A stretch of 64,000 nt of DNA from Fusobacterium ulcerans ATCC 49185 (lineage in GTDB: Bacteria; Fusobacteriota; Fusobacteriia; Fusobacteriales; Fusobacteriaceae). Positions 1-64,000 of this stretch are shown here, one piece after another. Each line of letters starts with the position of its first letter. Within the stretch, counting starts at the first letter, position 1. The position numbers and the translations under genes are program-made. The notes beneath the pieces are model-generated. The model saw only the letters and a list, made by a program, of their open reading frames with translations, was not told the origin of the DNA and made no database searches. The stretch is from NCBI RefSeq assembly GCF_900683735.1, contig NZ_LR215979.1:1240001-1304000 (forward strand), written 5' to 3'.

Positions 1-841
1 AGTGTAAAACTTCTTTAGTGATAGGGTGAGTGAAAACAATAGTATTAGCATGTAGTCCTAGGCGATTGATAGGACTTTTACCAGAACCATATTTTTTATC
101 TCCCACTACACTGTGGCCAATCTCCTGCATATGTACACGAATTTGATTTTTTCTTCCTGTTTCTATGTTTACTTCAAGAAGAGAATAGTTTTTATTCTTT
201 TTCAAAACTTTATAGTGGGAAATAGCTTTTTTACCCTCTTTGGGATTCTGACTTGAATAAGTTATAAAAGCTTTATTTTCCTGTAAATAAGATATTATAG
301 TGTCTTTTTCTTTTTTAACAGCTCCTTCAACTAATGCAACATATGTTCTCTCTTTTACAGAATCATTCCAAGTAGTTTGAAGTATATCCTGAGCTTTTTC
401 TGTTTTAGCAAATATCATAATTCCAGAAGTATCTCTGTCTAAACGATGTACAACAAATATTTTATTTTTAGGGTCTTTATTTTTTAAATAATCTTTAAGC
501 ATATTATATGCAGTTTTTTCTCTCTCATTGTCAGTTGCAATAGAGAGAATACCATTTTCTTTTTCTACCACAAGGATGTTGTCATCTTCAAAAATGATAG
601 AAACCCCTTTCATAGTTGTTTCAATAGTTACTTTTCCCCAGTCAACAGTGACAGTTTGACCAGGAAGAAGCGGATGATTATATTGAGAAACAACATCATT
701 TCCAACAAAAACCTTTCTTTTAGTAAGAAGAGATTTTATGCTTGTACGACTTTTTTCTGGCATTTTTTCTATTAAAAAGTTCATTAACTCATTTTTTTCT
801 TCAACTTTAAACACAGTATTTTTTTTGCTTTTATTTATCAT
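1..841 (-). CDS. RluA-family 23S rRNA/tRNA pseudouridine synthase (3' end outside window)
   Basis: Isomerises specific uridines in structured RNA to pseudouridine; which uridine cannot be told from sequence alone. The ATG at 841 follows AGGAGG at 7-base spacing. About 280 residues are visible and the gene runs off the left edge of the window. Residues ~27-65 look like an S4 RNA-binding domain. The catalytic motif HRLDRDTSG is at residues 132-140, with the catalytic Asp at 135. The later segment GRKNQIRVH is also typical of the RluA group. A TATAAT -10 lies just upstream. RluA-type family membership is certain; the exact paralogue (RluC/RluD/YtzG-like) is not. Confidence 0.9.
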   Translation of the reverse strand, partial: MINKSKKNTVFKVEEKNELMNFLIEKMPEKSRTSIKSLLTKRKVFVGNDVVSQYNHPLLPGQTVTVDWGKVTIETTMKGVSIIFEDDNILVVEKENGILSIATDNEREKTAYNMLKDYLKNKDPKNKIFVVHRLDRDTSGIMIFAKTEKAQDILQTTWNDSVKERTYVALVEGAVKKEKDTIISYLQENKAFITYSSQNPKEGKKAISHYKVLKKNKNYSLLEVNIETGRKNQIRVHMQEIGHSVVGDKKYGSGKSPINRLGLHANTIVFTHPITKEVLH

Positions 842-870
842 TATTTGCCTCCTGTTATATATCAAAGAAT

Positions 871-899
871 ATTATAGCATAGTTAACTTACTAAGTAAA
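871..899 (-). promoter_or_regulatory. Promoter of the pseudouridine synthase gene
   Basis: On the minus strand, TTTACT (899-894) is followed after 17 bp by TATAAT (876-871), preceded by TG one base away (extended -10). A start of transcription would fall near 864, about 23 bases before the start codon. Seen by eye, no experiment. Confidence 0.55.
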
Positions 900-1176
900 T
901 TAAAGCTTATATAATTTAAACTTTAAATTTAAAAATTGAAGAATAAATTTTTGAGAAAAAAACGTTATATGACGAAAAAATATTAAATAATAATAGAGGA
1001 ACTAGTTATTTCTAATTGAATATTTAGTATAAGAAAATAAAAAGATGAATTATTTTGTAAAGATACAGTTTTATCTGCTGAAATAATAAGAGATAAAACC
1101 TTTAAATAAGCTTAAAATATTTTATTCAAATTATAAATTAGACATAACTATAATAAACTTTAGGAGGAATGATATC
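900..1176. other. Non-coding divergent region
   Basis: The 335 bases between the divergent genes at 841 and 1177 are nearly pure A/T. No gene is seen. The only structure found is an inverted repeat TTTTATCT (1069-1076) / AGATAAAA (1091-1098) with a 14-base centre, which could be an operator or a weak hairpin upstream of the 1177 gene. Confidence 0.4.
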
Positions 1177-1749
1177 ATGAAACACGAAGAATTTCATGCT
1201 TTTTCAAACAAAAAATTTAATGAGTATTCAAAGAAAAAAAGAGAGGAAGCTATAGAAGCTTTTGGATGTGAAGTCGCTAAAAATGCAAATGATTTAACTA
1301 TTGGAGAGTTAAAAGGATTTCTTGAAGAAAAAATGGGAGAATATTTTGATAAATATCATGTCAAAGAAGTGAAGATTAAAGAAAAAGAAATAAAAAAAGA
1401 AGAATCAGATAAAGATATAATCATTTATGTTCCTTATGATGGAAATGTAGAAATGCTTAGATTAAGACCAAGTACCGCTTCTGATGAAGCTCCCAAGATA
1501 TTTTTAAAAGAAAAAGAAATTGGAGTAAAAGTTAAAGATTTTGCTTCTAAAACTAAAGAAGAAATTTCAGAAGAAACTGATAAAATAGTTGAAGAATTGA
1601 AAAAAAATCTAGACTATTTGAAAAAAGATATTGAAGAATGTAATAAGGAATTGAAAAAAGGATTAAAAGATGAAGCAGAAAAGATTAAGAAAAGAATTGA
1701 AAAAGATAAAGAAAAATTAAAAGAAATCAAAGAAATAATAAAAAAATGA
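1177..1749 (+). CDS. Unknown 190-residue charged coiled-coil protein
   Basis: Not recognised. It has AGGAGG seven to twelve bases before the ATG and its own terminator immediately downstream, so it is a convincing gene. Residues 1-60 are mixed alpha-helical, residues ~78-110 contain a beta-like segment (IIIYVPYDGNVEMLRLRPS), and residues ~120-190 are almost only K, E, I and L, predicting a long coiled coil. There is no signal peptide and no membrane segment, so it is probably cytoplasmic. It stands alone between a divergent gene and a separately promoted lipoprotein gene. No function is proposed. Confidence 0.75.
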   Translation: MKHEEFHAFSNKKFNEYSKKKREEAIEAFGCEVAKNANDLTIGELKGFLEEKMGEYFDKYHVKEVKIKEKEIKKEESDKDIIIYVPYDGNVEMLRLRPSTASDEAPKIFLKEKEIGVKVKDFASKTKEEISEETDKIVEELKKNLDYLKKDIEECNKELKKGLKDEAEKIKKRIEKDKEKLKEIKEIIKK

Positions 1750-1755
1750 TTTGTA

Positions 1756-1785
1756 AAAACCCCAGATATTTTATTCTGGGGTTTT
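1756..1785 (+). terminator. Rho-independent terminator
   Basis: AAAACCCCAGA (1756-1766) pairs perfectly with TCTGGGGTTTT (1775-1785), with an 8-base loop and a T run inside the 3' arm. It ends the unknown gene six bases after its stop codon. Confidence 0.9.
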
Positions 1786-1822
1786 AAATTCATAAAAGAT
1801 AGGATATTATTTTATAAATTTG

Positions 1823-1831
1823 TGTTATAAT
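1823..1831 (+). promoter_or_regulatory. Extended -10 promoter of the MORN_2 lipoprotein gene
   Basis: TGTTATAAT (1823-1831) is a consensus extended -10. The -35 region 17 bp upstream (GATATT) is poor, as at several promoters in this window. Confidence 0.55.
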
Positions 1832-1862
1832 ACAAATAATATAATGTTTATGGAGGGAAGCC

Positions 1863-2876
1863 ATGAAAAACAGACTGGGAGCAGTATTTTTAATAATTTT
1901 TTTATTTGGATGCGGTGGTCCAAAAGAAGTAGATATATCTAAAAAACAGGAAAAAAATGGGATAGTATATATTGAAAATGAAAAAAAACCATTTACTGGA
2001 AAAATCATATCAAAATATGAGAATGGTCAAATAAAAATGGATTCTCAATATAAAGATGGAAAACTTGAAGGTATAGTAAGAGAATACTATGAAGATGGAC
2101 AAGTTCATAATGAATGGAATTATAAAGATAATCGTCTGGATGGAGAACAAAAAAAATATTATGAGAATGGACAATTATCAATAGAAAAATATTTTAAAGA
2201 TAATAAGCCTGATGGAATATTTAAGGAATATTATGAAGATGGAAAAATAAAAAGTGAAACTGAATATAAAAAAGGAAAAAAAGATGGTCTTTATAAATCA
2301 TATATCGCAAATGGAAATTTACAATATGAAACAAATTTTAAAAATGGAAAAATAGAAGGACTTTTTAAAGAATATCATGAAAATGGAAATATGAGTATTG
2401 AAACTAATATAAAAAATGAAAAAAAAGAAGGAATTTATAAAAAGTATTATGAGAATGGAAATTTAAACATTGAAGCTAATATGGAAGAAAATAAAATAAG
2501 AGGGGAATATAAAGTCTATTATGAAAATGGGCAGCTTTATAGTGAAACAAAATATAGAGATGGAAAACAGGAAGGAATATATAGACAATATTATAACAAT
2601 GGACAGCTAAATATAGAAACTTCATATAAAGATGGAAAAAAAGATGGAAGCTATAAAAGTTATTATATGACTGGGGAAATTGCAGATGAAAGTCATTATA
2701 AAGATGGAAAATTAGAAGGAAGTCATAAAGAATATTACAAGAATGGACAGCTTATGTTTGAAAAAAATTATAAGAATGGAAAGGCAGAAGGAGTTGTAGT
2801 TTTTTATACTCCTAGTGGAAAAGAAGAGAAAAAAGTGAGATATAAAAATGACGAAATTATAAAAGTAATAAAATAA
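1863..2876 (+). CDS. MORN_2 / YwqK-type repeat lipoprotein
   Basis: Secreted lipoprotein made of about a dozen 22-24-residue repeats of the type YYENGQ(L/I)..E..YKDGK..G, the signature of MORN_2 (YwqK-like) repeats. The N-terminus (MKNRLGAVFLIIFLFGC) is a lipoprotein signal peptide with lipobox LFGC, so the mature protein should begin at Cys17. RBS GGAGGG precedes the ATG. Mature residues ~22-55 are closely similar to the lipoprotein at 60105-60590 (shared VDISKKQ and KYENGQ), so the two are paralogues; the related protein at 48866-49615 lacks a signal peptide. The role of these proteins is unknown; repeat number differs greatly between copies. Confidence 0.88.
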   Translation: MKNRLGAVFLIIFLFGCGGPKEVDISKKQEKNGIVYIENEKKPFTGKIISKYENGQIKMDSQYKDGKLEGIVREYYEDGQVHNEWNYKDNRLDGEQKKYYENGQLSIEKYFKDNKPDGIFKEYYEDGKIKSETEYKKGKKDGLYKSYIANGNLQYETNFKNGKIEGLFKEYHENGNMSIETNIKNEKKEGIYKKYYENGNLNIEANMEENKIRGEYKVYYENGQLYSETKYRDGKQEGIYRQYYNNGQLNIETSYKDGKKDGSYKSYYMTGEIADESHYKDGKLEGSHKEYYKNGQLMFEKNYKNGKAEGVVVFYTPSGKEEKKVRYKNDEIIKVIK

Positions 2877-2880
2877 AAAT

Positions 2881-2937
2881 AAAGAAGCTGCTGCAAATTA
2901 GTAATTTATTTTACTGATTTATAGAGCTTCTTTTTTT
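2881..2937 (+). terminator. Terminator hairpin within dispersed repeat copy A
   Basis: AAAGAAGCT (2881-2889) pairs perfectly with AGCTTCTTT (2925-2933), followed by a T run to 2937. It starts just after the stop of the MORN_2 lipoprotein. The 35-base interior is shared with two other places in the window. Confidence 0.8.
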
Positions 2938-2985
2938 ATAAAAAAAATAGAAATCATTTTATAGATTTCTATTAGTTTTTATTTC
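2881..2985 (+). repeat. Dispersed terminator-repeat, copy A
   Basis: About 105 bases closely similar to 10928-11035: hairpin with interior AATTAGTAATTTATT, then an exact 35-base match (2937-2971 = 10988-11022) that holds a second hairpin TAGAAATC / GATTTCTA. The 18 bases at 2900-2917 occur exactly, in inverted orientation, at 55814-55831. Non-coding. Confidence 0.8.
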
Positions 2986-3095
2986 TTAGGAAATTATAAT
3001 TTGATAAATTTGTTGAAAAAATAAAAAATATTAATTATTTTGTATTCATACTAGATATATTAATTGAATAAGATTAAAATTGACAGCACAAAAAA

Positions 3096-3114
3096 GCTGA
3101 TTGTTAATCAGCTA
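3096..3114 (-). terminator. Terminator of the transposase pseudogene
   Basis: Perfect 8-bp stem AGCTGATT / AATCAGCT with a 3-base loop, followed on the minus strand by a run of T. It lies directly after the transposase stop and may also mark that end of the insertion element. Confidence 0.75.
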
Positions 3115-3115
3115 T

Positions 3116-4324
3116 TTAGCGATATTCTTTCCAGCAAATGGAGCCTGTATGTATATTAAAATATGATATTTTTTTAACTTTCATTCTGGTATTACATTTA
3201 AAACAATAAAAAGGATTTACTCCAAAAGCTTTCCATATTTCAAGCTGATAAAAAGTAAAATTGGAATATTTAGAGACATATTTTCTCATGAATTTCATGA
3301 TGTTTTTAAGTTCTGATTTAATATTTCTAGAATAGATTCCAAAGCGCCTAATCATTTTGAAATGTTTAGGGGGAATGTGAATAATTAATTTGGAAAGAAA
3401 TGTTTCTGCATCTAAAGTAAGCTCAATTCTTTGTTTATCATCAGCAAGACTTTCATAATAGAAAGTAACCTTATTATCATAAAAATCAATAATTTTATAT
3501 TCTGCGATAGGAGCTCTTGCTAGATATCTGCCAATATATTTAATTGCATAAATATTATTATTTAAATCATTTTTTGCAACATTGAAAAAGAATCTTGTAT
3601 TTTTGCGATAAAGGTAGTTAGCAGCAGCATAAGCTTTAGCTTTAATTTCAGGCTTGTCATAATTTCCAGATTTAACAATATCAATAACCATTTTTTTCCA
3701 TTGTCCAGCAATGGAATTGACATGAAAATATTTTTTTTCAAGAAATTGGTAGTTTTTATTGAAACCACCTAAAGTAACAATAGCATGAATATGAGGGTTC
3801 CATTTAAGATCGCGTCCAAAGGTGTGAATAACAGTAATCAATCCATAATGAATGATATCTGAGTTAGTAAAGTATTTAGAAGAATATTTTGAAATTTTAT
3901 GAATTCTTTGATTTTTTGCTTTAATGTTATGAAATTGATATTTAAAAACATCATTAACAGCATAAGCAAGCTTAGTTAAAAGATCTCTATCATAGAAGAA
4001 AAACATTCTAAGTTCTTCAGGAATAGTAAAAAGGACACTTCTATGTTTAACATCAATAAGAGAAGTGGAAGTTTTTTCAGTTCAAAGAGCAGAATAACGT
4101 TTACCGCAGGAAGGACAAAATCTAGATTTACAAGTAACTTTAATTTTATGCGCATCGTGACAATTAGGGCATTGAAGAGAGAGAAAAGATTTATCAATAG
4201 AACAAGCTAAGAATTTTTGAATAGTCTGTTTAACATCCTCAAAATGCTCATTTTTAAAATATTTCTTGATTTTACCTAAAAGATTTGTTATATTGATTTT
4301 AGAGATAATATGTTTGATTTGCAT
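3116..4324 (-). pseudogene. IS91-like (Y2-type) transposase broken by one in-frame stop
   Basis: The first part (4324-4082) carries the zinc-binding N-terminus of IS91-family transposases: CPNCHDAHKIKVTC then RFCPSCGKRY. It stops at TGA (4084-4082). The same reading frame then continues from 4081 to about 3116 with the family's HUH motif (WNPHIHAIVTLGG) and a C-terminal Cys pair (CFKCNTR). No base is gained or lost: a single TGA interrupts the frame after RYSAL, most simply a TGG (Trp) to TGA change. RBS AAGGAG precedes the ATG at 4324. The element is probably immobile unless the stop is read through. Hairpins lie at both ends, but target sites and exact IS ends could not be set. Confidence 0.82.
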
Positions 4325-4375
4325 GTATGTCTCCTTTGTATAATTAGGGTGGTAACTATATTATACAAAAAAGAG

Positions 4376-4418
4376 AGCTGAGTAAAACATTTTTTTAAAT
4401 GTTACTCAGCTTTTTTTA
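4376..4418. terminator. Strong bidirectional terminator between transposase and nitroreductase genes
   Basis: AGCTGAGTAA (4376-4385) pairs with TTACTCAGCT (4402-4411), extended by ACATTT/AAATGT. A run of T follows on the plus strand and CTCTTTTTT on the minus strand. It most likely ends the nitroreductase transcript (minus strand). Confidence 0.8.
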
Positions 4419-4569
4419 CTTCAGTATTTATTTTTATTTAAGTTATTTTAATGAATAAAGTATAATTAATGATAATTCATAACTCTATTTTTCAATGAGT
4501 GAGGTAGTTTAAATTTATAATAGTTTTTTTATTTATTAAATTTAAAATTTATAATAGGGTGAAAATATT

Positions 4570-5184
4570 TTAAATTATTTCAGCTATTTCTTCAAATGTT
4601 TTTTTTGTTAAAATAGGAAGAGAATAGTTTGGATCAGCTTTTCCAACAACTAATACCATAACTGGAGTCTCACCAGCTGGTCTTTTTAACAAGTCTCTCA
4701 AAAATATCATAGGAGCTGGAGTATATGTGAGACTGGCATACCCAGCATTATGAAGTGCATTAATAAGAAAACCAATGGAAATACCAATAGATTCATTAAC
4801 ATAATAATTTTTATCTAAAGTTCCATCTTTATTTTCTTTATAAAATTCTTTAAATATGACAATAAGACAGGGAGCTTCAGTAAGGAAAGGTTTTTTCCAT
4901 GTAAGTGTCAATTTATTTAAATCTTCCTGCCATTCCTTAGTAATTTTGGAGTCATAAAATTCTTTTTCTATTTTTTCACTTTCTTCTCTTATTTTCTCTT
5001 TCATAATTGGATCAATAACTATTGAGAAATGCCAAGGCTGTTTATCTGCACCACTTGGAGCAGTGGCAGCAGTCATGATACAATCTTTGATTATATCAAT
5101 ATCTACAGGCTCTTCTAAAAATTGGCGATAAGTACGACGTTTTTTAGATTTTTCTAATAACATTTTTGAAATATCAGACATCAT
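4570..5184 (-). CDS. Nitroreductase-fold flavoprotein, iodotyrosine-deiodinase type
   Basis: FMN-dependent reductase of the nitroreductase superfamily. The sequence follows the bacterial iodotyrosine-deiodinase branch unusually well: KRRTYRQF near residue 15-22, TAPSGADKQPWHFSIV at ~41-56, KEWQEDLNKL...WKKPFLTEAPCLIVIF at ~84-112, and YYVNESIGISIGFLINALHNAGYASLTYTPAPM at ~126-158. The insert E(x)nYDSK..KEW resembles the active-site lid of that branch, which closes on halotyrosine substrates. Length 204 is normal. Two tandem ATGs occur (5184, 5181) after GGGGGAG. Single gene with its own promoter and terminator. The substrate is inferred only; other aromatic halides or quinones are possible. 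Confidence 0.82.
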   Translation of the reverse strand: MMSDISKMLLEKSKKRRTYRQFLEEPVDIDIIKDCIMTAATAPSGADKQPWHFSIVIDPIMKEKIREESEKIEKEFYDSKITKEWQEDLNKLTLTWKKPFLTEAPCLIVIFKEFYKENKDGTLDKNYYVNESIGISIGFLINALHNAGYASLTYTPAPMIFLRDLLKRPAGETPVMVLVVGKADPNYSLPILTKKTFEEIAEII

Positions 5185-5222
5185 TTACTCCCCCTTTATT
5201 GTCAGTTAGATATTATACTTTC

Positions 5223-5251
5223 TTTATACCTTACAAAATACTTTATGTCAA
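5223..5251 (-). promoter_or_regulatory. Promoter of the nitroreductase gene
   Basis: On the minus strand TTGACA (5251-5246), 17 bp, TATAAA (5228-5223). This is one of the best canonical sigma-70 promoters in the window; transcription would begin near 5216, about 32 bases before the start codon. Confidence 0.75.
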
Positions 5252-5433
5252 TAGATACAGTAATAATAATATTTTCTGTTTTTCACTTATAATTAACTGA
5301 GATTTTATATATTTTTTACAGAAATATGTTAAAGTTTGTATGAAAGTAATAAAGATAGTATTTGTTTGTAGGAACAACAGAAAAATTATTGTATAATAAT
5401 TAAAGTAAAACTAATTGAAATGAGGAAAATAAA

Positions 5434-6225
5434 ATGAAAAATAAAAAATTATATCTATTTGATATTGATGGAACACTTATTTTAGGAAATAAACCTTTAG
5501 ATGGAGCAGAAAAGATAATTAAAGAAATAAGAAAAAAAGGTAAAAAACTTATGTTATTTACCAATAATTCTTCAAGAACAAGAGAAGAATATGTAGAAAA
5601 ATTTAGAAAAATGAATATTGAAATTTTAGAAGAGGAGATAGTTACTGCTGGATACATGCTTGGAGAATATCTAATTGAAAAAAAAGATAATCCATCAGTA
5701 TTCCTAGTAGGAACAAAATCTTTAAAAAAACTTTTAGAAGATATGGGAGTAAAAGTAATAGAGGAGCCTCAAAAAGTTAATGGCAAATATAATGTTGACT
5801 ATGTAGCAGTTGCATTGGATAGCGAATTAAATTATCAAAAAATTGTGACTGCCTGCAAGTTACTTAGTGAAGGAGCAGAATATCTGGCAGCCAATCCAGA
5901 TTTTGTTTATCCAGTAGAGGGTGGAAAATTTCTTCCTGATTGTGGTGCAATATGTAAAATGCTGGAATATGCAGTTAAAAGAAAACCTCTTTTTTTAGGA
6001 AAACCTTCAAGGGAAATATTAGATTACTGCATTAAGAAAAATGGAGTTTCTAAAGGGGAAACTGTAATAATAGGAGACAGATTATATACTGATATAGCTT
6101 GTGGTTATGATAATGGCTGTGATACTATTCTGGTTTTGACTGGAGAGAGCAAAAAAGAAGATGTGAAGGACAGTCCATATAAGCCTGATTTTATATTAGA
6201 AAGCATAAAAGATATAAAAATATAA
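5434..6225 (+). CDS. HAD-IIA (NagD-like) phosphatase
   Basis: Haloacid-dehalogenase superfamily hydrolase that removes phosphate from small sugar or nucleotide phosphates, in the cytoplasm. Motif I is DIDGT with the nucleophile Asp10 and acid/base Asp12. Motif II is TNNS near residue 44, followed by the large C2 cap. Motif III/IV is GKPS with GDRLYTDIACG near 214. Length 263 and the TNNSSRT segment place it in the NagD/YutF group. RBS GAGGAAAA precedes the ATG. It stands alone, so context gives no hint of the substrate. Confidence 0.88.
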   Translation: MKNKKLYLFDIDGTLILGNKPLDGAEKIIKEIRKKGKKLMLFTNNSSRTREEYVEKFRKMNIEILEEEIVTAGYMLGEYLIEKKDNPSVFLVGTKSLKKLLEDMGVKVIEEPQKVNGKYNVDYVAVALDSELNYQKIVTACKLLSEGAEYLAANPDFVYPVEGGKFLPDCGAICKMLEYAVKRKPLFLGKPSREILDYCIKKNGVSKGETVIIGDRLYTDIACGYDNGCDTILVLTGESKKEDVKDSPYKPDFILESIKDIKI

Positions 6226-6430
6226 AATAAATATCTAGTTTGAAAAGAATTTATTGAAATAACTTTATATATGGAATTTTTAAATTAAAATTTTTGAAGT
6301 AGAGGATAACTCATAAGCAGAAATATAATTTTGGAAATTTTTTATTAGAGAGAGTCAACAAATTTCTCTAAATAACAAGTTTCTAAAATTTGAAGTTGGC
6401 TTTTGATTAACCTCTATTTTTTATTAAGAA
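6226..6430 (+). other. Non-coding stretch with a possible folded RNA or terminator
   Basis: No gene is seen. TAGAGGATAA near 6301 can pair, with one mismatch, with TTAACCTCTA near 6410, and the second arm is followed by a run of T (CTCTATTTTTT). A smaller hairpin AGAGA...TCTCT sits inside. It could be a long-loop terminator for the phosphatase gene or a small folded RNA; the support is weak. Confidence 0.25.
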
Positions 6431-6444
6431 TTTAATCTTTTATG

Positions 6445-6453
6445 TGATATAAT
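6445..6453 (+). promoter_or_regulatory. Extended -10 promoter of the alanyl-tRNA editing gene
   Basis: TGATATAAT (6445-6453), a perfect extended -10, 37 bases before the start codon; -35 is weak. Confidence 0.6.
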
Positions 6454-6490
6454 AGAGTGGTAAATTCTAGATGTCTGGAGGGATACTTTA

Positions 6491-7615
6491 ATGAAAGCTG
6501 AAGTTTTAAACTGTGAAAAAATTAAAGAAGGATATATAATAAAATTAAGTGATGGAAATGGTTCTTTTTACATAGATGGAAAAGGGGGACAATTAGGAGA
6601 TAGAGGAACAATAGGAGAGAGTATTGTTCTTGAAGTCAGAGATGGAAGTATAGTGATTGATAGAGAATTAACTCTGGGAGAATATGAGTATACTATTGAT
6701 GCAGAAAGAAGAAAAGATATAGCCTGTCAGCACACAGCTCAACATCTTTTTTCAGCTCTTGCATATAATGACTATCAATTAAATACTGTAGGATTTAGAA
6801 TGGCAGAAGAATATACTTCAGTAGATTTAGATTCTAATACAATATCAGAAGAAACTATAAAAGAACTGGAAAATAAGGCGAATGAAGTTATAAGAAAAGC
6901 TATAGAATTGAAAATATATACACTTAATCATGAAGAAGCTCTAAAAATAGAAGGACTGAGAAAGGCTATTAAAGATAAAGTGACTGGAGATGTAAGATTT
7001 GTAGAAATACCAGATATTGATTTAGGGGCTTGTGCTGGTTTTCATGTTGAAAATACAAAGGATATAAAACTATTTAAAATATTATCTCATGAAAAAATAA
7101 AAGGAAACTACACAAGATTCTTTTTTATAGCTGGAGATAGAGCTATAAAAGATTATGCTTTTAAAAATGAGTTATCAAAAGAATTGTGTCATATATTCAG
7201 CTGTAAAGATTATGAAATTCTCACAATGTTGAACAAAAGCTTGGAAGAAAAGAAAAAAACTGAAACAGAAATGAAAATGATTGCTTCAGAATTTGCTGAA
7301 CTTTTAGGAGAAAAACTGATGAGAGAGGCAGAGGAAATAAATGGATATAAATTTATTATATATACAGGAGATAAGGTAACAGTACAGTATCTGCCAAGAC
7401 ATATTACTCCAGAAGATTTTATATTGATAGCAGGAAATGAGGACAGTTATTCAATCATCTCAAATAGGATTAATTGTAAAGAGTTCCTAAAGGAACTAAC
7501 TTCATCTAATACCAATATTAAAGGTGGGGGAAATCAGATAAAGGGAAATTTCAAAGGAAAAATATCAAAAGAAGAGTTGAAAAAACAACTTGAAACTTTT
7601 CTTAATAAGTTGTAA
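6491..7615 (+). CDS. Alanyl-tRNA editing protein (AlaX-L type)
   Basis: Free-standing editing enzyme that hydrolyses Ser- or Gly-mischarged tRNA(Ala). It resembles the editing half of alanyl-tRNA synthetase. The four zinc ligands are visible: HTAQH (His81, His85) and CAGFH (Cys181, His185). An N-terminal beta-barrel-like region (residues 1-75) precedes them. Residues ~300-374 contain GGGNQIKGNFKGK, the DHHA1-like C-terminal signature, making it the long AlaX form. RBS GGAGGG is eight bases before the ATG. A separate promoter and the short gap to rlmN suggest loosely linked housekeeping genes. Confidence 0.88.
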   Translation: MKAEVLNCEKIKEGYIIKLSDGNGSFYIDGKGGQLGDRGTIGESIVLEVRDGSIVIDRELTLGEYEYTIDAERRKDIACQHTAQHLFSALAYNDYQLNTVGFRMAEEYTSVDLDSNTISEETIKELENKANEVIRKAIELKIYTLNHEEALKIEGLRKAIKDKVTGDVRFVEIPDIDLGACAGFHVENTKDIKLFKILSHEKIKGNYTRFFFIAGDRAIKDYAFKNELSKELCHIFSCKDYEILTMLNKSLEEKKKTETEMKMIASEFAELLGEKLMREAEEINGYKFIIYTGDKVTVQYLPRHITPEDFILIAGNEDSYSIISNRINCKEFLKELTSSNTNIKGGGNQIKGNFKGKISKEELKKQLETFLNKL

Positions 7616-7629
7616 TTGAGCATTTTTTT

Positions 7630-7638
7630 TGATATAAT
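7630..7638 (+). promoter_or_regulatory. Extended -10 promoter of rlmN
   Basis: TGATATAAT (7630-7638) lies 32 bases before the rlmN start codon, with a poor -35. It probably also drives the downstream penicillin-binding protein gene. Confidence 0.55.
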
Positions 7639-7670
7639 ATTATGTTAGTAATTTTATAATCGGAGGAATA

Positions 7671-8723
7671 ATGTCAGAAAAAATTAATTTATTAAATTTA
7701 AATCAACAAGAGCTAGAGGAATTAGTAATTTCCCTTGGAATGAAAAAATTTTACGGGAAGCAAATATTTAACTGGCTTCATAAAAAAATAGTAAGAGATC
7801 TTAATGAAATAACAAATCTTTCACTTAAAGACAGAGAGCTTTTAGCTGAAAAAGCATATATACCATTTTTAAATCTTTTGAAGCAGCAGGTATCTAAAAT
7901 TGATAAAACAGAAAAGTTTCTTTTTAAACTTGAAGATGGAAATACTATTGAAACTGTATTATTAAGACATAAAGACAAAAGAAATACTCTTTGTATATCA
8001 TCACAGGTAGGATGCCCTGTAAAATGTGCTTTTTGTGCAACTGGACAAGATGGCTTTGTAAGAAATCTTGATGTAAATGAAATAATCAATCAGGTATATA
8101 CTGTAGAAAGAAGACTTGTAAAGCAAGGAAGCAACATAAGTAATATAGTTTTTATGGGAATGGGAGAGCCTTTGCTTAATCTTTCAAATGTATTGAAAGC
8201 TCTTGATATACTTTCTAATGAAAATGGGATAAATATTTCTAAAAGAAAAATAACTATATCAACATCAGGAATAGTACCTAATATAGAAAAAATCTTATTA
8301 GAAAAACTTCCTATTGAACTTGCTATATCACTTCACAGTGCAATAAATGCAAAAAGAGATACAATCATTCCTGTAAACAGAAGTTATCCACTTGAGGATC
8401 TTTATGCAATATTACAGGAATATCAAAGACAGACTAAACGTAGAATAAGTTTCGAGTATATAATGATCAATGATTTTAATGTTTCAGATATAGATGCTAA
8501 TGCATTGGCTGACTTTGTACATGAATTTGATCATGTGGTAAATCTTATTCCATATAATCCTGTGGCTGGAACAGAATTTGAAAGACCTTCTGAAAAGAAA
8601 ATAGATAAATTCTTTACTTTCCTGAAAGATGTAAGAAAAGTAAATGTTACATTGAGAAGAGAAAAAGGGACTGATATAGACGGCGCTTGTGGTCAGTTAA
8701 GACAGAAAGCTCCTAAGAAATAG
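7671..8723 (+). CDS. rlmN: RlmN, dual-specificity 23S rRNA / tRNA adenine-C2 methyltransferase
   Basis: Radical-SAM enzyme that methylates C2 of A2503 in 23S rRNA and A37 of some tRNAs. The cluster motif is CPVKCAFC (Cys115, Cys119, Cys122). The catalytic C-terminal Cys lies in [10 protein letters not shown] near residue 340. Also visible are GMGEPLLN (SAM site) and STSGIVP. Length 350 is standard. RBS CGGAGGAA precedes ATG 7671. It is followed after 27 bases by the penicillin-binding protein gene on the same strand. Confidence 0.96.
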
Positions 8724-8750
8724 TTTGATTTTAAAAGGAGTACTGAAACT

Positions 8751-10922
8751 ATGAAAATACTTGTAAAAAGAATAATAAAAATAATGATAGTTTTATTTAT
8801 TGTTGGAAGTATTGCATCTGTGGGAGTAGTTTTAGGAGTTATAAATAAATATTCCAAAGAACTTCCTGATATAGTAACTTTGATAGAAGACTATGCACCA
8901 TCTCTGCCAACTGTACTGTATGATAGAAATGGTGAAGTAATAGATACTATATACAGAGAATCCAGAGATACAGTAAAGCTAAAAGAAGTTCCTATATACA
9001 GCAGAAATGCTTTTTTAGCAATAGAAGATAAACAGTTTTATTCACATCATGGAATACATATAAAAAGACTGATAGGGGCTATTGTAGCTAATATTCGTAG
9101 TGGCCGTGCTGTACAGGGAGCAAGTTCAATAACTCAGCAGCTTGCAAAAAATGCCTTTCTTTCTCATGAGAGAAAACTTTCAAGAAAAATAAAAGAGGCT
9201 ATTATAACATTTGAAATAGAGAGAAGATATACAAAAGATGAAATATTTGAAAAATATCTGAATGAGATATATTTCGGAGCTGGATCTTATGGTATAAAGA
9301 CAGCAGCTAAACAATTGTACAGAAAGGATATTTCTGAAATAAACATAGCTGAATCAGCTCTCCTTGCAGGAATACCTAACAGACCTGAGAAATATAATCC
9401 AAGAAGAAATTTAGAGGCTTCATTAAAGAGAGCTAATCTTATTTTATCTGAAATGTATAAGGATAAACTTATAACAAAGGAAGAATATGAACAGGCAAAA
9501 AATCATAAATTTATAAATGAAGATAAGCTTCCTGAAAATTTTAAAATGGATGATAATACAACTATAATATATAACAAAAAAAGTGATGTAACAATTAATT
9601 ATCCTGATTTTTCAAATATGGTGGAAGAGTTTTTAGTTGATAAATTTGGAGAGAATATGGTGTATACTGGAGGATTGAGAGTACATACTACTTTAGATTT
9701 AGAAATGCAGAAAACTGCAAAAGAAGTATTTGAAAATTATGAGTTCTTCAAAAAAAATGATGAACTGCAAGGTGGAATGGCAACTATAGATCCAAATAAT
9801 GGACACGTAATATCTTTGATTGGTGGAAGAAATTTTAAATCAGGAAATTTCAACAGAGCAACTATGGCAAAAAGACAGTTAGGTTCTTCATTTAAACCTT
9901 TCTTATATTTTACAGCCATAGAAAATGGAATGGAAATGAATTCAGTAGTAGAGGACTCATTTATTTCATTTGGAAGTTGGACACCAAAAAACTATGGAAG
10001 CAGATATTCAAAGAATGTTACTCTGCTTAATGCTTTGGATAGATCTTTAAATATAGTTTCTATAAAAATGCTTCAAAAAATAGGAACAAAAACTTTTAAA
10101 GAAACTGTTGCAAAACTTGATCCTAGTTTAAATATACCAGATGATCTTACTGCATCTTTGGGATCATTTGAAAATACACCATTACAGCATGCTATAGACT
10201 ATTCAATATTTTCAAATGGAGGTTATGTAGTAGAGCCTGTAACAGTAACAGATGTAGAAGATAGATATGGAAATCCTATATATCAAAATACACCTAAAAA
10301 AGAAAAAGTATTTGACAGTATTAATACAAGCATAATAACATTTATGCTGAAAAGTTCAGTGCAATATGGAAGTTCCAGCAGAGCTTCTGTATATACAAAA
10401 GATAAAAAGAGAATAGAACAGGGAGGAAAAACAGGAACTGTAAATGATAATAGAACTATCTGGTTTGCTGGAATAACTCCTGATTATGTTACAACTATCT
10501 ACATAGGATATGATGATAATAGATCTATAAAAGGAAATGTTACTGGAGGAACTGGAGTGGCTCCTCTATGGGCAAAGTATTATCAGACTTTAATTGATAA
10601 GGGACTGTATGCTCCAAGTACTTTTTCCTTCTTAGAAAATCACTTGAAAAATGGTGATTTTAATTTACAAACACTGACTGTAAATAATGGGCTTATTTCT
10701 GGAGCAGGAAGAGAATTTCTTGTAAGAAAAGGAAAGCTACAGATGGAAAGTGAAATGAAGTATGCAAATGGAATAGCAGGAATATTTGGAAGTGTAAGAA
10801 AAGAAAATGGAACTGAAGGAGTTGAGGGGTATAATCCAGTTATTGAAAAAACTAACAATGATATAGCTCCTGAAAATACAACTTCAAATGATTCATTATT
10901 TAAAAGACTTTTAGGTAATTAA
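8751..10922 (+). CDS. Class A penicillin-binding protein (PBP1A family)
   Basis: Bifunctional peptidoglycan glycosyltransferase and transpeptidase anchored in the inner membrane. Residues ~8-30 form the single membrane segment. The GT51 domain has EDKQFYSHHGI (catalytic Glu near 93) and SSITQQLAKNAFL. The transpeptidase domain has the active-site SSFK (Ser379-Lys382), SLN near residue 432 and KTGT near 561. Length 723 is at the short end; no OB-fold insert is obvious, and residues ~680-723 are a low-complexity tail. RBS AAAGGAG. It follows rlmN in a likely two-gene operon and is ended by the repeat-type terminator at 10932. Confidence 0.93.
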   Translation: MKILVKRIIKIMIVLFIVGSIASVGVVLGVINKYSKELPDIVTLIEDYAPSLPTVLYDRNGEVIDTIYRESRDTVKLKEVPIYSRNAFLAIEDKQFYSHHGIHIKRLIGAIVANIRSGRAVQGASSITQQLAKNAFLSHERKLSRKIKEAIITFEIERRYTKDEIFEKYLNEIYFGAGSYGIKTAAKQLYRKDISEINIAESALLAGIPNRPEKYNPRRNLEASLKRANLILSEMYKDKLITKEEYEQAKNHKFINEDKLPENFKMDDNTTIIYNKKSDVTINYPDFSNMVEEFLVDKFGENMVYTGGLRVHTTLDLEMQKTAKEVFENYEFFKKNDELQGGMATIDPNNGHVISLIGGRNFKSGNFNRATMAKRQLGSSFKPFLYFTAIENGMEMNSVVEDSFISFGSWTPKNYGSRYSKNVTLLNALDRSLNIVSIKMLQKIGTKTFKETVAKLDPSLNIPDDLTASLGSFENTPLQHAIDYSIFSNGGYVVEPVTVTDVEDRYGNPIYQNTPKKEKVFDSINTSIITFMLKSSVQYGSSSRASVYTKDKKRIEQGGKTGTVNDNRTIWFAGITPDYVTTIYIGYDDNRSIKGNVTGGTGVAPLWAKYYQTLIDKGLYAPSTFSFLENHLKNGDFNLQTLTVNNGLISGAGREFLVRKGKLQMESEMKYANGIAGIFGSVRKENGTEGVEGYNPVIEKTNNDIAPENTTSNDSLFKRLLGN

Positions 10923-10927
10923 TATAA

Positions 10928-11035
10928 ATAGGGCTGCTGCGAATTAGTAATTTATTATACTAGTTTTCACAGCCTCTTTTATTTTTCTATAAAAAAAATA
11001 GAAATCATTTTATAGATTTCTACTAATTTTTACTT
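10928..11035 (+). repeat. Dispersed terminator-repeat, copy B
   Basis: Same element as 2881-2985. GGCTG (10932-10936) pairs with CAGCC (10970-10974), followed by TCTTTTATTTTT, so it works as the PBP terminator. Bases 10988-11022 are identical to 2937-2971 and form the second hairpin. Confidence 0.8.
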
Positions 11036-11113
11036 TGATATTTATTTTAAGTATTTAAAAAAGAATCCTATTTTATATTGTTTAAACTATTCTAAATTTA
11101 TATTAGCCCTTTT

Positions 11114-11620
11114 TTAATAAGTTATTTTTTCATAATCAGTATATTTATTAATAATAGCTATGGCTTTTTCTAAAATAACTACTTCATCTGAAGAAAATCT
11201 TGAATAAACTGCACTATCAATATCTAATACCCCATATATTTTGTTATCTTTAATAAGAGGAATAACAACTTCAGATTTAGACCTTACATCACAGGTAATA
11301 TGACCTGGAAATTCACATACATTTTTTACTACTATTTTTTCTTTTCTTTCTACAGCAGTACCACATACACCCCTTCCTATCTGAATTCTAGTAGTAGCAG
11401 GCATTCCACAAAATGGACCTAAAACTAATTCATTCTTTTTTAGAAGATAAAAGCCACACCAGTTTATTTCATCAAAAAAAGCTGAGATAAAAGCTGAAGC
11501 ATTAGCAAGGTTAGCAATTGGATCACTCTCTCTAGAAAGATATTCTTCAATTTCATTTAAAAAAGCTGAATATTTTTCTTTAAAACTTAAATCTTTGTAA
11601 AGTTCTGCATTAAAAGCCAT
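11114..11620 (-). CDS. msrC: Free methionine-(R)-sulfoxide reductase (fRMsr, GAF domain)
   Basis: Reduces free methionine-R-sulfoxide in the cytoplasm, part of oxidative-damage defence. A single GAF domain of normal length (168) holds all three family cysteines: GPFCGMP, GVCGTA and HITCD. NWCGFYLL and VLDIDS are also family signatures. RBS GGAGGT precedes the ATG at 11620. It lies 10 bases after the small gene upstream, so it is probably the last gene of a three-gene unit (12520-11114). Confidence 0.93.
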   Translation of the reverse strand: MAFNAELYKDLSFKEKYSAFLNEIEEYLSRESDPIANLANASAFISAFFDEINWCGFYLLKKNELVLGPFCGMPATTRIQIGRGVCGTAVERKEKIVVKNVCEFPGHITCDVRSKSEVVIPLIKDNKIYGVLDIDSAVYSRFSSDEVVILEKAIAIINKYTDYEKITY

Positions 11621-11630
11621 AATACCTCCA

Positions 11631-11825
11631 TTATTTAGTTAAAAGTCTGCAATTTTTGTATTCTTCTTTTTGACTTATTCTGTAAGTACAAGTTCCAGAA
11701 AGTTTTTTACATTTAATAGAAACATATCCATCATAATCTATTCCAATAGATTCATTGCAGTTTAAAACTGGGAATTTTTCTATATAACTTTCTTTTTCCT
11801 TCAGTGTTATTAAATATTTTTCCAT
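11631..11825 (-). CDS. Small Cys-containing protein (64 residues), unknown
   Basis: Not recognised. The reading frame can be extended to a TTG at 11840, but the ATG at 11825 (MEKYLITL) has AAAGGAA at good spacing and is preferred. Four cysteines (NCNE, IKCKK, GTCTYR, NCRLL) could bind a metal or form disulfides; there is no signal peptide. The YoaK-type gene ends 12 bases upstream and the msrC gene starts 10 bases downstream, so the three are probably co-transcribed. Confidence 0.7.
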   Translation of the reverse strand: MEKYLITLKEKESYIEKFPVLNCNESIGIDYDGYVSIKCKKLSGTCTYRISQKEEYKNCRLLTK

Positions 11826-11836
11826 TTTAATTCCTT

Positions 11837-12520
11837 TCAATATAATTTCAAATCTGAATATCCTAATATTTTTTGATATCTCTGCCTAATTGAAAAATAA
11901 GTCAGTCCTACACCTATATATAAAAAAGCTGCAATAAGAAAAGCTTCCTTTTTAAATACATAAAAAGCTTCTATTCCAAAAAAGCCTCCTGCCATAAAAG
12001 ATAAAATAGTAAATAAGCAGAAAAATACTTTCCATTTATCTTCAGTTTTTCCTTTTATACAATGTCCTATATATACTCCCATATCAGTAAGACTTCCTGT
12101 AATATGAGATGTTCTCACCACTACCCCTTTATATGAAATGAATAATCCATTTTCTACTCCAATCATAAATGGGAGATAGTAAAAAAAGGGAAGAGTATCA
12201 TAGAGAAATGAATAAAGGATTAGTAAACCACTTCCTAAAGTTATTGAAGCATAGCCGTATCGTCTTTTAAGATTAAATTCTCTCCCATCTACAAGTGAGC
12301 CAGAAATAGTAGTTCCAATAACAAAAGCAGCTATAATAGTAAAAACTTTAAATACCTCACTAAAGTTTCCTTGAGAAATATTAATAGCAGTTTTGGAAAT
12401 ATTTCCAGTAAAATGAGAAACAGTATATGAATATTTTACAATGCAGATAGCATTGATATATCCACCTAAAAAACAAAGCATATAGATCCAATTGAGCAGC
12501 ATTTTATTTAATACTTTCAT
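11837..12520 (-). CDS. YoaK-type membrane protein (DUF1275)
   Basis: Polytopic inner-membrane protein of 227 residues with about six hydrophobic segments. The N-terminal part, GGYINAICIVKYSYTVSHFTGNISK, carries the family's G(G/F)xxxxxx...(S)HxTGN motif, and SHITGSLTDMG occurs again near residue 135. Family function is unknown; distant similarity to transporters is often noted. First gene of the unit that also contains the 64-residue protein and msrC. Confidence 0.85.
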   Translation of the reverse strand: MKVLNKMLLNWIYMLCFLGGYINAICIVKYSYTVSHFTGNISKTAINISQGNFSEVFKVFTIIAAFVIGTTISGSLVDGREFNLKRRYGYASITLGSGLLILYSFLYDTLPFFYYLPFMIGVENGLFISYKGVVVRTSHITGSLTDMGVYIGHCIKGKTEDKWKVFFCLFTILSFMAGGFFGIEAFYVFKKEAFLIAAFLYIGVGLTYFSIRQRYQKILGYSDLKLY

Positions 12521-12559
12521 TTAAATCAACCCCAATATAAATTCATTATGACAATACTA

Positions 12560-12588
12560 ATATTACAACTTTTTATCAGAATTGACAA
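12560..12588 (-). promoter_or_regulatory. Promoter of the YoaK-type/msrC unit
   Basis: On the minus strand TTGTCA (12588-12583), 17 bp, TAATAT (12565-12560), about 40 bases before the start codon. Confidence 0.6.
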
Positions 12589-12636
12589 TAGTTAATTTAT
12601 AGTGGACAAAAAATATAAAAAGAATACTGATTATAA

Positions 12637-12670
12637 AAAAGAGTAGTCCAAGTATTTAGACTGCTCTTTT
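12637..12670 (-). terminator. Terminator hairpin
   Basis: AAAAGAGTAGTC (12637-12648) pairs with GACTGCTCTTTT (12659-12670), one G-U pair, 10-base loop, with T-rich arms on both strands. It separates the small gene at 12728 (minus strand) from the next unit. Confidence 0.75.
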
Positions 12671-12727
12671 GTAACTGGAGATATTATTTAAAAATTATTA
12701 AAATATCAAAAATTAATCAAAGGTAGA

Positions 12728-12919
12728 TTATTTAGCTATTTTTTTAAATTTTAAATTTTTTTCTATCAGATTAAAAACATCTTCATGGGTAAGATTTTTT
12801 TGAGTTTTTAATGTTTCAAGATATTCTTTAACTGCTTCATGCTCTTTCTTAGGATATTTATTGATGATATAGTGGACATCATACTCCTGAGAAAAATTTA
12901 CATATTTATGTTCTTTCAT
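12728..12919 (-). CDS. Small hypothetical protein (63 residues)
   Basis: Not recognised. GGGAGA sits nine bases before the ATG and a terminator follows, so it is likely real. It is highly charged and helical, with a segment (LTHEDVFNLIEKNLKFKK) that could be a helical bundle. No signal peptide or membrane segment. It is divergent from the helicase gene. Confidence 0.6.
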   Translation of the reverse strand: MKEHKYVNFSQEYDVHYIINKYPKKEHEAVKEYLETLKTQKNLTHEDVFNLIEKNLKFKKIAK

Positions 12920-13022
12920 TTAAGACCATCTCCCTGTTTCTCTCCAGTGGTTATATTGTAGTCCTTTTTTAAGATTAGGTCAATACTTTTAGTAAAATAA
13001 AATTTTTTACTTGAAGAATATA

Positions 13023-13031
13023 TGATATAAT
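13023..13031 (+). promoter_or_regulatory. Extended -10 promoter of the helicase-sbcDC operon
   Basis: TGATATAAT (13023-13031), 42 bases before the helicase start; the -35 is only a T run. Confidence 0.6.
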
Positions 13032-13073
13032 TTATGTATTGGATAGAGGTAGAGAAAAGATGGAGTTGAGTAT

Positions 13074-15911
13074 ATGGAAAATAAAGAGATAAATTTAAAT
13101 AAAGAACAGAGAGAGGCAGTAACTTATACAGAGGGACCGCTTTTAGTAATTGCAGGACCTGGTTCTGGAAAGACAAGAACATTAGTGGAAAGAGTAGTCC
13201 ATATGCTTATAGAAAAAAAGATATCTCCAGAAAAGATAATGGTATCAACCTTTACAGACAGAGCTTCTAAAGAATTAATTGGAAGGATATCTGAAAGAAT
13301 AAAAGATTATGATTCAAAAATAAATATAAATGCTATATATATGGGAACTTTGCATTCTATATGTCTTCGTTTAATAGATGAATATATAGAATATTCTGAT
13401 TTTAGTGAAGGCTATCAAGTACTGGATGAACTTGAACAGCATTTTTTTATTTTTTCAAAAATAAAGGAATTTAAAGAAATAGATGGATATAATGAGTTTT
13501 TTAAGGAAATTCCAGCTGTTAATAATTGGGGAAAAGCAGGAAAAATTCAAAAATGGGTAAATAGAATAAATGAAGAAGGAAGAAGCCTGGATTATGTAAA
13601 AGAAGAACAGGATAAAAAAATAGGATTCTTAAAGGAAGCTCATGAATTATATCAAAAATTATTAATAGAGGACAATGTAATAGATTTTGCCTCTATACAA
13701 AGGGAAATATATAGAATACTTTTAAATAATAATTTTGTATTGGAGGAAATCAGAGAAAAAATTCAATATATAATGATTGATGAATATCAGGATACAAATT
13801 CAATTCAAGAAAAAATAATTTTTGAATTGGGAGGAAACAGAAAAAATATATGTGTTGTTGGAGATGATGATCAGGGAATATATAGATTCAGAGGAGCATC
13901 TGTAAAAAATATACTGGAATTCCCAAATAAATTTGATGAAAATGAATGCAAAATAGTGACTCTTGATATAAATTACCGTTCGCATAAGGATATAATAACT
14001 TTCTGCAACAGATGGATAAACCTTATAAACTGGAAAAATTTTAGATATCAAAAAGATATACAGCCACCAGCAGATAAAGAATTTGTAGATAATCCTGGAG
14101 TTATTAGAATAGGAGGAAATTCTGAAAGCCAATGGAAAGAAAATATATATAAATTTATAAAAAATTTAAAGACAATGGGAAAAATAGAAGATTACAGCCA
14201 AGTGGCATTCTTATTTAAATCAGTAAGATTCTCAAGAGTTAAAGAATTGATAGATTATTTGGAAGAAAGGGGTATTCCTGCTTATTCTCCTCGTTCTAAG
14301 AATTTTTTCTATAGAAAAGAAGTGAAACTTGTATTGGGAGCACTGCTTGTATTATTTCCACAAAGTAAGCCATTAGTTTTAGATGATGTCTATATAAGAA
14401 AAACAGCTACTTATTATAATGATTGTATTACTGAATTGAAAAAATATCTGGCAAAGGATAAGGAATTATATGATTGGATATTAAAGAACAGAGAAAAAAA
14501 TTTAGATTTAGGAGAGGAGAAAGGGGAAAATATAAGCAGAATTTTTTATTCTCTTTTTGCATTTAAAACATTTAAAGAACTTATAGATTTGAATAAAAAT
14601 GGTGCTAAAGAGGGAAGAGAAATATACAATCTGGGAATTCTTTCACAAATCTTTGATAAATTTGAAAATTTAAGCAGAATAGAGTATATAACAAAGGAAA
14701 ATATTGAAAAAGTAGTAAGATATCTTTTTGTAACACATATCAGGCTTCTTTTTGAAAAAGGAATAGATGAATATGAAAATAAAGAAACTCTGCTGGGGGC
14801 AGTGTCATTTATGACAATCCATCAGGCAAAAGGGCTGGAGTTTCCAGTGGTTATAGTAGGGTCATTGGAGTCTGAACCAGATAATAGAGAGTTGACAGAA
14901 GAAGACAGACTGGAAGATGTTATAACTCTGGGAAATGATTTTGAACCTGGAGATAGGAAAAATATTTTTGATTTCTGGAGAGTTTTCTATACAGCTTTTT
15001 CTAGAGCGCAAAATCTTCTTGTATTGACAAGTGTAGAAAACAGAGCTGGTGGAAAAGAACTGCCATCAAAGATTTTTAAACCTGTTTATGAAACTATACC
15101 TTATTGGAATGATGAAAATTTTTATTTTGAAAAGTTACAGATATCTAAATTAAAAGAATCTGAAACTAAAGAATTTTTATCTTACACAGGACATATATTG
15201 ATATATGAAGACTGTCCTTTGAGATATAGATTTTACAAAGAATTTGAATTTAAGCCTTTAAAAACTAATAAAACATCTTTTGGAATACTTGTACATAAAT
15301 CAATTGAGAATATTCATAAAGAAGTGAAAAGTGATGTTGAAAAAATTTATTCTGATGAGGAATTAAAAGAGCTTGTTGAAAAAAACTATAATATGCTGAA
15401 AAAAAATGTCAGAGTATTTCTTGGAGAAAATATAAGAGAAAGAGCTTTTGAACAGATTAAAAGATATGTGGATAGTGTAAAAAATAATTGGGATAATATA
15501 ATAAGTTCTGAAGAAAAAGAATACAGTGTAGAAAATAACTATATTTTAGAAGGAACAATTGACCTTCTAAGAAAACAAGGTGATTATATAGAACTGCTGG
15601 ATTTTAAAACTGGAAGATTTTCTGGATATGATGACAGCAGATATGCTTCTTATGAAAGGCAGATAGAAATATATTCATATATGTTGAGGGAAAAATATAA
15701 TTCAGAAAATTTAAGAGCTTACTTGTATTATACAGGAAATAAAGAAGAAACTATGGTGGAGATAAAATTAGAAAAAAGCAAGATAAAGCAAACTATTTCT
15801 AATTTTGAGGATACTGTAAAAAAAATATTGAATAGAGAATTCGATAGAAGAGAGTATTCAGAAGAAAAATGCAGAGAATGTGAATTTAAAGATTATTGCA
15901 GAGGAGAGTAA
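13074..15911 (+). CDS. UvrD/Rep-type helicase fused to a PD-(D/E)XK nuclease with Fe-S cysteines
   Basis: DNA repair helicase-nuclease of 945 residues. All superfamily 1A helicase motifs are present in order: GPGSGKT (near residue 28), STFTDRASKE, IDEYQDTN, VVGDDDQGIYRFRGA, DINYRS, TIHQAKGLEFPVV and TAFSRAQ. The C-terminal ~230 residues form a RecB/Cas4-like nuclease: CPLRYRFY (Cys714), GTIDLL, LLDFKTG (DxK near 840), QIEIYSYM, and CRECEFKDYC (C-x2-C-x5-C), which with Cys714 can hold an iron-sulfur cluster as in AddB and Cas4. This one-chain layout could do the job of AddAB. The gene overlaps nothing; the sbcD start is three bases after its stop, so translation is probably coupled. Confidence 0.9.
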   Translation: MENKEINLNKEQREAVTYTEGPLLVIAGPGSGKTRTLVERVVHMLIEKKISPEKIMVSTFTDRASKELIGRISERIKDYDSKININAIYMGTLHSICLRLIDEYIEYSDFSEGYQVLDELEQHFFIFSKIKEFKEIDGYNEFFKEIPAVNNWGKAGKIQKWVNRINEEGRSLDYVKEEQDKKIGFLKEAHELYQKLLIEDNVIDFASIQREIYRILLNNNFVLEEIREKIQYIMIDEYQDTNSIQEKIIFELGGNRKNICVVGDDDQGIYRFRGASVKNILEFPNKFDENECKIVTLDINYRSHKDIITFCNRWINLINWKNFRYQKDIQPPADKEFVDNPGVIRIGGNSESQWKENIYKFIKNLKTMGKIEDYSQVAFLFKSVRFSRVKELIDYLEERGIPAYSPRSKNFFYRKEVKLVLGALLVLFPQSKPLVLDDVYIRKTATYYNDCITELKKYLAKDKELYDWILKNREKNLDLGEEKGENISRIFYSLFAFKTFKELIDLNKNGAKEGREIYNLGILSQIFDKFENLSRIEYITKENIEKVVRYLFVTHIRLLFEKGIDEYENKETLLGAVSFMTIHQAKGLEFPVVIVGSLESEPDNRELTEEDRLEDVITLGNDFEPGDRKNIFDFWRVFYTAFSRAQNLLVLTSVENRAGGKELPSKIFKPVYETIPYWNDENFYFEKLQISKLKESETKEFLSYTGHILIYEDCPLRYRFYKEFEFKPLKTNKTSFGILVHKSIENIHKEVKSDVEKIYSDEELKELVEKNYNMLKKNVRVFLGENIRERAFEQIKRYVDSVKNNWDNIISSEEKEYSVENNYILEGTIDLLRKQGDYIELLDFKTGRFSGYDDSRYASYERQIEIYSYMLREKYNSENLRAYLYYTGNKEETMVEIKLEKSKIKQTISNFEDTVKKILNREFDRREYSEEKCRECEFKDYCRGE

Positions 15912-15913
15912 AA

Positions 15914-17095
15914 ATGAAAATACTTCATTGTTCAGATATACATTTAGGAAAAAAACCTTTTGGAACAAAAGAGTTTTCTCAAAAAAGATATTTGGATTTT
16001 TTTAACGCTTTTGAACAGGCTGCAGACAGAGGAATAGAAAAAGAAGTAGATATTTTTTTAATAACTGGAGATTTATTTGATAAAAAAGAGCTTTCACCAG
16101 ACACTTTAGACAGGTGTGAAAAGGTATTTTTAAAGCTAAAAAATAATAATATCCAGGTTCTTCTTATTGAAGGAAATCATGATAACATATCAGGATATGA
16201 TGAGATAAACTCATGGCTTGGATATCTGGAGAGAAAAGGTTATGTAAGACGAGGAAAATATAGAGCTTCAAATGAAGGATATGAATTTGAAAAAATAACA
16301 ATAGGAGATGTTAATTTTTATGGAGTAGGATATCCTGGGTTTGCCGTTGATGAAGTTTTAGAAAAACTGAGTGAAAATTTAAATGAAAATGAAAAAAATA
16401 TAGTCATGGTACATACAGCATTAGGAGGATCAGAATTTCTTCCTGGGCTGGTAAATACAGATATAATAAAAAGATTTAAAGATAAAGTTATATATATGGC
16501 AGGAGGACATCTCCATTCATTTATAAGCTATCCAAAAGATAAACCATATTTTTTCATACCAGGTTCAACTGAATTCTGGAATGTTTTAAATGAAAAAAAT
16601 AACTCTAAGGGAGTTATAATTTTTGATACAGATACTTTAGAATATGAATTTTCTGAACTTTCTCCAAGAACAAGAATAGAGAAGGAATTTACTTATGAGA
16701 ATAATATTACAGATGAATTTGAAGAATTTTCAAAAAATTTAGGATTAACTGGTGAAGAACTGGTTATTGTAAATATAAAATTAAAAGATAGTGGATATGT
16801 AAATGTAAATGAATTGGAAAAAATCTTAGAAAGTAATGGAGCTTTAAAAGGTTATATAAAATTGAGATATCCTAACTCTATTTTTGATAGAAATTTAGGA
16901 GAAGAGGGATATTACTCTGTGAGAGATGTAGAAAGAGAGATTATAAACTATTGGGAAGAATTTTCTGATGCTGAAAAAATAACATCTTATCTTCAAAAAT
17001 TTAAAGAATATCAAGAGGAAAATGATAGAGAAAAGGATTTTTTTGAACTTTTTGATACTATGCTTGAGGAGGAGATAGGAAATGAAAATAAATAG
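15914..17095 (+). CDS. sbcD: SbcD, nuclease subunit of the SbcCD complex
   Basis: Mn-dependent 3'-5' exonuclease/endonuclease (Mre11 family) that opens hairpins and cleans DNA ends with SbcC. Phosphoesterase motifs: SDIHLG (Asp9, His11), GDLFDKKE (near 53), GNHD (near 83), HTALGGSE, GGHLHS. An upstream TTG would add six residues, but the ATG at 15914 has GAGGAG at ideal spacing. 393 residues. The end overlaps the sbcC start by 14 bases. Confidence 0.94.
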   Translation: MKILHCSDIHLGKKPFGTKEFSQKRYLDFFNAFEQAADRGIEKEVDIFLITGDLFDKKELSPDTLDRCEKVFLKLKNNNIQVLLIEGNHDNISGYDEINSWLGYLERKGYVRRGKYRASNEGYEFEKITIGDVNFYGVGYPGFAVDEVLEKLSENLNENEKNIVMVHTALGGSEFLPGLVNTDIIKRFKDKVIYMAGGHLHSFISYPKDKPYFFIPGSTEFWNVLNEKNNSKGVIIFDTDTLEYEFSELSPRTRIEKEFTYENNITDEFEEFSKNLGLTGEELVIVNIKLKDSGYVNVNELEKILESNGALKGYIKLRYPNSIFDRNLGEEGYYSVRDVEREIINYWEEFSDAEKITSYLQKFKEYQEENDREKDFFELFDTMLEEEIGNENK

Positions 17096-19880
17096 AATAC
17101 ATCTTGAGAATTACCGTATACATGATAAACTAGATGTAGAATTTGACAGTGGAATAAATCTTCTTCTTGGAGAAAACGGTAAAGGAAAATCATCTATTCT
17201 TGAAGCAATAGGATATGCTCTTTTTGATTCTGAATTAAGAGGAGGAAATCAAAGAGAAGCAATAAAATATGGAAAAAAAAGTGCAAAAATAGAGATAGAA
17301 TTTACTGGAATAGATGGGGAGGACTATATAGTTACAAGAAAAGTACCTGGATCAACAAGTATATATAAGAAAGATAATCCAGAGTTTCAATTAATAGGAA
17401 AAGAAGATAGAATAAGAGAACTTTGCGGTATTAAAGGCGACTTGAAAGGAATATATGATAATGTAATTGTTGCTAAGCAAAATGAATTTATATCTTCTTT
17501 TAAAGAAAAAGACAATGAAAGAGAAAAAATATTTAATAAAGTATTTAACACTGATATTTATAAAAAAATATATGAAGGATATTCAAGAGATGCAGTAAAC
17601 AGATATGAAAAAGATATTGAGATAGAAAGAAGCAGTATGGAAAATATAGCTGAAATAATGGAAGATCCTGCTGATATAAAAGAAAAATTGGAATTTGAAA
17701 AAGGAAGAGCAAAAGAATATAATTTGAGTTTAACTTTATTAAATAATGAGAAAAGCAAAGTAAAAGAATTTTTGAACTCATATAATTCTTTAAATATTGA
17801 GATAGAAAAACTTACTGGTGAGATAAATGCTTTAACTGGAAATCTAAAAAATAAAAATGAAGAATTAATCAAAGTAAGTAATTCTATAAGAGAAAGTGAA
17901 ATTTCAGAAAAAATAGTAAAAGAAAACAGAGAGAAATATGAAGAATATCAGAAATATTCTCAGGAAATAAATATATTAAAAACCAGGAAAAAAGAGTTGG
18001 AAAAAATAAAAGAAGAATGTCTTTTACATGAAAAAGAAATAAATTTATTAGAAAAGTTAAATTCAGAAATTGATGGAGAAATAAAAGTTTTTAAAAATAA
18101 AAAAGAAAATAATGAATCACTTCTTTTAGAAAGAAATAATAAATTATTAGAAATAGAAAAAGAAATAGAGGATAAAAAGACAAAGTTTATTGAATATAAG
18201 TCTGAATTAAATAAAATAACACCTCTTTTAGCAAAATTGGAAGAATTTGAAAAAAAGCTTGAATCTGGAGAAAATAATATAAAAAACTTTGAGATAAAAT
18301 TAGAGGAAAAGTTGGAAGATATAAATAAAGAGAAAGAAAAAAGAAAATATTTAATGAGTGAAAATCTTGAAAGCCAACTTTCTGAACTAGAGGAGCATGA
18401 AAAAAAGAAAAAGTTATTAGAAGATGAGATATTAAAAAAAGATTTACTGCTGAAAGAAAATGAAGAAGCTTTTAAAATGTTGAAAACTTCATATTGTCCA
18501 TATTTAAAAGAACAGTGTAAAAATCTTGATGGAAAAAATATAGATGAATATTTTAAAGATAAAAGAGAGAAGTATATAAAAGAGATAGAAGATAAAAAAA
18601 ATACTGTAAAAGAAATAAACCATAAACTCATAAATAAAAATGAGATAATGGAAAAAATAATAAAATTAGATACCTTATCAAAAGAAATTAATGAAAAAGA
18701 AGCAGAATTTATTCAAGAAAAATTAAAACTAGAAACTGGAAAATCTAAAATAGAAAATGAAAAGTTGAAATTAAAAAACTTTAAATTAGAAAATAATATT
18801 GAAAGCAAAGAAAAGCTTTCTGAAATAAGAATAACACTTAAAACAAAGATTGACAGCTTAGATTTATTAAAGTCTGAAGATATAAAAGGTGGCCTTGAAA
18901 AAGAGATAGAAAATCTTAATAAAAATATAAATATAGAATTAAAAAATATAGAAGCAAAAAAAATATTAATTAAAGAAAATATAAAAACTTTAGAAGCAAA
19001 AAGAAATTTTCTTGATGAAAATAAAATTTTCTCTAATGAATTGATAACTGTTAATGAGAATATTGATAAATTAGAAAAAAAGATGGATAATTTGGAAAGA
19101 AGCAGCAATCTTTATCTTGAAAATTATAAAAAAGCCATGGAAAAAAATCAATTAGAAAAAAATCTTGAAAATATAAAATTGATTATTGAAAATAATGAAA
19201 TGAAATTTAGAGAAAAAAGTACTTTATTAGAACTAAAAAGAAAAGATATAGAAAATATAGAATTAGAAAAAATTCAGGAAAAAGATGGTAAAATTACATC
19301 TGATATTGAAGAGATAAGAGAAAAATTAGGGGCAGTAAATAGTGAAGCAGAAACTTTAAAAAAAAAATTAGAAGAAATAAAAAAATATGAAGATTTGCTG
19401 AAAAATAAAAGAAAGTATTTGGAAAAATTAAATATGAAATTAGAACTTACTAAGATATTTAGAGAAAAAATAAAATCTATGGGTAAGGAAGTTTCAAAAA
19501 ATATGCTTAAAGAGATAGAAATACTTGCAACTGAGAATTTTAGAAAAATAACTGGAAGAGGGGAAAAAATAATCTGGTCTAATGAAGATAAGAATAAATA
19601 TGTTGTTTTTTTAGATGGCGACAGAGGAGAACTGAAATTTGAGCAGCTTTCAGGAGGAGAACAGGTTGCAGTAGCAATTTCTATAAGAGGGGCAATGAGT
19701 GAACTGTTTACAGAAAGTAAATTTTCAATATTTGATGAACCTACTAATAACCTTGACACAGAAAGAAGAAGAAGTCTGGCTGATTCAATTGGGGAGATAT
19801 TGAAAAATCTGGAGCAAAGTATAATAGTGACTCATGATGATACTTTTAGAGAAATGGCACAAAAAGTCATAGAGCTATAG
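17082..19880 (+). CDS. sbcC: SbcC, SMC-like ATPase subunit of the SbcCD complex
   Basis: Rad50-family ATPase, 932 residues. N-terminal Walker A is GENGKGKS (near 32-39); the C-terminal part has signature LSGGEQVAVA and Walker B FSIFDEPTNNLD. Between them lies a very long Lys/Glu-rich coiled coil. The zinc-hook position is CPYLKEQC (Cys472, Cys479), a C-x6-C arrangement in place of the usual CxxC. Overlap with sbcD points to coupled translation. Several long antisense frames inside the coiled coil are composition artefacts. Confidence 0.93.
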   Translation: MKINRIHLENYRIHDKLDVEFDSGINLLLGENGKGKSSILEAIGYALFDSELRGGNQREAIKYGKKSAKIEIEFTGIDGEDYIVTRKVPGSTSIYKKDNPEFQLIGKEDRIRELCGIKGDLKGIYDNVIVAKQNEFISSFKEKDNEREKIFNKVFNTDIYKKIYEGYSRDAVNRYEKDIEIERSSMENIAEIMEDPADIKEKLEFEKGRAKEYNLSLTLLNNEKSKVKEFLNSYNSLNIEIEKLTGEINALTGNLKNKNEELIKVSNSIRESEISEKIVKENREKYEEYQKYSQEINILKTRKKELEKIKEECLLHEKEINLLEKLNSEIDGEIKVFKNKKENNESLLLERNNKLLEIEKEIEDKKTKFIEYKSELNKITPLLAKLEEFEKKLESGENNIKNFEIKLEEKLEDINKEKEKRKYLMSENLESQLSELEEHEKKKKLLEDEILKKDLLLKENEEAFKMLKTSYCPYLKEQCKNLDGKNIDEYFKDKREKYIKEIEDKKNTVKEINHKLINKNEIMEKIIKLDTLSKEINEKEAEFIQEKLKLETGKSKIENEKLKLKNFKLENNIESKEKLSEIRITLKTKIDSLDLLKSEDIKGGLEKEIENLNKNINIELKNIEAKKILIKENIKTLEAKRNFLDENKIFSNELITVNENIDKLEKKMDNLERSSNLYLENYKKAMEKNQLEKNLENIKLIIENNEMKFREKSTLLELKRKDIENIELEKIQEKDGKITSDIEEIREKLGAVNSEAETLKKKLEEIKKYEDLLKNKRKYLEKLNMKLELTKIFREKIKSMGKEVSKNMLKEIEILATENFRKITGRGEKIIWSNEDKNKYVVFLDGDRGELKFEQLSGGEQVAVAISIRGAMSELFTESKFSIFDEPTNNLDTERRRSLADSIGEILKNLEQSIIVTHDDTFREMAQKVIEL

Positions 19881-19892
19881 GAGGAGATTAAA

Positions 19893-20237
19893 ATAATAAT
19901 ACAGATTTTTGGAAAAAAGAATTGTAATGATTCAAAGAAAGCTGAAAGATTTTTTAAAGAGAGAGGAGTAAAAGTTCAATTTATTGATTTAAAAGAAAAA
20001 GCTCCTTCTAAAGGAGAGTTAAAAAGCATATGCAGTAAGTATCCCCTTGAAGAACTGATTGATACAGAGGGAACAGAATATAAAAAAAGAAATCTTCAAT
20101 ATATGGTATTTAATTTAGAAGAAACTTTATTGGAAACCCCAGTTTTATTTAAAAGCCCCATTGGAAGATTTAAAAATGAAATAACATTAGGATATCAACC
20201 AGAAATATGGAAAAACTGGACAGAAAAATTAAAATAA
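19893..20237 (+). CDS. ArsC/Spx-family thioredoxin-fold protein with an apparent ATA start codon
   Basis: 114 residues starting IIQIFGKKNCNDSKKAERFF and ending NWTEKLK; the pattern is that of ArsC/Spx-like (YffB-type) proteins, with the single N-terminal Cys in CNDSKK and ETPVLF near residue 83. No ATG, GTG or TTG occurs between the in-frame sbcC stop (19878-19880) and this conserved N-terminus. AGGAGGAG (19879-19886) is optimally placed for ATA at 19893, giving (M)IIQIFG, the expected family start. Other ATA codons at 19896 and 19899, or ATT at 19887, are also possible. Last gene of the helicase-sbcD-sbcC unit. Arsenate reduction is not implied. Confidence 0.8.
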   Translation: MIIQIFGKKNCNDSKKAERFFKERGVKVQFIDLKEKAPSKGELKSICSKYPLEELIDTEGTEYKKRNLQYMVFNLEETLLETPVLFKSPIGRFKNEITLGYQPEIWKNWTEKLK

Positions 20238-20319
20238 TATAAGAAAAAACTATTGATTTTTTGACTTTCAGAAGGTATATAAGATATTAAGATAAATAAT
20301 CTTATGGGAGATGATGGAA

Positions 20320-20487
20320 ATGAGTATAGGAGAAATTGAAAAGCTGGAGAAAATGATCGATGAACTGAAAGAAGAATTGCATGAATGTGATTATGAACCA
20401 GAAAGAAATGCCCTGCTCAAAAAATATAGGACATTAGCTGCCCAAATGGAAGAATTAAAAAATTTAAAAAGGAAGAAAAATGATTAG
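20320..20487 (+). CDS. Small helical protein (55 residues), unknown
   Basis: Short frame beginning MSIGEIEKLEKM. GGGAG (20306-20310) is nine bases before ATG 20320; in-frame ATGs also occur at 20311 and 20314. It is nearly all Glu, Lys and Leu in heptad spacing (coiled coil) with one Cys in HECDYEPER. Its stop overlaps the start of the GNAT gene by eight bases, which supports translation coupling. No known family recognised. Confidence 0.6.
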   Translation: MSIGEIEKLEKMIDELKEELHECDYEPERNALLKKYRTLAAQMEELKNLKRKKND

Positions 20488-20908
20488 AAATTTAAAAAAT
20501 GAAGATATTAATACAGTTATGAAATTATGGAAAACTTCAACAATAGAAGCTCAAAATTTTATTCCTGACAGCTATTGGCTGGAAAACTATGACAATGTGA
20601 AAAACAATTATTTACCTAATTCTACAACTTATATATATGAAGAAGACGGAGAAATAAAAGGGTTTGTAAGTTTGATAGAAAATATATTTATAGGTGGACT
20701 GTTTATAAAAGTGGGCAATCAGAGAAAAGGAATTGGGAACAGAATGCTTAATTTTTTAAAAGAAAGGTATGATAAATTACAGCTTGCAGTATATGATAAG
20801 AATACAAGAGCAATGAATTTTTATCTGAAATCAGGCTTCAAAATATTAAATACTGAAATTGATGAAAAAACAAAAGAAAAAGAACATTTAATGGAGTGGA
20901 GGAGATAA
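20480..20908 (+). CDS. GNAT-family N-acetyltransferase
   Basis: Acetyl-CoA dependent acetyltransferase of 142 residues. The acetyl-CoA loop is GNQRKGIGNRML (near residue 79-90) and the C-terminal signature is YDKNTRAMNFYLKSGFKI. It is close in layout to YjaB/YiaC-type small GNATs. RBS AAGGAAG precedes the ATG. Substrate unknown. Confidence 0.85.
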   Translation: MIRNLKNEDINTVMKLWKTSTIEAQNFIPDSYWLENYDNVKNNYLPNSTTYIYEEDGEIKGFVSLIENIFIGGLFIKVGNQRKGIGNRMLNFLKERYDKLQLAVYDKNTRAMNFYLKSGFKILNTEIDEKTKEKEHLMEWRR

Positions 20909-20941
20909 ACTCTCTTCCATTTTTATGTTAGGAAACTTATT

Positions 20942-20969
20942 TTGATAAAAATTAAACCTATGATATAAT
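20942..20969 (+). promoter_or_regulatory. Promoter of queH
   Basis: TTGATA (20942-20947), 16 bp, TATAAT (20964-20969) with TG one base upstream. It starts transcription about 14 bases before the start codon. Confidence 0.6.
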
Positions 20970-20989
20970 CAATATTGGAGGTTAAAATA

Positions 20990-21643
20990 ATGAAAATTAA
21001 CTATGATTTAGTAATGGAAAAGCAGTTGAAGGAAATAGAAAAAAATAAGATTAAACCTAGGCTTCTGCTTCATTCATGCTGTGCACCATGCAGTTCAGCA
21101 ATATTAGAGTTTTTACAGGAGTATTTTGAAATAACTATATATTTTTTTAATCCTAATATAACTTTTCAAGAAGAATACTTGAAGAGGTTGGAAGAGCAAA
21201 AAGAATATCATAAAAAAAGAGGATATCAAATAAATGTAATTGAAGGAAGATATAATCCTGAAATTGACTTCTTTCAGAATATAAAAGGGGTGGAAAATGA
21301 AAAAGAAGGTGGAAAAAGGTGTCATCAATGTTATAGAATCCGCCTTGAAGAAACTGCAAAAAAAGCTAAAGAAGATGGATATAAATACTTTACAACAGTA
21401 TTGAGTATAAGTCCAATGAAAAATGCACAGTGGATAAATGAAATAGGGGAGGAACTTGAAAAAAAATATGGAGTAAAATTCCTTAATGGAGATTTTAAAA
21501 AGAAAAGCAGGTATTTAAGATCTATTGAAATTTCAAAAGAATATGAATTATACAGACAGGATTATTGTGGCTGTATATTTTCAAAATTAGAAAGAGAAAA
21601 AATTGAAAAAGAAAAGAGAGGAAAAAACGGAGGGGAAAGATGA
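20990..21643 (+). CDS. queH: QueH, epoxyqueuosine reductase
   Basis: Last step of queuosine tRNA modification, reducing epoxyqueuosine to queuosine (non-B12 alternative to QueG). Cys motifs: SCCAPC (near residue 25-29), RCHQCY (near 102-107) and YRQDYCGC (near 190). These hold the Fe-S cluster and a second metal in the family. A TTG five codons upstream would extend the frame, but ATG 20990 has GGAGG at good spacing. 217 residues. Its stop overlaps the next start by four bases. Confidence 0.93.
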   Translation: MKINYDLVMEKQLKEIEKNKIKPRLLLHSCCAPCSSAILEFLQEYFEITIYFFNPNITFQEEYLKRLEEQKEYHKKRGYQINVIEGRYNPEIDFFQNIKGVENEKEGGKRCHQCYRIRLEETAKKAKEDGYKYFTTVLSISPMKNAQWINEIGEELEKKYGVKFLNGDFKKKSRYLRSIEISKEYELYRQDYCGCIFSKLEREKIEKEKRGKNGGER

Positions 21644-22263
21644 AAAACTTTTCAGAAAAAACTGTAAAAAATATTTCAATTTGTTTTTTATTACTATTTT
21701 TATTATTAGGACTTAATCATCATTATTATTTTGCTTTGATGATAATTCCAATAATGATATATTTTTCTACATGGAAAGTAGTTATGTTTGAGGATAGAAT
21801 AGGGAGATTTTCTCCAATTGTAATTGGGCTTTTACTTTCATCATTTATATTTTACTGTCAATACTATTTGCAGGGTGAAGTTGTGTCAACAAAAGAAGCA
21901 ATTGCACTAAAAGGAACAATATCACTTTGTATTGGGCTATGGCTGGGAAATTTTATTGCTAAATATATTTATATGAGAATAAAATTTTTTCTTAACAGAA
22001 TAGGAAGCAAAGGAGAGCAAAAGGAATATAAGATTATTAAGATGATTATAGATCAGAAAAAATATTTTAAAAAGCCTGGAAGCAAATATTATATTAATTT
22101 TTATTATTTAATTGCAGATGTAAATGGAGAAGAAGTAAAATTCCTTATAGAAAAGGATTTTTATGACAAATATCTAGGTAAAAAAAGTATGAATATAAAA
22201 ATAAAGAAAGGTTCATTTGGAATTTTTTATGGAATAAATTTAATAGATTTAGAAACTGAATAA
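21640..22263 (+). CDS. Membrane protein of unknown function
   Basis: 207 residues, translationally coupled to queH (ATGA overlap, GGAGGGG before the start). Four hydrophobic segments in residues ~10-115, then a soluble domain of ~90 residues. No family recognised. The CRISPR leader region begins nine bases after its stop codon. Confidence 0.7.
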   Translation: MKNFSEKTVKNISICFLLLFLLLGLNHHYYFALMIIPIMIYFSTWKVVMFEDRIGRFSPIVIGLLLSSFIFYCQYYLQGEVVSTKEAIALKGTISLCIGLWLGNFIAKYIYMRIKFFLNRIGSKGEQKEYKIIKMIIDQKKYFKKPGSKYYINFYYLIADVNGEEVKFLIEKDFYDKYLGKKSMNIKIKKGSFGIFYGINLIDLETE

Positions 22264-22271
22264 AATAAAAT

Positions 22272-22441
22272 TTTCCAAGTTAAAAATAGTACATTTTTTT
22301 CTAAACTAGACTTCAGAGTAAATTGAGAAAGAAAAAATTATTTGATAAAAATTTTATTACACTTGGAAAAATAAAAAGAAAATCTTGTTAAAATCATGTT
22401 TGAAGGGATTAGGAAATAATGTGGAGTCTGATTTCATGAGG
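22272..22441 (+). promoter_or_regulatory. CRISPR leader of the mini-array
   Basis: A-rich leader. TTTCCAAG (22272-22279) and its inverted copy CTTGGAAA (22362-22369) are 82 bp apart. A further 72 bp leads to the first repeat, ending in TTTCATGAGG. The leader of the main array (31341-31510) has exactly the same spacings and the same final ten bases. Confidence 0.8.
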
Positions 22442-22599
22442 ATAGAATAATAACTGAGTAGTTTTTAAATCATATTCATTTTCTAGTTTTAACCAATTTA
22501 TTTTATATAGAATAATAACTGAGTAGTTTTTAAATAAATAATAAGTACTTTATCTTTTGGGACAAGGCTAATAGAATAATAAAGAAAAAATTTATAACA
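22442..22599 (+). CRISPR. Mini CRISPR array, three repeats (last one decayed), variant repeat type
   Basis: Two identical 29-base repeats at 22442-22470 and 22507-22535 separated by a 36-base spacer. A third, degraded copy lies at 22571-22599 (first 12 bases intact) after a 35-base spacer. The repeat differs from the main array's at 5 of 29 positions (1, 9, 15, 18, 22). It lies between a conserved-geometry leader and cas6, and is read toward cas6. Confidence 0.8.
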
Positions 22600-22712
22600 G
22601 TCTTTTTCATATTAAAAGATCTAAAATCAGAGGGAAAGATATGCAAAATAAAAAAATCTTTTAAAAAATTAAAATTTTTGAATTAAAGTCTATTATTTAT
22701 CAAAAAATGAGG

Positions 22713-22718
22713 TATAAT
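22713..22718 (+). promoter_or_regulatory. Candidate -10 of the cas operon
   Basis: TATAAT at 22713-22718, 31 bases before the cas6 start codon. No clear -35 at 17 bp. Transcription may also arrive from the mini-array leader. Confidence 0.4.
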
Positions 22719-22748
22719 TATTATTGAGGACTAAAAGGGAGGGATTAA

Positions 22749-23444
22749 ATGAAAAGTTGGATTCTAGAGTTGAAAGTTTTTTTATTAGAAGACATAGAAC
22801 CATATAAAACTACAGAAAAAATAGCTGCTTTTATAGATTCTACTTTTGATAAGGATGAGCACTGGAAAGAATATCATACAGATAAAAAAGTTAAAGAATA
22901 TTGCTTTAATTCTTTTTATCCAGTAAAAGTTAATACTAAAAAGTATAATGCAGGAGAAATATACACAGTTCAAATAAGGACTATTTCTGAAAAATTAAAA
23001 GAACATTTTATGAAATATTTAAAAGATAATATAACAAAGGAATTAAAAGGATTGATAATAAAAGAGAGGGAAATGGAATATAGATATATTGATAAGCTTG
23101 TTTCTGTTACACCTACAATACTTAAAACAGAAAATGGATATTGGAAAAAAAATCTTTCATTGGAAGAGTATGAAAATAGATTAAAGTTAAATATAATAAA
23201 AAAATATAATTCCATTTTTAATGAAGAATTAGATGAAAATGTTGATTTATTTAATTTTATTGAATTTAAAAATAAAGTTCCTGTAAAAGTAAAATATAAA
23301 AATATAAATCTACTTGGAGATAAGCTTGTTCTAGGAATAGCTAAAAATGAAACTGCTCAAAAATTAGCTTTTCTATGTCTGAGTGTAGGACTGGGAGAGA
23401 TGAATGCAAGAGGATTTTCTTACATGAACCCAAGATGGGTATAA
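22749..23444 (+). CDS. cas6: Cas6, CRISPR pre-crRNA endoribonuclease (type I-B)
   Basis: Cuts the repeat RNA to make crRNAs with an 8-base 5' handle. 231 residues, with the C-terminal glycine-rich loop GLGEMNARGFSYM that marks Cas6 and binds repeat RNA. An N-terminal ferredoxin-like part includes a candidate catalytic His (HWKEYHTD). RBS GGGAGGG. First gene of an eight-gene operon. It has to process two repeat variants if both arrays are used; both keep the ACT/AGT mini-stem and the TTTAAAT end. Confidence 0.9.
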   Translation: MKSWILELKVFLLEDIEPYKTTEKIAAFIDSTFDKDEHWKEYHTDKKVKEYCFNSFYPVKVNTKKYNAGEIYTVQIRTISEKLKEHFMKYLKDNITKELKGLIIKEREMEYRYIDKLVSVTPTILKTENGYWKKNLSLEEYENRLKLNIIKKYNSIFNEELDENVDLFNFIEFKNKVPVKVKYKNINLLGDKLVLGIAKNETAQKLAFLCLSVGLGEMNARGFSYMNPRWV

Positions 23445-23462
23445 TAGAGGAGGTGAGATTAT

Positions 23463-25256
23463 TTGTTACGAGAATGTGTTGAAATCTTTACTGAAATATA
23501 CAAAGAAAAAGGAGAAAGATTTATAACAGATAGCTATGAATTGGAGCCAGGAGATTATTTCATAGTTAAAAGTGATGGAAGTTATAGTCATACTAAAATA
23601 GAAAGAACAAAAAAATCAGAAGAAAATTCAAATAGAAGAACTGTAGAAGATTATGAATATTTAGCAGAAAGAGATTATTTAAGCAGATTGTTGGATATGA
23701 ATAAGCCGATTGATGGGAAAAAACAAATTCATTCTAATAATTATTTATCTTTTTTTGTTAAGAATAATGTTCTAAGTGAAAAGAAAAAAGAATTAGAAGA
23801 AAGTGTAGAGAAGTATTATGAAATTTTAAAAAATCCATTTCTCAAATATGACAAAGGGGAAAAGAAAAGAGTATATACACAACTTGAAGAAAAGTTAGGA
23901 AAACCTTCAGAAGAAAAAATCCAAAAAAATCAAGAATGGATTAAAACAAATCTCTATAAGATAAAAGAAGAAATAAAAGATGGGAAGGAATATGTCAAAA
24001 TATTCTTTGATGAAAATATAGAAGAGTACAAGAAAGAAAATGAGAGATATATTATTCCTAACATATACAACAGTGTAGACTATAATGTAATAATAAATGC
24101 TGAAACTTATGGGCTGCCAAATAATAACCTTAATTTAAATTCTAAAAAACCATATTTAGAAAATAAAACAAGAAAAGAAAAATATACTGTTCCTTATTTA
24201 TTAAATGAAAAAGAAGTATTTAAACAAAAGAAATTTTTTGACTATCTTTACAATATGGCAAATTCAGGAAAAAGAAATATATATATTTCATCTGATAAAA
24301 AAGAAATAATTCCTTTAGAAATAAAAGAATCTTTAAGTGATAATTTTACTGGTTATTATCTGAGAATAAGAAAAGATAAAAGTGAAAGCGCAATAGAGAG
24401 GTATGATATTATTTCAGATTATAGAACTGAAATTTATCCTGAAATAAAAATATTAGATTGTTTAGGAAATGGGGATAAGGGAAAATTAGAATATGGAAGT
24501 TCAATAAGAAAGAACTCTGAATTGGCTGCTGTATTGAATAATCTTTTATTCAATGGAAAACTTTATGGAATAATTTTTGAAAATTTAAAAGACTTGAAAA
24601 TATTTGATGAAAGAATAAAAAACATAGCAAATCAATATAAAGAAGTATTCTTCGAATTAGTATATAAAGGAGATATGAAAAAATTTGCTGATAATTATAG
24701 AAAAATATTTTTAGAACTTATAAAAAATTCTTTGTGTAAAAAAGATTACATAACAGAAGCTTATGATATGTTCAATTTAATGACTAGTATAGGCGATAGT
24801 ATAAAACAAGAAAGGGGTATGACTGTGAATAAACATGAAAAAATGAAAGAAAAATTTAGAAATATATTTGAAACTGGTGTGGGAGAGATAGAGAATGATG
24901 AAGAATATTTCTTCGCTTTAGGACAATTAGCAAAATTTTTAATTTCTAGAAATAGAATAACTGTGAAAACACATGAATTAGCAGTAAGAGTTATTGAAAG
25001 TAGAGATATTGAAGGGTTAAAAAGAGAAATTTATAAACTTTTTAGGAAATATGCTTATGATATAGGTTTCTACAGTACAAAATTTAATACTCTTTATGAA
25101 AGAGTGTTAGGATATGAGGCTGAGAATGAAGAAATAAATATGGATAGATTACTAGGAGGATATTTAGCTGACTCATTGATTTATGAAAAATCAGCTAAAG
25201 AAGAAAATGAAGCTAATAATGAAACTAAAGAAACTAATGGGGAGGAGAATGAATAA
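23463..25256 (+). CDS. cas8b: Cas8b / Csh1, large subunit of the type I-B Cascade
   Basis: Large Cascade subunit for PAM recognition and Cas3 recruitment. 597 residues, very charged. Position after cas6 and before cas7, size and the general Csh1 pattern (LRECVEIFTEIY start, SLLDMNK-like region near 75, IIDLIKNSLCKK-like and YFFALGQLAKFLISR near 465-480) identify it. No ATG is available at the right place: TTG 23463 follows AGGAGG by nine bases. The C-terminal tail (EENEANNETKETNGEE) is low complexity. Confidence 0.85.
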   Translation: MLRECVEIFTEIYKEKGERFITDSYELEPGDYFIVKSDGSYSHTKIERTKKSEENSNRRTVEDYEYLAERDYLSRLLDMNKPIDGKKQIHSNNYLSFFVKNNVLSEKKKELEESVEKYYEILKNPFLKYDKGEKKRVYTQLEEKLGKPSEEKIQKNQEWIKTNLYKIKEEIKDGKEYVKIFFDENIEEYKKENERYIIPNIYNSVDYNVIINAETYGLPNNNLNLNSKKPYLENKTRKEKYTVPYLLNEKEVFKQKKFFDYLYNMANSGKRNIYISSDKKEIIPLEIKESLSDNFTGYYLRIRKDKSESAIERYDIISDYRTEIYPEIKILDCLGNGDKGKLEYGSSIRKNSELAAVLNNLLFNGKLYGIIFENLKDLKIFDERIKNIANQYKEVFFELVYKGDMKKFADNYRKIFLELIKNSLCKKDYITEAYDMFNLMTSIGDSIKQERGMTVNKHEKMKEKFRNIFETGVGEIENDEEYFFALGQLAKFLISRNRITVKTHELAVRVIESRDIEGLKREIYKLFRKYAYDIGFYSTKFNTLYERVLGYEAENEEINMDRLLGGYLADSLIYEKSAKEENEANNETKETNGEENE

Positions 25257-25258
25257 TT

Positions 25259-26203
25259 ATGAAAAATAGAATATATGGTGTAATAGGAATAAGATCAATG
25301 ATGGCAAACTGGAATGCAGATTTTACAGGATTTCCTAAAACAACTTCATCAGGAGAAGTTTTTGGAAGTGATAAAGCTCTGAAATACCCAATGAAAAAAA
25401 TGTGGGAGAATGAAGGAGAAAAGGTTCTATATGTAAAAAGTTTGAAAGTAGATAGTGGAGAAGGAAAAAAGGGAGAAACAGCAGTAAGACCTAAATCTTT
25501 GAGAGAAAGATATGATGAAATATTTGAAACTAATTTAAAAGATGAAAAAGATAAAACTAATGTAATGAAAAATCTTTTTAAAGCAATAGATGTAAAGAAT
25601 TTTGGAGCAACTTTTGCAGAAGAGAAAAATAATATATCTATTACAGGGGCAGTTCAGATAGGGCAAGGATTTAATAAATATGCAGGTTCATATACAGAAG
25701 AACAACAAATATTGTCACCATTTAGAGATAGTAGCAAGGATGAAAAAGAGGGAGAAGCCAGTCAATCAACTTTAGGGACAAAAATAGTAAGTAATGAGGC
25801 TCACTATTTTTATCCATTTGTGATTAATCCACAAGTGTATAGAGATTTTGTAAAAATGGGAATGACTGAAGGATATACAGAAGAGGACTATAAGAAATTT
25901 AAAGATGCAGCTCTGACTTCAGCTACTTTCTTTAATTCAAACTCAAAATTAGGATGTGAAAATGAGTTTGCATTGTTTATAGAAGTAAAAGAAGGGTATT
26001 ATCTTCCAGAGTTAGCTCAATATGTAAAATTTTCTAAAGAAAAAGATTGTGATGTAATAGAATTAGGATTTGATGAGCTTATAAATCAATTCAAAGATAA
26101 TATTTTGTCTGTAGAGATATACTACAATACTTTAAATGTGAAAGTAAAACATGATATAAAAGGAGCTAAAGAATATAATATCTTTACTAGAAAAGAGGTA
26201 TAA
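25259..26203 (+). CDS. cas7: Cas7 / Csh2, Cascade backbone subunit
   Basis: Forms the helical backbone along the crRNA spacer. 314 residues, starting RIYGVIGIRSMMANWNADFTGFP, the typical Csh2 N-terminus. Residues ~115-150 (ITGAVQIGQGFNKY) and YFYPFVINPQVY near 182 are conserved family positions. It starts two bases after the cas8b stop. Confidence 0.92.
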   Translation: MKNRIYGVIGIRSMMANWNADFTGFPKTTSSGEVFGSDKALKYPMKKMWENEGEKVLYVKSLKVDSGEGKKGETAVRPKSLRERYDEIFETNLKDEKDKTNVMKNLFKAIDVKNFGATFAEEKNNISITGAVQIGQGFNKYAGSYTEEQQILSPFRDSSKDEKEGEASQSTLGTKIVSNEAHYFYPFVINPQVYRDFVKMGMTEGYTEEDYKKFKDAALTSATFFNSNSKLGCENEFALFIEVKEGYYLPELAQYVKFSKEKDCDVIELGFDELINQFKDNILSVEIYYNTLNVKVKHDIKGAKEYNIFTRKEV

Positions 26204-26205
26204 TC

Positions 26206-26958
26206 ATGGAGATATTAAAATTTACCTTAAGTGGAAGAACAGCTTTTTTTAAAATTCCAGAAGTCAATTCTTATGTATACTTCTCTTATGGACATATACA
26301 TAAAGTTTCTTTATTAGGATTATTAGGAGCTGTAATGGGTTATGGAGGATATAATTCTCAAGGAGAAAAGGAATATCCAGAGTTTTATGAAAAATTAAAA
26401 GATATCAAAATTTCTATTATGCCCAAAAATACTAATGGAAGTTTTTCAAAAAAAATTCAGTTTTTTAATAATTCAGTAGGATATGCAAGTAATGAAGAGG
26501 GTGGAAATCTGATTGTTAAAGAGCAGTGGTTGGAAGATGTAGAATGGGATATTTTTATAAAAATAGAAGATACAGAGATTCATAAAGAATTAAAAGAAAG
26601 AATGAAAAACTTTAATTTTGAATATACAATATATCTTGGAAAGAATGACCATTTGGCAACAATAAATAATGTAGAGATACTTCAAGGAGAAAATTTTTTA
26701 GAAGATGAAAGTGAAATAAATTCTTTGTTTATGAAAAAAGATATAGAAGGCTTTTTAGAGGAAGAATTTAATATATTAGGATTAGAAGAAGATGAGATAA
26801 AATATGATTATAAATATGAAGAAAAATTACCTATTTCTCTTGATAATATTTCTAATCAATATAAAGTTGAAAGCTTAATTTTTACTAATAAAAAATGTAT
26901 TTTAAAAGATAAAAGTAATTTTGCAAAAGTAAATAATCAAATAATAGAATTCTATTAG
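26206..26958 (+). CDS. cas5: Cas5 (Cas5b/h type), Cascade subunit
   Basis: Caps the 5' handle end of the crRNA. 250 residues. Residues 1-45 (LKFTLSGRTAFFKIPEVNSYVYFSYGHI..K..LLGLLGAVMGY) match the RAMP Cas5 N-terminus with its G-rich LLGLLGA helix. Two bases after cas7. Confidence 0.9.
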   Translation: MEILKFTLSGRTAFFKIPEVNSYVYFSYGHIHKVSLLGLLGAVMGYGGYNSQGEKEYPEFYEKLKDIKISIMPKNTNGSFSKKIQFFNNSVGYASNEEGGNLIVKEQWLEDVEWDIFIKIEDTEIHKELKERMKNFNFEYTIYLGKNDHLATINNVEILQGENFLEDESEINSLFMKKDIEGFLEEEFNILGLEEDEIKYDYKYEEKLPISLDNISNQYKVESLIFTNKKCILKDKSNFAKVNNQIIEFY

Positions 26959-26965
26959 GAGGAAT

Positions 26966-29548
26966 ATGTTTGAGGAGGAACTTTTTTCAATAGAAAAATA
27001 TGTAAAAGATAAAAATAAAATTTTAGCTCATATATCAGATATAAAGAATCCAGAAACCTTATTAGAACATTCTGATTTAGTGATAAAGTATTTCAAAAAA
27101 ATCTATGAAGATAAAAACTTGGAAATAATTTTTGATAAATTTTCAGATAAATTTTTTGGGGAAAATAAGATCATAAAGAAATTTTGGAATGAAATGATAG
27201 TCAATACAATTTATATGCATGATATAGGTAAGTTGAATATAAATTTTCAAATTGATAAAATGAAAAATAAAATATTTGACAGAAAGCATTTGTATCAAAG
27301 TAAAAGGCATTCTAATTTATCTGCAAGAATATATATTGATTATTTTAGCAATAAAGTTTTTAAACTATATTCAGAAAAAAAATTAGATAATAAAACAGCA
27401 CTTAAATGTTTTATTTTTATCATATTGAATTCTTATATTATATCAAGGCATCATTCATCAACTAAAAGTTTAAGTGAAGATTTTTTTAATGAAATAATAA
27501 AAGATTATGAAGAATACAAAGAGTTATTTGAAGAAGTAAATAATTATTGCCCTAACTTAAATTTCTCAATAAAAGAAAGTAAAAACCTATTTAGGATATT
27601 GAAACAATTAAAAATTGGAGAAAAAGAATGGAATAATTATATAGAAACTTATGATTGGAAATCTGTTGATTTTTATATTTATACAAAACTACTGTATTCT
27701 TTATTGGTATCATCAGATTTTTATGCTACTAGTGAGTATAGTTCTGGAAAGCCAATAGAGAGTCTAAATTTGCTGACAAATATAGATGAGTATATATCCG
27801 TTTTTAATGCTACAGAAATATATAAAGGAATAAAATTACATCGAGAAACAGGAAAAATTTTTGCAAAGAATAATATAAATTATTATAGAAGTGAAATGTT
27901 TATAGAAGCAGAACAAAATTTAGAAAAAAATATAAAAGAAAATATTTTATTTTTAGAAGCTCCAACTGGGTCAGGAAAAACAATTACTTCTATTAATCTG
28001 GCATTGAAATTATTAGAAAAAAATAGAGAACTAAATAAAATATTTTATATATTTCCATTTAATACTTTAGTTGAGCAAACAAATGCATCTTTGAGAGAGA
28101 TATTTCAAGGTTCATCCTTAGAAGAAAATATTTCAGTAATAAACTCAATAACTCCTATAAAAGAAGTTGAGAAAGGGGAAGAATATAGAAAAGACCAAAT
28201 AGACTATGAAAGATCATTGCTAAACAGGCAATTTATACATTCACCAATAATTTTAACAACACATGTTCATTTTTTTGAAAACTTATTTGGTATTGATAGG
28301 GAGAGTAGTTTTGCTCTCCCACACTTAGCTAATAGTGTAGTGATAATGGATGAAATCCAAAGTTATAAAAATAAAATATGGAAAGAAATTATAATTTTCT
28401 TAAGAGAATATGCTGAAATTCTAAATATTAAAATAATAATTATGTCTGCAACTCTTCCTAACTTATCTCTTCTTTCAAATAGTAAGGTGCAAATTCCTTC
28501 ACTTATAACTAATAAAGAAAAATATTATAAAAATCCAATATTTAAAGATAGAGTATCTTTAGATTTTTCATTTTTAGAAAAAGAATATGAAAAGGAAGAG
28601 TTATTTGAACAGATAGAAAAAACTATTTTAGAGAAATATAAAAATAAAAAAGTAGTAGTGGAATTTATTAAAAAAGCTTCTGCTTTTGAGTTCTACAAGA
28701 AATTATTAGAAAGCAATGAAGTATCCAAAGAAGATATTTTCTTAATAACTGGTGATGATAATAAAGCTGAAAGAAAAAGAATAATAAAAGAAGCAAAAAA
28801 TAAAGAAAGAAAAAGTATGCTATTAATAGCAACTCAGGTAATTGAAGCAGGAGTGGATATAGATATGGATATTGGATTCAAAAATATATCTATATTAGAT
28901 GCTGATGAACAATTTTTAGGAAGAATTAATCGTTCTTGTAAGAAGAAAAATTGTAAAGTTTGTTTTTTTAAATTAGATGAAGGAAATTTGATTTATAAAA
29001 GTGATGTAAGAATAAGAAAAGAATTTACTCTTTTAAATAAAGAGATGAGAGAAGTTCTTTTGAATAAAGATTTTAATAAATACTATAATAAAGTTCTTGA
29101 GGTATTAGATGATCTTTCAAATAAAGAAGATGAAGAGAATATAGAAAATTTTAGAAAAAATAAAGTTGTTCAACTAAATTTTGAACAAATAAATAAAAGA
29201 TTGAAATTGATAACAGATGAGATGAAAACCAAGATGATATTTTTTTCTCGAAATGTAAATATAGAAGGAGAAGAGATAGAAGGAAATGAGGTATGGAAAG
29301 AATTTAAAGAAATACTTTCAAATAACAAAATAGGATATGCTGAAAGAAGAGTTAAACTATCTAAAGTAATGGAGAAAGTAGATCTGTTTTCATATAATAT
29401 TCCTGTGGAAATGATATATAGATTATCTTATCAAAGTAAAATTGGAGATAATATTCTATATATTGAAGATGGAGAAAAATATTTTGTAAATGGAAAATTT
29501 GACAGAAAGAAACTGCAATCAGATAAAGATTATGAAATGATATTGTAA
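26966..29548 (+). CDS. cas3: Cas3, helicase-nuclease of the type I-B system
   Basis: Destroys target DNA after Cascade binding. 860 residues: an N-terminal HD nuclease with HD in YMHDIGKLN (His85-Asp86) and SRHHSS near 156, then an SF2 helicase with APTGSGKT (Walker A, near 333), MDEIQ (Walker B, near 461), MSATLP, QVIEAGVDID and QFLGRINR (Arg finger). It starts seven bases after cas5. Every catalytic motif is intact, so interference should be functional. Confidence 0.95.
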   Translation: MFEEELFSIEKYVKDKNKILAHISDIKNPETLLEHSDLVIKYFKKIYEDKNLEIIFDKFSDKFFGENKIIKKFWNEMIVNTIYMHDIGKLNINFQIDKMKNKIFDRKHLYQSKRHSNLSARIYIDYFSNKVFKLYSEKKLDNKTALKCFIFIILNSYIISRHHSSTKSLSEDFFNEIIKDYEEYKELFEEVNNYCPNLNFSIKESKNLFRILKQLKIGEKEWNNYIETYDWKSVDFYIYTKLLYSLLVSSDFYATSEYSSGKPIESLNLLTNIDEYISVFNATEIYKGIKLHRETGKIFAKNNINYYRSEMFIEAEQNLEKNIKENILFLEAPTGSGKTITSINLALKLLEKNRELNKIFYIFPFNTLVEQTNASLREIFQGSSLEENISVINSITPIKEVEKGEEYRKDQIDYERSLLNRQFIHSPIILTTHVHFFENLFGIDRESSFALPHLANSVVIMDEIQSYKNKIWKEIIIFLREYAEILNIKIIIMSATLPNLSLLSNSKVQIPSLITNKEKYYKNPIFKDRVSLDFSFLEKEYEKEELFEQIEKTILEKYKNKKVVVEFIKKASAFEFYKKLLESNEVSKEDIFLITGDDNKAERKRIIKEAKNKERKSMLLIATQVIEAGVDIDMDIGFKNISILDADEQFLGRINRSCKKKNCKVCFFKLDEGNLIYKSDVRIRKEFTLLNKEMREVLLNKDFNKYYNKVLEVLDDLSNKEDEENIENFRKNKVVQLNFEQINKRLKLITDEMKTKMIFFSRNVNIEGEEIEGNEVWKEFKEILSNNKIGYAERRVKLSKVMEKVDLFSYNIPVEMIYRLSYQSKIGDNILYIEDGEKYFVNGKFDRKKLQSDKDYEMIL

Positions 29549-29561
29549 CTATGGAGGGTAT

Positions 29562-30044
29562 ATGCCTATAAATGGAACAATTGTAAATTATTTTATTCAT
29601 TGTAAAAGACAATGTTATATGCATTACAATAGAATAAATATGGAAGATGAAAGTGAATTAGTAAAAATCGGAAAAGCTATGCATGAAGAGAAAAAGACTG
29701 ATGAAATAACTGTAGAAAATATCAAAGTAGATAAAATAAAGAAAGATTATTTAATAGAGATAAAAAAATCAGATGCAGATATTGAAGTAGCAAAAATGCA
29801 GGTACTTTATTATCTCTTGAAATTAAAAGAAAAAGGAATAGATAAAAAAGGAAAAATAGAAGTAATAGAAAAAAATAAATCTTCGAAAAAAAGCTATGAG
29901 ATTGAACTTACTGCTGAAAATGAGGCATATATCAAGAATATAATAGAGGAAATAGAAAAATTAGTTGAAAGAGATGAATTGCCACCAATTGAAAAAAATA
30001 ATAAATGTAAAAAATGTGCATATTATTCATATTGCTATATTTAA
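29562..30044 (+). CDS. cas4: Cas4, PD-(D/E)XK nuclease for spacer processing
   Basis: Trims prespacers with Cas1-Cas2 and helps set PAM. 160 residues. Cys in HCKRQC near residue 14-18 and the C-terminal trio CKKCAYYSYC can hold a 4Fe-4S cluster. Nuclease core IEIKKSD (ExK) near 63, QxxxY-like QVLYYLLK near 81. RBS TGGAGGG. Confidence 0.9.
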   Translation: MPINGTIVNYFIHCKRQCYMHYNRINMEDESELVKIGKAMHEEKKTDEITVENIKVDKIKKDYLIEIKKSDADIEVAKMQVLYYLLKLKEKGIDKKGKIEVIEKNKSSKKSYEIELTAENEAYIKNIIEEIEKLVERDELPPIEKNNKCKKCAYYSYCYI

Positions 30045-30053
30045 GGAGTGTAT

Positions 30054-31055
30054 ATGGGAGCTGAAACAAAATATATTTTGAGTAAAGGTATTCTTGATAG
30101 AAAAGACAATTCTCTATGTTTTAAAAATGAAAATAAAACAACATATATTCCTATAGAAGGAGTTAAAGAAATATTTGCATTAGATGAAATTTCTGTGAAT
30201 ACAAAGCTTTTTGATTTTTTAGCTAAACATGGTATTACACTACATTTTTTTAATCACTATGAGGGATACTCAGGAACATTTTATCCAAGAGAAAAATATG
30301 TCAGTGGAAAGTTAGTAATAAAACAGGTAGAGGCTCATAAAAATCATAAAGAAGTTATAGCAAAAAGTATTGTAAAAGGAATTGGAAAAAATATTTATGA
30401 AGTACTTTATCACTATTATCGTCATGAAAAAAAAGAGCTAAAAGAATATTTAGAGTGGCTTTCTAATGATGTAGAAAGAAGATTGAGTGCGAGTAATGAT
30501 ATAAATGAGATAATGGCAGTGGAAGGAGAGATTTGGGCAAAATTTTATGATAGTTTTAAAATCTTTTTAAGAGAGGATTTTATTATAAATAAAAGAGTCA
30601 AAAGACCACCTGATAATCCGATAAACGCTCTGATATCTTTTGGAAATTCAATTTTATACACTAAAACTATTGGGCAGATTTATCAAACACATTTAGAGCA
30701 AACAATAAGTTTTTTACATTCTCCATCTGAAAGAAGATTTTCACTATCTTTAGATTTATCAGAAGTTTTTAAACCAATTATTGTATTTAGAACAATTTTT
30801 GAATGTGTAAATAACAGAAAATTAAATGTAGAAAAACATTTTGAGAAAAACTTAAATTACTGTATTCTAAATGAAACTGGCAAAAAAATATTTTTAAGTG
30901 CTTTAGAAGACAGAATGAATGAAACTTTTGAACATCCTATTTTGAAAAGAAAAGTTAGTTATATAACTGCTGTGAAATATGACGCATATAAATTAATAAA
31001 ATTTTTATTGGAAAATAAAGAATTCGTTCCATTTTATATAAAGGAAAAGATGTAG
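30054..31055 (+). CDS. cas1: Cas1, CRISPR integrase
   Basis: Inserts new spacers at the leader end. 333 residues from ATG 30054, which has AAGGAG at five-base spacing; an upstream GTG (30048) overlaps the RBS and is unlikely. Metal ligands: GEIW (Glu159), LHSPSE (His222), LDLSE (Asp234). All are present. Confidence 0.95.
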   Translation: MGAETKYILSKGILDRKDNSLCFKNENKTTYIPIEGVKEIFALDEISVNTKLFDFLAKHGITLHFFNHYEGYSGTFYPREKYVSGKLVIKQVEAHKNHKEVIAKSIVKGIGKNIYEVLYHYYRHEKKELKEYLEWLSNDVERRLSASNDINEIMAVEGEIWAKFYDSFKIFLREDFIINKRVKRPPDNPINALISFGNSILYTKTIGQIYQTHLEQTISFLHSPSERRFSLSLDLSEVFKPIIVFRTIFECVNNRKLNVEKHFEKNLNYCILNETGKKIFLSALEDRMNETFEHPILKRKVSYITAVKYDAYKLIKFLLENKEFVPFYIKEKM

Positions 31056-31340
<285 letters not shown>

Positions 31341-31510
31341 TTTCCAAGTCTAAAAACTAGCAATTTTATTAAAGAGTTATTTTAAAAGAGATTGAAAAGA
31401 TAAAAATTTAAAGTATAAAAAATTGTATAGCTTGGAAAAAAAGATAAAAAACCTTTTTAAATTCAATAATAGAAAAGATCATGAATAGTATGAATTCTTT
31501 TTTCATGAGG
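31341..31510 (+). promoter_or_regulatory. CRISPR leader of the main array
   Basis: TTTCCAAG (31341-31348) and CTTGGAAA (31431-31438) with 82 bp between, then 72 bp ending TTTCATGAGG before repeat 1. Geometry equals that of the mini-array leader, although most of the sequence between has diverged. Confidence 0.85.
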
Positions 31511-32119
31511 GTAGAATATTAACTCAGAAGTCTTTAAATAGATTTAACAAAAAATTCTTTAAATATAAATTTTAGTAGAATATTAACTCAGAAGTCTTTA
31601 AATGTTCTTTTTTTTTATAAAAATTTGCTCTTGACAAGTAGAATATTAACTCAGAAGTCTTTAAATAATGATTCAATTATTAAACGGAGATGCTGTTGAA
31701 GAGTAGAATATTAACTCAGAAGTCTTTAAATTGAGTAATAGTCGTTGCTGCCTGATTGTGTGCACTTGTAGAATATTAACTCAGAAGTCTTTAAATATGA
31801 CCTTAGTCCATTAAAAGCTACCATTTTAACTGTAGAATATTAACTCAGAAGTCTTTAAATCAGATTTTTTAATAGGTCCTTTTTCCACTAGTACAGGTAG
31901 AATATTAACTCAGAAGTCTTTAAATATTGTTAAATTATCACCTACTATTATTCTTCCTAATGTAGAATATTAACTCAGAAGTCTTTAAATTACAGGAAGC
32001 TTAGTTTTATGCAAAGTAAGCAATTGTAGAATATTAACTCAGAAGTCTTTAAATTTTTTATCAACACCTAGAGAAGCTATGTATTTTAAAGTAGAATATT
32101 AACTCAGAAGTCTTTAAAT
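31511..32119 (+). CRISPR. Main CRISPR array, 10 identical 29-base repeats, 9 spacers
   Basis: Repeat starts are 31511, 31575, 31638, 31703, 31768, 31832, 31897, 31962, 32026 and 32091; spacers are 34-36 bases. The repeat begins GTAGAATATTAACT and ends CTTTAAAT, like clostridial type I-B repeats that end TGTAAAT. Orientation follows from the leader next to cas2 and from the cas operon direction. All ten repeats are identical, including the last, so the trailer end has not decayed. Confidence 0.98.
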
Positions 32120-32141
32120 ATTCATTAGATTAAATATAAAA

Positions 32142-32168
32142 AACAGGCTAAGAATTTTTTAGCCTGTT
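32142..32168. terminator. Bidirectional terminator between CRISPR array and Mu-like gene
   Basis: AACAGGCTAA (32142-32151) pairs perfectly with TTAGCCTGTT (32159-32168). The second arm contains the stop codon of the minus-strand gene. It likely stops both the array transcript and the gene from the other side. Confidence 0.75.
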
Positions 32169-33277
32169 GCAATATTAGCAGTTCCTAAAAATTGATTTTT
32201 AAAGAATAAGTATAAGATATCAGTATCCAAAGGATTGTATTTAACAATAACTTTCTTTCCTTCCAGAGAGGTTAAAAAATTATTAGTGTAAATAAAATTA
32301 TTAAATCTTAAAGAAGATTTATTTATTTTTCTGCTGGCTTCCTGAAGAAAGATATCAAATTCACGAACATATGGAACATCCTGTATCATTTCATATTTAA
32401 GTAAAAAATCATATTTTTCATTATCCAAATAGATATATGAATCAAGAAAGTTTTTTAAATTTTGATATGAAAGAATTTTATTATTTTGATAATAAAATTT
32501 CTCTATATCTTCCTCAAGAAAAGAGATAAATTTTTTAATTTCCTCATTTTCAGTAAAATATTCAGATATTTTTATAGAAGTATTATCATAGATTTCCTTC
32601 AATATTTTTTTGTTATTTATATTTTCAGAAGAAACTAAAATTTCTTGAGGCTTTACAGATTTTCCTGATTTATATGAAACTTTAAGTATACTCTCTCTGA
32701 TAAAACTCAAAAGAGTATATATACTTGAAGTATTATAGTTCAAAGCATGATTTATAGGTTTTAAAGTAGCAGTATCAATAGAGATTAACAACTGAGGAAC
32801 TATTTTATGCTCATTTTCTTCTTCAGATACAAGTATGTATAAAGGGATTTCAAGAATAAGATAAACTTGATTTTCCTTTTTTATTTTTTTCATATGGAAA
32901 TTTGAGGATTTATTAAAAAAACCATCTAAATTACTGACTATTCTATAAAAAGTAGGATAGCTTATATTATATTTGTTTGAAAGTTTTTCTTTGCAGAAAG
33001 AATAAAGTTTTGAAATTTTGGTTTCCTTACTTTCACGGCAAATTTGTTCAATATATTCTACACCATCTTCATCAATAGCTCTATATGAATCCTTATCATT
33101 TCTCTGTTTTTTATCAAGTCCCAATATCCCATTTTTTTTGTAAGCATTTACCCATCTCTTCAATGTAGCGTATGAAATACCAGTTTCTTCTTCTATTTCT
33201 TTTAATTTTTTTTCTTTTCTTAAAAAAGGCTCAATTATTTTGAAACGTTGCAATTGTAATTCTTTTTCTGTTTCCAT
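32159..33277 (-). CDS. MuA/TnsB-like HTH and integrase-fold protein with degraded catalytic site
   Basis: 372 residues from ATG 33277 (AGGAGA in front; a longer frame reaches 33349 but lacks an RBS). Residues ~1-60 are a helix-turn-helix (KLKEIEEETGISYATLKRWVNAYKK), and ~85-130 a second winged helix. The core follows Mu/TnsB transposases: ISIDTATLKP (first Asp of the triad kept), then VSSENINN where DNG(x)EF is expected (second Asp lost). The end, YNPLDTDILYLFFKNQFLGTA, is the Mu-transposase C-terminal beta-barrel. No transposon ends, AAA+ partner or cargo are near. It is divergent from the ptsG-like gene, so a domesticated DNA-binding regulator is the better guess. Confidence 0.75.
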   Translation of the reverse strand: METEKELQLQRFKIIEPFLRKEKKLKEIEEETGISYATLKRWVNAYKKNGILGLDKKQRNDKDSYRAIDEDGVEYIEQICRESKETKISKLYSFCKEKLSNKYNISYPTFYRIVSNLDGFFNKSSNFHMKKIKKENQVYLILEIPLYILVSEEENEHKIVPQLLISIDTATLKPINHALNYNTSSIYTLLSFIRESILKVSYKSGKSVKPQEILVSSENINNKKILKEIYDNTSIKISEYFTENEEIKKFISFLEEDIEKFYYQNNKILSYQNLKNFLDSYIYLDNEKYDFLLKYEMIQDVPYVREFDIFLQEASRKINKSSLRFNNFIYTNNFLTSLEGKKVIVKYNPLDTDILYLFFKNQFLGTANIATG

Positions 33278-33320
33278 TTGTTTTCTCCTAAAATATGAAA
33301 TTAAATATTTACTTATATAG

Positions 33321-33349
33321 ATAATACTATATTTAGGAAAAAAAAGCAA
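33321..33349 (-). promoter_or_regulatory. Promoter of the Mu-like gene
   Basis: On the minus strand TTGCTT (33349-33344), 17 bp, TATTAT (33326-33321), about 44 bases before the start codon. Confidence 0.6.
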
Positions 33350-33372
33350 ATCATTCTATTATGAATAGTTTA

Positions 33373-33425
33373 TTTTGAAAAAAGCTCATTTTATTTGAAA
33401 AAAACTTGACATTTTTTTGAAAAAA
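33373..33425 (+). promoter_or_regulatory. Three tandem TTTGAAAAAA sites (candidate operator)
   Basis: TTTGAAAAAA occurs at 33374-33383, 33394-33403 and 33416-33425; the G residues are 20 and 22 bp apart, two helical turns. The last site lies between the -35 and -10 of the ptsG-like promoter. The sites could bind the divergent Mu-like protein, or be phased A-tracts that bend DNA. Confidence 0.5.
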
Positions 33426-33434
33426 TATTATTAT
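33406..33434 (+). promoter_or_regulatory. Promoter of the ptsG-like gene
   Basis: TTGACA (33406-33411), 17 bp, TATTAT (33429-33434), consensus -35. About 43 bases of leader precede the start codon, with AGGAGG as RBS. Confidence 0.75.
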
Positions 33435-33483
33435 TTCAATTACAGAGAATAAATAAAAAAGGGTAGAAGAAACAGGAGGAGAA

Positions 33484-34980
33484 ATGAAGATTTTTGCAGA
33501 AGTACAAAAAATTGGAAAAGCATTGATGACACCAGTTGCTATATTGCCAGCTGCTGGACTATTCCTTGCTTTTGGAAACAAATTGCAATTTACACTGATG
33601 GAACAAGCAGGACAGGTAATATTCAGCAACCTTCCATTACTATTTGCCATAGGAGCAGCTATTGGTCTCGTAGGAGGAGATGGAGTAGCAGCCTTATCAG
33701 CAGTAGTAGCAATACTTATCATGAATACTACAATGGGAATTGTATCAGGAGCAGCTGAAGGAATAGCAGCAGGCGATATGTCATATGCAATGGTATTAGG
33801 AATACCTACACTTCAGACTGGAGTTTTTGGTGGATTGATAGCAGGTATAATAGCTGCAGTATGTTACAAAAAATTTTATAAAACTGAACTTCCAGCATTT
33901 CTGGGATTTTTTGCAGGTAAAAGACTAGTACCTATAGTGACAGCAGTGGCAGCTTTTATAATTGGATTAGCAATGCCTGTTATATGGCAGCCTGTTCAAG
34001 TCGGATTAGCAAAATTATCATATCTGGCTAATGAAACAAATACAAATATATCTACTTTTATATTTGGAGTAATAGAAAGATCTCTTATTCCATTTGGGTT
34101 ACATCATATATTCTATGCACCTTTCTGGTATCAATTTGGAGAATATACAAATGCAGCAGGACAAGTTGTCAATGGAGATCAGGCAATATGGTTTGCTATG
34201 CTTAAAGATGGAGTTGTTAATTTCTCTAGTGATACTTATCAAGGAGCAGGGAAATTCCTTACTGGAAAATTTGTATTTATGATGTTTGGATTGCCAGCAG
34301 CAGCTTTAGCAATGTATCAGGAAGCTAAACCAGCTAATAAGAAACTAGTAGGAGGAATATTGTTTTCTGCAGCCCTTACTTCATTTCTTACAGGAATAAC
34401 AGAACCATTAGAATTTTCATTCTTATTTGTGGCTCCTATTCTTTATGGAATTCATTGTATATTTGCAGGACTTTCATTTATGCTTATGAACATGCTTAAT
34501 GTAAGAATAGGAATGACATTTTCTGGAGGACTTATTGACTATATCGCTTTTGGAGTTCTTCCAGGAACAAGTGGATTTCAAAATAATTGGTATTTAGTAA
34601 TAGTAGTAGGATTATGTCTGTCAGTAGTTTACTATTTTGGGTTTAGATTTGCTATTAGAAAATTTAACTTAATGACTCCTGGCAGAGAAGAAACAATTGT
34701 AGAAACTTCTTCAGCATCTTCTGGTTCTCAAGTGAAGTCAGATGAACTTGCAGTAGGAGTTTTAGAAGCATTAGGTGGAAAAGATAACCTTGTATCTCTT
34801 GATTCTTGTATAACGAGATTGAGAGTAGAAGTTAAAGATACAAAAATAGTAAGTGATCAAGAATTAAAAAAACTAGGAGCTTCTGGAGTATTGAAAGTAG
34901 GAACTAATGGAGTTCAAGCTATTTTTGGTTCAAAAGCACAATTTATATGCAATGATTTGAAAAAAATGACTGGAATTTAG
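33484..34980 (+). CDS. ptsG: PTS glucose-type EIICB permease
   Basis: Sugar uptake with phosphorylation at the membrane. 498 residues: EIIC with ~10 membrane segments ([17 protein letters not shown] near 14; [14 protein letters not shown] near 308), then a linker and EIIB ([12 protein letters not shown], phospho-Cys442). No EIIA domain is attached, so a separate glucose-type EIIA is needed. The family includes glucose, maltose and N-acetylglucosamine permeases; glucose type is favoured, but the sugar is not certain. Single gene, divergent from the Mu-like protein. Confidence 0.9.
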
Positions 34981-35294
34981 GAAAAAAGGAAAATGGGTTT
35001 GTTCCATTAAGATAAAAAAGAGAGAAACTTTTAAGCAAAGATATAATTTAGAATTTTAAAGTAAAGAGATTTGTCATTAATTTTGTTTTTAAAATATAAA
35101 AAAGATAAGGATTACAGCAGTTCCAATGTTGTGTTTTAATAATTAGGGCAGTTAAAATATTAACTGTCCCAATTAATGAAAACTTGTTTTGCTCAAATAT
35201 ATTTTTATATTTTATTCATTTCATTAATTATATAAATTTCTCTAATTTCTAAAATAAAATTTATTTTGCTTTTTAAATTTCTCTCTTTTATTTA
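34981..35294. other. Non-coding region between converging ptsG-like and threonine genes
   Basis: No gene seen. One hairpin, around AATTAGGGCAGTTAA (35141-35155) and TTAACTGTCCCAATT (35160-35174), imperfect (offset bulges), with little T run; it probably stops transcription from both sides. Confidence 0.45.
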
Positions 35295-35732
35295 TTATTC
35301 CAATGAAAGAAGCTTTGTTGAACTTACATAGTTTATCTGCTCTATTCCTATAATGATATCTTCAATAGGGATAGTTATATCTGAAATATCTAAGGATATT
35401 ACTACAGAAGCTACATTATTTATAGGGATATTCTGATTTATCGTAATTATATTTCCATTCACAAATGATAGATAATTAAGAACTTCAGACAAAACTCCTT
35501 TTTTATGCTCAAGCATCATAGAAACCAGAGCTTTTCTTCCTATACTGTTGTCAGAAGGGAGAAAGACATAATCTTTGTATTTATAGTAAGTGCTTCTGCT
35601 GATTCCAACAATTTTTGCAGCATCACTTATTCCTTTTACTTTACCTTCAGTTAAAAGATTTCTAGCTTCAACTACTTTTTCAAAATAATCTGGAAGTATT
35701 TTTTTATTGACAATAAGGTATTTTTCTTTCAT
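35295..35732 (-). CDS. ACT-domain protein with N-terminal HTH (PheB / UPF0735 type)
   Basis: 145 residues. Residues ~20-60 form a helix-turn-helix (VKGISDAAKIVGISRSTYYKYKDYV); residues ~70-140 form an ACT domain (VSMMLEHKKGVLSEVLNYLSFVNGNIITINQNIPI). The UPF0735 family is often found beside hom-thrC-thrB. It begins nine bases after thrB in the same transcript. An amino-acid sensing regulator of the threonine genes is a natural guess; chorismate-mutase activity, sometimes given to PheB, is not supported here. Confidence 0.85.
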   Translation of the reverse strand: MKEKYLIVNKKILPDYFEKVVEARNLLTEGKVKGISDAAKIVGISRSTYYKYKDYVFLPSDNSIGRKALVSMMLEHKKGVLSEVLNYLSFVNGNIITINQNIPINNVASVVISLDISDITIPIEDIIIGIEQINYVSSTKLLSLE

Positions 35733-35741
35733 GATATCCTC

Positions 35742-36617
35742 CTATAAAACAACTGCTCCTTTCATATCTATATCTAAAGTTCTGATAATCCAGCTGTTTT
35801 TTAGATTTTTTATCTCATATTCTATCTTCCATTGAAAATCTTTAGTTTTTGCAATATTCATCAATGTTGGTCCTGATCCACTGATAAAAAGAGCTGTATT
35901 TCCATTTTTTTCACAAATTTCTTTTACTTCTTCATACTCATTGATAAGAACATTTCTGTATTTTTCATGAAGTCTGTCAGAGAGAGCTTTTTTTATAAGA
36001 AGTTCATCACCATTTTCAAGAGCTTTTAATAAAACAGCAATCCTTGATACATTGTATATTGCATCTTGATATGGTATTTCAGATGGAAGAACTTTTCTTG
36101 CTTCAGCTGTAGACAGTCTAAAATCCGGCACTAATGCGCAGAAATAAAGATTTTCACTAATATTATACTGAACAGTATATGGAATACCATCTTCCACTAA
36201 GGAAGCTGTAAGACCTCCAAAAAGAGCTGGGGCTATATTATCAGGATGCCCTTCAATATCATTGCATATTTTAAATATCTCATCCTTAGATAATGGATTT
36301 CCAGCAATAATATTTGCCCCCATTACTCCCCCAACGATACAAGCAGCACTACTTCCCAGTCCTCTGGATACGGGAATATCACTTTTTATACTTATTTCTA
36401 TACCGGCAACAGGATAATTTAGAATTTCTAAAGTTTTCTTAAATGATGTATATACTAAATTAGAATCATTTTGGTATTTTTCTTCACAACCAACAATTCT
36501 TAAACCATATTCAATTCTTTTAAAAGTAAAATATGAATAAAGTTTAAAAGCAAGTCCCAAAGTATCAAAACCAGGGCCAATATTTGCTGTAGTTGCAGGG
36601 ACTTTTACAGTAATCAT
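35742..36617 (-). CDS. thrB: Homoserine kinase
   Basis: Phosphorylates homoserine to O-phosphohomoserine. GHMP kinase, 291 residues: N-terminal VPATTANIGPGFDTLG, ATP loop PVSRGLGSSAACIVGG (near 83-98), C-terminal FISGSGPTLM. The ATG overlaps the thrC stop by four bases; RBS AGGTGA. Confidence 0.95.
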   Translation of the reverse strand: MITVKVPATTANIGPGFDTLGLAFKLYSYFTFKRIEYGLRIVGCEEKYQNDSNLVYTSFKKTLEILNYPVAGIEISIKSDIPVSRGLGSSAACIVGGVMGANIIAGNPLSKDEIFKICNDIEGHPDNIAPALFGGLTASLVEDGIPYTVQYNISENLYFCALVPDFRLSTAEARKVLPSEIPYQDAIYNVSRIAVLLKALENGDELLIKKALSDRLHEKYRNVLINEYEEVKEICEKNGNTALFISGSGPTLMNIAKTKDFQWKIEYEIKNLKNSWIIRTLDIDMKGAVVL

Positions 36618-38092
36618 AATATCACCTCAAAACAGTTTTTCATGTCTTCTTTATTTATAACTGAAGTATGTATATCTTTTTTATTTTTTAAATTTTTAAG
36701 ATTTTCAGGAATAGGAACTCCTGTTTTCTCACTTAACAATTCCATAATTTTGAATTCATCAGAATTATTTTCTCCAAAGAGAGATTCATAAACAGCTTTG
36801 CTGAATTTATATGGACTAGCTGTAGCTAGAACTATATTTTTATGTTTAGAATCTTTTTCCTTAAATTCTTTCATGATATTGTATGCTACAGCAGTATGTG
36901 TATCTAAAAGATAATTATATTCATTATAGACATTTTTAATTGTTTCACTTGTTTGTAAATCATTAGTATATCCAGCATAAAATAAATTATCTATACAGCT
37001 TTTTATTTCTTGAGTTACAGTATATTTTCCATCAGATTTTAATTTATCCATAAGCGATTTTATATATTTATTATCATTTCCACTTAAATGATATATAAGT
37101 CTTTCTAAATTACTAGATATTAATATATCCATAGATGGAGATAATGTTTTATAGAATGGACGATTTCTATCATATGTTCCAGTTTGAATAAAATCATATA
37201 AAACATTGTTTTCATTAGAAGCACATATTAATTTATTTACAGGTAGTCCCATAAGTTCTGCATAATACCCAGCAAGAATATCTCCAAAGTTCCCAGTAGG
37301 AACAGTAAAATTAACTTTTTCTCCTAAACTAATTTCATTACTTTCAACTAATTTTATATATGAATAAAAATAATAAACTATCTGGGGAACCAATCTTCCT
37401 ATATTTATAGAGTTGGCAGAAGAAAGAGAATAATTTTTATTCTTTAGCTTTTTCTTTATTTCCTCATCTGTAAATATTTTTTTAACTTCACTTTGTGCAT
37501 CGTCAAAATTACCATTTATGGCATAAACATATGTATTGTTTCCCTCTTGTGATATCATTTGTTTTTCCTGTACTCTGCTGACTCCATCATTTGGAAAAAA
37601 GACCAATATTTTTATTCCATCAATATTTTTGAAGCCTTCTAAAGCAGCTTTTCCAGTATCCCCAGAAGTTGCTGTCAATATGAGGATTTTTTCTTTTATT
37701 TCATTTAGTTTCAATGCTTCAGTAGAAAGGTATGGAAGTATAGACAGAGCTACATCTTTAAAAGCAGAAGTAGGCCCATGAAATAATTCTAATATATAGT
37801 CATTTCCGACTTTAACTAAGGGAGTTATATCATTAGAACTAAATTTTTTGTCATAAGCACTCTCTACACAATATTTTATACTTTTTTCTGGATAGTCATC
37901 TAATATTTTAGAAAGAATTATTTCAGCTATCTCTGTATATTTTTTACCTTTTAATTCAGAAATATTTATCTTTAAATTTTCCATATCTCTTTTTACAAAA
38001 AGTCCTCCATCACTGGAAATTCCTTTTATTACAGCTTGTGAAGCTGAGCATGTTATATCTTGTTCTCTTGTACTTTCAAATTTGCTGTTCAT
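36614..38092 (-). CDS. thrC: Threonine synthase
   Basis: PLP enzyme converting O-phosphohomoserine to threonine. 492 residues, the long (class I, yeast/E. coli) type. PLP lysine in GPTSAFKDVALS, phosphate-binding loop in TATSGDTGKAAL (near 147), substrate loop SANSINIGRL near 217. RBS GGAGG before the ATG at 38092. First gene of thrC-thrB-ACT, divergent from hom. Confidence 0.95.
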   Translation of the reverse strand: MNSKFESTREQDITCSASQAVIKGISSDGGLFVKRDMENLKINISELKGKKYTEIAEIILSKILDDYPEKSIKYCVESAYDKKFSSNDITPLVKVGNDYILELFHGPTSAFKDVALSILPYLSTEALKLNEIKEKILILTATSGDTGKAALEGFKNIDGIKILVFFPNDGVSRVQEKQMISQEGNNTYVYAINGNFDDAQSEVKKIFTDEEIKKKLKNKNYSLSSANSINIGRLVPQIVYYFYSYIKLVESNEISLGEKVNFTVPTGNFGDILAGYYAELMGLPVNKLICASNENNVLYDFIQTGTYDRNRPFYKTLSPSMDILISSNLERLIYHLSGNDNKYIKSLMDKLKSDGKYTVTQEIKSCIDNLFYAGYTNDLQTSETIKNVYNEYNYLLDTHTAVAYNIMKEFKEKDSKHKNIVLATASPYKFSKAVYESLFGENNSDEFKIMELLSEKTGVPIPENLKNLKNKKDIHTSVINKEDMKNCFEVIL

Positions 38093-38113
38093 AAATTTTC
38101 CTCCAAATTGTTA

Positions 38114-38142
38114 TTGCATTTACCTACTTGCTATGATATAAT
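38114..38142 (+). promoter_or_regulatory. Promoter of hom-lysC-asd
   Basis: TTGCAT (38114-38119), 17 bp, TATAAT (38137-38142), with TG one base upstream. It lies in the 114-bp divergent region shared with thrC. No T-box or leader peptide was seen. Confidence 0.7.
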
Positions 38143-38206
38143 GTTTTTCAAATAAATACAAGTGTTTTTCTAATAAAAACAAAAAATAATTTGAAAGGGG
38201 TAAAAT

Positions 38207-39379
38207 ATGAAAATAGGATTATTAGGTTTTGGAACAGTAGGAAGTGGAGTATATGAGATAGTTAAGAGCAGTCCAACCTGTTTTTTTAATGATATAGAAG
38301 TGAAAAAAATTCTTGTAAAAGATGAAAAAGATAAAGTTATGGATATAATAACTACAAATGCAGAGGAAATATTAAATGATAAAGATATTGATTTAGTAGT
38401 GGAGGTAATGGGAGGAATTCATCCTGCATATGAGTATATAATAAAATCCTTAAAAAATAAAAAAAATGTAGTAACTGCAAATAAAGCAGTAGTAGCTGCA
38501 TATTTAAAGGAGTTTACCAAAACGGCTTATGAGAATGGTGTATCATTTGAATATGAAGCAAGTGTTTGTGGTGGAATTCCATGGATAAAGTCTTTAGAAA
38601 AAGCAAAAAGAATAGATGAGATAAGCGAAATGTATGGAATATTTAATGGAACAAGTAATTTTATATTGGATAATATGACTAAAAAAGGTTATGAATTTCA
38701 GGAAATATTAAAAAAGGCACAGGAAAAAGGATATGCAGAGAGTGACCCATCAGCTGATATAGATGGAATAGATATAATGAGAAAGCTGTTGATAACTTCT
38801 AGTCTGGCTTTTGAATGTGAAATACCAGAAAAAGAAATAGATGTTTTTGGAATAAGAAATATAAAAAAAGAAGATATAGAATATTTTAATAATATTGGTT
38901 ATACAGTAAAACTTATTGCAAAAGGAAAAAAAGCAGAAAATAGATATTGTGCTGTAGTAGAGCCAGTACTTTTTAAAAATGAAAGAATAGAAGCAGCAGT
39001 ACCACAAAATTTTAATATAGGAACTATTTGTGGAAAAACTATAGGAGAATTAAAATTTTATGGACAGGGAGCAGGTAAACTGCCAACTGGAAATGCAATA
39101 GTACAGGATATAATTGATATTATGGAAGCTAAAGGAAATTTAATTGAAAGAAAATTTGAGAAAAGTTTAATAAAGGACAGTTCTCTAATAATAGGGAAAT
39201 ATTATGTAAGAATTAATGATGAACAATTTGCAGAAGATAATTCTGATATTATTGAAAAAAAATTAGAATATTCAGGAAATATTATTTATATAACTAAAGA
39301 GATAGACTGTAGTGTTATGAAAAAAGCAGCAGAAAAATATCTGGAAAAAGAAATATTTTATGCTAGATTTGAGAACTAG
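38207..39379 (+). CDS. hom: Homoserine dehydrogenase
   Basis: Reduces aspartate semialdehyde to homoserine. 390 residues: Rossmann GFGTVGSGV (near 7-15), VVTANKAVVA near 91, YEASVCGGIPWIKSL near 122 and GTSNFIL near 149; catalytic Lys in the family GAGKLPTG segment near 290. The C-terminal ACT domain is shorter than usual, so feedback control may be weak. RBS GAAAGGGG. Confidence 0.94.
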   Translation: MKIGLLGFGTVGSGVYEIVKSSPTCFFNDIEVKKILVKDEKDKVMDIITTNAEEILNDKDIDLVVEVMGGIHPAYEYIIKSLKNKKNVVTANKAVVAAYLKEFTKTAYENGVSFEYEASVCGGIPWIKSLEKAKRIDEISEMYGIFNGTSNFILDNMTKKGYEFQEILKKAQEKGYAESDPSADIDGIDIMRKLLITSSLAFECEIPEKEIDVFGIRNIKKEDIEYFNNIGYTVKLIAKGKKAENRYCAVVEPVLFKNERIEAAVPQNFNIGTICGKTIGELKFYGQGAGKLPTGNAIVQDIIDIMEAKGNLIERKFEKSLIKDSSLIIGKYYVRINDEQFAEDNSDIIEKKLEYSGNIIYITKEIDCSVMKKAAEKYLEKEIFYARFEN

Positions 39380-39397
39380 AAATTAAAGGAGACTAAA

Positions 39398-40720
39398 ATG
39401 ATAAAAGTAGCAAAATTTGGAGGATCATCACTAGCTGATGCAGAACAGTTTAAAAAAGTAAAAAATATAATAGAGAATGATGAAAATAGAAGAATTGTAG
39501 TGGTGTCAGCTGCTGGGAAAAGATTTAAGGAAGATAATAAAATAACTGATTTATTATATCTTTGTTATGCTCATATAAAGTATTCTGTTTCATATGAAAG
39601 TATGTTTTCTATTATAGAAAACAGATATTTAGAAATAAGAGATGAATTAGGATTGAAATGTAATCTTGAGAGCGAATTCAGAATAATAAAAAGCAGAATG
39701 AAAAAAGGAATGAACAGAGATTATTTGGTGAGCAGAGGAGAATATCTTGCTGGAATGTTAATGGCAGAATATTTAGGATATGATTTTATAGATGCTGAAA
39801 ATGTAATATTTTTTGATTATAATGGAAAAGTAGATACTGAAAAAACAAGAGAAGCAATGGAAAAAGCAGTAGAAAGAAGTCCTAAGGGAGTTATTCCGGG
39901 ATTTTATGGTACATTACCAAATGGAGAAATAAAACTTTTTTCCAGAGGAGGTTCAGATATAACAGGAGCTATAGTTTCCGATTGCATAAAAGCTGCTATT
40001 TATGAGAACTGGACTGATGTGTCTGGAATACTAATGGCAGACCCAAATGTAGTTAAAGATCCTAAAAGAATAGAAATAATAACATATAGTGAATTGAGAG
40101 AGCTTTCATATATGGGAGCTAATGTGCTTCATACTGATGCAGTAGCACCAGTAAAAAAAGCTAATATTCCTATTAATATCAGAAATACAAATGCTCCAGA
40201 AAATCCTGGAACTATAATAGTTGATGAAAATAATGAGTTATTGAAAAATGCCAAAAATTATTTTATAACTGGAATAGCAGGAAAAAAAGATTTTTCTGTT
40301 ATATCAATATATAAAGACCATATGTCAGGAGAAGTAGGAGCTATAAGAAAAGCTTTAGAGATATTTGAAAAGTATAAAGTAAGTATAGAACATATTCCTA
40401 CTGGGATAGATACATTTTCTATAGTGGCAGCCACTGAGAATATAAAAAAATATCTTTATGAAATAGTGGCAGATCTCAAAAGAGAATGTGAACCTTCTGA
40501 AGTAAAAGTAATAGATAATATAAGTCTTATAGCTACTGTAGGAAGAAATATGGCTGATAGACCTGGAATGTCTGGAAAACTTTTTGCTGCCATAGGAAAC
40601 AGCGGAGTAAATATCAGAATGATATCTCAAGGGTCAGATGAGATAAATATTATAGTTGGAGTTGAAAATGAAGATTTTGAAAAAGCAATAAATGTTATAT
40701 ATAATAATTTTGTTATTTAA
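39398..40720 (+). CDS. lysC: Aspartate kinase
   Basis: First step of the aspartate pathway. 440 residues: catalytic part with VAKFGGSSLAD at the start, SRGGSDITGAI near 188 and TDVSGI near 209; two C-terminal ACT domains (from ~290: GKKDFSVISIYK..., and ~ISLIATVGRNMADRPGMSGKLF near 365). The ACT pair gives feedback control by lysine or threonine. RBS AAGGAG; 18 bases after hom. Confidence 0.93.
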   Translation: MIKVAKFGGSSLADAEQFKKVKNIIENDENRRIVVVSAAGKRFKEDNKITDLLYLCYAHIKYSVSYESMFSIIENRYLEIRDELGLKCNLESEFRIIKSRMKKGMNRDYLVSRGEYLAGMLMAEYLGYDFIDAENVIFFDYNGKVDTEKTREAMEKAVERSPKGVIPGFYGTLPNGEIKLFSRGGSDITGAIVSDCIKAAIYENWTDVSGILMADPNVVKDPKRIEIITYSELRELSYMGANVLHTDAVAPVKKANIPINIRNTNAPENPGTIIVDENNELLKNAKNYFITGIAGKKDFSVISIYKDHMSGEVGAIRKALEIFEKYKVSIEHIPTGIDTFSIVAATENIKKYLYEIVADLKRECEPSEVKVIDNISLIATVGRNMADRPGMSGKLFAAIGNSGVNIRMISQGSDEINIIVGVENEDFEKAINVIYNNFVI

Positions 40721-40732
40721 GGAGATATAAAA

Positions 40733-41752
40733 ATGAGAAAATATAATATAGGAATACTAGGAGCTACAGGAGCAGTAGGTAAAGAAATGTTGAAAGTATT
40801 GGAAGAAAGGAATTTTCCAGTAGAAAATATAAGACTTTTTGCCAGTAGCAGAAGTGCTGGGAAAAAAGTATTTTTTAAAGGAAAAGAATATGAAATAGAA
40901 GAGGCTAAAAAAGGAATTTATGAAGGAATAGATATATTATTAGGAGCAGTGGAAAATGAACAGGCTAAGGAGTTTATTCCATCTGCAATAGAAAATGGTG
41001 CAATAGTGATAGACAACAGCAGTGCCTATAGAATGGCAGATGATGTACCTCTTATAGTACCAGAAGTAAATCCAGAGGCTATAGAGGCCCATAAGGGACT
41101 TATTGCAAATCCAAATTGTGCAACTATAATAGGATTGGTAGTAGTAAATGAACTTAATAAATATTCTGAAATAGAAAGAATGATAGTATCTACTTATCAA
41201 GCTGTATCAGGTGCTGGAAGCAGTGGGATAACTGAACTGGATGCAGAAATAAAAGCTATAGCAGAGGGAAAGGATTTTACTATGGAAACATTTCCTTATC
41301 AAATAGCTTATAATTTAATACCGCAGATAGGTGGATTTGATGAAAAAGGGTACAGTTCAGAAGAAATGAAATTTCAGAATGAAGGAAGAAAAATATTAAA
41401 TAATCCCAAGTTAAAAGTTAACTGTACATGTATTAGGGTTCCAGTGTATAGAAGTCATTCTGAATCTATAACTATTGAATTTAAAAACAAAATAGATGTA
41501 GAAAAAGCAAGAGAAATATTATGCAAAGCAGATGGAGTAAAATTAGTAGATGATCCTCAAAATAAAAAATATCCTATGCCTTTAGATACAAGTGATCAAG
41601 ATTTGGTATATGTTGGAAGAATAAGAGAGGATATAAGTAATGATGAAGGAAAAGGATTAACTCTTTGGTGTTGTGGGGATCAGGTACGTAAAGGAGCGGC
41701 AACTAATGCTGTTCAAATTGCAGAACTGCTTATAAAAAAAGAAATGATATAA
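40733..41752 (+). CDS. asd: Aspartate-semialdehyde dehydrogenase
   Basis: Reduces aspartyl phosphate to aspartate semialdehyde. 339 residues: GATGAVGKEM near 10, SSRSAGK near 38, catalytic Cys129 in NPNCATI, and late catalytic His in RVPVYRSHSE near 239. RBS AAGGAG; 12 bases after lysC. It also feeds lysine/diaminopimelate synthesis. Confidence 0.95.
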   Translation: MRKYNIGILGATGAVGKEMLKVLEERNFPVENIRLFASSRSAGKKVFFKGKEYEIEEAKKGIYEGIDILLGAVENEQAKEFIPSAIENGAIVIDNSSAYRMADDVPLIVPEVNPEAIEAHKGLIANPNCATIIGLVVVNELNKYSEIERMIVSTYQAVSGAGSSGITELDAEIKAIAEGKDFTMETFPYQIAYNLIPQIGGFDEKGYSSEEMKFQNEGRKILNNPKLKVNCTCIRVPVYRSHSESITIEFKNKIDVEKAREILCKADGVKLVDDPQNKKYPMPLDTSDQDLVYVGRIREDISNDEGKGLTLWCCGDQVRKGAATNAVQIAELLIKKEMI

Positions 41753-41758
41753 AATTAG

Positions 41759-41806
41759 AATATCTGTATAGCTGTAAAAAAACAGAGTACAGATATTTTA
41801 TTTTTA
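41759..41806 (+). terminator. Terminator of hom-lysC-asd
   Basis: AATATCTGTA (41759-41768) pairs perfectly with TACAGATATT (41788-41797); an inner CTGT/ACAG stem strengthens it, and TTATTTTTAT follows. Confidence 0.85.
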
Positions 41807-41898
41807 TCATTGCATAAAAGTCCGATAATAAAATAGATAAAAAATAATTTTATAATAAAAAACTAACATTTTCTTTCTTTGATTTCAAGAAAATTCTA

Positions 41899-41927
41899 TT
41901 GTTTTTATAATTTATCTATAATATAAT
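41899..41927 (+). promoter_or_regulatory. Promoter of the SGNH-HD gene
   Basis: TTGTTT (41899-41904), 17 bp, TATAAT (41922-41927); a second TATAAT overlaps at 41917-41922. RBS AAGGAGG near 41941. Confidence 0.6.
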
Positions 41928-41957
41928 TTAATTGTTAGATAAGGAGGCTGAATAAAA

Positions 41958-43040
41958 ATGGCATTAGAAAAAATAGTTATGCTTGGTGACAGTATTATAG
42001 ATTGGAATTACAGCAGTAAGTATATAAATTATGGACGTGCAGGATTTAAAACAAGAGATGTATTATGGCTTCTGGAAGAAAAACCTGAAATAAAAGGAGA
42101 TATTGGAATACTTTTAGTGGGAGTAAACGATATTTTATGTGGTTTTCAAGAAGAATATACATTAGATTATTATAATAAAACTATGGAAATACTCAGGCAA
42201 AGATTTAAAAAACTTATATTATTAAGTATGCTTCCAAGTGATACTCCAAGAATAAATGCAAAATCTAAAATGTTAAATACTAAATTAAAAAATTTATACA
42301 CTGAAGAATTCTTTGATATTTATAACTTGTTTTTAGATGTTCGTGAACTGCTGGCAGATAAATATACTATAGATGGAATACATTTAAATAATGATGGGTA
42401 TGACGTTTTTAATAAAGCTTTAACTGAAATTGTAGAAAAAGTAAAATATAAGGAAATGGGATATCCAGACAGAGAAACTGCTGAAAGGGAATTAGAAGAA
42501 GCAGGAGAACTTAATCCAGGACAGTGGATAAGCCATTCTAAATATACAGCTCTTGCCTGTGAGAAAATTGCAGAATATTGTCCTCATATGAACAGTGAAA
42601 AAGCCTATATAATTGGATTGCTTCATGATATAGGCAGAAGAGTTGGAATAGTGCAGGAAAGACATATGCTGGAAGGATATAAATATTGTATGTCTAAGGG
42701 ATGGAAAGAAGTTGCTCAGATATGCATAACACATTCTTTTATGTTGAAAGATATAACTACATCTATTGGAAAATGGGATATAACCAAAGAAGACTATGAA
42801 TTTATGAAAAATTTTATAACTGAAGCTGTCTATGATGATTATGATAAATTAGTTCAAATGTGTGATAGTCTAGCTCTTCCAAATGGTTTTTGCTTTCTTG
42901 AAAAAAGGTTTGTAGATGTAGCAATGAGGTATGGAGTAAATGAATATACTACTAAAAGATGGGGAGCTATTTATGATATCAAAAAATATTTTGAAGATAT
43001 AACTGGCAAGTCTATTGAGGATATATTAGAAATTTCATAA
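41958..43040 (+). CDS. Fusion of an SGNH/GDSL hydrolase and an HD-domain hydrolase
   Basis: 360 residues, cytoplasmic (no signal peptide). Residues 1-165 are an SGNH esterase: GDS (10-12, nucleophile Ser12), GxND as GVND (55-58), and the DxxH pair in DGIHLN near 136. Residues ~190-340 form an HD domain: HSKYTALACEKIAE, LLHDIGRR (HD pair near 220), GHxxE-like RHMLEGYKYC, ITHSF and a late Asp in QMCDSLAL. All catalytic motifs of both halves look present. The chain suggests a two-step hydrolysis (ester then phosphoester) or a substrate-binding role for one half. Standalone gene; substrate unknown. Confidence 0.85.
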   Translation: MALEKIVMLGDSIIDWNYSSKYINYGRAGFKTRDVLWLLEEKPEIKGDIGILLVGVNDILCGFQEEYTLDYYNKTMEILRQRFKKLILLSMLPSDTPRINAKSKMLNTKLKNLYTEEFFDIYNLFLDVRELLADKYTIDGIHLNNDGYDVFNKALTEIVEKVKYKEMGYPDRETAERELEEAGELNPGQWISHSKYTALACEKIAEYCPHMNSEKAYIIGLLHDIGRRVGIVQERHMLEGYKYCMSKGWKEVAQICITHSFMLKDITTSIGKWDITKEDYEFMKNFITEAVYDDYDKLVQMCDSLALPNGFCFLEKRFVDVAMRYGVNEYTTKRWGAIYDIKKYFEDITGKSIEDILEIS

Positions 43041-43048
43041 AAATATAA

Positions 43049-43091
43049 AAAAGATCAAAGGAAAGAAATCTTTCTTCTCCTCTGATCTTTT
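43049..43091. terminator. Bidirectional terminator between SGNH-HD and efflux genes
   Basis: AAAAGATCA (43049-43057) pairs with TGATCTTTT (43083-43091), with inner GAAAGAAA/TTTCTTC pairing and T runs on both strands. Confidence 0.85.
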
Positions 43092-43095
43092 CATT

Positions 43096-46000
43096 TTATT
43101 GCTTCTTTTCAATTTTATATAATAAAGAATATAAAAGTGGAACAACAAACAGTGTCAGCATAGTTGAAGCTGTAAGTCCAAAAACTATTGTTATAGCCAT
43201 ATCTCCATATAGTGGATCAAATACAAGAGGCAGCATTCCAAAAATTGTTGTAACTGATGCCATGGAAACTGGCCTTATTCTGCTTACTGCTGAATCAATA
43301 ACGGCAGTATAAGGATCTTTCTTATCCACATTTATCTCATATTTTATTTCGTCTATAAGAACAATAGAATTTTTTATCATCATACCACTGAGGCTTATAG
43401 CTCCTATTATAGACATGAATCCAAAAGACCTACCTGTGAGAAATAATCCAGGTGCTATTCCTATAAATGAAAGAGGAAGTATAGCAAAAATTATAAATGG
43501 ATCTTTCAAAGTTGCAAATAGAAGTACACATATTGAAAACATAATAGTTCCTTGTAATGGAAGACTAGAGAATACAGCAGCCACATTTTTATTCTGCTCA
43601 TAATATTCTCCGCCCCATTCAATTTTATAATTTTCTGGAAGAGATAATTTATTTACTTCTGTTTCAACTGCCTTTCTAATACTTTCAGCGGTGACACCTC
43701 CAGAAATATCACATTGAACTTTTATAGCTCTTACTCTGTTTCTTCTCCAGATTTCAGGGTCTTCCCATTTTAAACTTTCTTTTTCAATAATTCTATTTAA
43801 AGGAAGACTTTTTATTCCTAATCCCCATACTGGTGTCTGACCAATATTATTAATTTCAAGCTGCTGTCCACCAGATTTTTCTCTTAGAACTATTGGCATT
43901 ATTTCAGTTCCCTCTTTATATTTTCCAAGAGTCATTCCTTCTGTTGCCCTATTTAATGAATTGGCAACATCTAATGGTGAAATCAGATTTTTTCTTTCAA
44001 TATTTTGAGATAATACAGGAGACCATGTCAAAACTTTATTTTTCCAATCTGTCTGTATATTTTCTGCGTTTGGTACAGTTCTCATAATATTCATAACTTT
44101 TTTAGACAACTCTCTCAGTACATATGGATCAGGTCCAAGTATTCTCACTTCTACAGGATATTTAGTAGGAATACCATTTACATATTTTCTTACCTCTATT
44201 TTAGTATCAGGAATATTTTCTTTAACAAATTTTTTTATATTTTCTCCAATTCTATTTACACTCTCTAATTTATTTACTGAAATAATAAGCTGAGAAAAAC
44301 TGCTGTTTTGTAACTCTGGAATAGTTGCAACATAGTATCTGGAAGGAGAAGATCCAACTGCTGCTGTTACATTTATTATATCTTTATCTTTAAGCAATTC
44401 TTTTTCTACTATTTGACTCACTTTATCTGTTTTATCAAGTGAAGTTCCTTCAGGAAGCCATAAATTTACAACAAATCCTTTTTTATCAGAATCAGGGAAA
44501 AAAGTAATAGGCAGTCTTGTAAAAAGCAACATAGAAAATAAAAATGCTCCAATTACTATTCCCAGAGAAAGAAATTTATGTGCTAAAACTTTTTCTAAAA
44601 ATTTGTGACATAAATCATAAAATTTTTCTTTTCTCCCATTTTTATCTTTTTCTTTATCTATTTTTAAAAAGATATCACAGAATACAGGTATTTGAGTTAA
44701 GGCTAATCCCCAACTTAAACCTAAGGAAACAGCCATTATCCAGAAAAGAGTGGAAATATATTCTCCAGCATCAGTTGGCATTAAATACATAGGAAGAAAT
44801 GCTATTACAGCAATGGCAGTTGCCCCAAGGAGAGGAACAGCAGTTTTTTTAGCTGGTTTAGTTAATGCTTCATATCGATTTTCCTCTTTTTCCAGACTGG
44901 TAAGTGTACCATCAACTACAACTATAGCATTATCAACAAGCATTCCCATAGCAATTATAAATGAACCGAGAGAAACTCTCTGCATATCCATTTTAACAGC
45001 AAGCATATATATCAACGTTCCTAATATAGAAAGAATAAGTCCACTTCCTATTATGAGTCCGCTTCTCATACCCATTGTAAATAAAAGAACTCCAACCACT
45101 ACTACTACTGAGGCAACAAGATTATTAACGAATTGACCGATAGCATTAGTAACAAGCTCTGGCTGGTAATACACTTTCTCAATTTCTATTCCCATAGGAA
45201 GATTTTTCTTTATTTCATCAAGTTTTTTATCAATAGCTTTACCTGTATTTATAACATTTGTTCCCACCTCTGGTGAGAGCATAAGCCCCATAGCTTCTTT
45301 CATATTATATCTCATTTTACTTTTTATAGGAGTTGAAAAAGATTTTTTTACAACTGCAATATCTTTCAGGAAAACAGTTTCTTCTCCACCTCTTAAATTT
45401 TCTTTAGAAAAAATCACCAGATTTTCTATATCTTCCAAACTATTAAAAGCTTCATTGATATCTACTCTTATTTTCATATCTCCATGTTCTATAGAATTAC
45501 TGTAGGCAGGAAGATTTTGAGAAATAAAAGAAGTAAGTATAAGTTTTTCATTTATTCCAAGAGCATCTATCTTTTCTCTGTCAATGACTACTTCTACAGC
45601 AGAATCAACTTTTCCATAGACAGCAGTTTTTGATACCCCAGGAATAGAATGGAGTTCTCTTTTTATATAATTTACATACCTATTTAATTCTTCCTTAGAA
45701 TATCCTTCACTTGTCACAGCAAAAAACATTCCATATACATCCCCATAGTCATCTAAAACTACTGAGGAAATAGCTCCTGTAGGAAGATTTTTTTGAACAT
45801 CATTTATTTTTTTTCTTACATTATCCCAATACTGATCTATTACTTCTGCTTTTAACGATTCATTTAATTTTATTTTAACTTCTGAATAACCAGCTTTAGA
45901 AACACTTTCAATATATTCAACATTTGCAATTTGTTGAAGGGCGCTTTCTATTTCATCTGTTACCTGCAGCTCAACTTGATGAGGATCAGCTCCAGGATAC

Positions 46001-46158
46001 AAGGTCACAACAATAGCTTCTTTTACTCTAAATTCAGGATCCTCTAATTTTCCAAGGTTAACATAAGAAAAAATTCCTCCTGCTATAATGACAAATGTCA
46101 GAAAAAGTGTAACTGTTCTATTTTTTATCGAGTAATCGATTATATTCATATGCTCCAC
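43096..46158 (-). CDS. RND-family efflux pump inner-membrane protein (AcrB type)
   Basis: Proton-driven exporter of 1020 residues, ~12 membrane segments in two sets of six. N-terminal MNIIDYSIKNRTVTLFLTFVIIAGGIFSY; TM4 has GMLVDNAIVVVDG with the proton-relay Asp pair region; TM10-12 has SGMMIKNSIVLIDEI. Two large periplasmic loops. It is closest in layout to the HAE1/AcrB type. Preceded by adaptor (3 bases) and outer-membrane gene, giving a full tripartite pump. Substrate (drug, bile salt, lipid) unknown. Confidence 0.93.
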   Translation of the reverse strand: MEHMNIIDYSIKNRTVTLFLTFVIIAGGIFSYVNLGKLEDPEFRVKEAIVVTLYPGADPHQVELQVTDEIESALQQIANVEYIESVSKAGYSEVKIKLNESLKAEVIDQYWDNVRKKINDVQKNLPTGAISSVVLDDYGDVYGMFFAVTSEGYSKEELNRYVNYIKRELHSIPGVSKTAVYGKVDSAVEVVIDREKIDALGINEKLILTSFISQNLPAYSNSIEHGDMKIRVDINEAFNSLEDIENLVIFSKENLRGGEETVFLKDIAVVKKSFSTPIKSKMRYNMKEAMGLMLSPEVGTNVINTGKAIDKKLDEIKKNLPMGIEIEKVYYQPELVTNAIGQFVNNLVASVVVVVGVLLFTMGMRSGLIIGSGLILSILGTLIYMLAVKMDMQRVSLGSFIIAMGMLVDNAIVVVDGTLTSLEKEENRYEALTKPAKKTAVPLLGATAIAVIAFLPMYLMPTDAGEYISTLFWIMAVSLGLSWGLALTQIPVFCDIFLKIDKEKDKNGRKEKFYDLCHKFLEKVLAHKFLSLGIVIGAFLFSMLLFTRLPITFFPDSDKKGFVVNLWLPEGTSLDKTDKVSQIVEKELLKDKDIINVTAAVGSSPSRYYVATIPELQNSSFSQLIISVNKLESVNRIGENIKKFVKENIPDTKIEVRKYVNGIPTKYPVEVRILGPDPYVLRELSKKVMNIMRTVPNAENIQTDWKNKVLTWSPVLSQNIERKNLISPLDVANSLNRATEGMTLGKYKEGTEIMPIVLREKSGGQQLEINNIGQTPVWGLGIKSLPLNRIIEKESLKWEDPEIWRRNRVRAIKVQCDISGGVTAESIRKAVETEVNKLSLPENYKIEWGGEYYEQNKNVAAVFSSLPLQGTIMFSICVLLFATLKDPFIIFAILPLSFIGIAPGLFLTGRSFGFMSIIGAISLSGMMIKNSIVLIDEIKYEINVDKKDPYTAVIDSAVSRIRPVSMASVTTIFGMLPLVFDPLYGDMAITIVFGLTASTMLTLFVVPLLYSLLYKIEKKQ

Positions 46159-46161
46159 CTC

Positions 46162-47262
46162 TTATAAGACATTTCCAACATTAGTATGACTTTCTTCTGG
46201 AATAAGTTTTACCTTTTCTCCATCAATGATAGTATTAACACCAGCAGTGATAACTTTGTCATTTTTATTTAGTCCTTCTAGAATTACTATATTTCCATCA
46301 GGATAGAGATTGCCTATTTTAACTTTTCTTGCTTTTGCTACACCATTATCATAAATATATACTTTACTTCCGTTATCTTCAAAAAGGGCAGATGCAGGAA
46401 TAATAATAGGTGAGGATTCATCTCTTTTTATAGAAGCTATAACTTTTCCACTCATTCCCATTCTGATATCTTTTCCATCTAATAATTCAAAAGTAGCAGG
46501 ATAAGTCAATTTTGAAAATTCAGGATTTTTTCCAATTTCTTTAAGTTTTAATTCATATTTTTTTTCACTGTCATTTGGAACAAAAATAAATGATACAGCA
46601 TTTTTTAAAATATCAGTATCTTTAATAGCAACACTGATTGTTACTTCTGGATTTTCATCAGCTGAAAGAGAAACTACAGGTGTTCCAGCATTTACAACGC
46701 TTCCTGCATCAGCAAATTTTTTAGAAATATATCCAGAAAATGGAGCTCTAAGCTCAGTATCCTTTAATTTATTTTGAGCATTTTCTACTCCCTGCTGTGC
46801 TTCTTTTAAAAGAGAAACAGCAGCTTTTTTCTGAGCAGTTGCTGCATCAAAATTCTTTTTTGTCATAGCATCTGCTTTATAGAGTTTTTCAGCTCTGTCA
46901 TATTGAAGAACTGCGTTATCAGCTGAAGCTTTTGTAGCTTCATATTTTTTCTTGTATACTTCCAGATTTATTTTATAATCTCTGCTGTCCATTTTAGCCA
47001 GTATCTCATCTTTTTTTATTATTTGCCCCTGAGTGAGATTCATACTTTCCAATGGCCCTGCAATTTTAAAAGATAGAATTGTTTCTTTACTTGGAGTAGT
47101 TATTCCAGAAAAAGAAAAATATTCAATGCTATCAGAATTTTTTATTTCTATGATTTTTACAGGACGAATTATTATTTCTTCTTCTTGCTGTTTTCCACAT
47201 GAAGAAATTAACAAGATAGAAGCAGCAATCAAAATCATTGATTTTATTCTTCTATTTTTCAT
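46162..47262 (-). CDS. RND efflux periplasmic adaptor lipoprotein
   Basis: Links the pump to the outer-membrane channel. 366 residues; signal peptide with lipobox ISSC (Cys near 22), barrel-sandwich/lipoyl halves (GPLESMNLTQGQIIKKDEILAKMDSRDY and LRAPFSGYISKKFADAGSVVNAG), a coiled-coil hairpin between them, and the membrane-proximal domain (ASALFEDNGSKVYIY). The start overlaps the upstream outer-membrane gene by 11 bases. Confidence 0.93.
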   Translation of the reverse strand: MKNRRIKSMILIAASILLISSCGKQQEEEIIIRPVKIIEIKNSDSIEYFSFSGITTPSKETILSFKIAGPLESMNLTQGQIIKKDEILAKMDSRDYKINLEVYKKKYEATKASADNAVLQYDRAEKLYKADAMTKKNFDAATAQKKAAVSLLKEAQQGVENAQNKLKDTELRAPFSGYISKKFADAGSVVNAGTPVVSLSADENPEVTISVAIKDTDILKNAVSFIFVPNDSEKKYELKLKEIGKNPEFSKLTYPATFELLDGKDIRMGMSGKVIASIKRDESSPIIIPASALFEDNGSKVYIYDNGVAKARKVKIGNLYPDGNIVILEGLNKNDKVITAGVNTIIDGEKVKLIPEESHTNVGNVL

Positions 47263-48670
47263 ATATCTTTTCTCCTTTTGTAAATATAGATTTTCCCATA
47301 AGCATATTAAGAGAAGAAAGAGAAATTTGATACTTATATTCAGTTTTTTCTTTTATACTTAAAGCTTGTTCGTAATCAGCTAAAGCTTTTATATATTCCC
47401 AGTTATCAATAGCTCCCACTTCTTTTTCAGCTTTTTTCTGTTCAAATCTTCCTTTGTTTACAATATAATTTTTTGAAGCTATATCTCTTTCTTCTTTAGA
47501 ACTTTCCAACACATTATATGCATTGACAGTTTCAAAAATAACCTTCATTATCTCCTGTTCTTTTCTAATAAAAGAAATTTCCTGATTTTTTCTAGCTTTC
47601 TTATATTCATTTACATTTTGAAAACCATTAAATATAGAAAAGAATCCTCCAAGAGTACCCATAAAGAAATCAGGGTCAGCTAGAGCTTCATTACTTGTAT
47701 TTATATATCCTCCAGTTAAAACTATTTTTGGAAGAAAATTTGTAACTGCTATTTTTACAGCATCCTCATTCATATCCACAGCAGTATCTCTTATTTTTAT
47801 AAAATCGCTGTTTTTTAAAGATTCATAAACAGCTTCTTCCATAGAAATATTATTTTCTGTGAAAGGAGATGGTTTTTGCAGCTGGATATCTAAAAATGGA
47901 TAAAGATTAAGGGTATTCATCAAAGAAATTTTTGCACTTTGAAGATCACGTTTATTTTGCTTCAAAGCATGTTCTTTTATTTTGACCATTTGCTCTGTTC
48001 CCTCATACTCCCATTTTAGAATACTTTCAGTTTCCAGTGCAACTTTGGCATTTTTATTTAACTCCTGAGCAGAAGCCAGTTCTTTGGATAAATATTCTCT
48101 TTCAGATTCTAAAGCAAGAATATAGTAATACTCTCCAATCGTTTGGAGTTTAATCATTTTTTCTGTAAGCTCTCTAGTAAGAACAGAGATATTTTCTCCC
48201 TTTTGTCTGGCACTATATAAAAACCATGTAGATGGAACAAAAATAGGCATTTGTGCATTGACATTGAAAAGAGAAAAACTTTTATCAAGCAGCCTTCCCT
48301 CTAATGCTGCAGGAAATCCAGGCAGAGCAGGTATTCCAGTATCTAAAGCTTCACCCATAACTTTGTTGTTTAACATAGTATAACTGTATCCTAATGATAT
48401 TTTTGGAAGAAAATTGCCAAATGCTATCCTTTTATCAAGTTTTGCTATTTCCTCTTCAATAATTTTTACTTTTAAGTCAAGGTTCCTATCTACACTTAAT
48501 TTTAAAGCTGTTTCTAAAGTAAGGATGTTATTATATTGTTTTATATATTCCTTGCTTTCCTTTTCTTTTAATGAGAGATTATCAAGTAATTCAGCATTTT
48601 TATCAGAGGTATTAAGAGCAGAACAACCTGCTATTAAAATAGAGTAAACTGCTAAGATTAAATTTTTCAA
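47252..48670 (-). CDS. TolC-like outer-membrane efflux lipoprotein
   Basis: Outer-membrane channel of the pump, 472 residues. Signal peptide MKNLILAVYSILIAGC with lipobox Cys16. Two OEP repeats of long helices: first ~50-240 (TLETALKLSVDRNLDLKV), second ~255-470 (MEEAVYESLKNSDFIKI). First gene of the operon; RBS GGAGG. Confidence 0.9.
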   Translation of the reverse strand: MKNLILAVYSILIAGCSALNTSDKNAELLDNLSLKEKESKEYIKQYNNILTLETALKLSVDRNLDLKVKIIEEEIAKLDKRIAFGNFLPKISLGYSYTMLNNKVMGEALDTGIPALPGFPAALEGRLLDKSFSLFNVNAQMPIFVPSTWFLYSARQKGENISVLTRELTEKMIKLQTIGEYYYILALESEREYLSKELASAQELNKNAKVALETESILKWEYEGTEQMVKIKEHALKQNKRDLQSAKISLMNTLNLYPFLDIQLQKPSPFTENNISMEEAVYESLKNSDFIKIRDTAVDMNEDAVKIAVTNFLPKIVLTGGYINTSNEALADPDFFMGTLGGFFSIFNGFQNVNEYKKARKNQEISFIRKEQEIMKVIFETVNAYNVLESSKEERDIASKNYIVNKGRFEQKKAEKEVGAIDNWEYIKALADYEQALSIKEKTEYKYQISLSSLNMLMGKSIFTKGEKIYEK

Positions 48671-48832
48671 TTTTACCTCCTTTATGTTATTTAATTGTTT
48701 TTTATATTTTATTACAACAATAGGTTTTTTACCACTATTATTTTTTGTTTAAATATGCTTATAATAATATACTCCAAAGACTCTTTTATTTCCTCTTCTT
48801 TTTAGCAATAAACAAATAACCAGAAATAAAAA

Positions 48833-48857
48833 AAGACAAAGCAAAATACTTTGTCTT
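48833..48857 (-). terminator. Terminator of the cytoplasmic MORN_2 gene
   Basis: AAGACAAAG (48833-48841) pairs with CTTTGTCTT (48849-48857); TTTTTTTATTT follows on the minus strand. It shields the efflux operon from upstream transcription. Confidence 0.85.
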
Positions 48858-48865
48858 CTATAATT

Positions 48866-49615
48866 TTATTCATCATCATCTTTTGTTATTTCTCCTTCTT
48901 TAAAAGAAGCAGTACCTAAAAGTTTACCATTTTCATAAAACATACTCCAGTCACCATTAAGCTGTCCTTCTTTAAAATTTCCCACAGCATTAATGATTCC
49001 ATTTTCATAATATCTTACATATTTACCATTTTTTACATGAAGTTTATATTCCTCTTTTATTTTTACTTCGCCATTTTCATAATAGTAGATAGCTTCTCCT
49101 TCAAGAAGTCCATTGGAAAAATTCTCACTAACTTCTATTTCGCCATTTTCAAAGTATGTTTCATATCTTCCATGAAGCAGATTATCTTTAAATGAAGCTA
49201 ATTCCTTTATTGCACCATTAGGGTAATAAGTGATTTTGTTTCCATTAAGTTTACCATTTTTAAAGAATCCTCTTGTTTTAACAGAACCATCTTCATAATA
49301 TTTTACCCATTCCCCATCCATTCTATCATTTTGAAATCCCATATATTCTTTCATTTGACCATTTTCATAATATTGAATAGAATCACCAGAAATATGTCCA
49401 GCTTCGAAATCTATCGACTCTTTTATCTGACCATTTTCATAAAATTTTATTTCAGTTCCTTCTTTAAGACCGTTTACATAAGGCTCAATTGTTTTAATTT
49501 CACCATCACGATATCTGTATATAAAATTTCCAGAGAAAGGATCATTTTCGCCTAAGACATAAGCTAGTCCATCCATTAATTGTTTCTGGTAAAATTCCAC
49601 TTCCCTAGTTTTCAT
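48866..49615 (-). CDS. MORN_2 / YwqK-type repeat protein without signal peptide
   Basis: 249 residues from ATG 49615 (AGGAGG at ideal spacing; a TTG-started extension is unlikely). Nearly all sequence is about nine MORN_2 repeats of the form YYENG(Q/E)(M/V)KE...F..(G/D)x(L)xG. No signal peptide or lipobox, so cytoplasmic, unlike the two lipoprotein relatives in the window. Such YwqK-like proteins are sometimes named antitoxins, but no toxin gene is next to it. It follows the small membrane protein gene by 20 bases. Confidence 0.85.
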   Translation of the reverse strand: MKTREVEFYQKQLMDGLAYVLGENDPFSGNFIYRYRDGEIKTIEPYVNGLKEGTEIKFYENGQIKESIDFEAGHISGDSIQYYENGQMKEYMGFQNDRMDGEWVKYYEDGSVKTRGFFKNGKLNGNKITYYPNGAIKELASFKDNLLHGRYETYFENGEIEVSENFSNGLLEGEAIYYYENGEVKIKEEYKLHVKNGKYVRYYENGIINAVGNFKEGQLNGDWSMFYENGKLLGTASFKEGEITKDDDE

Positions 49616-49635
49616 TTGAATCCTCCTGCCCAAAA

Positions 49636-49887
49636 CTATATTTCATCAGTTTTATGTTTTTCAATTATTTCTTTTTCATCTTCCTCATCCAGCTTCTTTA
49701 AGAACCATTTTTTTACTTTTATTATTACAACTAATAAAATAAAGTAATGGATATATTTCAATTCTTCAAAAGTTTTTCCTAATACTTTATCACATATAAA
49801 TATTAGAAGTATCCATAATGCCAGAACTGCTAGAAGCAATCCAACAAATTTACCCCAAATTTTCCAAAAGTTTTTTCTTTCTTCCAT
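49636..49887 (-). CDS. Small two-segment membrane protein
   Basis: 83 residues from ATG 49887, which has GAGGAG upstream. An earlier ATG (49926) is unlikely because it overlaps the TATAAT of the promoter. Two hydrophobic segments (LLLAVLALWILLIFIC and HYFILLVVIIKV) then a charged tail. Unknown function; probably co-transcribed with the MORN_2 gene. Confidence 0.65.
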   Translation of the reverse strand: MEERKNFWKIWGKFVGLLLAVLALWILLIFICDKVLGKTFEELKYIHYFILLVVIIKVKKWFLKKLDEEDEKEIIEKHKTDEI

Positions 49888-49924
49888 AAATACAATGCTC
49901 CTCAAAATATTCAATTTATATTTC

Positions 49925-49933
49925 ATTATAACA
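49925..49933 (-). promoter_or_regulatory. Extended -10 promoter of the small membrane protein / MORN_2 unit
   Basis: TGTTATAAT on the minus strand (49933-49925); no good -35. Confidence 0.5.
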
Positions 49934-49988
49934 TAAAAATACTTTTAACACTACATTGTGAAAACAAAAAACTTATAAAATATCTATA

Positions 49989-50519
49989 TTACAAGAGAAG
50001 TTCATATAATTTAAACCATTTCAGCCAAGATATATTGAGATCTAAATCTACAGTATCAATATACTCATATCCTAATTTTTCATATAAGGATATGGCAGGT
50101 GTATTTTGAATGGCAACATCTAAACGGATAGATTTCATTCCATTTTCTTTTCCAAATTTTTCTGCAAACTTCATAAGAGAAAATCCAGCATTATTTTTCA
50201 TAAATTTTGGATGGACAGCAAAAGTTCGTATAACTATGATATTTTCATAATTATTTTCAGTTTTCCAGAGAGCTTTATTATAAGCTTTTTCAGGTTCATG
50301 GCTCAATATAAGAGTTCCTGCAATCTGTTCATTTATTTCTATTACATATAAATTTTCATTTTTTATTCCATCAGCAGCATTTTCTCTGACTGGATACAAT
50401 CCTTTTCTCCAGCCAGGATAATTAATATTCTGTTCCAGATAGTCATTCAAAGAATCATATAGTTTTTCTAATTCATCTAAATCACCTGCAGTTCCTTTTC
50501 TAATAACATATTTATCCAT
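49989..50519 (-). CDS. GNAT-family N-acetyltransferase
   Basis: 176 residues. N-terminal IRKGTAGDLDELEKLY, acetyl-CoA region FAVHPKFMKNNAGFSLMKFAEKFGKENG (near 105-132), and LDVAIQNTPAISLYEKLGYEYI near 138. Phosphate loop is atypical (KNNAGFS for Q/RxxGxG/A), as in many distant GNATs. Substrate unknown. Confidence 0.8.
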   Translation of the reverse strand: MDKYVIRKGTAGDLDELEKLYDSLNDYLEQNINYPGWRKGLYPVRENAADGIKNENLYVIEINEQIAGTLILSHEPEKAYNKALWKTENNYENIIVIRTFAVHPKFMKNNAGFSLMKFAEKFGKENGMKSIRLDVAIQNTPAISLYEKLGYEYIDTVDLDLNISWLKWFKLYELLL

Positions 50520-50619
50520 CTTTTCCCCCTAAATATATATTTAATGATAATTTTACAGGAAAATGTATTTATCTGCAACTAAAAAGAAGTTTAGTGAAAA
50601 ACATATACCTTAAAAAGTT

Positions 50620-50628
50620 TGATATAAT
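50620..50628 (+). promoter_or_regulatory. Candidate extended -10 upstream of the gat-like operon
   Basis: TGATATAAT (50620-50628), 186 bases before the regulator start. Either a long 5' leader or a closer promoter (AT-rich, not certain near 50780) is used. No RAT-like antiterminator hairpin was recognised. Confidence 0.35.
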
Positions 50629-50813
50629 TTATTATGTACTTAATTACTATTAGATTTATAAAAGTTTAAAACCTTAAATAAATTGTAAAATATAATAATT
50701 TTGAGCATTTGAGATAAGGGACAAAAAATTGCAAAAATAATGAAGAATAAAGTCCTTTTAAATGTAAAATTTTTAGAATAATATTATATTAAGATATACA
50801 GAAAGGAGACGAT

Positions 50814-52877
50814 ATGTTTATAGATAATAAAAAAATTGTATTATTAAATCATTTAAATGAGGATATAGAAAAAGTCTCTGAAATTCTTGGCATATCTGAA
50901 AGAACCATAAGATATCGTATAGAAGATTTGAATGAGTTTTTTATTGATGAAAAAATTGATTATAAAATAGTTATAGAAAGCAGAATAATAAAAGGGTTTG
51001 GAAATCTTGAAGAAGTGATAAAAGAACTTGAAGATAAAAATTATAATTTCTCAAAATCAGAAAGAATGGAAATAATATTTTTATTTTTATTAATTTCGAG
51101 TAATGGATGCAAAGCAGATGAAATATGCAATTTGGTTGATATAAGTAGAAGTACATTTAAAATTGATATGAGATTTGTAAGACAGGAATTTGAAAAAAAG
51201 AAATTGAAAGTAATCTCTAAGGCTAATAAAGGTCTTATAATTGTAGGACATGAAATTATTATTAGAAAGCTTTTATTAGAAAAACTAAAAAAAATTTTTG
51301 AAATAGAAAATAAAAAATTAAAATTTTTTGAAAAAATAAGCAGCTATGAAGTCAACATAATAAAAAATTATATAAGCTCAAAAAATATTCAAACAGTAAC
51401 ACAGTATCTGGAAAAATTAAAGATAGTTTTAAATAAAAAAATTTCAGATGAAGCCTATCAAATTCTTATGATTTATCTCCTTATAGTAATTAAAAGAGTG
51501 GAAAATAACTTAACATTAGAAAAAAATTTACAGAATCAAGAATTTATAAAATCAACTTATGATTTTGAAATTGTTAAAAGCAATATTTTTATCTTAGAAA
51601 ATAATGAGAATATTAAAATGAATGAATTAGAAATTGTTAAAATAACTGAATTTCTCCTAGGAGCACATACCTATAATTTTAAATACTCATTTTATGAAAA
51701 CTGGATTTATATTGAGAAAATGGCAGATGATCTTATTAAAAAGGTAAGTGAAAAAATAAATTTGAATATATTAAAAGACAATACTTTAAGAGATGGATTG
51801 ATAAATCACCTTATACCTACAATATACAGATTAAAAAATGATATAGAGCTTGAAAATTCAATTCATAGAGAAATCATAGAACAATATCCAATTCTATATA
51901 ATGAAGTTAAAACAGCATTAAAAAAAATAGAGGATTTTATAGGAAAAGAGTTTTCTGAAAATGAAACATCATTTTTTGTAGTTCATTTTGTACTTTCCAT
52001 AAAAAGGATGGCTGAAAAATCAGAAGAAAAGAAAAAAATTTTGATAGTATGCGGATTGGGATATGGAACATCTAATCTTTTAAAACAGGAAATGGAAGAG
52101 CTTTTTGATATTGAAATAAAAGATTTGGTTCCTTTGAATAATTTAAAGAATATTGATACAAGTGAAATTGATTTTATAATCACAACAACAGATATAAAAA
52201 AATTAGAGGTAAATATACCAATAGTTAAGGTAAATTCAATTCTTACAAAAGAAAATATAACTGACTTATTAACAGTTGGAATAAAGAATCGAAAAAACAG
52301 AGTAAATATTCCAGAAATAATGGAAATAATTAAAAAATATTCTAGTATAGAGAACGAGGAAGAATTAGAAAAAATTCTGGCAGGTTATTTTGAAAATATT
52401 GAAAACAAGGAGATAGAAAAATTTATAGACCTTTCACTAAAAGATATTCTTCCTTTGAAAAATATCAAAATAACAAAAAATACTACAACATGGGAAGATG
52501 CCATATTTGAAGCAGGAAAAATACTTTATGACAATGGCTACATAAAAGAAAAATATATTTTTGAAATGATAGAAAAAATAAAAGAACTTGGTCTATATAT
52601 GATGATAGGAGAAGCTATAATTCTACCTCATGCAGATATTGGAGAAAATGTTATTAAAACAGGAATTAGCTATCTGCAATTAATAGAACCAGTAAAGATT
52701 GGAGATGAAATGGAAATAAAGCATATTTTTGCTCTGGCAAGCTGTGATAAGAATGAACATATAAAAGGTCTGCTTGAACTAAAAAAGAATATTGATGAAA
52801 ATAACCTGAAAGAAATTTTAGAAAAATGCAGTACATCAGAAGAAATTTTTAACATAATTGAAAATATTAGTAAATAA
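50814..52877 (+). CDS. PRD-domain transcription regulator with EIIB and EIIA domains (MtlR/LicR type)
   Basis: 687 residues: N-terminal HTH (VSEILGISERTIRYRIEDLNEFF) and a second HTH near 100, two PTS-regulation domains (~170-390), a galactitol-type EIIB-like domain (IVCGLGYGTSN, Cys413) and an EIIA (mannitol/fructose) domain with PHAD (His606). Phosphorylation by PTS proteins at these sites tunes activity. It is followed by aldolase and galactitol-type PTS genes, which it most likely activates. Confidence 0.9.
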   Translation: MFIDNKKIVLLNHLNEDIEKVSEILGISERTIRYRIEDLNEFFIDEKIDYKIVIESRIIKGFGNLEEVIKELEDKNYNFSKSERMEIIFLFLLISSNGCKADEICNLVDISRSTFKIDMRFVRQEFEKKKLKVISKANKGLIIVGHEIIIRKLLLEKLKKIFEIENKKLKFFEKISSYEVNIIKNYISSKNIQTVTQYLEKLKIVLNKKISDEAYQILMIYLLIVIKRVENNLTLEKNLQNQEFIKSTYDFEIVKSNIFILENNENIKMNELEIVKITEFLLGAHTYNFKYSFYENWIYIEKMADDLIKKVSEKINLNILKDNTLRDGLINHLIPTIYRLKNDIELENSIHREIIEQYPILYNEVKTALKKIEDFIGKEFSENETSFFVVHFVLSIKRMAEKSEEKKKILIVCGLGYGTSNLLKQEMEELFDIEIKDLVPLNNLKNIDTSEIDFIITTTDIKKLEVNIPIVKVNSILTKENITDLLTVGIKNRKNRVNIPEIMEIIKKYSSIENEEELEKILAGYFENIENKEIEKFIDLSLKDILPLKNIKITKNTTTWEDAIFEAGKILYDNGYIKEKYIFEMIEKIKELGLYMMIGEAIILPHADIGENVIKTGISYLQLIEPVKIGDEMEIKHIFALASCDKNEHIKGLLELKKNIDENNLKEILEKCSTSEEIFNIIENISK

Positions 52878-52896
52878 TTTTAAGGAGGATGATTTT

Positions 52897-53547
52897 ATGA
52901 AATTACAAACTGAGAGAGAGAAAATTGTAAAATATTTAAATCTTTTAATTGAAAAAGGGTTAACAAAAGGAACAGGAGGAAATATATCTATTTATAACGA
53001 AAAAGAAAAGTTAGTGGCAATATCTCCAAGCAGTGTTCCATATAATATTTTGAAGCCTGAAGATATTATGCTTGTAGACTTAGATGGAAAGGTAGCAGAT
53101 GGAAATCCTCAATATGTACCTTCTTCTGAAACAGGAATGCATTTAAAGGTATATAAAGGAAGAGAGGATATTAAAGCTCTTATTCACACACATTCAATAT
53201 ATTGTACAACAATTTCATGTTTGAGAGAGCCCTTAAAAGCTGTTGACTATATGCTTGCAATAACAGGTACTCATGAAGTGAAATGTGCAGAATATGCAAT
53301 GTTTGGAACTCCAGAATTAGCAGAAAATGCTTTTGAAGCTATGAGAGGAGCAAAGGCATGTTTGCTAGCAAACCATGGAGTTAATGTGGGAGCAATAGAC
53401 ATAGAAAATGCTTTTGCTATAACAGAATATGTAGAATTTTGTGCAGAACTTTATGTAAAAGCCAGAAGCATAGGCAATCCAGTAATACTTTCTAAAGAAG
53501 AGATAGATAGGCATATTGCTAAATTTGGTTCATACTGCAAACTATAA
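52897..53547 (+). CDS. Class II aldolase (fuculose/ribulose-phosphate aldolase family)
   Basis: Zn-dependent retro-aldol enzyme that cuts a sugar 1- or 5-phosphate into DHAP and an aldehyde. 216 residues from ATG 52897 (AAGGAGGA at good spacing; a longer frame back to 52858 overlaps the regulator). TGGNIS near 25, SSET (Glu78 acid), HTHS (His97, His99) and NHG (His160): all four key residues of the FucA/AraD family are present. Linked to a galactitol-type PTS. Confidence 0.9.
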   Translation: MKLQTEREKIVKYLNLLIEKGLTKGTGGNISIYNEKEKLVAISPSSVPYNILKPEDIMLVDLDGKVADGNPQYVPSSETGMHLKVYKGREDIKALIHTHSIYCTTISCLREPLKAVDYMLAITGTHEVKCAEYAMFGTPELAENAFEAMRGAKACLLANHGVNVGAIDIENAFAITEYVEFCAELYVKARSIGNPVILSKEEIDRHIAKFGSYCKL

Positions 53548-53571
53548 GTCTAATCTATAAAGGGAGAAATA

Positions 53572-54009
53572 ATGTTTGAAAAAAAGTATATATTCAGATT
53601 AAATGAAAAACTTACAAGAGATGAGGCACTGGAAATTGTTGGAAATAAATTTTACCATGATGGAATTGTAACAGCAGGTTTTGTAAAAGCATTACAGCAG
53701 AGAGAAAAAGATTTTCCAACAGGAATGATTTTGGAAAAAGGGACTAATATAGCTATTTCACATACAGATGATAAATATGTAATAAAAGATAGAATAGCAA
53801 TAATTATAGCTGATAATCCTGTTATTTTTAAAAGTATAGAAAATGGAAAAAATGATATAAAGTGTAATATATTTTTTATAATGGCATTAACTAAAGAAAA
53901 TAAGAATGAAATATTATCAGCTATGGCTGATTTGTTTGAAAATTATGAAGATATTTTAAAGAGATTTTCTGTAATGACAGATGAAGACATATTGGATATT
54001 CTTCTATAA
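53572..54009 (+). CDS. PTS galactitol-type EIIA
   Basis: Phosphocarrier of the PTS. 145 residues, with active His64 in AISHTDD. Family PTS_EIIA_2, galactitol subtype by its neighbours. RBS AGGGAGA; 24 bases after the aldolase gene. Confidence 0.88.
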   Translation: MFEKKYIFRLNEKLTRDEALEIVGNKFYHDGIVTAGFVKALQQREKDFPTGMILEKGTNIAISHTDDKYVIKDRIAIIIADNPVIFKSIENGKNDIKCNIFFIMALTKENKNEILSAMADLFENYEDILKRFSVMTDEDILDILL

Positions 54010-54018
54010 GGAGGTAAA

Positions 54019-54405
54019 ATGGGAATATTTAGCAAGTTTTTAAAAAATGATAAAACAGAGAAAACGGAAGCAACAGAAGAAAAAACTGAAATAAAAATAA
54101 ATGCAGGAAAGAAAAAATATAAAACAATAATTGCATGTGGAAGTGGAATTGCTACATCAACAATGGCTAGAAGCAAAATAGAAAAAGGATTTGAGGAGAG
54201 AGGGATTCTTTTAGATGTCACTCAATGCAAAATAGGAGAGCTTGAAGGGATGGCAAAAACTTTAAAACCTGACTTTGTAGTACATACAGTAGTTTTGCCA
54301 AAGGATCAGAAATTTGACTGCCCTGTCTTTTCAGGGGTACCATTTTTAACTGGAGTTGGAATGAAAAAAACTTTAGATGAAATTGTTGAAGCTATAAAAA
54401 AATAA
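54019..54405 (+). CDS. PTS galactitol-type EIIB with N-terminal extension
   Basis: Passes phosphate from EIIA to sugar. 128 residues. Phospho-Cys40 in ACGSGIATS. Residues 1-33 are an extra Lys/Glu/Thr-rich tail not usual in this ~95-residue family. Nine bases after EIIA. Confidence 0.88.
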   Translation: MGIFSKFLKNDKTEKTEATEEKTEIKINAGKKKYKTIIACGSGIATSTMARSKIEKGFEERGILLDVTQCKIGELEGMAKTLKPDFVVHTVVLPKDQKFDCPVFSGVPFLTGVGMKKTLDEIVEAIKK

Positions 54406-54426
54406 ATATAAAATGAGGAGGGACTT

Positions 54427-55686
54427 ATGAATATAATACAAGCATTGCTTGATATGGGTGCAGTAGTTGTTTTGCCAATAATCATTTTTATTTTAGGATT
54501 AATATTTAGATTAAAGCCAAAAGAAGCTTTTAAATCTGGCTTGACTATTGGGATTGGGTTTATAGGAATAAACCTTGTTATAGGAATGATGGTTTCTAAT
54601 CTAGGAACTGCAACACAAAAAATGTCTGAAAACTTTAATCTTAACCTAACTACAATGGATGTAGGGTGGCCTGTTGAAGCAGCTATGTCCTTTGCAACTC
54701 CTCTTGTTGTATGGATATTTATACTTGCAATAGGAATAAATTTTATCATGCTTGCTTTCAATTGGACAAATGTAATGAATGTAGACCTTTGGAATTTCTG
54801 GCATTTTATATTCACAGGTGCATTAGTATATTACAGTACAGGTTCTTTTGTCCTTGCAATGATAGCTTCTGCAATAACTATTGTAATAATTTTAAAACTA
54901 GCAGATTGGGCAGCTCCAATAATAAGTAAATACTTTGGTATGGAAGGGGTAACATTTGCCCATGTTGAAACAATCAACTGGCTCCCTGTTGGATATGCAA
55001 TTAATAAATTAATAGATATGATACCAGTTATTAAAGATATCAAAATAGAATTAAAAGAAAAGGATAATACTGGGTCATTAATGTCTATATTTGGAGACCC
55101 TGCTATAATGGGATTGATATTAGGGGTTATAATCGGGTTTTTAGCAGGGTATGATTGGCAGGCAGTTCTTCTTTTAGGAATAAACCTTGCAGCTGTTTTG
55201 TTCTTAATGCCAAGAATGACTAAACTTTTAATGGAAGGATTAATTCCATTATCAGAGGCAGCTCAGGAGTTTATGAGTGGCAGATTTCCGGGAAGAAAAG
55301 TATATATAGGTCTTGATGGAGCAATAGCAATAGGAGATCCAACAATCATGTCAGTAGGTGTTATGATGGTTCCTATGTCGCTTCTTTTAGCAGTAGTGCT
55401 TCCAGGAAATACAATGCTTCCATTTGCAGATATAGGAATTATTCCAATTTTATTGACATGGGCAATAATTCCAGCAAAAGGTAATATATTCAGGGCATTT
55501 ATTTCTTCTATGATTATAATGTCTTTGATACTTCTTATTGGTTCATCAATGGCTCCTCTTTTAACTAGAGTAGCAGGAGAAGTTGGCTTCAATATACCTA
55601 AAGGTGTAGGAAGTGTATCTTCAGTTGATGCAGGATCGCATATTATTTCATATATCATGTGGAAAGTATTTGGAATATTTAATTAA
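54427..55686 (+). CDS. PTS galactitol-type EIIC permease
   Basis: Membrane channel of the PTS, 419 residues, ~10 hydrophobic segments. Typical gatC parts: LLDMGAVVVLPIIIFILGL at the start, GFIGINLVIGMM near 49, and LDGAIAIGDPTIMSVGVMMVPMS near 297. The substrate may be a polyol or a sugar; neither galactitol-phosphate dehydrogenase nor tagatose kinase is next to it, so galactitol itself is doubtful. Confidence 0.9.
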   Translation: MNIIQALLDMGAVVVLPIIIFILGLIFRLKPKEAFKSGLTIGIGFIGINLVIGMMVSNLGTATQKMSENFNLNLTTMDVGWPVEAAMSFATPLVVWIFILAIGINFIMLAFNWTNVMNVDLWNFWHFIFTGALVYYSTGSFVLAMIASAITIVIILKLADWAAPIISKYFGMEGVTFAHVETINWLPVGYAINKLIDMIPVIKDIKIELKEKDNTGSLMSIFGDPAIMGLILGVIIGFLAGYDWQAVLLLGINLAAVLFLMPRMTKLLMEGLIPLSEAAQEFMSGRFPGRKVYIGLDGAIAIGDPTIMSVGVMMVPMSLLLAVVLPGNTMLPFADIGIIPILLTWAIIPAKGNIFRAFISSMIIMSLILLIGSSMAPLLTRVAGEVGFNIPKGVGSVSSVDAGSHIISYIMWKVFGIFN

Positions 55687-55707
55687 GATAAATATATTAT
55701 AATTGAG

Positions 55708-55741
55708 AAAGTTGATTTGAATTTTTCAGGTCAGCTTTTTT
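55708..55741 (+). terminator. Terminator of the PTS-aldolase operon
   Basis: AAAGTTGA (55708-55715) pairs with TCAGCTTT (55731-55738, one G-U) followed by TTT. Confidence 0.6.
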
Positions 55742-55798
55742 AAATAGTAAATTTTTTAATTCTTTGATGTGTATATACAAAAATGTTTTTTATATGAA

Positions 55799-55850
55799 AA
55801 GAGGCTGTAGAAGTCAGTAAAATAAATTACTCATTCCAACAGCCTTTAAT
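55799..55850 (-). repeat. Dispersed terminator-repeat, copy C (inverted)
   Basis: AGGCTGT (55802-55808) pairs perfectly with ACAGCCT (55839-55845). Core 55814-55831 is the exact reverse complement of 2900-2917. Here it separates the convergent PTS and peptidase genes and can terminate the peptidase transcript. The second part of the element (35-base block) is missing. Confidence 0.7.
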
Positions 55851-55858
55851 TTTTCTTG

Positions 55859-56886
55859 TTATAAATATGCAATCATAAGTCTTACAGTTTCAATAACTCC
55901 ATCAATATGAGTTCTTTCATAATGATGAGAAGCATCGACACTTGGACCAATACATCCACATTTGAAATCAAATCCTTGAAGGACAGCAGCACTTGCATCA
56001 GAGCCATATCTATTATATACATCAACTGTATAGTTAATACCTGCTTCTTCAGCAGCTTTCATCAATCCTTTTCTAACTTCAATATCATAAGGAGTTTTAT
56101 TATCTTTAGCTGCAATACTTACTTTTTTTCATCTCCAAGAGCATCAGCTCCAACTAATCCAATATCTAGAGCTATGAATTCATCAAGATCATCTGGAATT
56201 ATAGATACACCATGACCTATTTCCTCATAGTTAGAAAAATAGATATAAAGATCAGATTTTGGTTTTAGATTATAATCATTAAGAAATTTGATATATCCTA
56301 ATATTTGAGCTACACATAATTTATCATCAAGATATCTAGATTTGATATATCCATTTTCAGTGATTCGAGTACGAGTTTCATAAGAAACAAAATCTCCTAC
56401 CCTAATTCCTAATTTTTCTGTATCTTCTGCTGTATGGACATCTTCATCCAGTCTAACTTCCATAGTTTCAGCAGTTCTAGGCATTTCTCTAGCTACATCT
56501 CCATAAATGTGTACAGAACATTTTGTAGGGAGTAAAGTCCCTTCATATTCTCTTCCATCTAGTGTGTGGATAGTAAGGTTTTCACCTTCTACTCCAGCCC
56601 AAGGACATCCTCCTACATTAATCAATTCCAGTCTTCCATTAGACTTTATTTTTTTTACTACTGCACCTAGAGTATCAAGGTGGGCAGAGATCATTTTTTT
56701 GTAGTTTCTGTTTTCTCCTTCAATGAAAGCAATAATAGCCCTTTTTTTAGTCATTTTGAAAGGAACATTAAGAGTATTAAGTTCTTCTCCTACTCTGTTC
56801 ATAACAGCATCTGTGAATCCAACAGGACTTGGAATACCAAGAAGTTCCACTGTTGTATCTAAGATGTAATCTAAATCAATATTCAT
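55859..56886 (-). pseudogene. M42-family aminopeptidase, frameshifted in an A7 tract
   Basis: Metal-dependent glutamyl/leucyl aminopeptidase of the M42 family. Residues 1-255 (56886-56119) end at a TAA just after an A7 run (T7 at 56123-56129 on the plus strand); the rest continues in another frame (VSIAAKDNKT... to SHHYERTHIDGVIETVRLM). One added A would restore a ~342-residue protein, the usual length. Metal ligands: SAHLDT (His69, Asp71), YLDDK, EEIGHG, LDIG and SHHYERTH (after the shift, so the truncated product lacks its last ligand). RBS AAGGAG. It could be a true break, a phase-variable tract or a sequencing error. Confidence 0.85.
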
Positions 56887-56922
56887 TTGAAATCACTCCT
56901 TAAATGTATTGTTAAAATTTTA

Positions 56923-58449
56923 TTATTTTACTTCTACTACGTCTAGGTTATATAAATTATGCATTGTAGTTGGATCATATTTAAATCCTTTTATTCTTTT
57001 ATTGATTCCGATATTTTCATTTTTATATAGAAGAACGATTAATGGAGATTCTTCTTGTAATATCATTTGAGCATTTTTGTAATGAGCTTTTCTTACTTCA
57101 GGGTCAGAAGTTGCACGGGCAATTTCTACTTCTTTGTCAAATTCTTTGTTAGTATAGAAAGCTCTGTTTCCAGCTCCACCATGTGAACTACTGTGAAGAA
57201 GGGGATAAAGAACGATATCAGCATCAGAAGTTCCAGATACCCATCCACCTATGAAAGCAGTATGTTCACCTTGAGCAGTTCTTTGCAGATAAGCTCCCCA
57301 TTCAAGAGTTTCTATTTCCATATCTATTCCAACTTCTTTGAAGTTAGCCTGAACTATTTGAGCAAGCTGTAATCTTATAGCATTATCATTTACATATAGC
57401 TTGAAGTTTGGATTAGTAACACCAGATTTTTTTATAAGCTCTTTAGCTTTTTCAGGATTATATTCAAATCCAGGAACTTCACTTGAATACCCAAAAACAT
57501 TTGGGTTAACTATAGTAGTAGCTGGTTTAGCTTTTCCCATAAATACTGAATCAGCCATACTTTGTTTATCAAGTGCATAGTTAAGAGCAACTCTAAAGTC
57601 TTTGTTATTGAAAGGAGCTTTAGTAGTATTTAAAGTCATATATTCAGTTGAAGTAGTTGGAGCAGAGATAAGCTCAAGATTTTTATTTTTTTCAATAACA
57701 CCAGTGTCTACAGGAGCTACTGAATAAGCAATATCTATTTCTCCAGTTTCTAAAGCTGCAAGTCTGCTGCTATTTTCAGTGATAGCTCTTATTATAAGCT
57801 TATCTATTTTAGGTCTTCCTTCAAAATAATCATCAAAAGCTACAAATTCAATTTTTTCTCCATCTCCCCAGCTTACAAATTTGTAAGGTCCAGTTCCCAT
57901 AGGTTCAGTAGCAATCATATCATTCTTAGCTTTTGTATCTTTTTCATTTAGTATAGCTGTCAATGGATGAGCCAGACTAAATAGTAAAGGTGCAGAACTA
58001 TTTTTTAGTGTAAGTTTAATAGTTGAGTCATCAAGGATATCTATTTTATCAATAATTTCAATCATGATTCTACTGGCAGGTTTTTCAAGCATTCTGTTAA
58101 GGCTGAAAACAACGTCATTCACAGTCATTGTATCTCCATTATGGAATTTTACATTTTTCTTGATTTTGATAATAAGTTCAGTAGGAGAAGCATACTCATA
58201 AGATTCAGCAAGCTCAGGGACTACATTTCCGTTATCATCAATTCTTAAAAGAGTATTGAAAATTTGCTCTGTTACAGCAAGAGCTGGGATTTCATTATAC
58301 ATATTAGGATCTAGACTTTTAGGCTTTGAACCTTGTGAAACTACTACCACTTTTTCTTTTGGGGCATCTGTTTTCTTTTCTCCATCTTTAGATGAACATC
58401 CAAAAATAAAGAGAGCTAAACTTAAAATTGTAATTATTTTTTTCTTCAT
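56923..58449 (-). CDS. Peptide/nickel-type ABC transporter substrate-binding lipoprotein (DppA/OppA family)
   Basis: Lipid-anchored SBP of 508 residues. Signal peptide with lipobox IFGC (Cys18). SBP_bac_5 signatures: SLDPNMYNEIPALAVTEQIFNTLLRID near 43-70, VPELAESYEY, VKFHNGDTMTVNDVVFS near 105-121, and MGTGPYKFVSW near 190. No permease or ATPase genes are near, so it is an orphan SBP. The M42 peptidase gene follows by 36 bases, suggesting peptide capture and degradation. RBS GGAGGAAA. Confidence 0.92.
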   Translation of the reverse strand: MKKKIITILSLALFIFGCSSKDGEKKTDAPKEKVVVVSQGSKPKSLDPNMYNEIPALAVTEQIFNTLLRIDDNGNVVPELAESYEYASPTELIIKIKKNVKFHNGDTMTVNDVVFSLNRMLEKPASRIMIEIIDKIDILDDSTIKLTLKNSSAPLLFSLAHPLTAILNEKDTKAKNDMIATEPMGTGPYKFVSWGDGEKIEFVAFDDYFEGRPKIDKLIIRAITENSSRLAALETGEIDIAYSVAPVDTGVIEKNKNLELISAPTTSTEYMTLNTTKAPFNNKDFRVALNYALDKQSMADSVFMGKAKPATTIVNPNVFGYSSEVPGFEYNPEKAKELIKKSGVTNPNFKLYVNDNAIRLQLAQIVQANFKEVGIDMEIETLEWGAYLQRTAQGEHTAFIGGWVSGTSDADIVLYPLLHSSSHGGAGNRAFYTNKEFDKEVEIARATSDPEVRKAHYKNAQMILQEESPLIVLLYKNENIGINKRIKGFKYDPTTMHNLYNLDVVEVK

Positions 58450-58702
58450 TTTTTTCCTCCTCCGTATTTATATATAGGTGTTACAACGTGAATTTGTTAG
58501 TATATATTACTCCTTTAACCAGCTTTTTAAAAATATATAGAATATATGCTTAGAAGTAAAAAATTATCTTCTTAAAATTTTAAATAATATAGTAATGGAG
58601 TATACTTAAAAACAAAACATTTTAAATTTAAACACGTGTTCAATGTTTTTATCTGAGGGAAACTATATGTAATACTTTATAAAAAATATTAATAAATAAA
58701 AA
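58450..58702. other. Non-coding region between the peptide-binding gene and the CmpB-type gene
   Basis: Highly AT-rich, holding presumably the promoter of the peptide-binding gene. No convincing -35/-10 pair or gene is seen; the CACGTG palindrome near 58633 is the only notable motif. Confidence 0.35.
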
Positions 58703-58742
58703 AGATGATCAGAAAGCTAAAACTTAGCTCTCCAACCATCTC
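58703..58742 (-). terminator. Terminator of the CmpB-type gene
   Basis: AGATG...AGCTAA pairs with TTAGCT...CATCT (18-base arms with three mismatches or G-U), followed on the minus strand by TTTTTT. Confidence 0.7.
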
Positions 58743-58749
58743 TGAATTA

Positions 58750-59493
58750 TTATTTTAAATTGTTTTTCATATTATCAAGAGATTTTTCATGATGATTTGA
58801 CTTCATACTAGGAAAAGCTTTCAACATACGTTTTTGATCCCAGTCTAGTTTTTTTACCAAATCCTCTTTTTCTTTATTCAATTCCTGTATTTTTTTATCA
58901 GTAGCCAAAAAGTCAGTAGTTAATTTACTTCCAATATCATTTGAAAAGTCATGTATATCTACAGCTATTTTATCAATTCTATCCAATCTTGAATTTAATT
59001 TTAAGACTGTTCTTACAGAAGCTGCTAAATCTATAGCCATCATTATTATCATTATACCTAATAAAATTTTACCAATAAAATGTGGTATCCATTTTACAAA
59101 ATCATTAACTATTGGATGGATAATATCCACAACCATGATACATGCTATTCCCCACATAAGAGAAAATTTAAGACATATATATCCACCAATATTAAAGGGG
59201 ACATTTGAATAATCCCACCATCTATAATGAAATATTTTTTCCAGAGCAAATCCAGTTGTCAATTCTAATATAGAAGTAAGAATAACAGAAGCTACATAGA
59301 GTACCAACATATTTTTTCTTAAAGGGAAAACAAATAGAAGAATAATTACAACTCCCACACCATATATAGGACAGTAAGGGCCATTTAAAAATCCCCTATT
59401 AATAAACCTCCCTGTATTCAAAGCTGCATAGCATACTTCCAGACACCATCCTAAAAAAGAGTAGATAAAAAAATAGTAAAGATATTTATACAT
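58750..59493 (-). CDS. CmpB-type membrane protein (putative ABC-transporter-like permease, PF06541)
   Basis: 247 residues: four to five membrane segments in residues 1-160 with the family pattern FLGWCLEVCYA (near 14), RGFLNGPYCPIYGVG (near 33) and WWDYSNVPFNIGGYICLKFSLMWG (near 92), then a cytoplasmic coiled coil (180-247). The family name refers to ABC transporters, but no ATPase is nearby and function is not known. Confidence 0.85.
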   Translation of the reverse strand: MYKYLYYFFIYSFLGWCLEVCYAALNTGRFINRGFLNGPYCPIYGVGVVIILLFVFPLRKNMLVLYVASVILTSILELTTGFALEKIFHYRWWDYSNVPFNIGGYICLKFSLMWGIACIMVVDIIHPIVNDFVKWIPHFIGKILLGIMIIMMAIDLAASVRTVLKLNSRLDRIDKIAVDIHDFSNDIGSKLTTDFLATDKKIQELNKEKEDLVKKLDWDQKRMLKAFPSMKSNHHEKSLDNMKNNLK

Positions 59494-59570
59494 ACTTATT
59501 TCCTCCTCAATAAAATCTTATATAAGAGTTCTACTGATAAAGTAATGTTTTTCTTTTTAAAAATAAAGAA

Positions 59571-59600
59571 AAACTCAAGAAATAAAATTTTCTTGAGTTT
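59571..59600 (-). terminator. Terminator of the TSCPD gene
   Basis: AAACTCAAGAA (59571-59581) pairs with TTCTTGAGTTT (59590-59600); T-rich tail on the minus strand. Confidence 0.85.
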
Positions 59601-59609
59601 CTTTTAAGT

Positions 59610-59852
59610 TTATTTAATTTTTTTTAATATTTTTGCAAGTTGATCAGGACAAGAAGTTCCTTTACCTTTACAATCTATTCCATCTAATCTTTTGATAACC
59701 TCATCTTTAGTCATTCCTAAAATAAGATTTTGAAGTCCATGAGTATTTCCATCACATCCTCCTACAAATTCTATTTCAGTGATGATTCCATCTCCATCTA
59801 CAGTAACACCTATCTGTCTTGCACAAGTTTTCTCAGTTGAATAATAATGCAT
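59610..59852 (-). CDS. TSCPD-domain protein
   Basis: 80 residues. Four cysteines in the family layout: KTCARQIGV, GGCDGNTHGL, GIDCKGKGTSCPDQLA. TSCPD domains also occur at the C-terminus of some ribonucleotide reductases; alone, function is unknown, metal binding is likely. RBS GGAGGG before the ATG. Confidence 0.85.
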   Translation of the reverse strand: MHYYSTEKTCARQIGVTVDGDGIITEIEFVGGCDGNTHGLQNLILGMTKDEVIKRLDGIDCKGKGTSCPDQLAKILKKIK

Positions 59853-60104
59853 TTTCCCTCCTTAAATCTTTCTACGAATTAATTTACATAACATTATACA
59901 AAATAAATGAAAAATTGTAAATAGTCCTCTTATAACTATTGTATATATAAATTATATAATTTATTTTTTCTGGAATAAAAAAATAATTTGGGATACAATG
60001 GTAAATATTTAAAGAAAGATTTAAGAAAATATAAAAAAAATAAAAGGAAATCTCTATCTTTTGTACTAATATTAATTAAAGTAATTTATTGGAGGTTAAA
60101 AAAT

Positions 60105-60590
60105 ATGTTTAAAAAATTTTTACTAGTTCTTGCAACTTTTTCAATAGTAGGATGCAGTTTGAGTGAAGTTGATATTTCTAAAAAACAGAAAAGAAGCGGA
60201 ATAGTATATATAGTAAACGAAGAAAAGCCTTATTCTGGAGTTATTACAGGAAAATATGAAAATGGGCAATTAAAAATTAAAGAAACTTTCAAAGATGGAA
60301 AATATAATGGAGAACAATTTACATACTATGAAAATGGACAGATACAATCAAAGGCTACTTTCGAAAACGGTGTAGCTGTTGGAACTTTTTATGAATATTA
60401 TAAAAATGGTGCAGTTGCCTATACAGGAAACTTTCTTAATGGAAAAAGAGAAGGGGACTGGAACAGATATACAAGTGAAAAGGAACTTATCCTTACTGAA
60501 ATATACAAAGATGGAGAGCTTGTAGATGTTAAACAATATTTAGTAGATACAGATAAATTGAAAGATAAAATAAAAGATTTTTTTAACTAA
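60105..60590 (+). CDS. MORN_2 / YwqK-type repeat lipoprotein (short paralogue)
   Basis: 161 residues from ATG 60105, chosen because GGAGG is in front and a lipoprotein signal peptide (lipobox IVGC, Cys17) follows; the longer frame from 59988 has no RBS. About four MORN_2 repeats (KYENGQLKIKETFKDGKYNG and the like). The mature N-terminus (EVDISKKQ..GIVYI.NEEKP) is the same as in the 1863-2876 protein, so the two arose by duplication and differ in repeat number. Confidence 0.88.
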   Translation: MFKKFLLVLATFSIVGCSLSEVDISKKQKRSGIVYIVNEEKPYSGVITGKYENGQLKIKETFKDGKYNGEQFTYYENGQIQSKATFENGVAVGTFYEYYKNGAVAYTGNFLNGKREGDWNRYTSEKELILTEIYKDGELVDVKQYLVDTDKLKDKIKDFFN

Positions 60591-60617
60591 AAATATATGA
60601 TTTAAGGAGGAATTTAA

Positions 60618-60902
60618 ATGGAAATTTTAAGAAAAATATCAGATAAAAGCGGTGAATTTTATATTGAGAAAGATGGAAAAAGAGTTGCAGAAATGACTTT
60701 TGTTTTTGCTGGAAAAGATATACTGATAGCAGATCACACTTGGGTGGACGACAGCCAAAAAGGGTTAGGTCTTGGAAAAGAAATGTTTGACCAGCTTGTA
60801 AGTTATGCCAGAGAACATTCAATCAAAATACTTGCTACTTGTCCATATGTTCTTCACGAATTAAAAAAACATAGAGAAGAATTACTAGACGTTATTAAAT
60901 AG
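60618..60902 (+). CDS. Small GNAT-type acetyltransferase (YjdJ-like, PF14542)
   Basis: 94 residues. HTWVDDSQKGLGLGKEMFDQLVSYAREHSIKILATCPYV is the full signature of this short GNAT group, with the pyrophosphate loop QKGLGLGK near 47. RBS AAGGAGG. 27 bases after the MORN_2 lipoprotein gene, so likely same transcript. Confidence 0.88.
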   Translation: MEILRKISDKSGEFYIEKDGKRVAEMTFVFAGKDILIADHTWVDDSQKGLGLGKEMFDQLVSYAREHSIKILATCPYVLHELKKHREELLDVIK

Positions 60903-61184
60903 AAATAATTAATATAGAAGTGTAAGCAAACAGAAATATTTAAATAAAGATAAATAGATAAAATTATTCTGGTATAAACATTAAAAAAATTAGTTTTTTA
61001 TAAAATTTTTATGTACAAATAAAAATAAAAATGATACTGTTTTTTTGGTATTTTATTTTATTAAGAAATTAAAATTCAATAAATTTTAAAAAATAAAAAA
61101 TATTTTAAAAATTTTACTTGATTTTTTTTTAATTTAGGTTTATACTCGACATAACAATAAATTTTATTAAAGAGGAGGAAGAAT
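60903..61184. other. Non-coding, extremely AT-rich region
   Basis: No gene or clear hairpin; ends with the promoter of the 47-residue protein. Confidence 0.4.
61118..61146 (+). promoter_or_regulatory. Promoter of the 47-residue membrane protein gene
   Basis: TTGATT (61118-61123), 17 bp, TATACT (61141-61146); transcription would start near 61153. Confidence 0.65.
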
Positions 61185-61328
61185 ATGTTCATACTTAGCA
61201 TAATATCATTCGTCATATACATGATACTACTCATACACATAGTGAGTAAAATTTTATATGCAAATGATTTTGTTAAGGTTAACAAACAATATTCTGAATC
61301 TTTAAACTATATTTATATAAAACAATAA
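61185..61328 (+). CDS. 47-residue single-pass membrane protein, unknown
   Basis: ATG 61185 follows GAGGAGGAAGA, a strong RBS. Residues 1-25 (MFILSIISFVIYMILLIHIV then SKILY) form one hydrophobic helix, the rest is a short polar tail. It has its own promoter (61118) and terminator (61394), so it is a monocistronic ~260-base RNA. Too short to place in a family; small toxin, transporter subunit or regulator of a membrane protein are all possible. Confidence 0.65.
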   Translation: MFILSIISFVIYMILLIHIVSKILYANDFVKVNKQYSESLNYIYIKQ

Positions 61329-61393
61329 AGTGGTTTGATTGATTAAATTATTTCTTTGATGTATCTTTTATCAAAGGACAGAATAGATACTTT

Positions 61394-61418
61394 GCAGCCT
61401 AACAAGGCTGCTTTTTTT
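61394..61418 (+). terminator. Perfect Rho-independent terminator
   Basis: GCAGCCT (61394-61400) and AGGCTGC (61405-61411), 4-base loop, seven T. It ends the small membrane protein transcript. Confidence 0.92.
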
Positions 61419-61488
61419 TAATCAATTAATTTGTACGTCTACAACAAACAAAATAACTATTTTATTAGTCGGTGTACACAATTTAGTT

Positions 61489-61494
61489 TATAAT
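61489..61494 (+). promoter_or_regulatory. Candidate -10 of livJ, with GTGTACAC palindrome upstream
   Basis: TATAAT (61489-61494), 37 bases before livJ. The perfect palindrome GTGTACAC (61472-61479) lies between -35 and -10 and could be an operator. Confidence 0.4.
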
Positions 61495-61530
61495 TAAAAT
61501 AAAAATAAAGAAATTAAGGGGGAAACAATT

Positions 61531-62691
61531 ATGAAAAAATTTACCACAGTTTTATTAGGACTTTCGTTGTTATTAACATCATGCGGAGGAAACAGTGAAA
61601 AACCAGCAGCCACTGCTGAAAAAAAAGAACCTGAAGTTATCAAAATAGGTGGACTAGCACCACTTACAGGTGGACTTGCCATTTATGGTATTACTGCATC
61701 AAATGCAAGTAAACTGGCTTTTGAAGAAATCAATGCCAATGGAGGAATTCTAGGAAAAAAAGTAGAATTTATTGTTTATGATGAAAAAGGAGATTCTACT
61801 GAAGCAGTTACTGCATATAATAGATTAGTTGATGATGGAGTTGTAGCTCTTATTGGAGATATTACATCTAAGCCAACTTTAGCAGTTGCAGAAATTGCTG
61901 CCCAAGATAATATGCCTATGATTACACCTACTGGAACTCAATATAATATCACTGAAGCAGGACCAAATGTATTCCGTGTATGCTTTACTGACCCATATCA
62001 AGGAGTTGTTTTAGCAAACTTTGCACAACAAAAACTTAATGCAAAAACTGCTGCTATTCTAGTAAATAACTCAAGTGATTATTCTGATGGAATTGCTAAA
62101 TCATTTGCTGAAGAAGCTGAAAAACTTGGAATTACCATTGTAGGTAAAGAAGGATATGCAGATGGGGATAAAGATTTTAAAGCTCAATTAACAAAAATCG
62201 CTCCAACTAACCCTGATGTTTTAGTTGTACCAGAATATTATGAACAAGCAGCTTTGATTGCAACTCAAGCAAGAGAAGTTGGAATCAAATCTACTTTCAT
62301 TGGACCAGATGGATGGGATGGAATTGCTAAAGCACTAGATAAATCAGCTTATGGTGCTATTGAAAACAGTTATTTCACAAATCACTATTCAACACAGGAC
62401 ACTTCTGAAAAAGTACAAAACTTTATTAAATCTTATAAAGCTAAATACAATGAGGATCCATCTGCTTTCTCTGCTTTAGGATATGACGCTGCTTATATTG
62501 TAAAAGCATCTATTGAAAAAGCTGGTTCTACAGATAAAAAAGCTGTTGTTGAAGCAATGAAAAATATAAATTATGATGGTGTAACTGGACAACTTACTTT
62601 TGATGCAAAAAATAACCCAGTAAAAGCTGTAACTATTATCAAAGTTGTAGATGGAAACTATACATTTGATTCAGTTATTCAGCCTAAATAG
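61531..62691 (+). CDS. livJ: Branched-chain amino acid ABC transporter substrate-binding lipoprotein
   Basis: Captures Leu/Ile/Val (or a related amino acid) outside the inner membrane. 386 residues, signal peptide with lipobox LTSC (Cys18). Type I periplasmic fold: IKIGGLAPLTGGLAIYG near 38, GGILGKKVEFIVYDEKGD near 72, ITPTGTQYNITEAGPNVFRVCFTDPYQG near 130-158. Codon use is richer in GCT/ATC than its neighbours, fitting high expression. Terminator between it and livH allows much more SBP than permease. Confidence 0.94.
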   Translation: MKKFTTVLLGLSLLLTSCGGNSEKPAATAEKKEPEVIKIGGLAPLTGGLAIYGITASNASKLAFEEINANGGILGKKVEFIVYDEKGDSTEAVTAYNRLVDDGVVALIGDITSKPTLAVAEIAAQDNMPMITPTGTQYNITEAGPNVFRVCFTDPYQGVVLANFAQQKLNAKTAAILVNNSSDYSDGIAKSFAEEAEKLGITIVGKEGYADGDKDFKAQLTKIAPTNPDVLVVPEYYEQAALIATQAREVGIKSTFIGPDGWDGIAKALDKSAYGAIENSYFTNHYSTQDTSEKVQNFIKSYKAKYNEDPSAFSALGYDAAYIVKASIEKAGSTDKKAVVEAMKNINYDGVTGQLTFDAKNNPVKAVTIIKVVDGNYTFDSVIQPK

Positions 62692-62701
62692 TTAAAGACA
62701 T

Positions 62702-62733
62702 GAACCATCTCTCCCTGAGGGATGGTTCTCTTT
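62702..62733 (+). terminator. Attenuating terminator between livJ and livH
   Basis: GAACCATC (62702-62709) pairs with GATGGTTC (62721-62728), followed by TCTTT. The T run is short, so read-through to livH is likely. Confidence 0.7.
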
Positions 62734-62762
62734 AAAAAATAATACATGAAAGGAGATTATAA

Positions 62763-63647
62763 ATGGAATTTTTACTTCAGATAATAAATGGATTACAAAT
62801 AGGAAGTATATATGCCTTGGTATCCTTAGGATATACAATGGTTTACGGAATAGCACAGCTCATAAACTTTGCTCATGGAGATATCATTATGGTAGGAGCA
62901 TATGTTTCATTATTTAGTATTCCAGTCTTTACAAGAATAGGGTTGCCCGTATGGCTTACTGTATTTCCAGCTATAATTATATGTGTAATTTTAGGTACTT
63001 TGACAGAGAGGATAGCGTATAGACCTCTTAGAAATTCACCAAGAATTTCTAACCTGATTACAGCCATAGGAGTAAGCTTATTATTAGAAAATACTTTTAT
63101 GAAACTTTTTACTCCAAATACTAGAGCATTTCCAAAAGTATTTACAAATGCTCCAATAGTTATAGGAAGAATGCATTTAAATTTTGGAACTGTAGTAACT
63201 ATTATTCTTACAATAGCTTTATCAGTAGGACTTCAGTATTTTATGAAAAAAACTAAATATGGAAAAGCAATGATGGCTACAAGTGAAGATTATGGAGCAG
63301 CTAAATTAGTAGGAATCAATGTTGATAATACAATTCAATTAACATTTGCAATTGGAAGCGGATTGGCAGCAGTAGCATCTGTTCTGTATGTTTCAGCTTA
63401 TCCCCAAGTTCAGCCTCTTATGGGGTCTATGCTTGGAATAAAAGCTTTTATTGCAGCTGTTTTAGGAGGAATAGGAATTCTTCCAGGAGCAGTTATTGGA
63501 GGATTTATTTTGGGAATTGTAGAAAGTCTGACAAGAGCTTATCTTTCTTCTCAACTGGCAGATGCTTTCGTATTTGCTATCCTTATAGTAGTACTTTTAG
63601 TCAAACCTACAGGGATACTAGGTAAAAATATGAGAGAAAAGGTATAG
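62763..63647 (+). CDS. livH: Branched-chain amino acid ABC transporter permease LivH
   Basis: 294 residues, ~8 membrane segments. Typical LivH N-terminus LQIINGLQIGSIYALVSLGYTMVYGIAQLINFAHGD and the coupling segment MATSEDYGAAKLVGINVD near 178. RBS AAAGGAG; 71 bases after livJ. Confidence 0.94.
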   Translation: MEFLLQIINGLQIGSIYALVSLGYTMVYGIAQLINFAHGDIIMVGAYVSLFSIPVFTRIGLPVWLTVFPAIIICVILGTLTERIAYRPLRNSPRISNLITAIGVSLLLENTFMKLFTPNTRAFPKVFTNAPIVIGRMHLNFGTVVTIILTIALSVGLQYFMKKTKYGKAMMATSEDYGAAKLVGINVDNTIQLTFAIGSGLAAVASVLYVSAYPQVQPLMGSMLGIKAFIAAVLGGIGILPGAVIGGFILGIVESLTRAYLSSQLADAFVFAILIVVLLVKPTGILGKNMREKV

Positions 63648-63656
63648 GTGATATAG

Positions 63657-64000
63657 ATGTCAAAAACAAAGATGATTAGTTATATTTCAACGTTTATTTT
63701 ATTAGCAGTTCTTTATTTTATACTTACAGGTATGATTGGAGCTGGATTTATTTCAAGATATCAGACAAATATTCTTACACTTATCTGTATAAATATAATT
63801 CTTGCTGTAAGCCTTAATGTTACAGTGGGATGTCTGGGGCAGATAACTATTGGACATGCTGGATTTATGTCTGTTGGTGCATATGCTGCTGCTTTATTTG
63901 CTAAAAGCGGAATTGTTGAAGGAATTCCTGGATACATTCTGGCTCTTATTATCGGAGGAATAGTTGCTGGAATTATTGGTATTATCATTGGTATTCCAGC
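63657..64000 (+). CDS. livM: Branched-chain amino acid ABC transporter permease LivM (3' end outside window)
   Basis: The first 114 residues are visible: MSKTKMISYISTFILLAV, then ILAVSLNVTVGCLGQITIGHAGFMSVGAYAAAL, the diagnostic LivM segment near 48-80. ATG 63657 with AGGTGA upstream, nine bases after livH. livG and livF are expected beyond the window. Confidence 0.9.
   Translation, partial: MSKTKMISYISTFILLAVLYFILTGMIGAGFISRYQTNILTLICINIILAVSLNVTVGCLGQITIGHAGFMSVGAYAAALFAKSGIVEGIPGYILALIIGGIVAGIIGIIIGIP

What the first reader, a model, noticed from the sequence alone, without database searches (positions are those of the whole stretch)
32159..33277. Domesticated MuA/TnsB-like protein beside a PTS gene
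It has two HTH regions, a DDE-like core and the Mu C-terminal barrel, but the second catalytic Asp position reads VSSENINN in place of DNG, and no transposon ends or AAA+ partner are present. Together with its divergent layout it looks like an integrase-fold protein reused as a transcription regulator, a role not commonly described for this fold.
Basis: partly seen in the sequence, partly recalled or inferred. Interest (0 to 1): 0.7.

Follow-up and report, generated by a model that had tools for sequence, protein, structure and literature searches.

The report
Dead transposase controls glucose-uptake gene
Fusobacteria appear to have turned a broken Tn552/Mu-type transposase into a dedicated gene switch that sits beside, and has its DNA-binding site in front of, the glucose-uptake (PTS) gene, a reuse of this protein family that I could not find described in bacteria.

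Summary
Window 32162-33277(-) encodes a 372-aa protein homologous over its full length to Tn552/TnsB/MuA-type transposases (two HTHs, degenerate RNase H-like core, Mu C-terminal barrel). All three catalytic residues are gone. None of 46 relatives has an intact triad, and the first Asp is lost in all of them.

The gene is conserved in 44 of 61 Fusobacteriaceae genomes under strong purifying selection (dN/dS 0.04-0.13). It is always divergent from a PTS gene: glucose EIIBC (ptsG) at 43 of 47 loci, ptsHI at 3, and at the last a decayed ptsG. The rest of the neighbourhood changes from genus to genus.

A ~28-bp motif (AAAAAAGGCTCATTTTTTTTGAWAAAAA) lies 22-25 bp ahead of the ptsG -35 box in 43 of 44 scored loci. 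In most genomes of the genus it occurs only at this locus, once at the promoter and once inside the regulator's own coding sequence, where synonymous codons are constrained (z~10). ptsG copies without the regulator lack the motif.

Best reading: a domesticated, catalytically dead DDE transposase acting as a local, probably autoregulating, transcription regulator of PTS genes. Activator or repressor, and the signal sensed, are unknown. Nothing here was tested experimentally.

The parts
32159..33277 (-). Catalytically dead Tn552/TnsB/MuA-type transposase homologue, proposed PTS transcription regulator (372 aa, stop codon included)
33092..33250 (-). First helix-turn-helix domain (residues 10-62), the most conserved part of the family
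   Evidence: HTH_28 E 6.5e-11; 21 of 53 columns at least 90% conserved
32924..33076 (-). Second HTH region (residues 68-118)
   Evidence: (HTH_32, sub-threshold)
32483..32875 (-). Degenerate RNase H-like (DDE) core, residues 135-265; D1, D2 and E replaced by L, S and K
   Evidence: strand/helix order in a low-confidence model
32174..32365 (-). Mu-transpos_C beta-barrel, residues 305-368; the 67-72 aa tail of intact transposases is missing
33377..33404 (+). O1: proposed operator directly upstream of the ptsG -35 (AAAAAAGCTCATTTTATTTGAAAAAAAC region)
33222..33249 (+). O2: second copy of the motif inside the regulator CDS (codons for RFKIIEPFL), 155 bp from O1, same orientation
33406..33434 (+). 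ptsG promoter TTGACA-17-TATTAT (11 of 12 matches)
33484..34980 (+). ptsG, glucose-specific PTS EIIBC, proposed target
   Evidence: TIGR02002 667.6 bits; divergent partner at 43 of 47 loci

Best explanation
The protein is a domesticated, catalytically inactive transposase of the Tn552/TnsB/MuA superfamily that works as a local DNA-binding transcription regulator of PTS genes. Steps supported by comparative sequence evidence: full-length homology, loss of the triad, loss of the C-terminal tail (in TnsB/MuA this region contacts the AAA+ partner; my knowledge), fixed divergent linkage to ptsG or ptsHI, and a bound-looking motif (O1) abutting the ptsG -35 with a second constrained copy (O2) in the regulator's own 5' coding region. 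Inferred steps: the two HTHs bind O1 and O2 as transposase HTHs bind ~22-bp end sites; binding at O1 changes ptsG transcription; binding at O2 feeds back on the regulator. The sign is not determined. I lean slightly to repression or modulation (about 55:45), because the ptsG promoter is already near consensus, O1 sits where an UP element would, and a two-operator layout is typical of repressors. The signal is unknown; PTS flux is the obvious candidate.
For: Full-length homology to transposases that have AAA+ partners. Triad intact in 0 of 46 relatives, D1 lost in 46 of 46. Conserved columns sit in HTH1 (21 of 53) rather than the core (2 of 131), the reverse of intact transposases, where 74 of 131 core columns are identical. 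dN/dS 0.04-0.13, similar to ptsG. Single copy in most genomes; 44 of 61 genomes of the family and 10 of 14 genera. Linkage: 43 of 47 loci divergent from ptsG, the rest from ptsHI (3) or a decayed ptsG copy; regulator and ptsG distances co-vary (Mantel r 0.68, null maximum 0.21). Motif: 22-25 bp from the -35 in 43 of 44 scored loci. Most of the 12 genomes of the genus have just two sites, both at this locus; reversed-pattern controls 0-1 per genome. Nearly all exact matches across the family lie beside the regulator. It is absent from four ptsG copies without the regulator and strong upstream of ptsH-ptsI-crr-EIIBC beside the Haliovirga homologue. O2 codons are the most constrained synonymous stretch of 352 windows (z 9.9).
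Against: No experiment. A physical interaction of this protein with this motif is inferred from linkage and co-occurrence. No structure: the only alignment clearly permitted (2 sequences) gave pLDDT 46.6. No effector domain or signal is identified. A few loci have no clear motif (L076; L064 and L069 are poor). O2 is weak or absent in several genera, so it is not essential to the system. One perfect site (G059) lies in an incomplete genome where no regulator was found.
Confidence: 0.82

Rival explanations
1. Same protein, but a looping switch: protein bound at O1 and O2 pairs them into a transpososome-like loop that represses its own promoter (and possibly ptsG), as AraC or GalR do.
For: Two near-identical sites 130-161 bp apart in the same orientation; related transposases pair end sites (my knowledge); phase clustering at 10.5 bp nominal p 0.01.
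Against: Spacings are shared by descent, the phase peak is nearer 11.5 than 10.5, and the test is not phylogenetically corrected, so it is inconclusive. O2 is weak or absent in several genera that keep O1.
Confidence: 0.25
2. A class I/II-like activator of ptsG that contacts RNA polymerase from O1, needed for glucose uptake.
For: O1 ends just upstream of the -35 at a fixed 22-25 bp from GGCTCA, the position of many activators.
Against: The promoter is near consensus (11 of 12). Genomes that lack the regulator keep ptsG.
Confidence: 0.38
3. The motif belongs to another factor (an UP element or a global regulator) and the transposase-like protein is a passenger of unrelated function.
For: Half of the motif is A/T tracts at the UP-element position.
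Against: The motif includes a non-UP GGCTCA core, recurs inside the regulator CDS under synonymous constraint, is nearly unique in the genome and is missing at ptsG copies without the regulator. A global factor would have many sites.
Confidence: 0.06
4. A decaying or still mobile transposon remnant that happens to lie beside ptsG.
For: Transposase family membership; the gene pair is duplicated in a few genomes (G005, G044).
Against: Strong purifying selection, triad lost everywhere, no AAA+ partner or TIRs, the same PTS partner in all genera.
Confidence: 0.02

Closest known systems
Tn552-type transposases (Mu transposase C-terminal domain proteins with AAA ATPase and resolvase, e.g. S. aureus pSALNT16, Paenibacillus pPC01, Vagococcus plasmid)
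   Same: Full-length domain order HTH-HTH-RNase H core-barrel; hhalign E 1.6e-33 over 365 columns
   Different: Those keep the DDE triad, a 67-72 aa C-terminal tail and an adjacent ATPase. The window family has lost the triad and the ATPase, most members also the tail, and it is linked to PTS genes.
TnsB of Tn7-like/CAST elements and MuA
   Same: TnsB of a CAST element is the only solved structure found by profile (E 1.8e-14, through the HTH and barrel). Bipartite HTH binding of end sites of about 22 bp (my knowledge).
   Different: No catalytic residues, no transposon ends, no TnsC/MuB partner.
TldR, nuclease-dead TnpB repressors (PMC13418256; Wiegand 2024, doi 10.1038/s41586-024-07598-4, seen as a reference only)
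   Same: A transposon-encoded enzyme inactivated, coupled to a host gene and used as a transcription factor
   Different: TldR is RNA-guided and from the TnpB/RuvC lineage; this is a DDE transposase with HTH domains and a fixed DNA motif, conserved across a bacterial family.
Eukaryotic transposase-derived transcription factors (FHY3/FAR1, DAYSLEEPER; PMC13306707, PMC3499209)
   Same: A DNA transposase reused as a regulator (titles and abstracts)
   Different: Different superfamilies (MULE, hAT) and host domain; here a single dedicated metabolic target.
Local PTS regulators (Mlc, PRD-type GlcT/LicT)
   Same: Regulation of ptsG and PTS genes by dedicated regulators (my knowledge)
   Different: No ROK, PRD or RNA-binding domain detected; unrelated fold.

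Membership tests
Tn552/TnsB/MuA DDE transposase superfamily (by descent) | HTH-HTH-RNase H core-Mu_C barrel architecture with full-length homology | tested here: met
Functional Tn552/TnsB/MuA transposase | Intact D, D, E catalytic triad | tested here: not met
   L, S, K in the window; 0 of 46 relatives intact
Functional Tn552/TnsB/MuA transposase | Adjacent AAA+ partner (TnsC/MuB/TniB) | tested here: not met
   No such ORF recurs in the neighbourhoods of 47 loci; present beside intact relatives
Functional Tn552/TnsB/MuA transposase | Terminal inverted repeats bounding an element | tested here: not met
   Only A/T-rich chance-like inverted repeats in 31300-35300; flanks change between genera while the pair stays
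DNA-binding transcription regulator (works like) | Conserved DNA-binding domains under selection | tested here: met
DNA-binding transcription regulator (works like) | Specific operator-like motif at the target promoter co-occurring with the regulator | tested here: met
DNA-binding transcription regulator (works like) | Binding to the operator and effect on transcription | not testable with these tools
   needs EMSA/footprinting, deletion and RNA-seq
TldR-like RNA-guided regulator | TnpB/RuvC-type protein family | tested here: not met
   The protein families found are HTH and Mu_C, none TnpB
TldR-like RNA-guided regulator | Adjacent guide RNA | not tested
   No guide RNA search was made

The most novel reading that the evidence does not exclude
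A dead transpososome reused as a gene switch: the protein keeps the end-pairing ability of its ancestor and bridges two 'end-like' operators (O1 at the ptsG promoter, O2 in its own gene) into a loop that couples its own expression to PTS control.
Probability: 0.2. Interest if true: 0.85.

Novelty: new variant of a known kind. Interest (0 to 1): 0.72.

Why it matters
I found no report of a DDE (MuA/TnsB-type) transposase domesticated as a dedicated metabolic transcription regulator in bacteria; the known bacterial parallel, TldR, is RNA-guided. Here the whole path is visible: intact relatives with AAA+ partners, tail-bearing members that mostly sit beside ptsHI and branch nearest the intact transposases, and trimmed ptsG-linked members with a defined operator. 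It offers a candidate regulator of glucose uptake for Fusobacteria, with a short, directly testable site. It also shows that proteins annotated 'Mu transposase C-terminal' or just 'helix-turn-helix domain-containing protein' can be conserved host regulators.

Tried and rejected
AlphaFold2 with the only alignment clearly allowed (window protein plus the F. mortiferum homologue): pLDDT 46.6, pTM 0.27, too poor for a fold search. Its strand/helix order fits HTH-HTH-RNase H-barrel but is not evidence.

Viral contigs with the single protein and with the alignment: no relatives. The phage collection gave one weak partial hit.

Helical phasing of the O1-O2 spacing: nominal p 0.01 at 10.5 bp, but uncorrected for descent and with a better fit at 11.5; inconclusive. 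Tn552-type loci scanned for the GGCTCA motif: only scattered partial hits, no shared end site. A regulator promoter on the minus strand: only chance-level consensus matches.

First pattern scan missed the window's own O1, because its spacing to the -35 is 1 bp shorter than the pattern; corrected. Literature searches found no description of such a regulator; the library lacks most subscription journals.

Full report
Check of the observation. The minus-strand ORF 32159-33277 is real, with an AGGAG upstream of the ATG, and encodes 372 aa. Pfam detects HTH_28 and Mu-transpos_C above their cut-offs. A profile of the family finds only a CAST TnsB in the PDB (E 1.8e-14, through the HTH and barrel). 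It is the only Mu_C protein and the only copy in its 3.84-Mb genome.

What it descends from. tblastn against plasmids finds, beyond two Fusobacteriota homologues, full-length 21-24% matches to Tn552-type transposases that sit next to an AAA ATPase and usually resolvases. hhalign aligns 365 columns of the family to them at probability 99.9, E 1.6e-33. Mapped on them, D1, D2 and E of the window protein are L, S and K. In 46 relatives D1 is never Asp, D2 is Asp in 24, E is Glu in 8, and no member has all three. The ptsG-linked members have nearly all lost the 67-72 aa tail. The members linked to ptsHI, and two tail-bearing ptsG-linked ones, keep 20-49 residues of it, and in the tree they lie nearest the intact transposases. 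Conservation has moved to the HTHs: 21 of 53 HTH1 columns are at least 90% conserved but only 2 of 131 in the core, while in the four intact transposases 74 core columns are identical. dN/dS is 0.04-0.13, so this is a maintained gene and not a decaying element.

Distribution and linkage. 44 of 61 Fusobacteriaceae genomes carry it, usually once. In the rest of the phylum only Haliovirga has it, on a plasmid; all 33 genomes of the other large family lack it. Neighbourhoods differ between genera, but the divergent PTS partner is constant: ptsG at 43 of 47 loci, ptsHI at three (L072, L075, L076), and one locus (L079) where both genes are broken copies. In Haliovirga it faces ptsH-ptsI-crr-EIIBC. 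Duplicates occur as pairs (G005, G044), and regulator and ptsG distances co-vary (Mantel r 0.68). The window's ptsG is glucose EIIBC by TIGR02002.

The operator. Intergenic regions share a ~28-bp asymmetric motif, AAAAAAGGCTCATTTTTTTTGAWAAAAA, whose GGCTCA lies 22-25 bp from the ptsG TTGAC in 43 of 44 scored loci. In the 12 genomes of the genus, a scan with up to two mismatches found two sites in most genomes (three in one), nearly all at this locus; reversed-pattern controls gave 0 or 1. A wider scan finds nearly all exact matches beside the regulator. Four close ptsG copies without a regulator (G036, G037, G048, second copy in G002) have no such site upstream, so the motif goes with the regulator and not with ptsG. 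The second copy of the motif, O2, lies within the regulator's codons 10-20. Codons there are conserved far beyond need: Glu16 is GAG in 28 of 34 against a 27.5% background, and this region ranks first of 352 windows, z 9.9 against codon shuffles. O2 is strong in the window's genus and several relatives but weak or absent elsewhere.

How it probably works (inference). The paired HTHs bind the motif as transposase HTHs bind end sites. At O1 the protein abuts the -35 and covers the UP-element position, so it can either block or recruit polymerase. The near-consensus promoter and the second operator favour repression slightly. O2 suggests feedback on its own gene. Looping between O1 and O2 (130-161 bp) is attractive given the ancestor's end-pairing, but the phasing test is inconclusive. 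The sensed signal is unknown. The confidences given to the repression, activation and looping readings are not exclusive of one another: all are versions of the regulator reading.

Comparison. By descent it belongs to the Tn552/TnsB/MuA superfamily. As a functional transposase it fails every defining feature tested (triad, partner, ends). It works like a local transcription regulator. The nearest conceptual parallel is TldR, a nuclease-dead TnpB used as an RNA-guided repressor (PMC13418256); the enzyme family and targeting differ. I found no published description of this family; NCBI labels the homologues only 'helix-turn-helix domain-containing protein'.

Noticed in passing
window 26966-31340 and 31514-32119: A type I-B CRISPR-Cas operon (cas3, cas4, cas1b, cas2) followed by an array with repeat GTAGAATATTAACTCAGAAGTCTTTAAAT ends about 20-40 bp from the regulator's 3' end; cas1 is split in G027 and cas3 in G026.
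   Followed up: partly
window 32142-32169: An inverted repeat AACAGGCTAA/TTAGCCTGTT overlaps the regulator's stop codon and is followed by T-rich sequence on the minus strand: a likely terminator between the regulator and the CRISPR array.
   Followed up: no
L169 (G045:C101) about 6930-6963, minus strand: A full-pattern operator plus -35 lies upstream of a sugar-binding-protein/ABC transporter operon resembling mgl, divergent from a possible ROK-type regulator; the regulon may have grown in this lineage.
   Followed up: partly
L079 (G005:C4): A third regulator-ptsG pair in which both genes are broken by stops/frameshifts, so the pair seems to decay together.
   Followed up: no
L178 (Haliovirga abyssi plasmid pHIC): PTS genes (HPr, EI, EIIA, EIIBC) lie on a 297-kb plasmid facing the regulator homologue.
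   Followed up: partly
G028:C1:136399-136578: Another Mu_C protein in an open frame of 621 aa lies about 24 kb from the regulator; possibly an intact transposase of an active element.
   Followed up: no
G059:C255:11328-11350: A perfect motif match in an incomplete genome where no regulator was found; either the gene is missing from the assembly or the match is chance.
   Followed up: no
G004:C64/C50 and G011:C68/C162: In both assemblies the contig breaks inside the regulator gene at about the same codon (near 165).
   Followed up: no
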